Source: Acidobacteriota bacterium (GTDB taxonomy: Bacteria; Acidobacteriota; Terriglobia; Acidiferrales; UBA7541). Taken from it: a stretch of 45,875 nt of DNA. The position numbers and the translations under genes were made by a program. Shown piece by piece: positions 1 through 45,875 of this stretch. The stretch's first letter is position 1, and every line of letters starts with the position of its first letter. The stretch covers positions 1-45,875 of the forward strand of contig QHYU01000154.1 in NCBI GenBank assembly GCA_003224235.1, written 5' to 3'. The notes below the pieces were generated by a model that was not told the DNA's origin, made no database searches, and saw only the letters and a list, made by a program, of their open reading frames with translations.

Positions 1-1
1 C

Positions 2-121
2 AACGCGGACCCGGTAACCGCCGGTAGCACTGGCCAGCGGCATTTTTTCACCGACCAGACGGGCGTGATTCGCGTCGAAAACAACGCCCCGGCGAACGAA
101 CACAGCCCGCCCATCTTGTAG
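2..121 (+). CDS. C-terminal fragment of a type IV pilin-like/prepilin-type protein (5' end outside window)
   Basis: The reading frame is open from the first bases of the window to a TAG at 119-121 and encodes 39 residues. The tail contains TAGSTGQRHFFTDQTGVIR, which resembles the C-terminal strand of acidobacterial type IV pilin-like proteins, where a TG-R-F-TDQTGVIR pattern is common. The N-terminal methylation motif and hydrophobic helix would lie upstream and cannot be checked, so the assignment rests only on this tail. It would be a surface or pseudopilin subunit. It is convergent with lpxC, 102 bp away. Confidence 0.5.
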   Translation, partial: NADPVTAGSTGQRHFFTDQTGVIRVENNAPANEHSPPIL

Positions 122-223
122 AGCACGGCTTCAGAAGTGCTGCCTGCGCGGTGATATAGGGTCATGGCACGCCGTCCCCCAGTTGCATTCTAAAGATAGG
201 GTAATACCGGCGGAGTGAGGCGC

Positions 224-1186
224 CTAATCGCTGGCATGTAGCGTGGCGGAGGCAGGCACAGCGGCAGCGGCACGAGCGGGTGCCGGCTCGGGTTCCACGG
301 AAGTCTCGGTCCACAATGAGGGGTCGGCTAACAGGCGCGTAACCAGTTGCGTATGCAGCGCGTGTCCGGCCTTGTGCGCCACCACGCTCGCCAGTAGCGG
401 TCGGCCCACCAACGCCAAGTCGCCGATCAGATCCAGCGCTTTGTGGCGGCCGAACTCGTCGGGGAACCGCAGCTCGCCGTTCATAATTCCGTCGCGGGTC
501 AACACGATGGCGTTTTCGAGCGAGCCGCCACGAATCAATCCGTTTGAGCGCAGGCGTTCGACATCGTCAAGAAAGCCGAAGGTGCGCGCCGGGGCCAGCA
601 GGTGACTGAAGGTTTCGCGGTTCACTTGCAGCTCCACCTCCTGACGGCCGACCATGGGGTGCGCAAAGTCAATAAAGCAGCGCACGCGGAAGTCGTCGGA
701 GGGATAGATCCCGATCCGCCGGTCCTGCCCCGACCCGCTGGTGTCACCCTCAGACACCTCCAGCGGCCGCAGCACCTTCAGATACCGCCGCCGGTGCCGA
801 AGTTTCCGCAACCCCGCTTCTTGCAGCAATCTAACGAACGGCTGCGAGGAGCCGTCCAAAATGGGCACTTCCAGAGCATCAAGCTCGATGTAAACGTTAT
901 CCACGCCGCAGGAATAGAGCGCCGCCAACAGGTGTTCGGTGGTGGAGAGCAGAACGCCTTTCTTCATCAAGCTAGTGGCGTAGCTGACCCGAGCGACGTT
1001 GCGCACGTGAGCTTCAATTTCAAAATTGTCCAGGTCCACCCGGCGAAAGACGATCCCGGTGTCCGGGGGCGCGGGTAGCAGGCATAGCCGGCTCCGCGCG
1101 GCCGTATGCAGGCCGATACCCTGTGTTTCGACTGACCTTTCAATCGTGGTCTGAAAGGGCATGGATGACCACTGGAATCTTAGCAT
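224..1186 (-). CDS. lpxC: UDP-3-O-acyl-N-acetylglucosamine deacetylase LpxC
   Basis: LpxC is the cytoplasmic zinc amidohydrolase that makes the committed step of lipid A synthesis, removing acetate from UDP-3-O-acyl-GlcNAc. Near the N-terminus lies the family signature RSVETQGIGLH, then TTEH with E84 and zinc ligand H85, then HKALD with H248 and D252 as the other zinc ligands, and KAGHALH with catalytic H275. At 320 residues it is of normal length, with a short Ala/Pro-rich tail. The ATG at 1186 has an AGAAGG-like ribosome site; an internal ATG at 1162 (MPFQTTIERS) matches the usual family start better, so the true start may be there. Its presence shows an outer membrane with lipid A. Confidence 0.96.
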   Translation of the reverse strand: MLRFQWSSMPFQTTIERSVETQGIGLHTAARSRLCLLPAPPDTGIVFRRVDLDNFEIEAHVRNVARVSYATSLMKKGVLLSTTEHLLAALYSCGVDNVYIELDALEVPILDGSSQPFVRLLQEAGLRKLRHRRRYLKVLRPLEVSEGDTSGSGQDRRIGIYPSDDFRVRCFIDFAHPMVGRQEVELQVNRETFSHLLAPARTFGFLDDVERLRSNGLIRGGSLENAIVLTRDGIMNGELRFPDEFGRHKALDLIGDLALVGRPLLASVVAHKAGHALHTQLVTRLLADPSLWTETSVEPEPAPARAAAAVPASATLHASD

Positions 1187-1369
1187 TTTCGTGGCCTTCT
1201 GGCTCTTAGTTTAATCCAATTAAATCAGTGAGTTAGAAGATACAGATGCGGCCGAAGATCAGCCAGTGTGGTAAAGACACAACAAAAGCGACCTTTGGCT
1301 GTGGGCTTGCCGCCATGCTTGGTATCCGGGATGCACATCATCTGAAGGACACGCCTAGTCGGCGGCAAC

Positions 1370-1398
1370 TTGTGCCGCTAGCACCGACCGCGTAAAAT
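1370..1398 (+). promoter_or_regulatory. Putative sigma-70 promoter of lipA
   Basis: TTGTGC at 1370-1375 and TAAAAT at 1393-1398 are separated by 17 bp and lie about 33 bp before the lipA ATG. Assigned from the consensus match and position only. Confidence 0.45.
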
Positions 1399-1430
1399 GG
1401 GTTCGCCGCCGGGACTGGCAAAACAAGCAC

Positions 1431-2360
1431 ATGGCCTCGCCGTTCAATATCCTCTCGAATGAGCTGCCGACCTTGCCTTGGTCTGAAACGCCGCCTAGCA
1501 CGCACCCAAGGCCGCCCTGGCTTCGCGTCAGATTCTTTGGCGGGCCGAACTATCAGGAATTGAAGCGCATCATGCGCACACTTAACCTGCACACGGTGTG
1601 CGAGAGCGCGCGTTGCCCGAACATGGGCGAGTGCTGGGAGCACCGCACGGCCACGTTCATGATCCTGGGCAACATCTGCACGCGCGCCTGTGGGTTCTGC
1701 GCAGTGCCTTCGGGGAAACCGACCGGCCCGCCGGATGAAGCGGAGCCCGCGCGTGTGGCTGAAGCGGTCGAGAAGATGGGGCTGCGCTACGTGGTGGTGA
1801 CCTCAGTGAACCGCGACGATCAGACTGACGGTGGCGCGGCCATTTTCGCGCGCACGATCACCGAGATCCGGCAGCGAGTGCCGGGCTGCAAGGTCGAAGT
1901 GCTGATCCCGGACTTCCGCGGTGTTTGGCCTGCGCTGGAAACCGTGGTCGCCGCCCAGCCCGACGTGCTTAACCACAACACCGAGACCGTGCCGCGGCTC
2001 TATCGCCAGGTGCGCCGAGGCGCGGTGTACGAGCGGTCGCTCGAACTGCTGCGGCGCGCGAAAGAGCTTTCGCCGCAGATGCCGACAAAGACGGGCCTGA
2101 TGCTCGGCCTGGGCGAGCAACGCGAGGAGGTTCTCGCCACGATGCGCGATCTTGTCGCGCAGGGCACCGACATTCTTACCCTGGGGCAGTATCTGCAGCC
2201 CACCAAACAGCACCTGCCCGTCATTCGCTTCGTCCATCCGGATGAGTTCGCCGAGTACAAGCAACTGGGCGAGCAGATGGGCTTCAAGCACGTTGAGGCC
2301 GGCCCGCTGGTGCGCTCCTCTTATCACGCCTTCGAACAGGAACAGGCCGCGCGCTGCTGA
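1431..2360 (+). CDS. lipA: Lipoyl synthase LipA (radical SAM)
   Basis: LipA inserts two sulfur atoms into protein-bound octanoyl groups to make lipoate for the 2-oxoacid dehydrogenase and glycine cleavage complexes. Both iron-sulfur cluster motifs are present: the auxiliary cluster CESARCPNMGEC (C57, C62, C68) and the radical SAM CTRACGFC (C83, C87, C90). The C-terminal RSSY supplies the serine ligand of the auxiliary cluster (about S296). Length, 309 residues, is normal. No clear ribosome site precedes the ATG, but the upstream promoter match and the family N-terminus support it. It is monocistronic: lpxC diverges from it and the next gene converges on it. Confidence 0.97.
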   Translation: MASPFNILSNELPTLPWSETPPSTHPRPPWLRVRFFGGPNYQELKRIMRTLNLHTVCESARCPNMGECWEHRTATFMILGNICTRACGFCAVPSGKPTGPPDEAEPARVAEAVEKMGLRYVVVTSVNRDDQTDGGAAIFARTITEIRQRVPGCKVEVLIPDFRGVWPALETVVAAQPDVLNHNTETVPRLYRQVRRGAVYERSLELLRRAKELSPQMPTKTGLMLGLGEQREEVLATMRDLVAQGTDILTLGQYLQPTKQHLPVIRFVHPDEFAEYKQLGEQMGFKHVEAGPLVRSSYHAFEQEQAARC

Positions 2361-2395
2361 TTCGACATCCCCCGTCTGTGCAGCACGAGGGCCTC

Positions 2396-2411
2396 AGCAA
2401 GCGCGCTTGCT
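2396..2411. other. 16-nt perfect palindrome between convergent genes
   Basis: AGCAAGCGCGCTTGCT is self-complementary and lies in the 68-bp gap between the ends of lipA and the convergent TPR gene. It could fold as a short hairpin or act as a bidirectional transcription stop, but it has no T-tract on either side, so a terminator role is only a guess. Confidence 0.25.
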
Positions 2412-2428
2412 ATCTATGAGGTCGGTTT

Positions 2429-3448
2429 CTAGCGGGATGCGGGCGCAGCTTCAGGCTCGCCCAAAGCAGCCAGCGCGGCGCGACTCAGTTCCCGGACGCG
2501 GGCCTGGCAGGCAAGGTCGCGCAGCTCAATTTTCTCTGCTGCGTGGAAGCTTGCGGCGGCTTCCTGTTTGCGGTTGAGCTTAGCGTTGGTATCGCCGAGC
2601 AAAAGCTGAAACACGGGGTTCTGCGGGTACTGCGCGACCAGCGGCTCAAACACTGCGACCGCCCGCTCGTATTTCTGGTCATAGTTGCGCAGGTTCTTGG
2701 CCAGGTAGAACCGGGCCTCGACCGCTGTGATCTCGCCCTTCTCCATGGCCAGCTCGAGCTGGCGCATGCCCTCTCGCTTACTGCCGCCTGGAATACCCAT
2801 GAAGAAGCGCAGGATTTTGGCTATCGCCGAAAGCGTATCGACGTAATAGTTGTAGAGCCCGAGACCCGTGTAAGCGTCGGCCAGCTCCGGGTCAAGCTGC
2901 ACAGCGCGCAAAAGATGCTCGCGGGCCCGCACGCCAGCGCGAGCCGTGCCGCGACGGTCGTCCCACAGCCCCAACAGCCGAGCCTTGAGTCCCCAGCCAA
3001 TTCCCGCGTACAGGCGCATTTCGGTCGTGTCGTTCTGCTTCAAGCTTTGCTCGGCCAGCGCAATGCCTTTGTCGGTGAGCGCCAGGTAAGCGTCGTCTTC
3101 AAGCTGCCGCGAGCGATGCCAGGCGTCAATGGTGTTGTATTTGATTTCGCACGCCGCGCAGTAGATCTTCCACCACTGCGCGTTAGCCTCCAGGAGATAG
3201 CCCACCGGATAGTCGGGCTGCCGTTCCTCGATCCTGCGAAACATCTCCATGGCCGCGTCCGGGTCGCCGGAGTAGAGCAGGCGTAAGCCTTCGGTCGCCT
3301 CTGGCGGCAGATGGAGTTTTCCTTCGGCTCGCGCTGGCGCAGGTAACACGGCCCAGACAGCGAGAAGCAAGAGAAGGCGTGTAAATTGGAAGTTGAAGAT
3401 AGAAGATTCGAGCGGAAGCGCGGAGGAGGTCTTAAGAGCGGGATTCAC
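2429..3448 (-). CDS. Secreted TPR-repeat protein of unknown function
   Basis: From a GTG at 3448 the product has 339 residues. It starts with a long N-region, then a hydrophobic stretch RLLLLLAVWAVLPAPARA that looks like a signal peptide ending at an AXA site, so the mature protein is likely periplasmic. The rest is helical, with TPR-like pairs such as LYSGDPDAAMEMFRRIEERQPDYPVGY and, near the end, blocks spanning residues of the YPQNPVFQLLLGD type. A CAAC motif occurs about one third in. The frame is open further upstream, but that part is antisense-like sequence overlapping the previous gene; the GTG overlaps the previous stop (GTGA), which argues for translational coupling. No specific function can be assigned. 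Confidence 0.7.
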   Translation of the reverse strand: MNPALKTSSALPLESSIFNFQFTRLLLLLAVWAVLPAPARAEGKLHLPPEATEGLRLLYSGDPDAAMEMFRRIEERQPDYPVGYLLEANAQWWKIYCAACEIKYNTIDAWHRSRQLEDDAYLALTDKGIALAEQSLKQNDTTEMRLYAGIGWGLKARLLGLWDDRRGTARAGVRAREHLLRAVQLDPELADAYTGLGLYNYYVDTLSAIAKILRFFMGIPGGSKREGMRQLELAMEKGEITAVEARFYLAKNLRNYDQKYERAVAVFEPLVAQYPQNPVFQLLLGDTNAKLNRKQEAAASFHAAEKIELRDLACQARVRELSRAALAALGEPEAAPASR

Positions 3449-4380
3449 AAGCCACGAATCCCAAGTTGGGGTTTCTTCAGCCAGCCCAGAAGCCGCGCGG
3501 CGAAAACGTACATTACGAAGCATTCTAAGGCAAAGGGAGGAAAGCCCAGGTAGCCCGGCGCGGGCATCTCGAAGATCTTCCACTGCTGGAACAACGGGAA
3601 GATGTAGTGCCACTTCGCTGACGCCCAGTAATTCCAGAACTCCCAAAGCCAGCCGCACACCCAACCGGAGAGCAGCAAAGAATTGATCCGGCCGCGCTCT
3701 CCCCGCTCAAGGTCTGCAAGCAACGACGGCAGCCCCAAACGGCGATTGATCGGGTCGAGCAGGAAGATGAATCCCAACCAGACCGGCGTAAAAAGGTATG
3801 CCGCCGCGTGGCGCGGCACCAGCAGAGGCACGGCCAGCAAGACCGCGCCCAGCGCCATGGTCCAGCGCTCCACCGCCGCAGAGATTTTCCAAGGCCGGGC
3901 CGGGCGCGCAAACCCGCCGTAGGACTGGATTAGATCCGCGGTGACAAAGATGGCCGGCGTGATGGTGGCGTACGACCAGGCATAGCCGAAACCGCTCGCC
4001 AACCAGTTCATTGGCAGGCCGTCGTAGGTCCAGTTCTCCAGGCGCAGGTTATAGGCTTCGAAGACTAGCCACAGCGGCACCGAGAGCAGAGCTGTGCGCG
4101 CAAACTCGCGCGGCGCGTTGCGCAAGCGCGACTCGCCCTGCACCGCAAGCACCGCCGCGTCGGCCACCAGGATGTATGCCGTCCAGGCAATGGGAGTGAA
4201 AAACGTGGCCACTGGCTCGACACCGCGGAACATCAGCCACTCGGCGCAGACCAGCGCCAGCAACCCCAGCCAGCCGTGCACTGGCAGGGGTCCCTTGCGA
4301 TTCCGCAGGAATTCGGCCACAAGGATGGCCACGGTCGCAGCGGTGATGGCGACGCCAAGGCTCACCATGACGCAGCCCAT
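3445..4380 (-). CDS. Polytopic membrane protein of unknown function
   Basis: From the ATG at 4380 the product has 311 residues and roughly eight hydrophobic segments, e.g. VAITAATVAILVAEF, WLGLLALVCAEWLM, IAWTAYILVADAAVLAV, WTMALGAVLLAVPLLV and a C-terminal ALECFVMYVFAARLLGWL. Aromatic-rich loops such as GWVCGWLWEFWNYWASAKW are conspicuous. I do not recognise a named family. The frame is open upstream of this start, but that sequence crosses the divergent permease promoter, so the later start is preferred; a second ATG lies four codons downstream. The stop overlaps the start of the TPR protein, suggesting the two are produced together and may work together at the inner membrane. Confidence 0.7.
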   Translation of the reverse strand: MGCVMVSLGVAITAATVAILVAEFLRNRKGPLPVHGWLGLLALVCAEWLMFRGVEPVATFFTPIAWTAYILVADAAVLAVQGESRLRNAPREFARTALLSVPLWLVFEAYNLRLENWTYDGLPMNWLASGFGYAWSYATITPAIFVTADLIQSYGGFARPARPWKISAAVERWTMALGAVLLAVPLLVPRHAAAYLFTPVWLGFIFLLDPINRRLGLPSLLADLERGERGRINSLLLSGWVCGWLWEFWNYWASAKWHYIFPLFQQWKIFEMPAPGYLGFPPFALECFVMYVFAARLLGWLKKPQLGIRGL

Positions 4381-4402
4381 GGTAGCGCAGGTGGACGGAT
4401 TT

Positions 4403-4431
4403 TTGGCGGCGCGAGGGCCATCTGCTATGCT
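4403..4431 (+). promoter_or_regulatory. Putative sigma-70 promoter of the permease-PIG-L pair
   Basis: TTGGCG at 4403-4408 and TATGCT at 4426-4431 are 17 bp apart, within the 75-bp gap between divergent genes and 24 bp before the permease ATG. Confidence 0.45.
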
Positions 4432-4455
4432 TTGGCGTCTTTTTCGGAACCCCAC

Positions 4456-5817
4456 ATGACGCACGACCTCGAACGCCCCGAAAAGCTGGAACGCGGCCTG
4501 GGCCTGAAGGAGGCCACGGCACTGAACATGATCGACATGGTGGGCATCGGGCCGTTCGTAACAATTTCCCTGGTGATTCAATATATGGGCGGCCCACAGT
4601 GCCTTCTGGCATGGGTGGCGGGCGCGCTTCTTTCCGTGCTGGACGGGTTTGTCTGGTCTGAGCTGGGCGCGGCTATGCCGCAGGCCGGAGGCAGCTACGT
4701 GTTTCTCCGCGAGGCCTACGGGCCCGGCCGCTGGGGACGCCTGATGTCGTTTCTGTTCATCTGGCAAACGATGATTCAAGCGCCGCTCGTGGTGGCCTCA
4801 GGCGCGATCGGCTTCGCGCAATATCTCACCTATCTAATGCCGCTGGGACGCTACCAGCAGAAGGCCGTTTCCGGCGCGCTGGTGATTGTGCTGGTCTTCC
4901 TCCTCTATCGCCGCATCACAACAGTCGGCAAGATTTCGTTGTTCCTCTGGGCTGGGGTGATCGCGACGATCGTCTGGCTGATCTTCGGCGGGGCGACGCA
5001 CTTCGACGCACGGCTGGCCTTCACCTACCCCGCAGGGGCTTGGGACCTTTCCTGGCTGTTTTTCGTCGGCCTCGGGCAAGCCACGGTAAAAACCATCTAC
5101 ACATATCTCGGCTACTACAACGTCTGTCATCTGGGTGGAGAAGTGCGCGAGCCGGAGCGCAACATCCCGCGCAGCATTTTCCTTTCGATTGGGGGAATCG
5201 CGGTCCTGTATCTGGCCATGCAGACCAGCATTCTGGGCGTCGTGCCGTGGCAGCAGGCCCAGGCATCGAATTTCATCGTGAGCACGTTCATCGAGATGCT
5301 CTACGGTCCTTTCTGGGCCAAGGTGGCCACGGCGATGATTCTGTGGATCGCGTTTGCCTCGCTGTTTTCCGTCCTCCTGGGTTACTCGCGTGTCCCCTAC
5401 GCTGCGGCTGTAGACGGAAATTTTTTTTCCGTGTTCGGACAGCTCCACCCCACGCGGCGCTTCCCGCATGTTTCCCTGTTGGCGCTGGGCGCGGCCGGGT
5501 TTGTCTTCAGCCTGCTGTTCCGGCTGAGCGAGGTTATCAGCGCGGTTCTAGCCATGCGCATCCTGGTGCAGTTTGTGGGCCAGGCAATCGGTGTTATTGT
5601 GCTGCGCCGCCGCTGGCCTGCGGAGAGACTCCCGTTCAAAATGTGGCTTTTCCCGCTGCCAGCGGTGTTGGCTATTCTGGGGTGGATGGCCATCTTTCTC
5701 TCCGCGGGACGCAAGCTGACCCTCGCGGCCCTGGGGGTGATGATGCTGGGCGTCCTGGCGTTCGGAATCCGGGCGCGCGCGCTAGGTGAGTGGCCGTTTG
5801 CGGAGACGGCGGGATGA
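4456..5817 (+). CDS. APC-superfamily amino acid permease
   Basis: The 453-residue product is a 12-helix type membrane transporter. It opens with GLKEATALNMIDMVGIGPF, the family pattern in which the first helix is broken by a GIG(P/T)F motif that binds the substrate backbone. Next comes the helix II region SELGAAMPQAGGSYVFLREAYG, a strong signature of the APC/LAT-like amino acid-polyamine-organocation family (E and GG-Y motif). Hydrophobic segments continue to the C-terminus. The exact substrate cannot be read. The frame extends upstream, but MTHDLERPEKLERGL is the typical cytoplasmic start and follows a promoter match. Its stop overlaps the next gene's start (ATGA), so the deacetylase is probably translationally coupled. 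Confidence 0.88.
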   Translation: MTHDLERPEKLERGLGLKEATALNMIDMVGIGPFVTISLVIQYMGGPQCLLAWVAGALLSVLDGFVWSELGAAMPQAGGSYVFLREAYGPGRWGRLMSFLFIWQTMIQAPLVVASGAIGFAQYLTYLMPLGRYQQKAVSGALVIVLVFLLYRRITTVGKISLFLWAGVIATIVWLIFGGATHFDARLAFTYPAGAWDLSWLFFVGLGQATVKTIYTYLGYYNVCHLGGEVREPERNIPRSIFLSIGGIAVLYLAMQTSILGVVPWQQAQASNFIVSTFIEMLYGPFWAKVATAMILWIAFASLFSVLLGYSRVPYAAAVDGNFFSVFGQLHPTRRFPHVSLLALGAAGFVFSLLFRLSEVISAVLAMRILVQFVGQAIGVIVLRRRWPAERLPFKMWLFPLPAVLAILGWMAIFLSAGRKLTLAALGVMMLGVLAFGIRARALGEWPFAETAG

Positions 5818-8309
5818 AGAACGGGTTCCAGCGGTACCTCGCAACTCGGATTGTCTTGGCGGTACTGGCTTGTGTGCCAGCGGCAGCGCCCTTGGTGGCG
5901 CAAAGCTTGCCGGAGGCGCTCGAAGCTATCGACCACGTGCGCGTCGCCACGCGCATCCTTTACGTCACCGCGCATCCCGACGACGAATCCTCGAGCGTGC
6001 TCACCTATCTCGCGCGGGGCCTGCATGCGGACGTGGCGCTGCTCTCCATCACTCGCGGCGAAGGCGGCCAGAATGCACTCGGCCCCGAGCAGGGCCCGCA
6101 GCTCGGCATCCTGCGCACCGAAGAGCTGCTTGCCGCCACGCGGGCCTATGGCGTCCGGCTCTACTTCACTCGCGCGCCCGACTTCGGCTACTCGAAGACT
6201 CCGGGAGGAACCCTGAAGGTCTGGGGCGACACGGCGCTCGAAGATATGGTACGCGTGATCCGCACATTTCGCCCGCACGTCGTCATCAATCACTGGGGCG
6301 GCGTGCGCACCGGCCACGGGCATCATCAGGCCGCGGGGATCTTGACGCCCAAGGCCGTTGCCGCCGCAGGTGATCCGAAGGCTTTTCCGGCACAACTGGC
6401 AGAAGGGCTGGACGCTTGGGAGCCGACACTGCTGCTGCAGCTTTCCCGGGGCGATGCTGTTGCCGGCTACCGTGTGCCATCGGATGAGATCTCCCCGATC
6501 TGGGGCAAGAGTTACGCCGAAATCGGCCGCGAAGGTTTTCTAAACCACCGGACGCAAGGCATCGCCGCTTTTCTCGGTTCGCCCTTCTTGCGTCGGCCCA
6601 TCGCCCTTGTTAGACCGGATGGCACTTCTTTCGATCCCGCATTCCTGGCCAGACGACTCCCGGAAAGCGTGCCGAACCATCCGTACCATCGCGGGGCGTC
6701 CGAAGCTGCGGATCGCTCGCTGTCCACAGCGCGCGAGGCTGCACTCCGGCTCGATTGGGCCGCGTCGGCGAAAGCGTTAGCTGCCGCAGGGCACAAGATA
6801 GACGAGGCGATCAAACTGCATGACCCGCCGTCCGACTGTGCGGAGCCACGCTTGCGCTGGGATCTTGAGCGAGTGCGCGAAGGGATTGATGCGGCGCTGG
6901 CGATGGCGGGGGCGCTGCACATCGAGGCCCAAGCTGACCGCAGCGAAGTTGTGGCCGGAGAGAGCTTCTCCGTTCACGTGGAGGTGCGTCGCCGCGCGGA
7001 TGTGCCAGGTGAATTCGGCAAGCCCAGCCTGGTTATGCCTCCGGGTTGGAGCGTGGCGAAGGAAGAACCAGAAGCGGGCGCCGCCGTCCGTTTCACGGTC
7101 GCGATCCCTAAGGACGCACAGACTCCTCGTTCGCCCCACGACTGGATGTTACCGTGGCCGGCGCCGCTAGTGCAGGCACGCGTCCACGCCGTCGTCGAAG
7201 CGTATGCTTTCGATGTCACCGCGCCAGTGACCGCCCAGCGCGCCACCTCCACTCGCCTGGACACCCTGCCGCTTACTTTGGCGCCGGCCGTGACACTGGC
7301 GCTTGAGCCGCGGCAGTTCGTTCTGCCTGAGAAGCGGCCGCTCAGGTCCTCGGCGAAGCGACTCGAAGTCCTGGCGCGCGTGCATTATTACGGGGCTGGG
7401 GCCGCTAAGGTCACCGTGGGACTCGATGCGCCCCCCGGCTGGGAGACTTCGCCGCCGCAGGCGCTGGAGTTCACTGGCGCTGGCGATCAACTGGTGCGCT
7501 TCGCGGTTACGCCGCCCGCAAAAATTGCGGCAGGCAACTACGCGCTCCCCGCTTGGGCGTCACGCGACGCCGAGAAATTCCGCACTTCGCTCGAGCCGCT
7601 GCCCACACTACCAACGCGGCTGTGGAGCGAGCCTGCGGTCGCCACAGTGCACGCCTTCGATGTGGCCGTGCCGGAGGGACTGCGGGTCGGTTACGTCGCC
7701 GCTGAAAATGATCTCATTCCCGAGGCGCTGCGCCGGCTAGGCATCGACGTCGAATTGCTGGACCCCGTGGCGCTCGCTTTCAGCGATCTCCGCCGCTTCG
7801 ACGCTATCGCCATCGGCATCCGCGCTTACGAATTGCGCGACGACTTGGCGCGCGCCAATCAGCGTTTACTCAATTACGCTGCTGCCGGCGGGACCCTGGT
7901 GGTGCAATACCAGCGTGAAAACGTCTGGAGCGCACTGAAGCCCGCGCCCTACCCCGCCAAGATCGGCTCGCCCACCGTGCGCATCACCGACCAGAATTCG
8001 CCCGTGCGGTTCCTTGCGCCCGAGCATCCGGTACTCAACTTTCCCAACAAGATTTCCCAGGAGGACTTCAAACGTTGGCAGCAGGAGCGCGGGCTCTACT
8101 TCTGGAGCCAGTTTGATCCTCGCTACCAGCCCCTGCTTGCGCTGCGAGATCCCGGTGAGGAAGAAACGACCGGCGGGTTGGTCTATGCTCGTACGGGGAA
8201 GGGTGTATACATCTATACCGGCTTGGCCTTCTTCCGTCAGTTGCCAGAAGGTGTGCCCGGTGCCTATCGCCTCTTCGTCAACCTGCTAAGCCAATCGAAG
8301 GCACGCTAA
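5814..8309 (+). CDS. Secreted PIG-L family deacetylase with NEW3-like and GATase-like C-terminal regions
   Basis: The 831-residue protein begins with a signal peptide (hydrophobic IVLAVLACVPAAAPLVAQ). The LmbE/PIG-L zinc deacetylase domain follows, with the HPDDE motif (around residue 56), the SITRGEGGQN segment and a downstream HWGGVRTGHGHHQAAG metal/active-site stretch. PIG-L enzymes remove N-acetyl groups from GlcNAc-type or related substrates. The middle (about residues 360-600) contains beta-rich segments resembling NEW3/CARDB-like carbohydrate-associated modules; the last 200 residues (GLRVGYVAAENDLIPEAL, AIAIGIRAYELR) resemble a ThuA/GATase-like fold. The start is the ATG overlapping the permease stop. 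Substrate is unknown; the pairing with an amino acid permease suggests handling of an amino-sugar- or amide-containing compound. Confidence 0.85.
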   Translation: MKNGFQRYLATRIVLAVLACVPAAAPLVAQSLPEALEAIDHVRVATRILYVTAHPDDESSSVLTYLARGLHADVALLSITRGEGGQNALGPEQGPQLGILRTEELLAATRAYGVRLYFTRAPDFGYSKTPGGTLKVWGDTALEDMVRVIRTFRPHVVINHWGGVRTGHGHHQAAGILTPKAVAAAGDPKAFPAQLAEGLDAWEPTLLLQLSRGDAVAGYRVPSDEISPIWGKSYAEIGREGFLNHRTQGIAAFLGSPFLRRPIALVRPDGTSFDPAFLARRLPESVPNHPYHRGASEAADRSLSTAREAALRLDWAASAKALAAAGHKIDEAIKLHDPPSDCAEPRLRWDLERVREGIDAALAMAGALHIEAQADRSEVVAGESFSVHVEVRRRADVPGEFGKPSLVMPPGWSVAKEEPEAGAAVRFTVAIPKDAQTPRSPHDWMLPWPAPLVQARVHAVVEAYAFDVTAPVTAQRATSTRLDTLPLTLAPAVTLALEPRQFVLPEKRPLRSSAKRLEVLARVHYYGAGAAKVTVGLDAPPGWETSPPQALEFTGAGDQLVRFAVTPPAKIAAGNYALPAWASRDAEKFRTSLEPLPTLPTRLWSEPAVATVHAFDVAVPEGLRVGYVAAENDLIPEALRRLGIDVELLDPVALAFSDLRRFDAIAIGIRAYELRDDLARANQRLLNYAAAGGTLVVQYQRENVWSALKPAPYPAKIGSPTVRITDQNSPVRFLAPEHPVLNFPNKISQEDFKRWQQERGLYFWSQFDPRYQPLLALRDPGEEETTGGLVYARTGKGVYIYTGLAFFRQLPEGVPGAYRLFVNLLSQSKAR

Positions 8310-8322
8310 GATAGTTTCGGTC

Positions 8323-9072
8323 ATGGCCACTCACAAGACCGATACGGAGCACTTTACTTTGCAGCGGAGCGGCGATTTTGTCGAGCCGGTGATGGTGCGC
8401 ATCCCCGAGGGCTGGTTTGAGATGGGCTGCGCGACCGGGCGCGACGACGAACGGCCCGTGCACCGCGTCTGGGTGGATGCATTCGAGCTGGCCGCCTGCC
8501 AGGTGACCAACGCTGAATACGCAAGATTCCTCGCCGCGACCAAACATCCGCCGCCTCTGCACTGGGATGACCTCAGTTTCAATCATCCTGAGCAGCCGGT
8601 GGTCGCGCCGTCCTGGTTCGACGCCGTGACCTACTGCGAATGGTTGAGCAAGAAGACCGGCCGGCGCTATCGGTTGCCCGCCGAGGCGGAATGGGAGCGA
8701 GCCGCGCGCGGGGGAGAGGAAGGCAAACTCTACCCCTGGGGTGATGCACCACCCGAAACGCTGCCGGACTACGCCGCGCGCTGGAAAACCGGTCCGGAGC
8801 CTGTTGGGCGTTATGCTCCCAACGCTTGCGGGCTCTATAACATTGGCGACAACGTCCACGAGTGGTGCGCCGATTGGTACGACCCGAGCTATTATGCTCG
8901 CTCGCCTGAGCGCAATCCCCAGGGCCCGGCTGACGGCCGTCGCCGGGCCTCCCGCGGAGGCTCCTGGCGGCATCACATCAAGGTGAGCCGCGTGGCGGCG
9001 CGCTCGAGCATCTCGCCGGAGTTCAAGTACGCTGACTACGGCTTCCGGATTGCCCGCGAATTTAGGGGCTGA
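8323..9072 (+). CDS. SUMF1/FGE-like domain protein lacking catalytic cysteines
   Basis: The 249-residue protein has the formylglycine-generating-enzyme fold signature along its whole length: GWFEMGC near residue 30, QVTNAEYARFLAAT, PVVAPSWFDAVTYCEWLSK, YRLPAEAEWERAARGG, YPWGD, NVHEWCADWY, SRGGSW and GFRIAR at the end. In true FGE the segment after GGSW carries two cysteines that oxidise the sulfatase cysteine; here that segment reads RHHIKVSRVAARS, with no cysteine. It is therefore probably not a sulfatase activator but one of the many SUMF1-fold proteins of other function. No signal peptide. It follows the PIG-L gene by 13 bp and may be in the same operon. Confidence 0.85.
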   Translation: MATHKTDTEHFTLQRSGDFVEPVMVRIPEGWFEMGCATGRDDERPVHRVWVDAFELAACQVTNAEYARFLAATKHPPPLHWDDLSFNHPEQPVVAPSWFDAVTYCEWLSKKTGRRYRLPAEAEWERAARGGEEGKLYPWGDAPPETLPDYAARWKTGPEPVGRYAPNACGLYNIGDNVHEWCADWYDPSYYARSPERNPQGPADGRRRASRGGSWRHHIKVSRVAARSSISPEFKYADYGFRIAREFRG

Positions 9073-9096
9073 AATGCCGGCGCGCCTTGGCGAGAA

Positions 9097-9123
9097 AATC
9101 ACCGGCGAGACACTGGCGTTGCC
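9097..9123. repeat. Degenerate copy of a GC-rich dispersed repeat
   Basis: The stretch ATCACCGGCGAGACACTGGC and following bases align with ATCGCCGGCGAGACGCCGGC at 11056 and following, with about seven differences in 27 positions. Elements of the form GCCGGCGAGACGCCGGCGCTACC are a frequent intergenic repeat in related genomes. It occupies part of the 229-bp gap before the next gene; nothing else is evident in that gap. Confidence 0.4.
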
Positions 9124-9301
9124 AGCAGTGGCGAGGCCTTCCGAGTCCCGATCCGAATCCCCGAGTTCACGAACGGGGAGGGCGGCTGCATACAACCCAT
9201 GCGGCTCGCTCAACGGTTCGTGAGAATTTCCGTGCTATGCTCCAAACGAGGACCAAGTTCTACGTGGCCCCGGCGGGTCGGGGTGAGCGAAGGGGGAAGC
9301 A

Positions 9302-9928
9302 ATGAAGCGTAGTTGGGCTTGGCTGACCGCGAGCGGCTGGTTTGCGCTCGGCCGTGTATTGCTTATGGTGCTAGTGGTGCTGACGGTGACTTTGCCGCTA
9401 GCTGGGCAAAAGGAGAAAAAGAGGAAAGACCGTGAGCAGAAGCAAGGCGACGCCAGCGATACGACTGTGCGGCTGCCGGACCCGCAAGCGATCGAGGTCG
9501 CGATTTCAGAGATGTTGGGTGCCTGGCAGATCGGCGACGTGGAGATGCTGCACAAGTATTACGCCGACGATGTCACGGTGGTTAGCGGCGCCTGGGAGCC
9601 TCCTCTGGTCGGCTGGGCGAATTACCTCCGCGCTTATCAGAGCCAGCGCGAACGCATGTCCGCCGGGCGGTTGGATCGCAACAATACGTATGTCAACGTG
9701 AAAGGGAACTACGCCTGGGCTACCTATCAGTGGGACTTTTCTGCGACGGTGGACGGCTCACCCACCAGCGCGCGCGGCCACACCACCCTGGTCCTGGAAA
9801 AGCGAGGGGACCGCTGGCTGATCGTCCACAACCACACTTCACTTGTGCCGGAAATGAAGCCGCCGCAACCAACTGCCCAGCCCGGTGCGCCGAAGCCTAA
9901 CCCGCCGCAGGGAGGCCGTGGCACATAG
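9302..9928 (+). CDS. Secreted SnoaL-like/DUF4440 (NTF2-fold) protein
   Basis: The 208-residue product begins with a basic, hydrophobic signal sequence (LLMVLVVLTVTLPLAGQ) and a charged linker (KEKKRKDREQK). From about residue 60 it matches the SnoaL-like/DUF4440 pattern: AISEMLGAWQIGDVEMLHKYYADDVTVVSG, then GWANYLRAY, WATYQWDF and finally TLVLEKRGDRWLIVHNHTS. The family forms a cone-shaped pocket and occurs both as enzymes and binding proteins; no catalytic set can be named here. The tail is Pro-rich. A strong ribosome site (AAGGGGGAA) precedes the ATG. It is probably an independent gene. Confidence 0.8.
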   Translation: MKRSWAWLTASGWFALGRVLLMVLVVLTVTLPLAGQKEKKRKDREQKQGDASDTTVRLPDPQAIEVAISEMLGAWQIGDVEMLHKYYADDVTVVSGAWEPPLVGWANYLRAYQSQRERMSAGRLDRNNTYVNVKGNYAWATYQWDFSATVDGSPTSARGHTTLVLEKRGDRWLIVHNHTSLVPEMKPPQPTAQPGAPKPNPPQGGRGT

Positions 9929-9932
9929 GGCG

Positions 9933-9945
9933 GGCCCCAGGGGCC
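9933..9945. other. Short GC hairpin after the SnoaL-like gene
   Basis: GGCCCC-A-GGGGCC lies just after the stop codon. It is a possible hairpin, but its loop would be only one base and there is no T-tract, so a terminator role is uncertain. Confidence 0.25.
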
Positions 9946-10020
9946 ACCCCTGCCAAAGCGCGTTCCGTGCGCCTGCGGCAACTACAGCGCACTTGCCTCT
10001 ACAGCCGATTGCTCGACTGG

Positions 10021-10308
10021 CTAGAAGCTCTTCAGGCCTTCCCAGATCCACATCCCGGCGATCACCAGAAGGAGCACCCCTGAGAGCACGCCCAGGGCGG
10101 CAATGGGTTTCGATAGCCGGATCAACCGGGCCACGATCTGCCGCTGCTCTTTAGCCATGTGCTCCTCGGCCGCGTCGAGGAAGAGTTGGTCTTCCTCTTT
10201 GCTGGACAGGATGCTGCGGTAGATCAGCAAGATGATCAGCACACCGGTGATAATGCCCCAGGCAACTGCCAGGTAGAGAAGCGGACCCCAGTGCGTGACG
10301 TTTTCCAT
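10021..10308 (-). CDS. Small two-helix membrane protein of unknown function
   Basis: The 95-residue product starts [12 protein letters not shown] at 10308, where a clear ribosome site GAGGAAACC precedes the ATG; the frame is open a little further but without such a site. Two transmembrane segments are evident: [21 protein letters not shown] near the N-terminus and [22 protein letters not shown] near the C-terminus, joined by a charged, helical cytoplasmic-looking loop ([26 protein letters not shown] cut here as one region). The layout resembles small cytochrome-complex or MotA-like helper proteins, but no family is recognised. Confidence 0.7.
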
Positions 10309-10388
10309 GGTTTCCTCCCTGCCAGACAGAAACTCCCCTTGCACGAGGCGAGTTCCGGGACCCTGAACTGGCCCCGTTCTTGCCAGGG

Positions 10389-10397
10389 ATTATAGCA
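10389..10397 (-). promoter_or_regulatory. Extended -10 promoter for the small membrane protein
   Basis: Read on the minus strand the sequence is TGCTATAAT, a perfect -10 hexamer with the TGn extension, about 80 bp before the ATG at 10308. The -35 region is weak, which is usual for extended -10 promoters. Confidence 0.5.
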
Positions 10398-10419
10398 CTA
10401 GAAGTAAAGGATGGAAGGC

Positions 10420-10755
10420 TTAGGTCTTGGTGGGGAAACGAATGCCCCAGAAGTCTTCCCTGGGGTTGTCCGCTTCGATCCCAATCTCCCAGCGGCCGTC
10501 AGGCTGCTTCTCTCCGAGCCAGACGACGCGGAAGGATTCGGCTTCGTGCGAGAAACCATTGGTGACGGTCAGCGGGCTGCTCATTTGGAGCAGCGTGGAC
10601 GTGCAGAGCAGCGCGCCGTAGCGGCTGACCACGAAGGCTTCGGCGGTTTCCTCCACCCTGCCCCCGTCCTGCGTGATGCCGCGGACCCGCACGGGAACGC
10701 GGATCAGCACGCGCCCGCCGCGGCGTGTATCGCGCCTCTGTGCTTCGGTAGCCAT
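10420..10755 (-). CDS. PilZ-like domain protein
   Basis: The 111-residue product starts MATEAQRRDTRRGGRVLIRVPVRVRG; the RRGGRV-x-IRVPV arrangement resembles the first motif of acidobacterial PilZ-like domains, which bind cyclic di-GMP or derive from binders. After that come the beta strands ALLCTSTLLQMSSPLTV and ESFRVVWLGEKQPDGRWEIGIEADNP, and the end WGIRFP. The second PilZ motif (D/NxSxxG) appears degenerate, as VSRYGALL. The ATG at 10755 is preferred over a GTG three codons upstream. No membrane segment. Ligand binding is uncertain. Confidence 0.6.
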   Translation of the reverse strand: MATEAQRRDTRRGGRVLIRVPVRVRGITQDGGRVEETAEAFVVSRYGALLCTSTLLQMSSPLTVTNGFSHEAESFRVVWLGEKQPDGRWEIGIEADNPREDFWGIRFPTKT

Positions 10756-10878
10756 TCTGCCCACGCAGCAAAAAGGAGTCGGGAAGCTGGCACAACTGTA
10801 GAGCGACTCAGTAAAAGTGTCAACCCGTAGGCGCGCGCGAATTTCTTGCTTTGCTAAGCCCCGATTCCGATTTTGAGA

Positions 10879-10948
10879 GGCACTGTTTTGTCCTAATCAG
10901 TTAGATTTGCATGGTTTGGCGAAAACTGAGGAGGAACAAAACAGTGCC
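10879..10948. mobile_element. Putative insertion-sequence left end with inverted repeat
   Basis: GGCACTGTTTTGT at 10879-10891 and its reverse complement ACAAAACAGTGCC at 10936-10948 form a perfect 13-bp inverted repeat, 44 bp apart. The right half overlaps the ribosome site and GTG start of a truncated transposase-like frame, as expected for a regulatory stem at the end of an insertion sequence. Confidence 0.4.
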
Positions 10949-11055
10949 GCGAGAAATTACCTCGATCTTTGGAAAAAAGAAAGTGGTTTTGCGAGAGACG
11001 CTCCGTCCGGTGACTCCCTTTGGAGGGCTGAGCGTTTTTGTGAAGTTTCTGGAGA
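10944..11055 (+). pseudogene. Truncated transposase-like N-terminus
   Basis: A strong ribosome site (GAGGAGGAAC) precedes a GTG at 10944. The frame reads PREITSIFGKKKVVLRETL, then RPVTPFGGLSVFVKFLE, which resembles the N-terminus of DDE transposases, where a PVTPxGGL segment precedes the DNA-binding part. It runs into a GC-rich repeat at about 11056 and loses all similarity after that, so only about 37 codons of the gene survive. No catalytic DDE residues remain and no right-hand IS end was seen. Confidence 0.45.
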
Positions 11056-11082
11056 CCAAATCGCCGGCGAGACGCCGGCGCT
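11056..11082. repeat. GC-rich dispersed repeat (second copy)
   Basis: ATCGCCGGCGAGACGCCGGC followed by GCTACCC; internally it contains the inverted repeat GCCGGC-GAGAC-GCCGGC. A degenerate copy lies at 9097-9123. It sits exactly where similarity of the transposase fragment ends. Confidence 0.5.
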
Positions 11083-11148
11083 ACCCCAATACGCCACCTG
11101 TCGGGACATTTGGGAATGTCGTTCTTGCCTCGACGCGCTCTGGCTGCG

Positions 11149-11177
11149 TTGACAATCCGGCGACCCGCAGGCAGAAT
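11149..11177 (+). promoter_or_regulatory. Promoter of the tRNA-Leu gene
   Basis: A perfect TTGACA at 11149-11154 is followed after 17 bp by CAGAAT at 11172-11177, 28 bp before the tRNA. Confidence 0.6.
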
Positions 11178-11205
11178 TTAATAGCCTCGTTTTGCCGCTC
11201 GCAGT

Positions 11206-11292
11206 GCCCAAGTGGCGGAATTGGCAGACGCGCTAGATTCAGGGTCTAGTGCCCGCAAGGGCGTGGAGGTTCGAGTCCTCTCTTGGGCACCA
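11206..11292 (+). tRNA. tRNA-Leu (anticodon CAG), CCA encoded
   Basis: The acceptor stem GCCCAAG pairs with CTTGGGC, followed by discriminator A and an encoded CCA. The anticodon stem CTAGA/TCTAG encloses the loop TTCAGGG, giving anticodon CAG (11240-11242), which reads CUG. A long variable arm (TGCCCGCAAGGGCGT) marks a class II tRNA, and the T arm GAGGTTCGAGTCCTC is canonical. Length is 87 nt. The next 283 bp to 11575 hold no gene that I can support. Confidence 0.97.
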
Positions 11293-11575
11293 CTGCTCTC
11301 CTGGTAGCCGCTTTGAGCTAATCTTCGTGGAACTGAAGGCCAAGGCAGCAGCAAGCAAGCCAGCGACGAAGAACCTCGGTAATTCTGCCGTCCACGCGGC
11401 GCCGCAGCGAAGGCGATAAATTTGTCTTCGTCGTGAGTCGTACGGGCGAATTCTCAATCTTCAAATCGCAAGTCGGAAGGACTCAGCGCAAGTAAATTGT
11501 CGGCGTTGCCGTAACTGCAAAAGATTCCGGCGCATCAACGGAAGGCAAGACACCTATCGTCGGGTGGCTAAGAGC

Positions 11576-12940
11576 CTAGCGCTTTGCCTTGCTTTTCGAA
11601 TGCTTCTTCTTCGGCGGAGAACGCCTCTTCTTGCCTGGGCTGCCTCCACGCGACTTCTTGCGCGGTTTGGGTTTCGGCTTCGGTTTCGGTCGTGGCTTCG
11701 GCTTTGGTCCGGGTTTTGGCTTAGGCCCAGGTTTGGGTTTGGGCCCTGGCGCCGGCCCTGGTCCAGGTTGCGGGGTGGGACCGGGCTGCGGCGCACTCTT
11801 CGGCGGCGGCGCAGGTTGTTGTTTGAAATCGAAGCAGTCGGACATGTCGTCCGACTTGGCGTCACGGGCGTTGAGCGACGGCAGACCGAAGGTGGTCTCG
11901 CAGAATTTTACTAGGCTCACGTGCGAATGGAAGGCCTTGGAAATGTAGCCCCTCTTGGCATAGGGACTAAGCACCAGGCAACCGACACGTGGTCCGTACC
12001 TGAACTGGGTATTTTGGTAAGAAACTGGCCAGCCGTTGGCCGGCCACTGCTCGACATTCTTTGGCTCGACGTGATCATACCAGCCACCCCAGTCGTCCCA
12101 GGTGATGAAGATCACGGTCTTCGGCCACAAGCCGCCCTTGACGACTGCATTCACCTGATCCACTGTCCATTGCATGCCCGGGCCGACCACGGGACCAGCT
12201 CCGCCGCCATGGGGTGGATGCTCGCTGAGACTTTCCGAGTAGAGCCATGAAACGGCGGGCAGGTCGCCCTTCGCAGCGTCAACGCTGAATTGCTGCGACC
12301 CATGGTTTTTGCCCCGCCCTATCAGCCCCGAAATGTTCTTAAAAACGAAGTCGCCTCCGTAGGAACGCCAGTTGAAGCCTGCTTTTTCCAGACTGGCGGG
12401 CAGTGACGTCAGGTTAAAGGGAGGCCTCAACTGAGGCGGATCGCCCTTGTGAGGATTATCCATGAGTGGCGAGTCCGCGGCGACCAGCATCAGATGGTTG
12501 GGTATCGACTGGCTGGCGACCTCGGTGAAATAGTTATCGCAGAGAGTAAACTGCCGCGCGTAGGCAAAGTAGGCGGGAATATCCGCCTCGGTGTACTGCT
12601 GGTGGACGGCGCCGGCGGCACGGTCTAACCACGCCTTGTGGTTGTGGGGTGGGTCGAAGGGCGGCGGGTCGGCCGCACGGGCCAGCTTAGAGTCTCCATT
12701 CGCGCCTGGGAAAGTTCCGAAGTAATTGTCGAAAGTGTGGTTCTCCTTCACGATGATGACCACATGGCTGATCAAACCTTGGGCTGGCACGGATTTGCCT
12801 CCTTCAGGCGGCGACCAGGCCGCAGCGGATGGGACGGCGCAGCTTGCCTTTCCGAGGGGAGCAAAATTATGTGTGGTAGAGTTATTTGTCAAGCGAGCGG
12901 ATTCGTCCACATGATCGAAAAACAAAGGCGGGGGCTGCAT
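11576..12940 (-). CDS. Phosphoesterase family protein (phospholipase C/acid phosphatase-like) with Lys/Pro-rich tail
   Basis: The 454-residue protein has the alkaline-phosphatase-superfamily pattern of the phosphoesterase (PF04185-type) family: VVIIVKENHTFDNYFGTFPG near residue 60 (metal-binding E-N and the nucleophile T), then QFTLCDNYF, SQSIPNHL, VIFITWDDWGGWYDHV and GPRVGCLVLSPYAKRG. The last 80 residues are a very basic low-complexity tail of repeated PKPKPGP and GPKPKPGPKPKP-type units ending in KKRR-rich sequence. The family hydrolyses phosphate mono- or diesters such as phosphatidylcholine. No obvious signal peptide follows the chosen ATG, so the start may lie elsewhere or the leader is atypical. 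The tail may bind nucleic acid, membrane or polysaccharide. Confidence 0.82.
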   Translation of the reverse strand: MQPPPLFFDHVDESARLTNNSTTHNFAPLGKASCAVPSAAAWSPPEGGKSVPAQGLISHVVIIVKENHTFDNYFGTFPGANGDSKLARAADPPPFDPPHNHKAWLDRAAGAVHQQYTEADIPAYFAYARQFTLCDNYFTEVASQSIPNHLMLVAADSPLMDNPHKGDPPQLRPPFNLTSLPASLEKAGFNWRSYGGDFVFKNISGLIGRGKNHGSQQFSVDAAKGDLPAVSWLYSESLSEHPPHGGGAGPVVGPGMQWTVDQVNAVVKGGLWPKTVIFITWDDWGGWYDHVEPKNVEQWPANGWPVSYQNTQFRYGPRVGCLVLSPYAKRGYISKAFHSHVSLVKFCETTFGLPSLNARDAKSDDMSDCFDFKQQPAPPPKSAPQPGPTPQPGPGPAPGPKPKPGPKPKPGPKPKPRPKPKPKPKPRKKSRGGSPGKKRRSPPKKKHSKSKAKR

Positions 12941-12978
12941 TTCGAGAACGAGAGTAGGGAAGACTCGGGGCCTTAGTA

Positions 12979-13015
12979 CTACAGATGTAGCTGCTATTAG
13001 AAATGTAGCGCTACA
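12979..13015. promoter_or_regulatory. Candidate operator pair, CopY/BlaI-like box plus second palindrome
   Basis: CTACAGATGTAG at 12979-12990 contains TACANNTGTA, the core of CopY/BlaI/MecI-type operators. A second 12-bp perfect palindrome TGTAGCGCTACA lies at 13004-13015, 25 bp away centre to centre. Both are in the gap between the divergent phosphoesterase and decarboxylase genes. No repressor gene of that family is in the window. Confidence 0.4.
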
Positions 13016-13219
13016 GACGCTAAGTAAAGGGGCGGTCTAACCTCGGCCAGATGCAATACAAGCTCCGTGGCCAGAGCGGCCTTAGAGTTTCTGCCCTTTG
13101 CCGGCACGCCGACCTGTGCTATGCCTGAGTTCATCCGCGACGCCAGCGCGGCTCTCGATGAAAGACTTCTTGAGTTCAGCCAAGAGCGGCTGGTCGGTGA
13201 TCTGAAGAAGGTGAAACAC

Positions 13220-14698
13220 ATGTCTGAAAAGAGGGACTTTCATATGACCCCGGATGAGTTCCGGCGCTACGGAAGGGCCGTGGTCGATTGGATCGCCGAC
13301 TATTACGCGCGCATCGAATCTTTTTCCGTTTTGTCACAGGTCAAGCCGGGGCAGGTCCGCGAGTCGCTCCCAGGAAGTGCTCCGACGAAGGGCGAGCCGT
13401 TCGAAGCCATCCTGAAAGACGTTGAGAAGCTGATTCTTCCCGGTGTCACCCATTGGCAATCGCCCAATTTCTTCGCTTATTTCCCGTCGAATACTTCGTT
13501 CCCGTCCATTCTGGGAGAGCTGCTCTCGGCCGGCCTGGGGGTTCAAGGAATGCTTTGGGCCACAAGCCCGGCTTGCACGGAACTCGAAACTCATATGCTC
13601 GACTGGCTCGTAGAAATCCTCGGGTTGCCGGGAAAATTCTTGTCGAGCGGGGCTGGCGGAGGCGTCATCCAGGACACCGCATCGAGCTCTTCCCTATGTG
13701 CTTTGCTTGCGGGCCGCGAGCGCGCCACCAGCTATGGCAGCAACGACCGGGGGTGCGACGGCCGCCTGGTTGCTTACACATCCTCGCAAGCGCATTCTTC
13801 GATTGAGAAGGCAGTCAAAATCGCCGGGCTGGGCCGGCAGAACTTGCGGCTCATTGAAGTGGACGAACGTTTCGCGATGCGTCCTGATGCACTCGCCGCG
13901 CAACTCAGGCAAGACCGCGATGCTGGACGCATTCCCTGCTTTGTGTGCGCCACCGTGGGGACTACGTCGTCAAATGCCATAGATCCTGTGCGGGAAATTG
14001 GGCGGATCTGTCGCGAACACGGCGTTTGGCTCCATGTCGACGCGGCGATGTCCGGCGTCGCCGCCCTGTGCCCCGAGTTTCGGCACATCCATGACGGGGT
14101 GGAATTTGCCGACAGTTATTGTTTCAACCCGCATAAATGGATGTTCACCAATTTCGATTGCGACTGCTTCTACGTGACGGATCGGAAGGCTTTGATTGAA
14201 ACGTTGAGTGTTCTCCCCGAATACCTGCGCAACAAGGCCACCGAATCGGGCTCCGTTATTGACTATCGAGACTGGCACATCCCGTTGGGGCGCCGCTTCC
14301 GTTCTCTGAAGCTTTGGTTTGTCATTCGCCACTATGGGGTTGAGGGTTTGCGCCACCACGTAAGGCGCCATGTCGAGTTGGCGCAGCAATTCGCGTCCTG
14401 GGTTCGAGACGACGATCAGTTCGAGCTGGCCGCGCCCGCTCCTCTGAACCTGATCTGTTTCCGCCACCGCGGAGGTGACACGGTGAACCAGGCGTTGCTG
14501 GATCGCTTGAACCAGAGCGGCGATCTGTATCTGACGCACACGCGATTGGACAACCGCTTTACGCTGCGACTGAGCGTGGGTCAGACAAACACCGAGTTGC
14601 CCCACGTCGAGCGCGCGTGGAATCGCATTCGCGAGGAGGCAGTCGTGGCTCTGGCGCGTAGCCGTGCTCAATCCGCTCGGGGAGTGGATACGGTATAG
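13220..14698 (+). CDS. PLP-dependent group II (aromatic-L-amino-acid type) decarboxylase
   Basis: From the ATG at 13220, preceded by an AGAAGG-like ribosome site, the product has 492 residues, the normal length of the family. The start is typical (MTPDEFRRYGRAVVDWIADYY). Recognised motifs are the THWQSPNFFAYFP region, GGGVIQDTASSSSL, HVDAAMSGVAAL (the Asp contacts the PLP ring nitrogen), FNPHKWMFTNFDCD with the PLP Schiff-base lysine, and a C-terminal LRLSVGQTNTELPHV. It would decarboxylate an aromatic or related amino acid in the cytoplasm; substrate cannot be decided. The frame is open about 50 codons upstream but that part has no family similarity. Confidence 0.92.
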   Translation: MSEKRDFHMTPDEFRRYGRAVVDWIADYYARIESFSVLSQVKPGQVRESLPGSAPTKGEPFEAILKDVEKLILPGVTHWQSPNFFAYFPSNTSFPSILGELLSAGLGVQGMLWATSPACTELETHMLDWLVEILGLPGKFLSSGAGGGVIQDTASSSSLCALLAGRERATSYGSNDRGCDGRLVAYTSSQAHSSIEKAVKIAGLGRQNLRLIEVDERFAMRPDALAAQLRQDRDAGRIPCFVCATVGTTSSNAIDPVREIGRICREHGVWLHVDAAMSGVAALCPEFRHIHDGVEFADSYCFNPHKWMFTNFDCDCFYVTDRKALIETLSVLPEYLRNKATESGSVIDYRDWHIPLGRRFRSLKLWFVIRHYGVEGLRHHVRRHVELAQQFASWVRDDDQFELAAPAPLNLICFRHRGGDTVNQALLDRLNQSGDLYLTHTRLDNRFTLRLSVGQTNTELPHVERAWNRIREEAVVALARSRAQSARGVDTV

Positions 14699-14815
14699 GC
14701 GCGTTTGGTGCGGACGCACCGCATGTGTGCCTAGATCATTCTTCTTGGCCACGCTGCGAATGCCAAGGTCCTTCTGAAGCAAGCGGAGGAAGGTGATTAA
14801 AGGGCGCGAATTCCT

Positions 14816-14828
14816 GCGATAATATCGC
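14816..14828. other. Palindrome just before the DoxX gene start
   Basis: GCGATAATATCGC is a perfect palindrome ending two bases before the ATG. It contains GATAAT, which could serve as a -10 element, so the site could be an operator, a promoter element or a start-masking hairpin. Confidence 0.3.
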
Positions 14829-14830
14829 GC

Positions 14831-15232
14831 ATGAGACACAAGCAGGTTGCCTATGTTCTGCTGCGCATCACGATCGGGGTGGTGTTCCTGTTCTACGGTA
14901 TTGGCAAGTTCACTATGGGACGCGCCGTGTTGGTCGACGGGCTCGTGCAGCAATTCGCGAAAACACCGTTGCCCCCTGGGCTGGTGCGTGCGTTTGGCAA
15001 CGTTATTCCGTTCGCCGAAGTGATACTCGGCTTTTGCGTTCTTTTCGGCGTGTTCACTACGATGGCGCTGGCGCTAATGGGGATCCTGCTCATCGCGCTC
15101 ACCTTCGGCATGGTACTCGTTCCGAACCCGTCTATCGTCGCCAATAACCTGATCTATTGCGTGATTGTGTTCCTGCTTCTTTATCTTGCCGAGTACAACA
15201 CCTTCTCCCTGGAGCGGCTGTGGAAGAAGTAG
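14831..15232 (+). CDS. DoxX family membrane protein
   Basis: The 133-residue product has four hydrophobic segments typical of the DoxX/SURF4-like family: VAYVLLRITIGVVFLFYGIGKF, FGNVIPFAEVILGFCVLFG, TMALALMGILLIALTFGMVL and NLIYCVIVFLLLYLAE. The first-helix pattern LR-x-x-x-G-x-x-F-x-x-x-G-x-x-K is characteristic. Some members act with thiosulfate:quinone oxidoreductase or oxidoreductases, but most have no proven role. Probably monocistronic. The 136 bp that follow contain only a 39-codon frame (15281-15397) that runs into the next gene and is not supported. Confidence 0.85.
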   Translation: MRHKQVAYVLLRITIGVVFLFYGIGKFTMGRAVLVDGLVQQFAKTPLPPGLVRAFGNVIPFAEVILGFCVLFGVFTTMALALMGILLIALTFGMVLVPNPSIVANNLIYCVIVFLLLYLAEYNTFSLERLWKK

Positions 15233-15368
15233 AGGGAGCTGGCACAGCCAGTGACGACGCAAAGACCGGATCCTCCGGCTATGATTACTTTGGATCAAGA
15301 ACGGAAAGAAGCTTATGACCAGGCCCTGCGCTTAGTCGAAGCGGTTCCACACAAGAGGGCATTTAGAC

Positions 15369-16061
15369 TCAGGCAACATCTTCATCCGCCCCAGTGAGAG
15401 CGTACAGAACCAACTCCACCCGATTGGAGACTCCCAGCTTGTCAAAAACCCGAAACAGGTAGTTTCTAACTGTGTGTTCGCTCACGTTAAGTTTCAGGGA
15501 GATCTCTCGGTTCTTCATGCCTTCGGCCACCAGGCGAACAACTGCTTCCTCGCGCGGAGTCAGCACACTCATGCTATGGATCTTCGAGAGTTGAAGCGGT
15601 CTGGAGTACACAATGGCCTCGAGTAGAAACTCGAGCTCATGGTTACTGGCCCAGATTTGCCCGTTATGCACAGTGCGAATGCACTTGGGGAGTGCTTTGA
15701 AGGAATTAGCCCGGCAGAAGACGCCTCGGGCCCCATATCGGAAAGCGTTGATCACCAGGTCGCGGTCTGAGGAGTTTACCAGCACGATGGCCGCCGTCTT
15801 TGAGCGAGAAGTGCGGAGTCGATGCAGAAGCTCGAAGCCGGCCAACGGCGCATCCTGCAAGTCGGCGCTGATAACGGCAATGTCGGGGAAGTGTTGCTCT
15901 ACTGCTTGTACAGCTTCGGAGAGATTTTGCGTAGTGGCTATAACGTCGAAGTGGTTCCGACAGCGCTTCAGCGCGGTCGCAACCAACTGACCACCCATTC
16001 GAGTGGCTTCGGCAATCAGAACCCGGATATGCGCCCGCTTTGTTGAACCGTCTCTGCCCAC
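15369..16061 (-). CDS. NarL/LuxR-type response regulator with degenerate receiver
   Basis: The 230-residue product has an N-terminal receiver-like domain (residues 10-125) and a C-terminal LuxR helix-turn-helix: LTPREEAVVRLVAEGMKNREI, NVSEHTVRNYLFRVFDKLGV. In the receiver the phospho-acceptor position after PDIAVI is S65 rather than Asp (the next Asp is D67), and the conserved Lys near GARGVFC is R117. Thus it is likely a pseudo-receiver, regulated by something other than normal phosphotransfer. The GTG start at 16061 has a purine-rich ribosome site. It is divergent from the polysaccharide locus and is the obvious candidate for its regulator. No histidine kinase is adjacent. Confidence 0.87.
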   Translation of the reverse strand: MGRDGSTKRAHIRVLIAEATRMGGQLVATALKRCRNHFDVIATTQNLSEAVQAVEQHFPDIAVISADLQDAPLAGFELLHRLRTSRSKTAAIVLVNSSDRDLVINAFRYGARGVFCRANSFKALPKCIRTVHNGQIWASNHELEFLLEAIVYSRPLQLSKIHSMSVLTPREEAVVRLVAEGMKNREISLKLNVSEHTVRNYLFRVFDKLGVSNRVELVLYALTGADEDVA

Positions 16062-16458
16062 GCCCCCCTCGGCAGAAATGTTGTCACCGGAGAATTATAA
16101 GCGCATCGCAGATTATTTCAAGGCGGAAAGTGAGACTTCAGGCTTCGTGCTCGACCCCGCGTGTTGCGGCGAGGCAACGTTCGCGTTCTGCGTAACCTCG
16201 ATGCGCGGCAACAACGGAGCCGCTCAGAACGTTGCGATGTACCGCCCGTGCCGTCCTCAGGCGAGCGCTAGGCGACGCAGGTTTAGGTGCTTTCCGACAT
16301 TTCCGACTGTGAGCCGGCCTCAACAGGTCCGCAAAGACTTCCGCATGAAGAACCCTGCTGCCCCATTTCCTCTATCGTCGAACTGCTCCTCTATCCCCCT
16401 TCTGACAGGCTGCCTGCCGGGGAAGCTCGTCCTTCAAGGGTCTGACGCGGCTAGTTAG
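16062..16458. other. 397-bp region between the regulator and the EPS run
   Basis: No convincing gene, promoter or terminator was recognised. A frame of 151 codons crosses it on the plus strand but has low-complexity, Arg- and Cys-rich composition and no family features. It is the most likely place for the main promoter and operator of the EPS genes. Confidence 0.4.
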
Positions 16459-17016
16459 TTGAGGATTGAAGACCCTTATCCTTGGAGGCTTTCGTACCAT
16501 GCCTCGCGTCAAGTAGTCACAGAAAGCGCCCTCGTTGATGACACCTCAACCTATGTGAATTTCAGCTTCTTGCGGAGCCTCGCAAGGCCCTTTACTGTGC
16601 CGTGGGAAATTGTGAGACAAATCTTGGAGTTGGGCAAAGAGATTGAATCATGGCCCGGGGGCCCATCGACAGTTGCGGATGGCGACAAGGTGGACTTCAG
16701 AAAGGGTGTTCGCTACGCGTCACAGGCGCCTATTTCCTTCTCGTGGAAGGACGAACGCGGGGTCAGCTACTGCGGAGAAGGTCACACTATCAACATCAGT
16801 GTGAGAGGTGCATTTGTTCTTGCTGTTGCTTGTCCTCCAGTGGGGGCGGACGTCGATCTGATCATCCTCCTCCCGGCAAGGTCCGAGATGCCGTGGACCT
16901 TCCGCATTCGCGCCAAGGCTCGAGTGCTCCGGGTGGAGCAGGCAGACCCCAGCGCAGACCCCAGCGAAGAACGAAGACGTTTTGCAGTTAGCTTCCGTAG
17001 ATCCAAATGGGAATAG
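16459..17016 (+). CDS. PilZ domain protein
   Basis: The frame (185 codons from a TTG at 16459) contains a PilZ-like domain from about residue 75: FRKGVRYASQAPISFSW, then GHTINISVRGAFV, which matches the D/N-x-S-x-x-G second PilZ motif, and strands DLIILLPARS, WTFRIRAKARVLRVE and RRRFAVSFRR. The usual RxxxR first motif is reduced to R-K-G-V-R. PilZ proteins bind cyclic di-GMP and often adjust polysaccharide synthesis. The start is uncertain: no good ribosome site precedes the TTG, and in-frame GTG codons lie downstream. It begins the EPS run and may tie it to c-di-GMP. Confidence 0.6.
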   Translation: MRIEDPYPWRLSYHASRQVVTESALVDDTSTYVNFSFLRSLARPFTVPWEIVRQILELGKEIESWPGGPSTVADGDKVDFRKGVRYASQAPISFSWKDERGVSYCGEGHTINISVRGAFVLAVACPPVGADVDLIILLPARSEMPWTFRIRAKARVLRVEQADPSADPSEERRRFAVSFRRSKWE

Positions 17017-17103
17017 AGATAAATGAAAACCAGTGTGAGCCCTCCTTTTGAAGCTGATGGAGCGGAGAGTGTACAGAACGCGTGGAGGCTCAGGAGGGTC
17101 GCG

Positions 17104-17844
17104 ATGATCATTGATAGGGGACGCATTCGGGCAATTGCGGTCCTTCTGGCCACTCCAGTGCTGGCCTTCGGAGGCCAGGGAAAACCTCAGATAGTGGAGC
17201 CCGCAGGAGTCCCGCAGGTCGCGAAGGCGCGGGCCGACCGGAGTGGCAGTCCAGAAATAGAGCGCCCAGTCCTTCAAAGGCGGGGCTGGCGTTACCAGTT
17301 GCGCCCCGGCGACATCCTCGAAGTGAGTTTTCCCTTCACTCCAGAATTCAATCAGACCGTCACCGTTCAGCCCGATGGCTACATTACTCTGCGGGGCCTG
17401 AGTGATTTCCACGTCGCAGGCCAAACAAAACCCGAGCTGACCCGCGCGCTTCAGACGGCCTTCGCGAAAATCCTACATGAGCCGGTCATCACGGTGGATC
17501 TAAAGGATTTCGAAAAGCCCTACTTTATTGCAGGAGGCGAAGTGGCACGCCCCGGCAAATACGAATTGCGCGGTGATACTACGGTGACGCAAGCCGTGGC
17601 CATAGCCGGCGGCTTTAAGGACACAGCGAAACACTCCCAGGTCTTGCTGTTCCGCCGTGTCTCGGATGATTGGGCAGCAGCCAAGATCCTTAACGTGAAG
17701 AAGATGCTTCGCGGCGGGAACCTGCAGGAGGATTCGCACCTGCAGCCGGGAGATATGTTGTTCGTGCCCAAAAACGCCATTTCGAAAATCAAGCCGTTCA
17801 TCCCCATTCCGGGGATAGGCGCTTACTTTAACCCCGCTCCGTAA
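17104..17844 (+). CDS. Polysaccharide export protein (Wza-like, Poly_export/SLBB)
   Basis: The start at 17104 has an ideal AGGAGGG ribosome site, whereas an in-frame ATG at 17023 does not. The 246-residue product starts with a signal peptide (IRAIAVLLATPVLAFGG). The Poly_export domain follows: YQLRPGDILEVSFPF, VTVQPDGYITLRG and GQTKPELTRAL. An SLBB-type domain then begins at PYFIAGGEVARPGKYEL and runs through VTQAVAIAGGF to LQPGDMLFVPK. It is shorter than E. coli Wza (about 380) and has only one SLBB repeat. It would form or gate the outer-membrane export channel for the polysaccharide. Wzz follows 34 bp later. Confidence 0.92.
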   Translation: MIIDRGRIRAIAVLLATPVLAFGGQGKPQIVEPAGVPQVAKARADRSGSPEIERPVLQRRGWRYQLRPGDILEVSFPFTPEFNQTVTVQPDGYITLRGLSDFHVAGQTKPELTRALQTAFAKILHEPVITVDLKDFEKPYFIAGGEVARPGKYELRGDTTVTQAVAIAGGFKDTAKHSQVLLFRRVSDDWAAAKILNVKKMLRGGNLQEDSHLQPGDMLFVPKNAISKIKPFIPIPGIGAYFNPAP

Positions 17845-17878
17845 GTTCTCGAGCGCGGCCGACAGAAGGAGATGCGAG

Positions 17879-19381
17879 ATGGGCGATTTTGCTTCCTGGA
17901 CTCAGTCGCGTGATCCAGAGCGCGCCACCACCCTGCGCGACGTTCTGGCTCCGGTGTTTCGCCATCGCCGGCTGGTGAGCCTGACGTTTCTTGGCCTTTT
18001 CCTGGGGGTTGTCCTGGCGGGACTTCTGCTGCCTAAGAAGTATGAAGCGCACATGAAAATCCTGGTCCGCCGGGAACGCATGGACCCGGTGGTGACTTCA
18101 GAATCCACCGCTCAGCGGCAGGTATCACTCGCGGTGACCGAAGAAGAGCTGCAATCCGAGGTGGCCCTTCTCAAGAGCCGGGACCTGCTCGAAAAGGTAG
18201 TGGTGGCGTGTGGGCTCCATGAACGGCGCAACGGCTCTCTCTGGGAGTCGCTGTTTCGGGGCGAGGTTTCTGGAACTAGCACGCGAATTCCATTCGCCGT
18301 GCGAAGGTTAGAGGCGAAGCTAGAAGTTGAGCTCTTGAAGAAGACGAATCTGATTGAAGTCACATATGGGTCTCCTGATCCGCAGCTCGCCGCCCGAGTG
18401 CTCGCCACCTTGGCGAATCTTTATCTGGAAAAGCACGTGGCTGTCCATCGCCCACCTGGCGCATTCGACTTCTTCCAGCAGGAAACCGAGAAATACCGGC
18501 AGGGACTGGCCGCCGCTGAGGAGCGCCTGGCCCAATTCAGCCGCGAGAACGAAGTGGTTTCCGCGCAGCTCGAAAAGGAAATCGCCCTTCAAAGGCTCAA
18601 TGAGTTCGAGGCCACGCTCAATCAGACGCAGGCGGCCATCGTCGAGAGCGAAAAACGTATCCATGCACTGGGAGGGCAACTCGCCAAGACCTCTCCGCGG
18701 CTGACCACCCTGGTTCGCACCTCAGATAATCCACTTCTGTTGCAACAGCTCAAGTCCACCCTGTTGACGCTGGAACTGAGGCGCACCGAGTTGCTCAGCA
18801 AGTTCGAGCCGGATTATCGCCCCGTTCAGGAAATAGAGAAGGAAATCGCGCAGACGCAGGCAGCCATCGCCGCGGAGGAAAAGGCCCCCTTGCGCGAAGA
18901 AGCCACTGACCAGAATTCAATCTACCAATGGCTGAACCAGGAACTCGCCAAGGCCAAGGCGGAGCGCGTCTCCTTGCAAGGCCGGGCTGCTGAGACCGCA
19001 CAGGTCGTGCGTACCTATCGCGAGAAGGCCATGACGCTTGGGCAAAAGGCGGTGGGGCAGCAGGAGCTGATGCGTGACGCCAAAGCAGCGGAAGGGAATT
19101 ACCTGCTCTATCTCAATAAGCGGGAAGAGGCGCGCATATCGGATGAGCTCGACCGCAAGCGCATCGTCAACGTGGCCATCGCCGAGACCGCAACCGTTCC
19201 GGCCCTCCCCGCCACATCCCCTTGGCTGTTTGTGCTTCTGGGAGGCCCGGTCGCGGCCCTGTTGAGTGTGGGAGCGGCCTTCCTAGCGGATTTCCTCGAC
19301 CCGACTCTGCGCACCGCAGATGAGGTCGAGCAATTGCTGAATGTTTCCGTGCTGGCAGCGATGCCGAAAGGCGGCAGGTAG
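17879..19381 (+). CDS. Wzz-like polysaccharide co-polymerase (chain-length determinant)
   Basis: The 500-residue product has the expected plan: a first transmembrane helix (LVSLTFLGLFLGVVLAGLLL, residues about 32-51), a large periplasmic region of coiled-coil character (QQETEKYRQGLAAAEERLAQ, residues about 200-390) and a second helix (PWLFVLLGGPVAALLSVGAAF) near the C-terminus followed by FLDPTLRTADEVE. It lacks a fused kinase domain; a kinase-like protein is encoded two genes downstream. A good ribosome site (GAAGGAG) precedes the ATG. It would govern polymer length and couple polymerase to export. Confidence 0.92.
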   Translation: MGDFASWTQSRDPERATTLRDVLAPVFRHRRLVSLTFLGLFLGVVLAGLLLPKKYEAHMKILVRRERMDPVVTSESTAQRQVSLAVTEEELQSEVALLKSRDLLEKVVVACGLHERRNGSLWESLFRGEVSGTSTRIPFAVRRLEAKLEVELLKKTNLIEVTYGSPDPQLAARVLATLANLYLEKHVAVHRPPGAFDFFQQETEKYRQGLAAAEERLAQFSRENEVVSAQLEKEIALQRLNEFEATLNQTQAAIVESEKRIHALGGQLAKTSPRLTTLVRTSDNPLLLQQLKSTLLTLELRRTELLSKFEPDYRPVQEIEKEIAQTQAAIAAEEKAPLREEATDQNSIYQWLNQELAKAKAERVSLQGRAAETAQVVRTYREKAMTLGQKAVGQQELMRDAKAAEGNYLLYLNKREEARISDELDRKRIVNVAIAETATVPALPATSPWLFVLLGGPVAALLSVGAAFLADFLDPTLRTADEVEQLLNVSVLAAMPKGGR

Positions 19382-19386
19382 GACCC

Positions 19387-21804
19387 ATGTTCCTTGATTT
19401 TTACGGACTTCGTGAGCAGCCCTTCGGAGTCACCCCGGACCCGCGCTATCTCTATCTGAGCGTGGGGCATCGCGAAGCGCTGGCCTCGCTGATCTATGGG
19501 GTGGAAAGTGGCCGCGGGTTCATGGCGCTGGTCGCAAAACCCGGGATGGGAAAGACTACCCTGCTGTTCCAGCTCCTGGAGCGACTGCGCAGCTCCGCGC
19601 AAACCGTATTCTTGTTCCAAACGCAATGCGAGTCGCGGGAATTCTTGCGTTACATTCTGGCGGACCTTGGATTCGACACTCGCGAACAAGATCTGGTGAC
19701 TCTTCACAGGCAGTTCAACGAAGTGCTGATTCGCGAGAAGCGCGCAGGAAAGCGCTTCGTGCTGGCCATTGATGAGGCCCAGAATCTGAATGAATCTGTG
19801 CTGGAAACCATCCGCCTGTTGTCGGATTTCGAGACCCCGCGCGACAAGCTGATGCAGATCATTGTCGCTGGCCAGCCGCAACTCGCCCAAAAGCTGGCGC
19901 TTCCCTCGCTTGCCCAACTGCGTCAACGGGTCTCCATGCTGGTCCGCTTGAATCCTTTCACCCCCCAAGAGACAGTTTCCTGTGTCGAGCACCGGCTTCG
20001 CGTGGCTGGCTACACCGGCGGCCCGCTGTTCACTCCAGAGGCCCAGGCCATTATTGCCGCGCGAAGTGAGGGGATCCCGCGAAACATCGTCAACTTATGC
20101 TTCCATGCCCTTTCGCTCGGATGTGCCCTGGAGCGGAAGATCATCGACACTGAAATCGTGCAAGAAGTGCTGGCCGACCTGGATGTCGGCACTTTGGTTT
20201 CCGCACCGCCGGACGCTCTCGAACCTGTGGGCGCGCCAGAGCAAAGCTTTGAGACGGTGCTGACTACTCCCATTGCCTTCGACGCAGTGGGACCAGAAGC
20301 TGTCGCTGGGTCCGGGATGGAGGTCCCTGCGAGTGCCGCCCTGGAGGAGGCTCTTCCTGCGGTGGAGCCGGTGCTTGCTCCTGATGCCTTGGTTTCCGCA
20401 GTGGAGCCAGAAGCGGTGGCTGGGTTCGCGATGGAGGTCCCTGGAAGCGTGTCGCTCTGGAGGAGGCTCTTCCTGCGGTGGAGCCGGCGCCCTGCTGGTT
20501 GTGCCTTGGTTTCCGCAGTGGAGCCAGAAGCGGTGGCTGGGTCCGCGATGGAGGTCCCTGCGAGTGCCGCCCTGGAGGAGGCTGTCCCTACGGTGGCGTC
20601 GGCACCTGCTGCTGAAGCCTCGGTTTCCGCAGTGGAGCCGGAAGCTGTTGCGGGGTCCGGGATGGAGGTCCCTGCGAGTGCCGCCCTTGAGAACGCTGTC
20701 CCTGCGGTGGAGCCGGCGCCTGCTGCTGACGCCTTGGTTTCCACAGTGGAGCCGGAAGCTGTCGCCGGGTCCGGGATGGAGGTCCCTGCGAGTGCCGCCC
20801 TTGAGGAGGCTGTCTCTGCGGTGGAGCCGGCGCTTGCTGCTGAAGCCTTGGTTTCCGCAGTGGAGCCGGAAGCGCTGGCCGTGGCCGAGATCGAGACTCT
20901 TCCGATCGCGACAGTCGAGCCAGTTCCACTCCCGATGGCTTCAGCCGCAGCCGAACTCGAGGCGGTGTCAGCGACAATGGCTCATTTGCCGGGCGCTTTG
21001 CGAGGTCAAGAAGGGCGTGGTGCTGGTTTGGCGGTTTGGGCTCGCCTTCTGCCCGACGCGCTCTCTGGTACTTTTCAACGCTGGCCCCTGTGGATTTCTG
21101 CTGTAGGGGTGTTGCTAGCGTGGGGAGCTGGCTTTTGGTTCTTCTCTGGAGGCGTAGCTAGAAAGACTTCTCTCCCGACCTCTCCCGATAGTCGGAGCAC
21201 GGTGAAGGCGGTGGTCAGCGAACCGCCGCTGGCCGGGACTGGCGAATTGAGCTCCAAGGAGCCGCCGACAGTTGCTGCAAAGGTGGGGGTCAGCGAACCG
21301 CCACTGGTCGAGGCAGGCGAATTGAGCTCCAAGGAGCCGCCGACAGTTGCTGCGAAGGTGGGGGTCAGCGAACCGCCACTGGTCGAGGCAGGCGAATTGA
21401 GCTCCAAGGAGCCGTCGACAGTTGCTGCGAAGGTGGGGGTCAGCGAACCGCCGCTGGCCGAGACTGGCGAATTGAGCTCCAAGGAGCCGCCGACAGTTGT
21501 TGTGAAGGTGGGGGTCAGCGAACCGCCGCTGGCCGAGACTAGCCAATTGAGTTCCGAGGAGCAGCTGACGGTTATCGTCGAGACGGGCCAGACGCTCAGG
21601 CAGATATGTTTGCGCTATCTGGGGCGGTTTGACTCGAAGAGTTTGAATAGTGTCCATGCCTTGAACCCGTGGCTTGTGGATCCCGACGATATCAAAGTGG
21701 GGCAGCTCGTTCGGCTACCGCGGCTCTCGGCTCTTTCGAAACGTGAGAATGTCGCAGCGAAGCAGGGCGCGGAATTCAAAGCTACGCCTAAGGCAAAGCC
21801 GTGA
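19387..21804 (+). CDS. ExeA-type AAA ATPase with Ala/Glu/Pro repeat arrays, one TM helix and a LysM-like end
   Basis: The 805-residue protein starts with MFLDFYGLREQPFGVTPDPR, typical of ExeA/XrtA-associated ATPases. Walker A is KPGMGKTT (K56) and Walker B FVLAIDEAQ (D129, E130). Residues about 303-493 consist of five 38-residue repeats, then comes a transmembrane helix near residues 566-588 (WISAVGVLLAWGAGFWFF), then five 25-residue repeats (VSEPPL...ELSSKEPP type), and finally a LysM-like domain near residues 726-778 (VETGQTLRQICLRYLG ... GQLVRLP). The layout places the ATPase in the cytoplasm and the LysM region in the periplasm, where it could contact peptidoglycan. ExeA-like proteins help assemble envelope channels. 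It lies 5 bp after Wzz; its stop overlaps the next start (GTGA). Confidence 0.88.
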   Translation: MFLDFYGLREQPFGVTPDPRYLYLSVGHREALASLIYGVESGRGFMALVAKPGMGKTTLLFQLLERLRSSAQTVFLFQTQCESREFLRYILADLGFDTREQDLVTLHRQFNEVLIREKRAGKRFVLAIDEAQNLNESVLETIRLLSDFETPRDKLMQIIVAGQPQLAQKLALPSLAQLRQRVSMLVRLNPFTPQETVSCVEHRLRVAGYTGGPLFTPEAQAIIAARSEGIPRNIVNLCFHALSLGCALERKIIDTEIVQEVLADLDVGTLVSAPPDALEPVGAPEQSFETVLTTPIAFDAVGPEAVAGSGMEVPASAALEEALPAVEPVLAPDALVSAVEPEAVAGFAMEVPGSVSLWRRLFLRWSRRPAGCALVSAVEPEAVAGSAMEVPASAALEEAVPTVASAPAAEASVSAVEPEAVAGSGMEVPASAALENAVPAVEPAPAADALVSTVEPEAVAGSGMEVPASAALEEAVSAVEPALAAEALVSAVEPEALAVAEIETLPIATVEPVPLPMASAAAELEAVSATMAHLPGALRGQEGRGAGLAVWARLLPDALSGTFQRWPLWISAVGVLLAWGAGFWFFSGGVARKTSLPTSPDSRSTVKAVVSEPPLAGTGELSSKEPPTVAAKVGVSEPPLVEAGELSSKEPPTVAAKVGVSEPPLVEAGELSSKEPSTVAAKVGVSEPPLAETGELSSKEPPTVVVKVGVSEPPLAETSQLSSEEQLTVIVETGQTLRQICLRYLGRFDSKSLNSVHALNPWLVDPDDIKVGQLVRLPRLSALSKRENVAAKQGAEFKATPKAKP
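20293..20865 (+). repeat. Five tandem 114-bp coding repeats, unit 2 out of phase
   Basis: Units begin at 20293, 20407, 20524, 20638 and 20752; four are 114 bp (38 codons) and the second is 117 bp. Each encodes PEAVAGSGMEVPASAALEEA and a following PAVEP...ALVSAVE part. Unit 2 carries a net +2 insertion after GTCCCT and a net +1 before GCCTTGG, so its middle is translated in another frame (SLWRRLFLRWSRRPAG) before the normal frame returns. Confidence 0.9.
21214..21588 (+). repeat. Five tandem 75-bp coding repeats
   Basis: Units begin at 21214, 21289, 21364, 21439 and 21514, exactly 75 bp apart. Each encodes a 25-residue block of the type VSEPPLVEAGELSSKEPPTV followed by AAKVG. Central units are nearly identical at DNA level, the last has diverged. 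They form the linker between the membrane helix and the LysM-like end of the ATPase. Confidence 0.92.
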
Positions 21805-22544
21805 GCAAGAATTTCGAGCTACTGATCAGAATGGTCAAGGAACTAGGCGTTTTCCAGCCGCTCGGTGCTCCGCCGTCGCCGGCCCTCGGCAAGCGCCCCG
21901 AGCCGGAGGTGGACGCCAGAACACGCGAAGAACTCACGAAGCTTGTCCAGCGTGTGTTTCTGTCGCCCCGCTTGGCGGAGGTACCGCGGGCGGTTCTGTT
22001 CTCCGCAGTGGATCAGGGGGATGGATCGAGTCGCATCTGCGCTCGCGTCGGTGAAGCCCTGGCGGGCCAGACGCCGGGATCGGTATGCATCGTAGACGCT
22101 AACTTGCGTTCACCTACGTTGCACGAACAGTTCGCGCTGGAAAACGGAATCGGGCTGAAGGAGGCGGTGATGCAGTTCGGCCCGGTCCGGAGATTCGCAC
22201 AGCGATACTGCGGTACGAATCTGTGGCTGGTCACGTGCGGATCGCAGAGTCCAGACCCCCACACGATACTGGCCTCGGATCGTTTGGGGTCGCGTATTCG
22301 GGAGCTTTGCGCTGAATTTGACCATGTGCTAATCGACTCTCCACCGCTGAGTCTCTACGCCGATGCATTCGTGCTTGGCCAGCTGACCGATGGGATCATT
22401 CTGGTGGTGGAGGCGAATTCCACTCGGCGTGAAGTGGCGCAGAAGGCGAAAGAGAACCTGGAAGCCGCAAGCCTGCGGATCCTGGGGTCGGTCTTGAATA
22501 ACAGAACTTTTCCCATTCCGGAGACCATCTACTGGAAGCTGTAA
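21801..22544 (+). CDS. CpsD/CapB-like (BY-kinase family) protein with degenerate P-loop
   Basis: The 247-residue product has the fold signatures of the bacterial tyrosine-kinase/ParA-like family: VLFSAVDQGDGSSRICARVGE where Walker A is expected, VCIVDANLRSPTLHEQF (the Walker A' region, D99) and DHVLIDSPPLS (Walker B). The invariant lysine of GxGK(S/T) is missing: the sequence is GDGSSR, with S76 at the lysine site. The usual C-terminal tyrosine cluster is also missing (only one Tyr near the end). It may be an inactive or altered partner of the Wzz protein rather than a kinase. It starts with a GTG overlapping the ATPase stop. Confidence 0.82.
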   Translation: MSKNFELLIRMVKELGVFQPLGAPPSPALGKRPEPEVDARTREELTKLVQRVFLSPRLAEVPRAVLFSAVDQGDGSSRICARVGEALAGQTPGSVCIVDANLRSPTLHEQFALENGIGLKEAVMQFGPVRRFAQRYCGTNLWLVTCGSQSPDPHTILASDRLGSRIRELCAEFDHVLIDSPPLSLYADAFVLGQLTDGIILVVEANSTRREVAQKAKENLEAASLRILGSVLNNRTFPIPETIYWKL

Positions 22545-22640
22545 GGTTCGTAAAAACAACAGCAGGTATTCCGTTGCGGCTGGCGGCAAACAAGTAGACA
22601 GGAAGGGGAATCTCCAAAATGGGACTCAGAGGGCGGAGCT

Positions 22641-23201
22641 ATGTGTAGCGGACAACTAACGCGCGCTTACACGGAAAAGATCCCATTCCCAGTGCCCGAT
22701 GTTGACCCATCCCATTGGTATGCGATTCAGACGCGGGCCCGTCACGAAAAGAAGGTAGCCTCGCAGCTCCAGGAAAAACGGATCACCACATTTCTTCCGC
22801 TCATTGCGAGAGTCCATCGATGGAGCGACCGACGTAAGATGGTGCACATTCCTCTGTTCCCCGGTTATACGTTTGTGCAGATGGCTCCCTCAGAAGAAGC
22901 AAAGCTCGCGGTGCTGAGGACTCCGGGCGTGCTGAGCTTTGTGGGGATCAACGGTCGAGAAATTCCCATCCCCGACAAGCAGATCGAAGATGTTAGGAAA
23001 TTGGTGAACTCTGACGCTGGCTGCGCGCCCTACCCCTATCTGCGGGTAGGTCAGCGAGTGCGCGTACGCGGAGGGTCGCTCGACGGGTTAGAGGGATTTC
23101 TCGTCGCCGTTGGCGCCAATCGAAGCGTAATCGTTTCCATCGATCTGTTCAGGCGCTCTGTAGCTGTGCGGATCGATGGGAGCGACGTCGCGCTGATCTG
23201 A
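22641..23201 (+). CDS. NusG-like transcription antiterminator (RfaH/UpxY/LoaP type)
   Basis: The 186-residue product has a NusG N-terminal domain: HWYAIQTRARHEKKVASQLQ, then FLPLIARVHRWSDR and IPLFPGYTFVQM, the segment that contacts RNA polymerase. A KOW-type C-terminal domain follows (LRVGQRVRVRGGSLDGLEGF). A ribosome site GGCGGAG precedes the ATG. Specialised NusG paralogues inside long polysaccharide operons let RNA polymerase pass internal terminators and reach distal genes; with more than 20 kb of codirectional genes this one fits that role. Its recruiting site, if any, should lie in the leader near 16.0-17.1 kb, but I could not identify it. Confidence 0.9.
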   Translation: MCSGQLTRAYTEKIPFPVPDVDPSHWYAIQTRARHEKKVASQLQEKRITTFLPLIARVHRWSDRRKMVHIPLFPGYTFVQMAPSEEAKLAVLRTPGVLSFVGINGREIPIPDKQIEDVRKLVNSDAGCAPYPYLRVGQRVRVRGGSLDGLEGFLVAVGANRSVIVSIDLFRRSVAVRIDGSDVALI

Positions 23202-23255
23202 ATGGGCTCGCTCCGGTACTTCCATCCGAAAACAATGAGGTAGGGTTATCCCGCG

Positions 23256-24695
23256 ATGATTACGTTTCGTCGGCGAATTCTACTGGGCGCTCTAAAATTG
23301 TTTGATGTGGCGCTCATGATGTTTTCTTTTGCCGTAGCCTCTCTGCCGGTCTTATACCAGGGCGGAAGCGTGTCGTTCGCCCATTTTCTTTCTTTGCGGA
23401 TCAAGGTGGGCAACTTCGTTCTTTTCGCTGTCTTGTTACTCGTCTGGCATGTCATTTTCGTTTCTTTCGGCTTGTATCACTCCAAGCGCCTCTCGACGCA
23501 GCGGGCCGAGGTGATCGACCTCCTGAAGGCAACTTCCCTGGGGACCCTATCCATTTTCACCGCCACTATCTTGTTTCGGATTCGCATGGTCCCCCCCGCT
23601 TTTCTAACAGTTTTCTGGACGGTGAGCACCATCACTGCGGTCACCAGTCGTTATGTCCTCCGGTCCCTTCTTCATCGCATTCGGATCAGGGGCCGGAACC
23701 TCCGCAACGTGGTGATTGTGGGGACCAATCGTCGGGCGATCGAATTTGCCCGGAAGGTGGAAGCTAATCCCGGGCTCGGGTATCGGATCCTCGGGTTTGT
23801 GGACCAGGAGTGGCCGGGAATGGAGGACTTCCGGAAGACGGGCTACTCGCTCGCGTGCGATCTGGAGAGTTTCCCCATTTTTCTCCGGCACGCAGTGGTC
23901 GATGAAGTCATCATCACCCTGCCCATTAAATCCTTTTACTTTGAAGCCGACCGTATGGGGGCACTCTGCGAGGAGCAGGGCATCATCACGCGGTTTCTCT
24001 CCAGCATCTTCAATCTGAAACTGGCGCGATCGAGAGCCGAGGAGTTCGGGGACGAGTCCCTGATCACACTCTACAGCGGAGCTGCGGAAGGTTGGTCGCT
24101 GCTGATTAAGCGCCTTCTGGACATCTGGATCTCACTGGTCTTGCTCATTCTTCTGGCTCCTCTCTTCCTGGTGACCGCGTTGATCATCCAACTCACCTCT
24201 CCCGGACCGGTTTTCTTCGCGCAGGAAAGGTTCGGCCTCAACAAGAGAAGGTTTCGCGTTTACAAATTCAGGACCATGGTGCGTGACGCGGAGCGAATGC
24301 TTCCCGCACTCGAACACCTCAATGAGGTTTCTGGGCCCGTGTTCAAGATAAAGAACGATCCGCGCATCACTCCCATTGGCGGATTTCTGCGCAAGACCAG
24401 CATGGATGAACTGCCCCAGCTCTTCAACGTCCTTCGAGGCGACATGAGCCTGGTGGGCCCGCGGCCGCTACCGGTGAGGGATTACCAGGGACTCGATCAA
24501 GATTGGCAGCGGCGGCGCTTCAGTATACGCCCCGGGATCACCTGTCTCTGGCAGATCAACGGTAGGAGCTCCATTTCTTTTGAGCGATGGATGGAGCTGG
24601 ACATGCAGTACATCGATAAGTGGTCCCTGTGGCTGGACCTCCAGATTTTGATCCGAACAATACCCGCCGTTCTGAAAGGTACCGGCGCGGCCTGA
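23256..24695 (+). CDS. Initiating sugar-phosphate transferase (polyisoprenyl-phosphate hexose-1-phosphate transferase)
   Basis: The 479-residue membrane protein has several N-terminal helices (residues about 10-130), a CoA-binding-like Rossmann region (RNVVIVGTNRRAIEFARKV), and a C-terminal catalytic domain. The latter begins with KRLLDIWISLVLLILLAPLF and contains SPGPVFFAQERFGLNKRRF, VYKFRTMVRDAE, SMDELPQLFNVLRGDMSLVG, PRP, and RPGITCLWQINGR. These are the signatures of WbaP/WcaJ/EpsL-type enzymes that transfer hexose-1-phosphate to undecaprenyl phosphate, the first step of each repeat unit. The donor sugar is not readable from sequence. Gene order places it right after the antiterminator. 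Confidence 0.95.
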   Translation: MITFRRRILLGALKLFDVALMMFSFAVASLPVLYQGGSVSFAHFLSLRIKVGNFVLFAVLLLVWHVIFVSFGLYHSKRLSTQRAEVIDLLKATSLGTLSIFTATILFRIRMVPPAFLTVFWTVSTITAVTSRYVLRSLLHRIRIRGRNLRNVVIVGTNRRAIEFARKVEANPGLGYRILGFVDQEWPGMEDFRKTGYSLACDLESFPIFLRHAVVDEVIITLPIKSFYFEADRMGALCEEQGIITRFLSSIFNLKLARSRAEEFGDESLITLYSGAAEGWSLLIKRLLDIWISLVLLILLAPLFLVTALIIQLTSPGPVFFAQERFGLNKRRFRVYKFRTMVRDAERMLPALEHLNEVSGPVFKIKNDPRITPIGGFLRKTSMDELPQLFNVLRGDMSLVGPRPLPVRDYQGLDQDWQRRRFSIRPGITCLWQINGRSSISFERWMELDMQYIDKWSLWLDLQILIRTIPAVLKGTGAA

Positions 24696-24707
24696 GACGG
24701 GAGGCCA

Positions 24708-27560
24708 ATGCGATCGCAAGCCCCGCAGAACTCTGCGGCTCGCTCCATGCCGTCAGTGAAGGAATCTTTGGGCACCCATCCGGATAGGACTGAAGACTTC
24801 TCCTCGCGCTACATGGACCAAGTCGCGAACCTCCCGGAGGTAAACCGGTGCCCCCGGGACTTTGTCCGCACGGTCTTCAGCCTTTTGGAGGAACACGAGT
24901 TTCACTATTGCCTGCTGCACTCCAATGAGGAAACGCCGAAGGGTTTGGCAGAGGACCTGGAGATCGTACTGAGCCCAGGCGATCGTGCCAGACTCCCACT
25001 GGTTTTTGATGGCCTGCGCAAAGAAGGCTTCTCTCCGGTCCAAAGGGCTGACCTCGGAGGGAACGGCGAGCGCTTCTATTTCGCATGTTCGCAGGGATCG
25101 GTTTTGAGCTTCCCAGGTGTCGACTTTCTGTACGCAGTTCCGAGGAGCCTCCTTCTCGGAGCAGGACAGGCGTTACTTGCCCGCCGTCAGAAGCGCGGAA
25201 GTCGCTGGGTCGCTGAGGAAATAGACCAGTTCGCTTACCTACTTAGGAAGAAAAGTCTGGCGGGAATGATTTCTGAGTCGCGGCAACGGCGGTTGGTGGT
25301 CCTGGCTGAGAGCCTCGGCCGGGAGCAAGTGCGGGCGATCGCTGGCGAGTTGTTCGGCAAACGTTGGCAAGAGGATGTTTTTGCAGCCTGCACCAACGGG
25401 CAGCCGGCAGCGCTACTGAACAAGCTTGGGAAAAAACTGAGGTGGAGGAGTTTTCTCTGCACTCCGCTGCACGGGGCATCACACCTGCTCCAAACGTTCC
25501 TGGGTTACCTTCGGCGCTGGTTCCAGCCCGCCGGCGTTTCCGTAGTAATCCTGGGGCCGGATGGAGCGGGCAAGAGCACCATGGCGGCGCGAATTCTGGA
25601 AGTACTGGGTCCGCTATTCAGAGCCAAGAGAATCCTGCAGTGGCGTCCTCAAGTGATAAAGCCACGACCGGAAAAATCCCCCAATGTTCTTGAGCCTCCT
25701 CACAGCAAGCCTTGCTATGGAATTCTCCAATCGCTGGTGCGTCTGATTGGGGTCTTGGTCGACTACTGGGTGGGGCACTTTACGCTTGTCAGGCCGCTGG
25801 TGTCTCGTGCTGGTCTCATCATTTACGACCGCGATTTTCACGACATCCTCGTGGATAGCCTGCGTTATCGGTATGGTGGACCGCCCTGGACTGCCCGGCT
25901 GGCGGCGAAAACTTTGCCCCAATGCGAAACGGTTTACTTGACACTGGACGCCGATCCAAGAGTGATCTTGCAGCGCAAACAAGAGGTCGCCCCGAAAGAA
26001 GTGCGGCGCCAACTCCGAGCCTACCGGCAACTGTCCGCGGAGCTCCCCAACTCGCTGTTGATTCGGACCGATCAATGCTTGGAGCGCACCACGTGGGAGG
26101 CACTGCAAGGAATCGTGGGCTATATGGCCCGACGCTTTGAACGGCGCTACGGTTCCCCGCCTCCTGGTCCTCTTCGCCGGGAAGAGAAAAGGAGTGTCCC
26201 CACCCGGCCTAGGGCAATCGAATGGGTGACCAGCCGCTCTATTGCTTTGTGGTCTGACTGGAGATCTTGGGTAGCTAAGGGCCTCATGGCCATTTTCGAT
26301 CAGGGGTTGATCTCGGGATCGAATTTCTTCTTGGGCATCGTGCTGGCACGCTGGCTGGGAGCCGAGCAGTACGGCGCTTATGCCTTGGCCTTTTCGACGT
26401 TTTTGCTGGTTTCGCTAATCTACCAGGCGCTGCTGCTCGAGCCGATGAGTGTTTTCGGTTCCTCTACGTACCGCGGATCTGTGCGGCAGTATTTAGGAGG
26501 GCTGCTCTGGTTACAGGCGGCCATCGCGGCCGTCTTCGTCGCTCTGGGGACGACAGCCTCGGTGGTCCACTGCAACGGCCGCCCGCCTCTGCAATTCGCT
26601 TTCATCGGCATGACCTTCGCCGCTCCGTGCGTCCTGCTCTTCTGGTTCGCTCGCCGGGCATTCTATTTGCAGTTGCTGCCCGGACGTGCGCTTGGGGGAG
26701 CGATACTTTACACAGCACTGCTTCTGACCGGAGTGTGGGTTCTGATTCGGCAAGCACGCCTGTCACCGCTGTCGGCTTTTGTGGTTATGGGAATCGGCGC
26801 GCTGTTGACGAGCGCGCTCTTGCTCATCCGGTTGCAACCCTTATGGAAGTGGCGTGGAAGCAGTCCGGCCTTGGCGGAAGTTTGCGTGCGGCACTGGCGT
26901 TATGGCAGGTGGGCCCTAATGAGCGGGCTATTCGTCTGGATCCCCTGGAACATCTACTACTGGTTCGTGGCCCACTTCTCGGGCCTGGCCGACGCCGGCA
27001 CGCTGAGGGCCTTGTTGAATCTGGCTTTGCCGATCACCCAAACCTATTCTGCATTCTCTCTGCTGTTTCTGCCGAATACCTCGCGACGCGGACAACTGGA
27101 GGGCTGGGTCGGGGTGAAAAGGCACGCTTGGAAGATTGGAGGCTTCTTCACAGCCGGATCAGGTTTTTATTGGCTAATTGTTTGCCTGTTCGGAGACCGG
27201 GTGATACGGCTCCTGTACGATGGCAATTATATGCAGGTGGCCCCGCTGCTGCCGTGGGTGGCCTTGGCATCGATCTTGTCGGGTGCGGTGCTGGGGCCGG
27301 CCATCGCTTTTCGGGCCTTGCAATCACCTGCATCGGTTTGCGTGATCTATCTGGGTTCAAGCGCTGTCGCCTTGGCAATAGGGATCCCTGCGACCTGGGC
27401 TTGGGGAATTCGCGGGGCGGTGGCCGCCAATCTGCTCTCGAGCATAACCGCCCTTCTCAGCGGATTTCTGATGCTGCGCACCCGAGGGCGTCGCGAAGCA
27501 GCAACCGCCTCAAACCAGGCGGAGGTCCCGCTTTCCTCCGTTACCTTAGGCAGTCAATAA
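24708..27560 (+). CDS. Three-domain fusion: nucleotidyltransferase-like + thymidylate-kinase-like + Wzx-type flippase
   Basis: The 950-residue frame joins parts usually encoded separately. Residues about 40-260 resemble minimal nucleotidyltransferases (YCLLHSNEE then DLEIVLSPGD, DFLYAVPRS). Residues about 275-490 form a P-loop kinase of the thymidylate kinase type with GPDGAGKST (residues 283-291), DRDFHD (a DR(Y/F)-like motif) and TVYLTLDADP. From about residue 515 on there are about twelve hydrophobic segments typical of polysaccharide transporters (LISGSNFFLGIVLARWLGAE, QYGAYALAFSTFLLVSLIYQ). The linker (residues about 490-515) is Pro/Arg-rich. A GGGAGG ribosome site precedes the ATG. The flippase part would move lipid-linked repeats across the inner membrane. 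Whether the fusion is real or an assembly artefact needs checking, but the frame is continuous. Confidence 0.85.
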   Translation: MRSQAPQNSAARSMPSVKESLGTHPDRTEDFSSRYMDQVANLPEVNRCPRDFVRTVFSLLEEHEFHYCLLHSNEETPKGLAEDLEIVLSPGDRARLPLVFDGLRKEGFSPVQRADLGGNGERFYFACSQGSVLSFPGVDFLYAVPRSLLLGAGQALLARRQKRGSRWVAEEIDQFAYLLRKKSLAGMISESRQRRLVVLAESLGREQVRAIAGELFGKRWQEDVFAACTNGQPAALLNKLGKKLRWRSFLCTPLHGASHLLQTFLGYLRRWFQPAGVSVVILGPDGAGKSTMAARILEVLGPLFRAKRILQWRPQVIKPRPEKSPNVLEPPHSKPCYGILQSLVRLIGVLVDYWVGHFTLVRPLVSRAGLIIYDRDFHDILVDSLRYRYGGPPWTARLAAKTLPQCETVYLTLDADPRVILQRKQEVAPKEVRRQLRAYRQLSAELPNSLLIRTDQCLERTTWEALQGIVGYMARRFERRYGSPPPGPLRREEKRSVPTRPRAIEWVTSRSIALWSDWRSWVAKGLMAIFDQGLISGSNFFLGIVLARWLGAEQYGAYALAFSTFLLVSLIYQALLLEPMSVFGSSTYRGSVRQYLGGLLWLQAAIAAVFVALGTTASVVHCNGRPPLQFAFIGMTFAAPCVLLFWFARRAFYLQLLPGRALGGAILYTALLLTGVWVLIRQARLSPLSAFVVMGIGALLTSALLLIRLQPLWKWRGSSPALAEVCVRHWRYGRWALMSGLFVWIPWNIYYWFVAHFSGLADAGTLRALLNLALPITQTYSAFSLLFLPNTSRRGQLEGWVGVKRHAWKIGGFFTAGSGFYWLIVCLFGDRVIRLLYDGNYMQVAPLLPWVALASILSGAVLGPAIAFRALQSPASVCVIYLGSSAVALAIGIPATWAWGIRGAVAANLLSSITALLSGFLMLRTRGRREAATASNQAEVPLSSVTLGSQ

Positions 27561-27592
27561 TCGAGAAGCCCGTCTCTGGAACGAACGTCTCG

Positions 27593-29098
27593 ATGCCCTC
27601 TCAAGCCTCAGTGCTCGGGATCCGAGTAGATGCTAAGGCTATTGTAGGCGTTGCAGTCTTCGCCGCGGTCGGCGTGCTATTGGCTACTTATCCGGCAGAG
27701 GTTCTTGGCGCGGCCGCGGCGCTCCTCAGTCTGACCGGGATCTTGCGGGTCGCCCGTGGCCGTCTGGAGTTCTGGCAAATCCTTGTTCTGGTTACTCTGG
27801 CCGCCTACGGCATTCTCAATTATGGTTTCGATAATCTGGCGGTTGGGCTCGGTGGGATTCAAATCCCAGTCGGGGAGTTGCTGATGCTCCTGGCGCTGGG
27901 CATGGTGATACTGGGCGGGCGGAGTCGTTCACTCAGCCAATTCTTGCGCGACCCACCTGTCCTGTGCCTATTGCTCTTGCTTCTCTTGGCTCTCATTCAC
28001 CTGGCCGTGGATCTGCCCCGCCACGGACTCTACGCTCTCCGCGACAGCTCGATATTCTGCGAGGCTGTTTTTCTGCCATTGGGATTGCTATGGGCGAATA
28101 GGAAGCGCGATACCCCGCTCCTTCTGAAATGGCTGCTGTTCGTTTTCTTCACCAACCTGATTTACAGCTTCACCTTTCCTTGGGCGGAGCAGTTACAGTC
28201 TTGGTCACCGGGTTTCGGGGTGTTTCATCCAGTTCCCCTGTTTGGCAACTACCAGCACAATGCTCTTTACCTTCTCTGGGGCGCACTGTTTTGTATTTTA
28301 CTCGGTCACCACGTGGTTCGATGGCCGCGCTGGGCCCTGCTGGCGCTGGCCGTTGCACAACTGTGCGGACTGGCGATCCTGCAAGTTCGCTCGATGTATG
28401 CGGGGATTGCGGCGGTCCTACTGCTGCTTCTTTTCCTTTGGGAAGCCAGGGAAATGGCTCAATTCGCATCCATACTTGCGTTGTCCTTGGGAACCCTCTG
28501 TGTCCTGGTCTTGCTTGTCTCTCTCCTCGGTCTCCGGCTGCGAGGGCGGAGTGGGCCGGTGGACTTCTCGTTTCTTGAGAAGCACGCGCGAACCGTTTTG
28601 TCCCTGAACGACGCTCGCACCCGGATGGCGCAGGATACCGATCGCGCCTCGTGGTATGAGCAGGTGTGGCGGCGGACGCGATCCAGCAAGGTAACGCTCA
28701 TCGTTGGCGAGGGCTTCGGGGAGCCTCTTATTGATTTTAAGAACGAAGAGGGCATTCCGGTCCGCCAGCCCCACAACTCTTCCCTGAGCGTACTTGCTCG
28801 CTTAGGTTTGGTGGGACTTTTGGTCTGGCTGGTATTCCTCGTTTCAGTAACACGACGTTTCGTCCACGCCATCCGGCGGAGAGTCGAAGCGGACGTTCAC
28901 CGCCTCGTTCTCTGGCTGTTTTTCTTTTTCGTTCTGGCAATGATTCAAACCAGTGTGCAGCCCGCCCTGGAGTTTTCTCACGGCGCTATCCCTTTCTATT
29001 TCCTGGTGGGCTTTGCCCTTGGGGTGATGCGGTGGCAAGTGGATGGAAGCGCCACGGGCTCTTCTCCCCTGAGCAGGGTTCCCGCTTCCAGCCGCTGA
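27593..29098 (+). CDS. Wzy/O-antigen ligase family membrane protein
   Basis: From the ATG at 27593 the product has 501 residues and 11-12 hydrophobic helices. Near the C-terminus lies the periplasmic loop region with RQPHNSSLSVLARLGLVGLL, the HN-x-x-L pattern of the Wzy_C family (O-antigen polymerase/ligase), followed by more helices. This would polymerise lipid-linked repeats at the periplasmic face. The frame is open for more than 300 codons upstream, but there it overlaps the flippase in another frame and lacks any membrane pattern; the chosen start gives a hydrophobic N-terminus right away. Confidence 0.88.
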   Translation: MPSQASVLGIRVDAKAIVGVAVFAAVGVLLATYPAEVLGAAAALLSLTGILRVARGRLEFWQILVLVTLAAYGILNYGFDNLAVGLGGIQIPVGELLMLLALGMVILGGRSRSLSQFLRDPPVLCLLLLLLLALIHLAVDLPRHGLYALRDSSIFCEAVFLPLGLLWANRKRDTPLLLKWLLFVFFTNLIYSFTFPWAEQLQSWSPGFGVFHPVPLFGNYQHNALYLLWGALFCILLGHHVVRWPRWALLALAVAQLCGLAILQVRSMYAGIAAVLLLLLFLWEAREMAQFASILALSLGTLCVLVLLVSLLGLRLRGRSGPVDFSFLEKHARTVLSLNDARTRMAQDTDRASWYEQVWRRTRSSKVTLIVGEGFGEPLIDFKNEEGIPVRQPHNSSLSVLARLGLVGLLVWLVFLVSVTRRFVHAIRRRVEADVHRLVLWLFFFFVLAMIQTSVQPALEFSHGAIPFYFLVGFALGVMRWQVDGSATGSSPLSRVPASSR

Positions 29099-29131
29099 AC
29101 AAGCTTCGATCGTACCGAGAGAACCAAAGAC

Positions 29132-29902
29132 ATGCCTGGACCAATCATGGTGACCACAAGCTGGGATGACGGTCACCCCAAAGACCTGCGGATCGCGGAA
29201 GAGTTGCAGGACCGGGCCCTTAGCGGATCCTTCTTCGTCCCGCTGAGAGGTCCCGGCGGAAAACCTACCCTGACGCCAGGCGACCTGCGATGCTTGCGGC
29301 ATCAGGGCTTTGAAATCGGCGCGCACACCGTGTCACACAGAAGCCTGGCGGGCCTGAAGGGCAAGCTTCTGCGCTTTGAAGTGTCCTATTGCAGGCAGAG
29401 GCTCGAGCAAATCCTCGGCGCAGATGTCGCGATGTTTTGTTATCCCAACGGGCGCTACGACCGGAATGTAGTCCGCCATGTGCGTGAGGCAGGATTTCGC
29501 GGCGCGCGCACAACTCGCATGTTGTCGCTCGAGCACAAATTCAGCCCATTTGAAATGCCTACCAGTCTGCAGGCCTTCCCACACCCTTTGATCAACTATC
29601 TCAAAAACTTGGGGAAAAACGGCGATACTCCGGGCCTTTTCCGATACCTTTTGGAATACCGTGGATGCCGCAGCTGGGTGCATCTGGGGAAGAGACTCTT
29701 CGATCAGGTGCTGCAGCGAGGAGGAATTTGGCACCTCTACGGGCATTCCTGGGAAATCGATGAGCTCGGGCTGTGGAGCGATCTCCGGGAAATGCTCGAT
29801 TACGTTTCCCGCCGTGAAGGCGTGACCTACGCTTCCAACGGCGAAGTTCTCGGAATGCTGCGAGCGGACAGGCAATTGCACGCGAGTCCGGACCCTGTAT
29901 GA
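29132..29902 (+). CDS. Polysaccharide deacetylase (NodB fold)
   Basis: The 256-residue product carries the NodB motifs: TTSWDDGH near residue 10 (catalytic and metal-binding Asp), HTVSH at about 70 (the two metal histidines), CYPNGRYD at about 105 and HLYGHSWEID near 205. There is no signal peptide, so it probably acts on lipid-linked or sugar-nucleotide-derived intermediates in the cytoplasm, or is exported differently. It would remove acetyl groups from N-acetylated sugars. Its stop overlaps the next gene's start (ATGA), coupling it to the glycosyltransferase. Confidence 0.9.
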   Translation: MPGPIMVTTSWDDGHPKDLRIAEELQDRALSGSFFVPLRGPGGKPTLTPGDLRCLRHQGFEIGAHTVSHRSLAGLKGKLLRFEVSYCRQRLEQILGADVAMFCYPNGRYDRNVVRHVREAGFRGARTTRMLSLEHKFSPFEMPTSLQAFPHPLINYLKNLGKNGDTPGLFRYLLEYRGCRSWVHLGKRLFDQVLQRGGIWHLYGHSWEIDELGLWSDLREMLDYVSRREGVTYASNGEVLGMLRADRQLHASPDPV

Positions 29903-31137
29903 AGATTGTTCTTGTCCATAACTCCTATCAGCAGCCTGGCGGCGAAGATCTCGTCTACCATCAGGAACGCGATCTCCTGAAACGTGCCGGGCACCAGGTG
30001 TTGGAATACCACCGGAGTAATCATGAGGTGAGCCAGAATTCGTTCGTCGACCAGCTTGCACTCGCCAAGCGAACCATCTGGGCCAGCGACACGCGGCGTG
30101 AATTTCGCGAATTGCTGCTGCGGGAGAAACCACACGTCGTCCACGTTCACAACACCTTTGTGATGATCTCGCCGTCCGTTTACTGGGCGTGCCACGATGC
30201 GCAGATCCCCGTTGTGCAAACCCTGCATAATTACAGGCTCCTCTGCCCTGCCGGCAATTTCCTGCGGAATGGCGAGGTTTGCGAGGAGTGTGTGCAGCAC
30301 AGTTTATTGCGAGGGGTGCGCTACGGCTGCTACCGTGGCTCACAGCGGGCCACGGCGAGTGTCGCTCTCATGCTGATGGTGCACCGCTGGCGGAAGACGT
30401 GGACGCGAATGGTGGATTGCTATATTACACTCAGCGAGTCGGCCCGCAAGAAGTTCCGGGAAGCGGGCCTCCCTGCCGCAAAGCTCACGGTCAAGCCGAA
30501 TTTCGTTTCTCCGGATCCGGGTATGCGCATCGGGCCAGGCGACTACGCGGTGTTTGTCGGCCGGCTGTCGCGGGAAAAAGGCCTATCGATCCTGCTGGCT
30601 GCTTGGGAGCGCATCAAACCGCCACTGCCGCTTCTCATTGTGGGCGATGGCACTCTTCGCGCCCAGTTGAACGAAGAAACGGCCAAGCGCGGGCTTGCCT
30701 CGGTGACCTTTTGCGGGCAAATGCCGCACCGGGACACCCTGGCGATCCTGAGAGGCGCGCGATTCCTGGTCTATCCCAGCGAATGTTATGAACAGTGTCC
30801 ACTCACGATCCTGGAAGCCTATGCCTGCGGTGTTCCGGTGATCGCGTCCGCTTTGGGCGGCATGCAAGAACTTGTGGACCATGGCCGCACGGGAATTCTT
30901 TTCCGCCCGGGCGACCCTGCGGATTTGGCCGAGAAGGTGCAGTGGGCTTGGTCTCATGTACGCGAGACGCTGTCGATGGGGAAGGAATGCAGAGCCGAAT
31001 ATGAAGCCCGCTACACTGCGCAAAAGAACTATCAGACACTCATCAATGTCTACCGCAGGACCATTACGGTCCGTGCACGAACCGCCGGGTCTGTGCGCCC
31101 CTTGGTGATCGTGGATCCGAGAGGCGCGGAACTCTGA
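29899..31137 (+). CDS. Glycosyltransferase, GT4 family (GT-B fold)
   Basis: The 412-residue product starts MKIVLVHNSYQQPGGEDLV. It has the acceptor-side VVHVHNTFVMISPSVYWAC, QTLHNYRLLCPAG segments and the donor side FVGRLSREKGL, LLIVGDG and the E-x7-E-type motif at CYEQCPLTILEAYACGVPVIAS, of which E-x-C-P-L-T-I-L-E is the key part. These are typical of retaining GT4 enzymes that use nucleotide-activated sugars. Cysteines C-A-G-N-F-L-R-N-G-E-V-C-E-E-C near residue 115 might bind a metal, as seen in a subset of EPS glycosyltransferases. It starts inside the stop of the deacetylase gene. Confidence 0.93.
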   Translation: MKIVLVHNSYQQPGGEDLVYHQERDLLKRAGHQVLEYHRSNHEVSQNSFVDQLALAKRTIWASDTRREFRELLLREKPHVVHVHNTFVMISPSVYWACHDAQIPVVQTLHNYRLLCPAGNFLRNGEVCEECVQHSLLRGVRYGCYRGSQRATASVALMLMVHRWRKTWTRMVDCYITLSESARKKFREAGLPAAKLTVKPNFVSPDPGMRIGPGDYAVFVGRLSREKGLSILLAAWERIKPPLPLLIVGDGTLRAQLNEETAKRGLASVTFCGQMPHRDTLAILRGARFLVYPSECYEQCPLTILEAYACGVPVIASALGGMQELVDHGRTGILFRPGDPADLAEKVQWAWSHVRETLSMGKECRAEYEARYTAQKNYQTLINVYRRTITVRARTAGSVRPLVIVDPRGAEL

Positions 31138-31211
31138 TCCATTTCCTCAGCTCGCAGCCCATAGGAACAATTAGGTTGGAAGGAAAAATCCGCAGCGCGG
31201 GAGAAATCTTC

Positions 31212-32294
31212 ATGCCCGGGAGCCAGCAACCAAAGAACTACCTGCATGTTTTATCGCTGCTGGCGTTGTGCCCCTCGAGAGCTGCCGAGGTGATCTCCTA
31301 TTTCGCCGGACTCGATTCGCATGGGCGCAACCAGCTTTTGGCGCTGACCGATTCGCATCATGTCGTTTTGCGTGCGCTTCAGCCCCTGGGGCAAGCCGCC
31401 ACCAGAGCTGGTCTAGCCGAAATCGCGCAGTTCGCCCAGGGCGCAATCAACAAAGAACGCGGAAGAATTGAGAACGCGCTCAAATTTCTTGAGGTCATTT
31501 GCCGGGAGTTCGAGTGCGCGGGTTGCCCGGTCGCGGTCATAAAGACGTTGGACCACTGGCCTGACTTCGGCAACGACTTGGACCTATACACTCCGGCTGA
31601 CCGGCTTCACGTCACGGAATTGCTCACCAGGAAGTTTCACGCGTGTCTTCTGCCCCGCACCGTCGGAGACCGTCTAGCCAACAAATGGAGTTTCCGCGTC
31701 CCGGGCCTGTCTCAAGACCTCGAAGTGCACATCGGCAGGCTCGGGCAGGCCGGAGAACATGTGGAACTCGCTAATCGGTTTATCTCCCGCCGTCAGCCTA
31801 AGCGGGTGAGCGGCTACACTTTCCAGATACCCGCGCCCGAAGAGCGCGTGTTCGCCAGTACGTTGCAGCGCATGTACCGGCACCTTTACTTCCGTGTGTG
31901 CGACATTTTGAACACGGCCACACTCATCGAATCCCGAGCCGTGGATTACACGGAGCTGCGCGCCGGCGCCGACAGGGGCGGCATCTGGGCGGGGGTCGCG
32001 ACCTTTCTGGTGATCGTCTCAAACTATCTTGAGCAGTATCGGGGCGCGGGCTTGGAACTTCCCGCGGACGTGGTTTCTTCCGCGCTCTTCGGGGCAGAGA
32101 AGTTGTTCGCTCGCGGGCGCTTCTTGTATTTCCCGGTCCTGCCGCAGGGCCTCGCACTCTATACCCGGCAACTTGCCCGCACGGTCTTGCGGGGTGATGT
32201 GCCCGCCACGGCGAGGCTCAGCCTGTTGCCTCCGTTGGCATCGGTCGCCGCACTGGCCTACGGGGTCGCTGGGAGTAGCGAGCGGATCTGGTAG
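31212..32294 (+). CDS. Nucleotidyltransferase-like protein (NTP_transf_5 type)
   Basis: From the ATG at 31212 (ribosome site GGGAGA) the product has 360 residues. The key segment is VAVIKTLDHWPDFGNDLDLYT near residue 115-135: a K/x, then G-N-D-L-D-L pattern similar to the GxDxD metal-binding motif of minimal nucleotidyltransferases found in polysaccharide clusters (PF14907-type). Two further charged residues occur at DLEVHIGRLG. Most of the rest is helical. Such proteins have no proven activity. A TTG 12 codons upstream is an alternative start. It may modify or charge an intermediate of the EPS. Confidence 0.7.
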   Translation: MPGSQQPKNYLHVLSLLALCPSRAAEVISYFAGLDSHGRNQLLALTDSHHVVLRALQPLGQAATRAGLAEIAQFAQGAINKERGRIENALKFLEVICREFECAGCPVAVIKTLDHWPDFGNDLDLYTPADRLHVTELLTRKFHACLLPRTVGDRLANKWSFRVPGLSQDLEVHIGRLGQAGEHVELANRFISRRQPKRVSGYTFQIPAPEERVFASTLQRMYRHLYFRVCDILNTATLIESRAVDYTELRAGADRGGIWAGVATFLVIVSNYLEQYRGAGLELPADVVSSALFGAEKLFARGRFLYFPVLPQGLALYTRQLARTVLRGDVPATARLSLLPPLASVAALAYGVAGSSERIW

Positions 32295-32327
32295 CGAGGG
32301 GGTCGATAAGCAGGTTCGGGTAGACGG

Positions 32328-33533
32328 ATGATCGTCCGGGTAATCCTTCGATCCTTGTTGAGTGTCGCGCTAGTCGGGACTTGCGCCACTGCGGGGGAGA
32401 TTCCCTCCAGCTATTTCACGATGACCACGCACGACGCGGTGAAAGGCAAGCAGTGGCCGACGGTTCCGATTGGCAGCATACGGCTGTGGGACACTTTCAC
32501 TTTGTGGTCGGATCTAAACCCCTCACCTGGCGTTTACAACTGGACGATGCTCGATAAGTGGTTAAGCCTCGCCCAGGCGCACAACGTCGATGTGCTCTAC
32601 ACCTTTGGCGGGACGCCGGCTTGGGCCTCATCTAATCCGAAGGCAACATGCGATTACAACCCGGGGGCGTGCTACCCACCATCGGACCTGCAATCTTGGG
32701 ATGATTACGTCCGGGCGATCGCCATCCATGCCGCAGGAAGAATCAAATACTGGGAACTCTGGAACGAAGCCAATCAATCTGAGTACTGGAGCGGCAACTT
32801 TCCGACTCTGGTTACCATGGCTCATCATGCCTACCGCATTATCAAATCCATCGATCACCAAGCCATGATCTTGACTCCCTCGGCGGTCGGCGGTGCTGCG
32901 GTCGCCTCCAACTGGTTGGGGCAGTACTTTGCCGCTGGCGGCGGCGCGTATTGCGATGGGATCGCGTTTCATGGGTACGGAAATAGCAGGCCTTCGGTTG
33001 CCGAAGAGGTCGGCGGCATCGTGGACGCAATGCAAGGCGTCATGTCCGCTTACGGTCAGAGCGCGAAGCCGCTGTGGGATACCGAGGCTAGTTGGGGTCC
33101 TGCCGAGCACCTTCCCAACGAAGAGGAACAGGTCTCGTTTGTAGCTCGGCACTACATCCTGCAATGGTCTAAGGGCGTCCAACGCTCCTATTGGTATGCC
33201 TGGGATGACACCAGATATGGAACCCTGTGGGACAAGAACAGGGGCCTCCGCAAACCTGGTATCGCCTACCGAGAGGTATACAGATGGCTGGCTGGAGCCA
33301 CGATGACTTTACCCTGTGCGATGGCCAGCGACTCTACGTGGACCTGCGGCTTGACCCGTCCGGGTGGGTATGAAGCGCTGCTAGTCTGGAACCCGTCGAG
33401 CACGAAATGGTACAAGCCTGCGGCGCGCTTCGAGCAGTATCTCACGCTTGTGGGCGAGACCTTTACGATCAAGGGCCCTGTCCCTATCGGCAGTCAACCC
33501 ATCCTCCTGCAGAGGAAAGGTTCGCTTGATTAG
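32328..33533 (+). CDS. Secreted GH39/clan GH-A glycoside hydrolase (PslG-like)
   Basis: The 401-residue product has a signal peptide (ILRSLLSVALVGTCATAG) and a TIM-barrel of the clan GH-A: IRLWDTFTLWSDLNPSPGVYNWTMLD near the first strands, TFGGTPAWAS, the acid/base in YWELWNEAN (E147) and the nucleophile in LWDTEASWG (E253), plus H215 in FHGYG. The order fits GH39-type enzymes such as PslG, an endohydrolase encoded in the Psl exopolysaccharide operon. The C-terminal quarter may be a small beta module. It would cut the polymer in the periplasm or outside, aiding release, turnover or polymerase fidelity. Confidence 0.85.
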   Translation: MIVRVILRSLLSVALVGTCATAGEIPSSYFTMTTHDAVKGKQWPTVPIGSIRLWDTFTLWSDLNPSPGVYNWTMLDKWLSLAQAHNVDVLYTFGGTPAWASSNPKATCDYNPGACYPPSDLQSWDDYVRAIAIHAAGRIKYWELWNEANQSEYWSGNFPTLVTMAHHAYRIIKSIDHQAMILTPSAVGGAAVASNWLGQYFAAGGGAYCDGIAFHGYGNSRPSVAEEVGGIVDAMQGVMSAYGQSAKPLWDTEASWGPAEHLPNEEEQVSFVARHYILQWSKGVQRSYWYAWDDTRYGTLWDKNRGLRKPGIAYREVYRWLAGATMTLPCAMASDSTWTCGLTRPGGYEALLVWNPSSTKWYKPAARFEQYLTLVGETFTIKGPVPIGSQPILLQRKGSLD

Positions 33534-34539
33534 GCTCCTTGCAAAGAAGTGGAGAGCAGCCGAGAGGGTATATCGAGCCGGCGGCCTCTTCGCCCTACTC
33601 TGGGAATTGTTCTGTCAGGGTTTGAAACCTCTGGTCGTTGTTTATGACTACGCGATATGGCGTTGGTATAGCATCCGCGGCCGCTTCTGTTTCACGGTCC
33701 TGGGACACCGGATCTCGGTGCTTCCCAAAGACAAAGGGATAGCGCGGGAACTGGCAGCGCACCGCATTCACGAACCCCTTGCCACCCAACTCATCGAGAG
33801 CTATCTGAAACCCGGCATGAACGTGGTCGATATCGGGAGCAACATCGGCTACTACGCGCTGCTTGAGGCGCGCCTGGTTGGCGCACAGGGGAGAGTAATC
33901 GCCATTGAGCCCGTGCCGGATAATTTCAGGCAGTTGTCGAAGAACATCCGCGATAACGGTTACAAGAATATCTTGAAATATCAGGTCGCCATCGGAGACC
34001 AAAAGGGCACCGTGCCTATGCATATTTCCGAGAAATCGAACTGGCACTGCTTGAGCCCCGTGCCCTGGAAAACGACAGAGATCCTGGTTCCCGTGACTAC
34101 CTTGGATGCGCTGCTGGCGACCTGCCGGCTCCATTCCGTGGACCTCGTGCGGATGGACTTGGAAGGATATGAAGTCGTGGTCATCCGGGGCATGCAACAA
34201 ACGCTCGCGAAGTACAGTCCGAAGTTGCTCGTCGAGCTTCACCCGCAAGTAATCGGTACTCAGGCCATCGTGGGATATCTGCGACTCCTGAAATCTCTTG
34301 GCTACACACTGGAGTGGCTGATTGACCAGGAGCGCGATCGGCCTCTTCGCTGGCTGTTCCTCGAGGCGGAAAGGGTGACCCTGGACGAATTAACTGCTGA
34401 TGCGAGGATCCGGGACGACGAGCGAGCAGTCACCGTACTCCTTTCGAGAAACTCTCCAAATCTCGGCGTGCGCGGCCTGGACCGGCAGGAAATGGACGCG
34501 ACTTTGCTTAGCGCCGGAGGCTCACCCGACATGGGCTGA
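33526..34539 (+). CDS. FkbM family methyltransferase
   Basis: From a TTG at 33526 (ribosome site AGGAAAGG, overlapping the hydrolase stop by 8 bp) the product has 337 residues. The SAM-binding motif I is NVVDIGSNIGYYALLEA; later come VIAIEPVPDNFRQLSKNI, VTTLDALL, DLVRMDLEGYEVVVIRGM and LLVELHP, all characteristic of FkbM methyltransferases. Such enzymes O-methylate sugars; many are embedded in polysaccharide clusters. The N-terminal 60 residues are basic and aromatic and may touch the membrane. The start codon is inferred; the frame is open further upstream. Confidence 0.88.
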   Translation: MIRLLAKKWRAAERVYRAGGLFALLWELFCQGLKPLVVVYDYAIWRWYSIRGRFCFTVLGHRISVLPKDKGIARELAAHRIHEPLATQLIESYLKPGMNVVDIGSNIGYYALLEARLVGAQGRVIAIEPVPDNFRQLSKNIRDNGYKNILKYQVAIGDQKGTVPMHISEKSNWHCLSPVPWKTTEILVPVTTLDALLATCRLHSVDLVRMDLEGYEVVVIRGMQQTLAKYSPKLLVELHPQVIGTQAIVGYLRLLKSLGYTLEWLIDQERDRPLRWLFLEAERVTLDELTADARIRDDERAVTVLLSRNSPNLGVRGLDRQEMDATLLSAGGSPDMG

Positions 34540-34653
34540 CGGAACCTCATGGGCCGTTTGCGGAAGTGGACCACCCTTCTCGACTAGCCCGAAGGATCAA
34601 CCACGGAGGGATTCGAGCACAAACCCTATTGTGGTTTCGGAGGTAAAGATACG

Positions 34654-35640
34654 ATGCCAGAGCGCATTCTTGTTACGGGAGCCGGTGGGTTCATCGGTCA
34701 TCATCTGGTTGGCAGGCTGAAAGCGGACGGGTTTTGGGTGCGCGGTGTGGATATCAAGTATCCCGAATACGAAACCTCAGTCGCAGATGAGTTCGAGATC
34801 TTGGATCTGCGCCGGTTCGACAACTGTTTGGTTGCCACGCGCAATGTCCACCAAGTCTACAACCTAGCGGCGGACATGGGAGGCATCGGGTACATCACAG
34901 CCTTTCTTGCGCGCATTTCCTGCAACAATACCCTGATCAACGCACACATGCTCGAGGCCAGCCGGTTGAACGGGGTCAAGAGATTCCTTTTCTCGTCTTC
35001 CGCTTGCGTCTACGCGCAGCGCAAACAGAAGAGCGCCGAGGTGACCCCGCTCAAAGAAGAGGACGCCTATCCCGCCGAGCCGGAGCCGGGTTATGGATGG
35101 GAGAAGCTTTACGCCGAGGAGCTCTGCCGGTACTTCGGGAACGACTACAACTTGGAAACCAGAATCGTACGGTTCCACAACGTTTACGGTCCGCTCGGGA
35201 CTTACGACGGCGGAAGGGAAAAGGCGCCTGCCGCAATTTGCAGAAAGGTTGCCCAAGCACCCGACGGTGGCGAAATTGAAGTCTGGGGTGACGGACTGCA
35301 GACCAGATCCTTCATGTACGTTGAGGATTGCGTGGAGGGCCTCGTTCGGATCATGCATTCAGACTACTGTGAGGCTTTGAATCTTGGTACGGACCGCCTG
35401 GTGACTGTGAATGACCTGGTGCATCTTGTCTGTGGAATTGCTGGCAAGAGGCTGAGAAAGCGTTTCGATATCAGTAGGCCTCAGGGCGTGCGGGGAAGAA
35501 ACAGCGACAATACCAGGCTCAGGGAAGTTCTGGGATGGGAACCATCAGTGCCTCTTGAATTTGGACTGACCATCACCTACAAATGGATCGAGAGTGAACT
35601 CTTGAAGAAAGCCTGCACGCAGACCGCAGAAGCCGCTTAG
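34654..35640 (+). CDS. SDR-family sugar-nucleotide epimerase, GDP-mannose 3,5-epimerase-like
   Basis: The 328-residue product has the NAD-binding motif LVTGAGGFIGHHLV, the NLAADMGGIGYI segment, SSSACVYAQ and the catalytic Y-G-W-E-K (YxxxK) just before LYAEELCRYFG. Two segments closely recall GDP-mannose 3,5-epimerase: RIVRFHNVYGPLGTYDGGRE and KAPAAICRKVAQA. That enzyme makes GDP-L-galactose (and GDP-L-gulose) from GDP-mannose. Presence in the EPS locus suggests an L-galactose- or L-gulose-type residue in the polymer. A ribosome site GGAGG precedes the ATG by about 12 bp. Confidence 0.87.
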   Translation: MPERILVTGAGGFIGHHLVGRLKADGFWVRGVDIKYPEYETSVADEFEILDLRRFDNCLVATRNVHQVYNLAADMGGIGYITAFLARISCNNTLINAHMLEASRLNGVKRFLFSSSACVYAQRKQKSAEVTPLKEEDAYPAEPEPGYGWEKLYAEELCRYFGNDYNLETRIVRFHNVYGPLGTYDGGREKAPAAICRKVAQAPDGGEIEVWGDGLQTRSFMYVEDCVEGLVRIMHSDYCEALNLGTDRLVTVNDLVHLVCGIAGKRLRKRFDISRPQGVRGRNSDNTRLREVLGWEPSVPLEFGLTITYKWIESELLKKACTQTAEAA

Positions 35641-35641
35641 C

Positions 35642-35782
35642 AGCCTTGTTGAAAAATCCTTCGCGATGTCATCCCGAGGAGCCAGAGGCGACTAGGAATC
35701 TGTTGTTTTCTTCGACTTTCGTGAAAAAGCAGATCCCTCGCTTCGCTCGGGATGACGATTAAAACTACTTTTACAACAAGCT
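35642..35782. repeat. MITE-like dispersed repeat with imperfect terminal inverted repeats
   Basis: The left end AGCCTTGTTGAAAAAT and the right end ACTTTTACAACAAGCT are imperfect inverted copies. Inside, GATGTCATCCCGAG and CTCGGGATGACGATT form a second inverted pair. A minus-strand reading gives RHPERSEGSAF, a peptide widely found as a spurious translation of a dispersed repeat in many bacteria. It splits the epimerase gene from the last glycosyltransferase and probably folds into a hairpin. No transposase is attached. Confidence 0.65.
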
Positions 35783-35805
35783 ATTAGGGGAGGTCGGGAA
35801 TCAAC

Positions 35806-36585
35806 GTGCCTCAGGGCTTTGAGCTTAATCGAGTTAATCTCCTTGGGGTCGGCGTCCACGCCATCAACATGAGTCAGGCGCTCGAGATAATAGACACCGC
35901 GATTCAGGGCGGTAAGAGAGGCTATATCTGCGTTACGGGCATCCATGGAATCATGGAAGCGCAGAAAGACGCGGTCTTCAGAGACATTGTGAATAATTCT
36001 CTGCTGACCACACCGGATGGAATGCCCACAGTCTGGGTTGGCAGACTCCAAGGTTTTTCAAAAATGAGCCGTGTGTTCGGGCCGGATCTGATGCTCCGAG
36101 TTTGCGAGATGTCTTTGAAGAAGGGCTACACTCACTTTCTGTATGGAGGAGACACGGGTGTGGCCGAAAGGCTCAAAGAAGTTTTGGTGCAGAGATTTCC
36201 CGGGCTGAGAATTGTCGGCACCTTTAGTCCTCCCTTTAGGCTGCTGGCGGCAAGAGAGGAGGCTGAACTCACGCTTCGGCTCTCGGAATTGAGGCCCGAC
36301 ATCTTTTGGGTAGGTCTCAGCACGCCAAAGCAAGAGCGCTTCATGGCGAAATACCTGCAAAAGTGGGATACGAAAGTGATGCTGGGAGTCGGCGCGGCAT
36401 TCGATATTCATACGGGCCGGATTCAGGACGCCCCCGATTGGGTAAAGAATGCGGGCCTCCAGTGGCTCCATAGGCTGCGCCAAGAGCCAGCCCGATTGTG
36501 GAGGCGATATCTGATAAACAATCCCAAGTTTATCATCAAGATTACACTTCAGATTACCGGTCTCAAGAAGTACCATCCTGTTTAA
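35806..36585 (+). CDS. WecG/TagA/CpsF-type (GT26) glycosyltransferase
   Basis: The 259-residue product starts at a GTG and shows the family signatures: LLGVGVHAINMSQAL, YICVTGIHGIMEAQ, LLTTPDGMPTVWVGR (the Asp-Gly site), FLYGGDTGVAERL and IFWVGLSTPKQERFM. GT26 enzymes transfer N-acetylmannosamine- or related amino sugars to an undecaprenyl-linked acceptor. The purine-rich GGGGAGG upstream serves as ribosome site. It ends the EPS run, separated from the epimerase by a MITE-like repeat. Given few other glycosyltransferases here, the repeat unit is probably short. Confidence 0.92.
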   Translation: MPQGFELNRVNLLGVGVHAINMSQALEIIDTAIQGGKRGYICVTGIHGIMEAQKDAVFRDIVNNSLLTTPDGMPTVWVGRLQGFSKMSRVFGPDLMLRVCEMSLKKGYTHFLYGGDTGVAERLKEVLVQRFPGLRIVGTFSPPFRLLAAREEAELTLRLSELRPDIFWVGLSTPKQERFMAKYLQKWDTKVMLGVGAAFDIHTGRIQDAPDWVKNAGLQWLHRLRQEPARLWRRYLINNPKFIIKITLQITGLKKYHPV

Positions 36586-36661
36586 CTGCGTCTCCCCCCG
36601 CCTACGTATTAAAGAACCTGCTCGTCTGATCGATATTATGCTTGGAATCCCACCCCCAAAG

Positions 36662-36800
36662 AATTACGGAACAAGGTTCTCGACTGTTTCCACGGTTCAA
36701 AACCTGCCGCCTTACGAAGAAACCGAATCCGGTTTCTCCTCGCGCTAGGCAGCGTGGGCCGTCCGGTTTGGCTCTTTTTCGGTTCCGTAAAATTACGGAA
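36662..36800. promoter_or_regulatory. Set of inverted repeats after the EPS locus (AATTACGGAA sites)
   Basis: AATTACGGAA occurs at 36662-36671 and again at 36791-36800; the second copy pairs with TTCCGTAA at 36783-36790 to make a palindrome. A further perfect 7-bp stem GAAACCG-AATC-CGGTTTC lies at 36719-36736. The gap from 36586 to 36984 holds nothing else that I can support. It may carry a terminator of the EPS run and an operator or promoter for the next gene. Confidence 0.35.
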
Positions 36801-36984
36801 AACGTCCATAGTTTCTCTTTGCAAAATACCAGATTCACCGGATTGTGTTCCGTTGCCCTACGGTTCAGGCTAGAATTTGCCCAGGTCTGACCTCGCAGAC
36901 CTAGGGTACTCGTCCCCGGAAGGAATGAGCTCATACGGCGAAATCGCGCCCGGCGGCTTCGGGCGATGGCGCCGGGCGCACGTT

Positions 36985-37206
36985 ATGGCCAGGATCACAC
37001 TCAGCGGCAAGTTGACTGAGCTGGTCGGAAGTCGGCATTCGGCTGAAAAGGCCCAATTTATGATTCAAGTTTCGCTAGTAAGAGAACCGTTGGGCAAGGT
37101 TCCCATTGCCGATCGTTATTACTGCTGCGGCTTTTATATCACTCAAGAGGAAGCCACAGCCTTTCGATCCGGTCAGCCAATCAAGATTACGATAGAGCAG
37201 GATTAG
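36985..37206 (+). CDS. Small protein of unknown function
   Basis: From the ATG at 36985 the product has 73 residues: a compact, beta-rich sequence (MARITLSGKLTELVG, then FMIQVSLVREPLGK, RYYCCGFYITQEEA and PIKITIEQD). There is no signal or membrane segment. The frame is open upstream, with an ATG at 36925 next to GGAAGGA, but that spacing is too tight for a normal ribosome site, so the start is uncertain. Composition resembles small OB- or ssDNA-binding-like folds only superficially; no family is recognised. Confidence 0.45.
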   Translation: MARITLSGKLTELVGSRHSAEKAQFMIQVSLVREPLGKVPIADRYYCCGFYITQEEATAFRSGQPIKITIEQD

Positions 37207-37631
37207 CACTCCGCCCCTGCCGAGAAACCACGCACTTCAAGGCTTCACAATAGGTGCTCTCGTTTCCCGGGCATATCCAAATTTCCAAATTCACGGCCCG
37301 CAGGCCGTGCCTCGAACTGCGCTCAAGTGGTGGGTAAACTACAGCCTGGAACCTACTTGGTTGTCTGACTTCACTCCGTAATCTGCCTGTCGGGCGGCAG
37401 GCTCACCAGAAGCCAGCTCCGGCCGCTCACGAGGGTTAGTTAAGCAGGTGCCTCTGGCTGCGAGCGTCCCCCGGAGCCCTAAGAGTACACTTTAACCCTG
37501 CAACCAGTGCGGCCCTCTTGCATCTATAAAAGGGAAGATAAGTTTGTGTTCATGCCAATGGAGGTCTCGGGCGCGTGCGTGAAATTGACGGGTTTGCCAG
37601 CGTGCAGACCTTTTCTATAGAATCTGCCGCA
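37207..37631. other. Intergenic region with a GC hairpin
   Basis: The region of about 425 bp has no supported gene. It contains a perfect 7-bp stem CACGGCC-CGCA-GGCCGTG at 37292-37309, without a T-tract, and a CTGCC/GGCAG pair near 37385. A promoter for the STAS gene should lie near its right end, where TATAAA occurs around 37526, but no good -35 partner was seen. Confidence 0.35.
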
Positions 37632-37979
37632 ATGCAGCCAGAAAAACTGCTTGCCGAGAGCCGCGCAGGGTCGCGCGACCGCCAGCGCATCCTGCGCCTG
37701 GCCGGGTCATTCACCATGGCGACGCTCTCTGTATTTCAGGACGCCCTGAACGCGGGAGATGCTCCGTCACTGATCATCGAAATGAGTGAGGTTTCGCGCA
37801 TCGATTCAGCGGGAGTAGGCGCGCTGGTTCAGGCTTACGTCTCTTGCCGGAGGGCGGGAGGCCGGTTGGCGCTTGTGGGCGTGAATACGCGCGTTCAAGA
37901 CGTGCTTCAGACGGCTGGTTTCGATAAACTCTTCGCTACCTACGCCCATCTCGGCGAGGCCGAACAGGCGCTCGCCTAG
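37632..37979 (+). CDS. STAS domain anti-sigma factor antagonist
   Basis: The 115-residue product from the ATG at 37632 is a single STAS domain: RILRLAGSFTMATLSVFQDAL, PSLIIEMSEVSRIDSAGVGAL (with the phosphorylatable Ser of the DS-x-G motif), then RAGGRLALVGVNTRVQDVLQ and TAGFDKLFATY. Proteins of the SpoIIAA/RsbV type bind anti-sigma kinases and release a sigma factor when unphosphorylated. No matching kinase or sigma gene is nearby. A GTG 19 codons upstream is an alternative start. Confidence 0.88.
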   Translation: MQPEKLLAESRAGSRDRQRILRLAGSFTMATLSVFQDALNAGDAPSLIIEMSEVSRIDSAGVGALVQAYVSCRRAGGRLALVGVNTRVQDVLQTAGFDKLFATYAHLGEAEQALA

Positions 37980-38066
37980 CTTGTTCGATGCCAAGGGAGC
38001 ATCGTCGCTCCGCGTTCCCTCTCCAGGATGCTGGGGCGCAGTTGCCCAGTTCCCAGAAAAACAAGA

Positions 38067-38095
38067 AGGAGGCGGTCCAGGTCGTGCCGCCTCCT
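38067..38095. terminator. Hairpin between STAS gene and RNase R gene
   Basis: AGGAGGCGG and CCGCCTCCT form a perfect 9-bp stem with an 11-nt loop; an A-rich stretch (AGAAAAACAAG) precedes it. It is about 90 bp after the STAS stop. No long T-tract follows, so it is a moderate candidate. Confidence 0.45.
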
Positions 38096-38239
38096 CGTTG
38101 TGTCCCTGGCGTGGGACGCCTCCTGGTCCGTTGGGGGTGGACCGGGGCAGTTTGTGTTGGCCTACCGCGTTCAACCCGGCGTCGCGAGAAAAGTTGCCGC
38201 CGCTTGGAAGCAGCGAAGCCGGTACAATGACGCCTGCCA

Positions 38240-40876
38240 ATGCGCAGACTTGACGAATTGACCGACCAGGAGGTGATTGCGCATCTGGCTCGCGCTCGCG
38301 AGCCAGCCAGCTTGCGGGAAATCGCCCATGCGCTCGAGTTGCGCCACCACGGGCGTCGCGCGCTGCAGAAGATCGTCTCGCGCCTGAAGCGCAAGGGTGA
38401 GATCGAGGAGGTCCACAGCGGCCGCTTTCGCCTGGCAGGCAAGAAGGCTGCTCCGTCGGAAGCCCGCCGCAAAGGGCACGCTACTGGGCTTCCCAAACCA
38501 GCTACATCGCCTTCCACAGCACCCATTCCTCGGCACCGAGAAACGCGACAGGAACTGCATGATCCCAACCTGCTCACCGGTCGGCTGGTGGCGCATCGCG
38601 ACGGCTATGGCTTCGTCGTGCCTGATAAACCTGTCCCAGGGATGGAGGGCGATTTGTTTATCGGCCGCGACGCCTTGGGCGACGCCATGCACGGTGACCA
38701 CGTGCTCGCGCGCATCGAGCGCCGCTCCGGACCCGCAGGACGCAGCGGCCGCGTCACCCGTTCGGATGGCCAAGCCCCGGGCCGCGTCGAAGGCCGCATC
38801 GTGCGCGTCCTGGAGCGCGCGCACCCAACAGTCGTCGGGCTTTTTCGCTATGGCGACCGCGGCAACGTTGTGCTGCCCTACGATACGCGCCTGCTGCACG
38901 AGATCGTCATCCCGCCCGGCGAGGAGCTCACTCCCCAACTGCGCGAGAAGCTCAGCCTCGACTCCCAAAGCGTTGGGACGGGGCGAGTCACGCAGCGCGC
39001 GCGCAGCGGCCCGAGCAGGACGCGCCTGCCCGAACTCGACGGGGCGGTGGTGAATGTCGAGCTGACTCGTTACCCGCGAGGCGGGGTGGCGCCTGCCGGG
39101 CGCGTGGTGGAGATCCTGGGCCGGCCAGGCGAGTTCGGCGTGGACGTCGAGATCATCATCCGCAAGCACCACCTGCCGCACCAGTTTCCCGACGAAGTGC
39201 TGGCCGAAGCACGCCAGGTGGCGCACCCGGTCAGCGAGCGGGACTTGGCGGCGCGGCAGGATTTCCGGCATCTGCCCGTCGTTACCATCGACGGCGAGAC
39301 GGCTAAGGACTTCGACGACGCGGTGTATGTCGCGCGGCTGGCGAACGGCCACTGGGAGCTCCAGGTGCACATCGCAGATGTGGCGCATTACGTGCGGCCC
39401 GGCAGTGCACTCGACCGGGAGGCGCGCCTGCGCGGCACCTCAGTCTATTTCCCAGACCGCGCTCTGCCCATGCTGCCTGAGCAGCTCTCGAACGGCATCT
39501 GTTCGCTCAACCCGAAGGTCGATCGCTTGGTGATGAGCGTGGTGATGGAAATCGACGCGAGCGGCAGCATTATCAACTCCGCGTTCACGCCGGGCGTGAT
39601 CCGCTCGGCTGAGCGGATGACCTACACCAACGTCAACAAGGTGCTCGAAGGCGACGCCGAAGCCACCTCGCGCTACGCGGCGCTGGCAGAGCGCTTCCGC
39701 CTGATGCGCGAGCTCGCGCTGCTGTTAAACGCCCGGCGCGCAGCTCGCGGCTCGATTGATTTCGACTTGCCCGAGCCGGTTATCGAGTTTGACGAGATGG
39801 GCCGCATGGTCGGCATCGTGCGCAGCGAGCGCAATATCGCGCACCGGCTGATCGAAGAGTTCATGCTCGCGGCGAACCAGTCTGTGGCTGCGTATCTGGA
39901 GCGCCGCGGTTGCGTCTCGCTGCACCGCGTCCACGAGAAGCCCGACCCGAAAAAGGTGCTCGAATTCGAGGAGCTGGCCCATAGCTTCGGCTACTCGCTG
40001 GGTGTGGAGGGCCTGGCCGAGCGCCGTATCGCGGTCAAGCATGGCCGCGTGCCGGCCCCCTCGCGTTCCGGCCGCAAGGAGCGCGGCCGCGAGCGGCAAA
40101 TGAGCGTCACTCTGCCGGGCGCGATGGAGTTCAACATCCGCCCACAACACTACCAGCGCCTGGCCAAGAAAATCGCCGGCAAACCTGAGGAACGTATCCT
40201 CTCTTACCTGATGCTCCGCTCGCTCAAGCAAGCGCGGTATGCGGTTGAGCCGCTCGGCCACTTCGCCTTGGCGTTTGACCAGTACACGCATTTCACCTCG
40301 CCTATCCGGCGTTACCCCGACTTGATCGTTCACCGGGTACTGAAGTGGGCTCTCGCGCATCCTGACGCGACTCCGGGCCGGGATTCCATGGGAGCGAGTG
40401 GTTCCCGCGATGCCGCTGAAGCTTCGCGAGGGGTCGCCCAAGGGCGCTCTGCTCCTCGCCCTGAGGGCCGAGGCGCAGGCACAGCGGAGCTGGGTCCCTA
40501 CCGTCGCCTTGAGCTCGGAGCGGTGGCTGAGGAGTCATCAGAAGCGGAGCGCCGCGCCGACAGCGCCGAGCGCGAGTTGATGGATTGGAAGACGGCGCAG
40601 TTTATGGAAGCGCATCTGGGTGAGGAGTACGACGCGCTGGTGATCTCGGTGCAGAAGTTTGGTTTCTTCGTTGAGCTCTTCGAACTCTTCGTCGAGGGTC
40701 TGGTGCCCATCAACACTTTGGAAGAGATCACCGGCGAGCCCTGCTTTTATCGGGAGCGCGACCACGCCATCGTCACTCAGCGCGGCCGCCGCGCCTGGCG
40801 CCTAGGCGACCGCGTGCGCGTCCGCGCAGACCGGATCGACCCTATGCGCCGCCGCGTAGAATTCTCCCTGGTTTAG
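38240..40876 (+). CDS. rnr: Ribonuclease R
   Basis: The 878-residue product has an N-terminal winged-helix region (LREIAHALELRHHGRRALQKIVS), cold-shock domains with GYGFVVPDKP, and the RNB catalytic domain: VTIDGETAKDFDDAVYV (D351, D357, D359, D360 bind magnesium), YFPDRALPMLPEQLSNGICSL, LIEEFMLAANQSVA and HFTSPIRRYPDLIVHR. A C-terminal S1 domain follows (LVISVQKFGFFVELFE). It degrades structured RNA 3'-to-5' processively. Between the RNB domain and S1 there is an insertion of about 55 residues (about 707-762) that is Gly/Ala/Arg-rich and unlike the rest; another short basic stretch lies near residue 610. Confidence 0.96.
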   Translation: MRRLDELTDQEVIAHLARAREPASLREIAHALELRHHGRRALQKIVSRLKRKGEIEEVHSGRFRLAGKKAAPSEARRKGHATGLPKPATSPSTAPIPRHRETRQELHDPNLLTGRLVAHRDGYGFVVPDKPVPGMEGDLFIGRDALGDAMHGDHVLARIERRSGPAGRSGRVTRSDGQAPGRVEGRIVRVLERAHPTVVGLFRYGDRGNVVLPYDTRLLHEIVIPPGEELTPQLREKLSLDSQSVGTGRVTQRARSGPSRTRLPELDGAVVNVELTRYPRGGVAPAGRVVEILGRPGEFGVDVEIIIRKHHLPHQFPDEVLAEARQVAHPVSERDLAARQDFRHLPVVTIDGETAKDFDDAVYVARLANGHWELQVHIADVAHYVRPGSALDREARLRGTSVYFPDRALPMLPEQLSNGICSLNPKVDRLVMSVVMEIDASGSIINSAFTPGVIRSAERMTYTNVNKVLEGDAEATSRYAALAERFRLMRELALLLNARRAARGSIDFDLPEPVIEFDEMGRMVGIVRSERNIAHRLIEEFMLAANQSVAAYLERRGCVSLHRVHEKPDPKKVLEFEELAHSFGYSLGVEGLAERRIAVKHGRVPAPSRSGRKERGRERQMSVTLPGAMEFNIRPQHYQRLAKKIAGKPEERILSYLMLRSLKQARYAVEPLGHFALAFDQYTHFTSPIRRYPDLIVHRVLKWALAHPDATPGRDSMGASGSRDAAEASRGVAQGRSAPRPEGRGAGTAELGPYRRLELGAVAEESSEAERRADSAERELMDWKTAQFMEAHLGEEYDALVISVQKFGFFVELFELFVEGLVPINTLEEITGEPCFYRERDHAIVTQRGRRAWRLGDRVRVRADRIDPMRRRVEFSLV

Positions 40877-40984
40877 TTTCTTCTGATTTTGCAAGCCCCT
40901 CGTGTCGTTCCGTCTATAACCCAGGTGCTTTTCACACCCGGCTGTTTTACGCTATCTTGTTCACGCCCTTCACGAGGTGGGACT

Positions 40985-41353
40985 GTGGCGATTCGTACCT
41001 GCCCGATCTGCATGGCCAAAGTCTCCGCCGGCCAGGTGGTGGCGTATTCCGATACCATCGAGTGTCCCGGCTGCAGGGCCCAATTCGAAGTATCTCCTGT
41101 GAGCCGGGTGCTGGCGACCACCCTTGGACTGATGGCGGCGGCGTTGGTATGGCAGCTGACGCGCCGGATGGGCGGCAGCCTCGGATGGGTGCTTCCAGTG
41201 GTCTACGCTTTCTTTGGTTACAGCGTGGTGGCGCCGCTCTTCCTGATGGCTACAGCCGATCTGGTTACCAAGTCCGCCGCAGCTCCCTCTGAAACGACGG
41301 CAGTAGCCGCGCCTGGTGCCATCGGCCACCATCACAGCGGGGCGCATCACTAG
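40985..41353 (+). CDS. Zinc-ribbon membrane protein with His-rich tail
   Basis: From a GTG at 40985, with GAGGTGGG upstream, the product has 122 residues. The N-terminus has a CPIC...CPGC zinc-ribbon (C6, C9, C26, C29 roughly), then two hydrophobic segments (VLATTLGLMAAALVWQL and WVLPVVYAFFGYSVVAPLFLM), and ends with HHHSGAHH. The four cysteines could bind one zinc. No specific function can be named. The frame is open upstream, but that part lacks features and starts within the gap after RNase R. Confidence 0.7.
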   Translation: MAIRTCPICMAKVSAGQVVAYSDTIECPGCRAQFEVSPVSRVLATTLGLMAAALVWQLTRRMGGSLGWVLPVVYAFFGYSVVAPLFLMATADLVTKSAAAPSETTAVAAPGAIGHHHSGAHH

Positions 41354-41431
41354 CCGATCGAACAACCCCGGCCTGGCCTGCCTAACCGCCGTACTATTGC
41401 CCCTCCCATTTCGCTCGCTCACACTTGCATC

Positions 41432-41737
41432 ATGGCACGCTACTTCGCCCTGCTTGGCAGGCGCATCGAGGTGCAGTATCGGGCCGGCGATATGCTTCTG
41501 CCAGCTGCGGGAATGTTGGTCGCCGACTCGGGCAAATCCATCTTTCTCGAGGAGCACTTCTGCCAGCGGGGCACCGTGAAAACCTTCCGCTGGGAGATCC
41601 CCTACCCATGCATCGTGCGGCTGGGCGAAATCTCTGGCGCGTCTGATGCTTCCGAGCTGGCTTCACCGGCCAGCACGGAAGAGGCGGCAGCGCAGGCCGG
41701 GCTCTTGCCGCTGAGGAATCTCCCCGAAAAAGTCTAG
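41432..41737 (+). CDS. Small conserved-looking protein of unknown function
   Basis: The 101-residue product begins MARYFALLGRRIEVQYRAGD and seems to be a small beta-barrel-like protein (DMLLPAAGMLVADSGKSIFLEE, then VKTFRWEIPYPCIVRLGE), with an Ala/Ser-rich acidic tail. No signal or membrane segment. No good ribosome site was seen, and no family is recognised; coding potential is inferred from the regular codon bias and the even composition. Confidence 0.5.
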   Translation: MARYFALLGRRIEVQYRAGDMLLPAAGMLVADSGKSIFLEEHFCQRGTVKTFRWEIPYPCIVRLGEISGASDASELASPASTEEAAAQAGLLPLRNLPEKV

Positions 41738-41904
41738 AAGCTTTCAAAGCTGTTAGTGGTGTCACAAGTTCTGCCGGGTCTTGTTGTGCAAGGCACGGCT
41801 CAACCCATGCCGTAAATCCCTTGAAACAAAAGGCTTTGGCCAGTAAGGGCCTGTGCCTGGCCGCCCTTCCCGCCTGCGCCGAATGTCCCGGCGGAAAAGC
41901 CGTT

Positions 41905-41932
41905 TTGTCCTGGCGCCGAACAAAGTTATATT
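41905..41932 (+). promoter_or_regulatory. Putative promoter of the hydroxyacid dehydrogenase
   Basis: TTGTCC at 41905-41910 and TATATT at 41927-41932 are 16 bp apart, 46 bp before the GTG at 41979. The rest of the 241-bp gap shows no gene. Confidence 0.45.
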
Positions 41933-41978
41933 CGCGCGGCGGTTTTCGCCGATGGCAATTCGTTCTGGGAGGTTCCTC

Positions 41979-42848
41979 GTGAAACCTGCGGTGGGATTGA
42001 TCGGGCTGGGCCTGATGGGCAAGCCGATGGGGGCAAATCTGCTAAAGGCCGGATTTCCGCTAACCGTATGGAATCGCACGCGCGCCAAGACGGAAGACCT
42101 CGCGCGACAAGGGGCAAAGGTTGCCGGCTCCCCGCGCGAGGCAGCAGCGTCTTCCGACGTGCTGCTCACCATCGTGAGCGACCCGCCCGCGCTCGAGGAA
42201 ATCCTCTGGGGCGCCAGCGGCGCGCTTGAAGGCCTGCGTCGCGGCAGCATTTATATCGATTCAAGCACCGTGGCTCCCTCGCTGGCGCGGCGCATCGCCA
42301 AGGCCTGCGCCGAGCGCGGCGTCGAATTCCTTGACGCGCCCGTGACCGGGGGTACGTGGGGCGCGGAGAAGGGGGAACTGGTTTTCATGGTTGGCGGCAG
42401 CGCGGAAACCCTCAAGCACGTTGAGCCGGTCCTCGGCGCGATGGGCAAGCGGTGGTTTCACTTGGGCCCGCACGGTGCCGGGCAGACGGTCAAGCTGGCG
42501 ATGAACATGATCCTGGCGCTCCAGGTGGATGCGCTGGCCGAAGCGCTGGCGCTGGTGACCAGCGCTGGCGTGGCGCCCGAGCGGCTGGTCGAAGTGATGC
42601 AGTCGAGCATGGCCCGCTCTCCTCTGCTCGATATCAAGGCGCCGATGATCCTCGCGCGGAACTATGCGCCCAGCTTCCCCCTGCGCCTGATGCACAAAGA
42701 TCTGGGGCTGGCGCTCGATCTAGCTAACCAACTGGGTGTGCCGTTGCCGGCTACCGCTGTCGCCCGCGAAATCTACAACGCCGTAAAGGGAAGCGCCAAA
42801 GAAGACCTCGACTATGCCGCCGTCGCCCGCTTCTGGCAGAAAGCGTAA
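41979..42848 (+). CDS. Beta-hydroxyacid dehydrogenase (HIBADH/GarR family)
   Basis: From a GTG with a good ribosome site (GGGAGG) the product has 289 residues. It begins KPAVGLIGLGLMGKPMGANL, the NAD(P)-binding and signature motif of the 3-hydroxyisobutyrate/tartronate semialdehyde reductase family, followed by VWNRTRAKTE, DAPVTGGTWGAEKGEL (substrate-binding site) and GAGQTVKLAMNM with the catalytic lysine. It would interconvert a beta-hydroxyacid and its semialdehyde. Glyoxylate/succinic semialdehyde reductases belong to the same family, so the substrate remains open. Its last codons are repeated in the junction of the following island. Confidence 0.93.
   Translation: MKPAVGLIGLGLMGKPMGANLLKAGFPLTVWNRTRAKTEDLARQGAKVAGSPREAAASSDVLLTIVSDPPALEEILWGASGALEGLRRGSIYIDSSTVAPSLARRIAKACAERGVEFLDAPVTGGTWGAEKGELVFMVGGSAETLKHVEPVLGAMGKRWFHLGPHGAGQTVKLAMNMILALQVDALAEALALVTSAGVAPERLVEVMQSSMARSPLLDIKAPMILARNYAPSFPLRLMHKDLGLALDLANQLGVPLPATAVAREIYNAVKGSAKEDLDYAAVARFWQKA
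42805..42828. repeat. 24-bp direct repeat, copy 1 (end of dehydrogenase gene)
   Basis: ACCTCGACTATGCCGCCGTC and the next four bases GCCC recur exactly at 42871-42894, 66 bp later, outside the gene. Confidence 0.9.
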
Positions 42849-42870
42849 TATAGACTGTCCTAGGGGCGTA

Positions 42871-42894
42871 CCTCGACTATGCCGCCGTCGCCCC
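42871..42894. repeat. 24-bp direct repeat, copy 2 (non-coding)
   Basis: Exact copy of 42805-42828. A further 22-bp stretch of the same gene end (42818-42839) recurs with one mismatch at 43028-43049. Confidence 0.9.
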
Positions 42895-42987
42895 TACAAC
42901 GCGACGAAGCTCGGCATCGCCAGAATGGGCCAAGCCAGTAGTCTAAGCAGGCTACGGTGCCCTTCCCATGAAACTGTAATCTGCGCT

Positions 42988-43030
42988 TACGGCTTGGCGC
43001 TGGGCGGGAAGAAGCACATCGGGAGGTCGC
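42988..43030. repeat. 43-bp direct repeat, left copy, flanking the restriction-modification island
   Basis: It matches 45735-45777 at 41 of 43 positions. The right copy is the 3' end of the gene at the window edge; on the minus strand both read DLPMCFFPP-(S/T)-AKP-stop. This left copy has no gene attached to it. Confidence 0.9.
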
Positions 43031-43125
43031 CGTCGCCCGCTTCCGGCAGCTGCAGTGAGCGAATTCTATAGTGCCTCTGGCCCCAGAGGGCAAAGGGCAC
43101 TTCGGTTCCTGCGGTTCGCTCTTCC

Positions 43126-43155
43126 TTGACATAATCTGTAAATAAGAGTATTTAC
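43126..43155 (+). promoter_or_regulatory. Promoter and palindromic operator of the island's methyltransferase operon
   Basis: TTGACA at 43126-43131 is followed after 17 bp by TATTTA. A perfect inverted repeat GTAAATA-AGAG-TATTTAC (43138-43155) covers the spacer and -10 region and ends 5 bp before the ATG of the small DNA-binding-like protein, as expected for an autoregulatory operator. Confidence 0.55.
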
Positions 43156-43160
43156 GCGAG

Positions 43161-43370
43161 ATGCCTCAACATAGGCAGCGACTAAAGTCTTATCACAGAC
43201 GGGGTTCTCCCTTTACGCTCTATCTGCGCCCGGGGCAGGCCGAGCGGCTGAATCTTTTTTCACGCAAGCGCCATGTGGCAAAGAGCGAACTGGTGCGGGT
43301 TGCTATTGACCGGCTTCTCGCTCACCTCGAAAAAGAAGATTCAGCGGATTCTGTAGGGCTGAGTTCTTGA
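43161..43370 (+). CDS. Small ribbon-helix-helix-like protein, candidate controller
   Basis: The 69-residue product has a short basic start and a strand-helix-helix plan: SPFTLYLRPGQAERLNLFSR then AKSELVRVAIDRLLAHLEK, typical of CopG/Arc-type DNA-binding proteins. It is followed after one base by the methyltransferase ATG and preceded by a palindrome that overlaps the promoter. Controller proteins of restriction-modification systems are usually helix-turn-helix, so this would be an unusual type. The function is inferred from context. Confidence 0.65.
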   Translation: MPQHRQRLKSYHRRGSPFTLYLRPGQAERLNLFSRKRHVAKSELVRVAIDRLLAHLEKEDSADSVGLSS

Positions 43371-43371
43371 A

Positions 43372-44760
43372 ATGTTGCAACAAGACCAACGCGGCCGCGG
43401 CAGACGAATGGAAGGGCTACCCACCGTCCTGCCTGTCAAAGCACGACAGATGCTCCTCTTTAAGGAGAACGGTTCAGGATTCAGTGATCCGGCCTTCACC
43501 GAAAACCGCCAGGAGCCTATTCATCGCTGGGTTCCTTGGGTGGCGGGATTCTCATCTCAGTTCGTCAGAGAAGCGATCGAGAAACATCTGCCCAAGGGGG
43601 GCACCGTGCTCGATCCGTTCGCCGGCGTTGGGACAACTTTGGTTGAGACTATACGGCGAGGGCCGAGCTATAGGGCGGTGGGTTTTGAAGTCAACCCGTA
43701 CGCGGCTTTCGCTGCGCAAACGAAGCTTGACGCGGTAGCTGTGAATCCCAGTGCCTTCAGAGCTGCGATCGTTCGTTTTCGCAGAGAGACCCAGACAACT
43801 CGGCCACTCATGCCGCCAGCAGGATTTCGAAGCAGGGTGCCATTTTTCAGCCCCCGAGTAGAGGCGCAGGTTTTAAGAGTTTTAGCTTGGATGGAAGATC
43901 TCAGACCGGCGGCGCTGCTTGACCTGTTTCGGTTAGCGTTTGCCTCTGTCATGGTAAAATTCTCGAACTACACTTACGAGCCAAGTTTGGGAACTCGAGC
44001 CTCGGCGGGTAAGCCAAACGTGGAAGACGCTCCTGTCGTGCTGATCCTCGAATCAAAACTCGAAGAGATGGCCTCAGACATGGAATCGTTTCAACTGGAA
44101 TGTCCCTTCCCAGGGCAGGGGATCGTTCACAGTCGCACGTGGCGCGATGGCGAAGACATTCTAGGTAAGAATTCAGTTCATCTTGTCATAACGTCTCCGC
44201 CGTATGCCAATAACTACCACTACTTGCGAAATACGAGGCCACAGTTATGGTGGTTGGGCTTCGCCACCTCAACTGATCAGACGAGGGAAATTGAAGAGCA
44301 GAGTTTCGGCAAGTTTTGGCAAACAGTTAGAGACGGTCCCGAAGTTAAACTACAATTTGGCTTTGAACTCCTGGAGAATCTCTTAGACCGCGTACGACAT
44401 AGTCAAAATGATGAGAGGATCTACGGTGGATCAGGCTGGGCAAACTACTTAGCGACGTATTTCAATGACTCATTCGATTTTCTGAAAAAACTTTCCCGGA
44501 TTCTTGCACCAGGTGGTTGCGCCTTGGTGGTCATCGGCAACTCGGTGGTTCAGGGGGTAGAAGTTAAAACGGATGAGATATGGGCTCACCTAGCGGGAAG
44601 CAAACCCGCCGGTCTCTCTGTAGAAGCGCTGGAAATGGTTCGCAAGAAGCGAGTTGGTAGCAGTATTCTCAATTCTTCTGTTCGCAGTGGGGCAAGCAAA
44701 GGTGTGACGCTCTATGAAAGCGTCCTCTCGTTGCGAAGGCGAAAAAACCGTTCAAACTGA
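43372..44760 (+). CDS. DNA methyltransferase, amino (N4-cytosine/N6-adenine) type
   Basis: The 462-residue product has motif I at VLDPFAGVGTTL (residues 79-90) and the catalytic motif IV TSPPYANNYHY (residues 274-284). The S/D-P-P-Y motif marks methyltransferases that modify exocyclic amino groups, not the C5 position. GGCALVVIGNS near residue 385 is a further family strand. The order with motif I before IV matches alpha/gamma-like arrangements. It starts one base after the small regulator stop, so both are likely cotranscribed. It presumably protects host DNA from the endonuclease encoded convergently. The base composition is AT-richer than the flanking genes. Confidence 0.88.
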   Translation: MLQQDQRGRGRRMEGLPTVLPVKARQMLLFKENGSGFSDPAFTENRQEPIHRWVPWVAGFSSQFVREAIEKHLPKGGTVLDPFAGVGTTLVETIRRGPSYRAVGFEVNPYAAFAAQTKLDAVAVNPSAFRAAIVRFRRETQTTRPLMPPAGFRSRVPFFSPRVEAQVLRVLAWMEDLRPAALLDLFRLAFASVMVKFSNYTYEPSLGTRASAGKPNVEDAPVVLILESKLEEMASDMESFQLECPFPGQGIVHSRTWRDGEDILGKNSVHLVITSPPYANNYHYLRNTRPQLWWLGFATSTDQTREIEEQSFGKFWQTVRDGPEVKLQFGFELLENLLDRVRHSQNDERIYGGSGWANYLATYFNDSFDFLKKLSRILAPGGCALVVIGNSVVQGVEVKTDEIWAHLAGSKPAGLSVEALEMVRKKRVGSSILNSSVRSGASKGVTLYESVLSLRRRKNRSN

Positions 44761-44782
44761 AACCGTTCGGCCTGAGCTGTTG

Positions 44783-45403
44783 TCAGAAATGCGTTGGTTC
44801 CCAAGTCCTCATGAATCCCTCAATTTCACCCAAGACCGCTGGTGCTGATTTTCTGTTTGGCTGCAGTCTCCTGGCCCATGCCCTGCCTGGATGCAGCACA
44901 TCCCATGGAGATCTTTGCTGACGTTGCCGCCCTGCACCGGGATCGTGATTTCCGAAGCCATCAATCACTCTGTTCCACACTGGTGAAAAACTCTGGATTA
45001 GAAGCTGCTCCCCCAGCGGAATCCAAATATCATCGACGACAAGGCACCGGAAATAGAAATCAGCTAAGTCAAGATTCTCAGCTTGTTCTATAGACTCGGC
45101 GTGCTCGCGTAATCGGTTATAGAGAACAGTCCCAGCGGCTCCCCCAAGTTCAAAGCCTCCTCTTCTTCCTCCTTGGGGAGTGGCCTTGCCAACGTATATG
45201 GGGGCGAGGAACTTTCCTTCTCTGTTCAGTGCGGCGATCTTTTCATAGGGCGGGAAGCGCCCCGTATAGTAAACAGCATAGATACCGGCTCCCGCGAACG
45301 ATTCAGCGGGCGGCAGAGGGTGGCAGGGCCTCTCAAGCAGCGCCTTAGCGACGGCGCGTGCCAAGGACAGCTTGTCAAGTGGGTTGAAGGGGATGTTTGA
45401 CAT
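44783..45403 (-). CDS. Eco29kI-like GIY-YIG restriction endonuclease
   Basis: From the ATG at 45403 the product has 206 residues, near the 214 of Eco29kI. It has GIYAVYYTG (residues 40-48), PIYVGKA (Y70), RLREH (R97, H101), PLGEQLLI (E132) and PVWN (N144), i.e. all residues expected of the GIY-YIG active site, and the family tail IDGFGNHDPGAGR and RSPWDVLHPGR. Eco29kI cleaves CCGCGG; specificity here is unverified. An ATG at 45460 is an alternative start but overlaps the upstream gene. It is convergent with the methyltransferase gene (22 bp between stops). Confidence 0.9.
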   Translation of the reverse strand: MSNIPFNPLDKLSLARAVAKALLERPCHPLPPAESFAGAGIYAVYYTGRFPPYEKIAALNREGKFLAPIYVGKATPQGGRRGGFELGGAAGTVLYNRLREHAESIEQAENLDLADFYFRCLVVDDIWIPLGEQLLIQSFSPVWNRVIDGFGNHDPGAGRQRQQRSPWDVLHPGRAWARRLQPNRKSAPAVLGEIEGFMRTWEPTHF

Positions 45404-45416
45404 TACCGGGTAGGGT

Positions 45417-45707
45417 CTATCCAAAAGTTCGGGTTCCGGTACGTTTCTTAGGACCGGCATTCCTAAGACTGTTATGCCTGGTCAGCGATTCTCCAATCTC
45501 GCGAACCAACAGGTTGCGCTTTTCTTCGTCACTCAGCTCTGTCTTAGGCACCCCTTCTTCCAGCCTAGAACGCAACTCATTGAACCGCCGGATTCCTTCT
45601 CTTTGGGACCGAAACCGGCCGATCATTTCTCCTTTTAAGACCAGGCAGTTAAAACCGTCTTCGTCTGTGTAGAGGTACAGCTCCCCGGGAATATAGGCCA
45701 ATTTCAT
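45417..45707 (-). CDS. Small protein of unknown function upstream of the endonuclease
   Basis: The 96-residue product begins MKLAYIPGELYLYTDEDGFN at 45707; then come CLVLKGEMIGRFRSQREGIRR and KTELSDEEKRNLLVREIGE. It is a charged, helical protein without signal or membrane segment. The next ATG (endonuclease) lies 13 bp past its stop, so they are probably cotranscribed. TATAAT occurs 7 bp before the ATG, so transcription may begin very close to the start codon. No family is recognised; a role with the endonuclease is inferred from context. Confidence 0.6.
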   Translation of the reverse strand: MKLAYIPGELYLYTDEDGFNCLVLKGEMIGRFRSQREGIRRFNELRSRLEEGVPKTELSDEEKRNLLVREIGESLTRHNSLRNAGPKKRTGTRTFG

Positions 45708-45733
45708 GGCTCCATTATAGGTCAAAAGCTACG

Positions 45734-45875
45734 CTACGGCTTGGCGGTGGGCGGGAAGAAGCACATGGGGAGGTCGCGGGAGGTGCGCAGGCCGGCGGGC
45801 GCGTCGAGGATCGCCGGGATGCTGTTCACTACCACGGCGGCGGTGGCAATGTCGCCGTGGGTGCCGCCGGGGATG
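45734..45875 (-). CDS. C-terminal fragment of a dihydrodipicolinate reductase-like/2,4-diaminopentanoate dehydrogenase-like protein
   Basis: The minus-strand frame enters from the right edge and ends at 45734. Its 46 residues include IPGGTHGDIATAAVVVNSIP and PAGLRTSRDLPMCFFPP. The HGD-x-ATAAxVVN-x-IP pattern resembles the C-terminal domain of DapB-like NAD(P)-dependent dehydrogenases, including 2,4-diaminopentanoate dehydrogenase. With only the C-terminus visible, the assignment is tentative. The final 14 codons are duplicated 2.7 kb upstream at 42988-43030. Confidence 0.5.
   Translation of the reverse strand, partial: IPGGTHGDIATAAVVVNSIPAILDAPAGLRTSRDLPMCFFPPTAKP
45735..45777. repeat. 43-bp direct repeat, right copy
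   Basis: This copy lies inside the 3' end of the DapB-like gene and matches 42988-43030 at 41 of 43 positions. The two copies bracket the restriction-modification island, with a spacing of 2747 bp. Confidence 0.9.

Follow-up and report, generated by a model that had tools for sequence, protein, structure and literature searches.

The described systems closest to the protein analyzed here are the lipid III flippase WzxE (PDB 9g9p/9g9n; PMC11706664) and thymidylate kinase (TMPK; PDB 2pbr, 3lv8; PF02223, TIGR00041), each of which resembles one part of it. The protein is predicted from an open reading frame in which a nucleotidyltransferase-like and kinase protein (NK) is joined in frame to a Wzx-type flippase, and which lies in the window, the whole 45,875-nucleotide stretch of DNA from a soil acidobacterium that was analyzed (contig C170 in its entirety, from a host genome of 4.57 Mb in 237 contigs, 99.4% complete). 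With WzxE it has the MOP/Wzx fold in common over ~420 aligned columns (TM-score 0.77-0.78 by target length); identity, however, is 14-15%, and the WzxE chains in the solved structures lack soluble domains at the N-terminus. With thymidylate kinase it shares the fold, the P-loop and the DR motif, but at ~18-22% identity and with scores below all family cut-offs; further, the usual DRY is DRD in the window, the kinase is fused to a nucleotidyltransferase-like (NT-like) domain, and separate Tmk candidates are found elsewhere in the same genome.

Other relatives resemble the locus in gene content or in the habit of fusion. In two Acidobacteria gp2 genomes, AA90 and AA93 (QHYK01000071.1 and QHYH01000152.1, hereafter G071 and G066), the same two proteins are encoded in the same order by adjacent genes of an orthologous exopolysaccharide (EPS) cluster, but as two genes in different frames, in which the NK stop is followed by ~31 nt and then by the flippase ATG, and in another slot of the cluster. 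Elsewhere, including a locus of the same genus (L050), NK is fused C-terminally to a different EPS-cluster partner, which is an APH/choline-kinase-like domain rather than a flippase; in one of these proteins (L118) only the kinase half of NK is involved. Finally, a fusion of independent origin in a Pseudomonadales metagenome-assembled genome (MAG; L067:4675-6882) combines the same kinase and flippase families in one frame, but with Wzx first and without an NT-like domain.

As the earlier note had read it, the frame is uninterrupted from ATG to TAA over 950 codons, and it occurs once in the host genome, unbroken, inside a 954-codon stop-to-stop frame (Table 1). Codon scores trained on the genes of the window gave a strong own-frame signal across the NK and flippase bodies, and none in the linker between them. 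By sequence, the window protein falls below every Pfam and NCBIfam cut-off; the AlphaFold2 (AF2) model of the whole protein has a mean pLDDT of 82 and a pTM of 0.61.

Table 1. Features of the fused frame and its neighbors in the window.
Feature	Coordinates	Strand	Basis or remark
950-aa fused ORF: NK (nucleotidyltransferase-like and kinase) joined in frame to Wzx-type flippase	24708..27560	+	Open frame, single genomic copy
NT-like domain, residues 47-250	24846..25457	+	Motif and sub-threshold PF14907 matches in relatives suggest the fold
Thymidylate-kinase-fold domain, residues 275-481	25530..26150	+	Best Foldseek matches are TMPKs; PF02223/TIGR00041 in relatives
P-loop GPDGAGKST, residues 283-291	25554..25580	+	D285, G288 and K289 invariant in 66 sequences
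DRDFHD (TMPK DR motif), residues 374-379	25827..25844	+	D379 invariant in family
Linker, about residues 485-517	26160..26258	+	Residues 485-506 disordered (pLDDT below 50); no in-frame codon-usage signal
57-nt stretch resembling, in register, C-terminal tail and stop of the separate G071/G066 NK gene	26173..26229	+	+1 frame here
GTGA: in-frame GTG (26226-26228, codon 507) overlapping out-of-frame TGA (26227-26229)	26226..26229	+	Plausible former flippase start
Wzx-type (MOP superfamily) flippase domain, residues 518-936	26259..27515	+	AF2 model, Foldseek, homologues
Polyprenyl glycosylphosphotransferase (initiating enzyme)	23256..24695	+	12 nt upstream of fused ORF
Wzy/O-antigen-ligase family polymerase	27593..29098	+	PF04932
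Polysaccharide deacetylase and GT4 glycosyltransferase	29132..31137	+	

The surroundings are those of a Wzx/Wzy-type EPS cluster of Acidobacteriota. Genes for an export protein, a Wzz-like protein, an ATPase, a tyrosine autokinase, an UpxY antiterminator and a polyprenyl glycosylphosphotransferase precede the fused ORF, which is followed by genes for a Wzy-like polymerase, a deacetylase, a GT4 enzyme, an NTP_transf_5 protein, a GH-like protein, an FkbM methyltransferase and an epimerase. With the initiating enzyme and the Wzy polymerase alongside, the flippase half has the genomic setting expected of its class.

All three domains proposed in the earlier note were recovered, the first by motif and the other two by fold. 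The kinase motifs are intact, the P-loop being where that note had put it and the DRDFHD motif now having a position. A model of residues 47-496 (pLDDT 91, pTM 0.90) matches thymidylate kinases in Foldseek; fold, P-loop and DR motif are all present. PF02223 was matched in 31 family members and TIGR00041 in 45 of 59; the window protein itself has no match to either above cut-off, including the dTMP kinase equivalog. A housekeeping dTMP kinase was rejected on account of the sub-threshold family scores and the other Tmk candidates in the host genome, and activity of NK on dTMP in such a role is unlikely. Two adjacent TMPK-family frames lie at G000:C151:28536-29800 (L155, L156) in that genome.

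Evidence for the N-terminal domain is of a different kind. The family motif SDxDxxV takes the form E82-D83-L84-E85, its second Asp replaced by Glu; across the family, 62 of 66 sequences have Asp at each of the two positions of the DxD catalytic pair, which is D-L-E in the window. PF14907 was reached below threshold in 3 of 17 relatives (best E 0.003), and an hhalign comparison of the domain with the neighboring NTP_transf_5 protein, at 2%, gave no support for nucleotidyltransferase identity. From the motif we infer that the domain is nucleotidyltransferase-like. In the separate NK proteins of G071 and G066 (L037:10236-11699 and L038:9153-10616), the DxD is gone and the kinase motifs are retained. 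Because the pair is altered here and lost there, the nucleotidyltransferase site probably has little or no activity.

The C-terminal half is an all-helical, multi-helix membrane domain of the MOP fold, with WzxE as its top Foldseek match (E 1.4e-08 for the AF2 model) and MATE and MurJ proteins also matched, bearing out the proposal of a Wzx-type transporter. PF01943 and PF13440 found no match in the window protein itself; each was matched by nine aligned homologues (E up to 0.001).

A single-sequence search of genome contigs returned no match; an alignment-based search did find relatives, the nearest named ones being Acidobacteria/Terriglobia MAGs. G071 and G066 are 43-44% identical to the window in NK and 54-58% in the flippase, and their clusters hold orthologues of most cluster genes in largely the same order. 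Their NK-flippase pair, however, lies between the GT4 and NTP_transf_5 genes, whereas in the window it lies between the glycosylphosphotransferase and Wzy genes; the pair has therefore moved, or been kept, as a unit. A methyltransferase-like gene separates NK from the flippase in G021, and in G001, which belongs to the same genus, NK instead carries a fused APH-like kinase domain, with the flippase ~1.5 kb downstream behind other genes. With an NK profile, 95 genomes of the order, 399 of the class and 396 of the phylum (overlapping samples) yielded no second NK frame that continues into a flippase, and a search of the family likewise returned no homologue with this domain order. The new, conserved architecture envisaged in the earlier note was thus rejected, as the closest relatives have separate genes and no second fusion in this order came to light; the closest homologues (L037 and L038) encode two proteins with an intergenic ATG, the very pattern which that note had named as counting against it. 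Because these relatives keep two genes, the fusion reads as a recent one-off or as a small sequencing slip.

The junction itself suggests how the two genes came together. The TGA of the GTGA is one base off the frame of the ORF and colinear with the NK stop of G071 and G066: from the RF motif to TGA there are 100 nt in the window and 102 nt in both relatives. The colinear, out-of-frame TGA argues for a net -2/+1 indel that bypassed the old NK stop. The 54 nt preceding this TGA match G071 in register at 46% identity, a modest similarity that is the best of 25 registers and is reached by 0.24% of shuffles. Sliding windows across 26115-26219 also have codon scores that favor frame +1 over frame 0, unlike the genes of the window, although the signal is weak and spans ~95 nt. 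Initiation at the GTG would give a flippase of plausible length. Since only two relatives, G071 and G066, resolve the junction, the ancestral state is a reconstruction from them.

We consider it probable that the ORF is a lineage-specific fusion, created by an indel in the NK tail, of NK and Wzx genes that are adjacent but separate in the closest clusters; most likely this was a recent event in one genome, the chief alternative being a sequencing slip. An NK gene would have stood beside a Wzx gene in a Wzx/Wzy-type EPS cluster until the NK tail, which is unconserved, acquired a net -2 (or +1) indel at about 26150-26172. That change would have shifted the old NK stop out of frame and fused NK with the flippase, which had probably started at the overlapping GTG before. 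The linker fits an indel recent enough that the NK tail has not adapted to its new frame. Such an indel may be either a recent mutation in the organism or an error of assembly.

Were it an assembly or sequencing error, the locus would really hold a translationally coupled pair of genes, in which NK stops at the TGA and the overlapping GTG initiates the flippase. The same features of the junction speak for this: the out-of-frame TGA, overlapped by a GTG that is in frame with the flippase, is colinear with the stop of the relatives, the linker scores better in frame +1, and all close homologues have two genes. Yet the assembly resembles short-read data (as judged from its 237 contigs) and is 99.4% complete, and indel errors are rare in such data; the linker has no homopolymer longer than 4, and the remaining genes of the cluster are open. 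We regard an error as possible although somewhat unlikely.

The flippase half would carry the repeat unit, linked to undecaprenyl, through the inner membrane to supply the neighboring polymerase, and the NK half, with its weakened nucleotidyltransferase site, may be a cytoplasmic ATP-dependent phosphotransferase acting on a precursor or substituent of the glycan. If the fusion arose in the organism, NK would now be attached through a flexible linker to the N-terminus of the flippase, a probably near-neutral change that sets an enzyme next to a transporter from the pathway it serves.

Taken by itself, the fusion is a single-genome oddity, perhaps due to a sequencing slip; its interest would lie in connecting, in nature, the flippase step with a widespread and uncharacterised family of kinases from EPS clusters. 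In the GTDB genome collection we tallied 80 named NK loci, with counts uncorrected for relatedness and with the proviso that EPS clusters usually contain a flippase. An APH-like kinase was present in 54 of them, fused to NK or its kinase part in 9 and directly downstream in 28; a flippase of the window's family was present in 47, and all three occurred together in 34. Kinase and flippase shared one chain at a single locus (L067). A functional link among NK, the APH-like kinase and the flippase is likely on this comparative evidence. Of what the earlier note had suggested, the link between kinase and flippase is upheld by gene neighborhood and by the reversed L067 fusion, which comes from a different phylum, but conservation of the architecture and gating are not. 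Strict adjacency of NK and flippase, which is mildly above chance (16 observed, 11.6 expected; p about 0.09), was rejected as proof of coupling. More broadly, the three might constitute one recurrent polysaccharide-modification/export module across many phyla, tethered independently (as NK-APH, Wzx-APH, Wzx-kinase and NK-Wzx) and physically coupling phosphorylation of the lipid-linked unit to its flipping, a proposal that we consider doubtful. The recurring pairings nevertheless provide a testable idea of what NK and the APH-like kinases act on. Literature searched by title and abstract contained nothing relevant on NT/TMPK-flippase proteins or on the NK kinase in polysaccharide clusters, and the co-occurrence appears to be undescribed there.

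The earlier note had also supposed that the tethered kinase could act on the lipid-linked substrate where this enters the flippase, by phosphorylating or gating it. The frequency of the flippase at NK loci, the independent, reversed fusion and the persistence of the pair in a different slot of a largely syntenic cluster are consistent with such a role, and PMC13385700 gives, with TacF and phosphocholine, an earlier example of a flippase monitoring its substrate. Against it, the fusion is unconserved even within the genus, immediate adjacency exceeds chance as mildly as stated above, the linker is predicted to be disordered and is unadapted, and the models predict no fixed placement of one half relative to the other (pTM 0.90 when NK is modeled by itself, 0.61 for the entire protein); gating found no support, and we judge a functional tether to be very improbable. 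Leaky or programmed expression, giving the fused product plus either free flippase from the internal GTG or free NK by frameshifting to the TGA, is the least credible reading of all, for although the GTG shares the flippase frame, is plausibly placed for a start and is preceded ~11 nt upstream by a weak AGGG, it has no strong ribosome-binding site nearby and nothing around it is conserved.

Several further fusions were observed among these gene families. NK, or its kinase part, carries a C-terminal APH/choline-kinase-like domain at L050, L054, L055, L056, L057, L077, L086, L090 and L118, in hosts assigned to Acidobacteria, Dadabacteria, Aquificales, Bacillota, Binataceae, Deltaproteobacteria and Calditrichaeota; the motif HGDxxxxN is present in the eight of these fusions used for the profile. 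At three betaproteobacterial NK loci (L098:8633-11206, L109:8601-10982 and L111:8474-10927), a Wzx flippase is fused to an APH-like kinase domain. A flippase of the window's family is followed by a glycosyltransferase/NTP_transferase-like domain in a single 799-aa frame at L036:457-2853 (G097).
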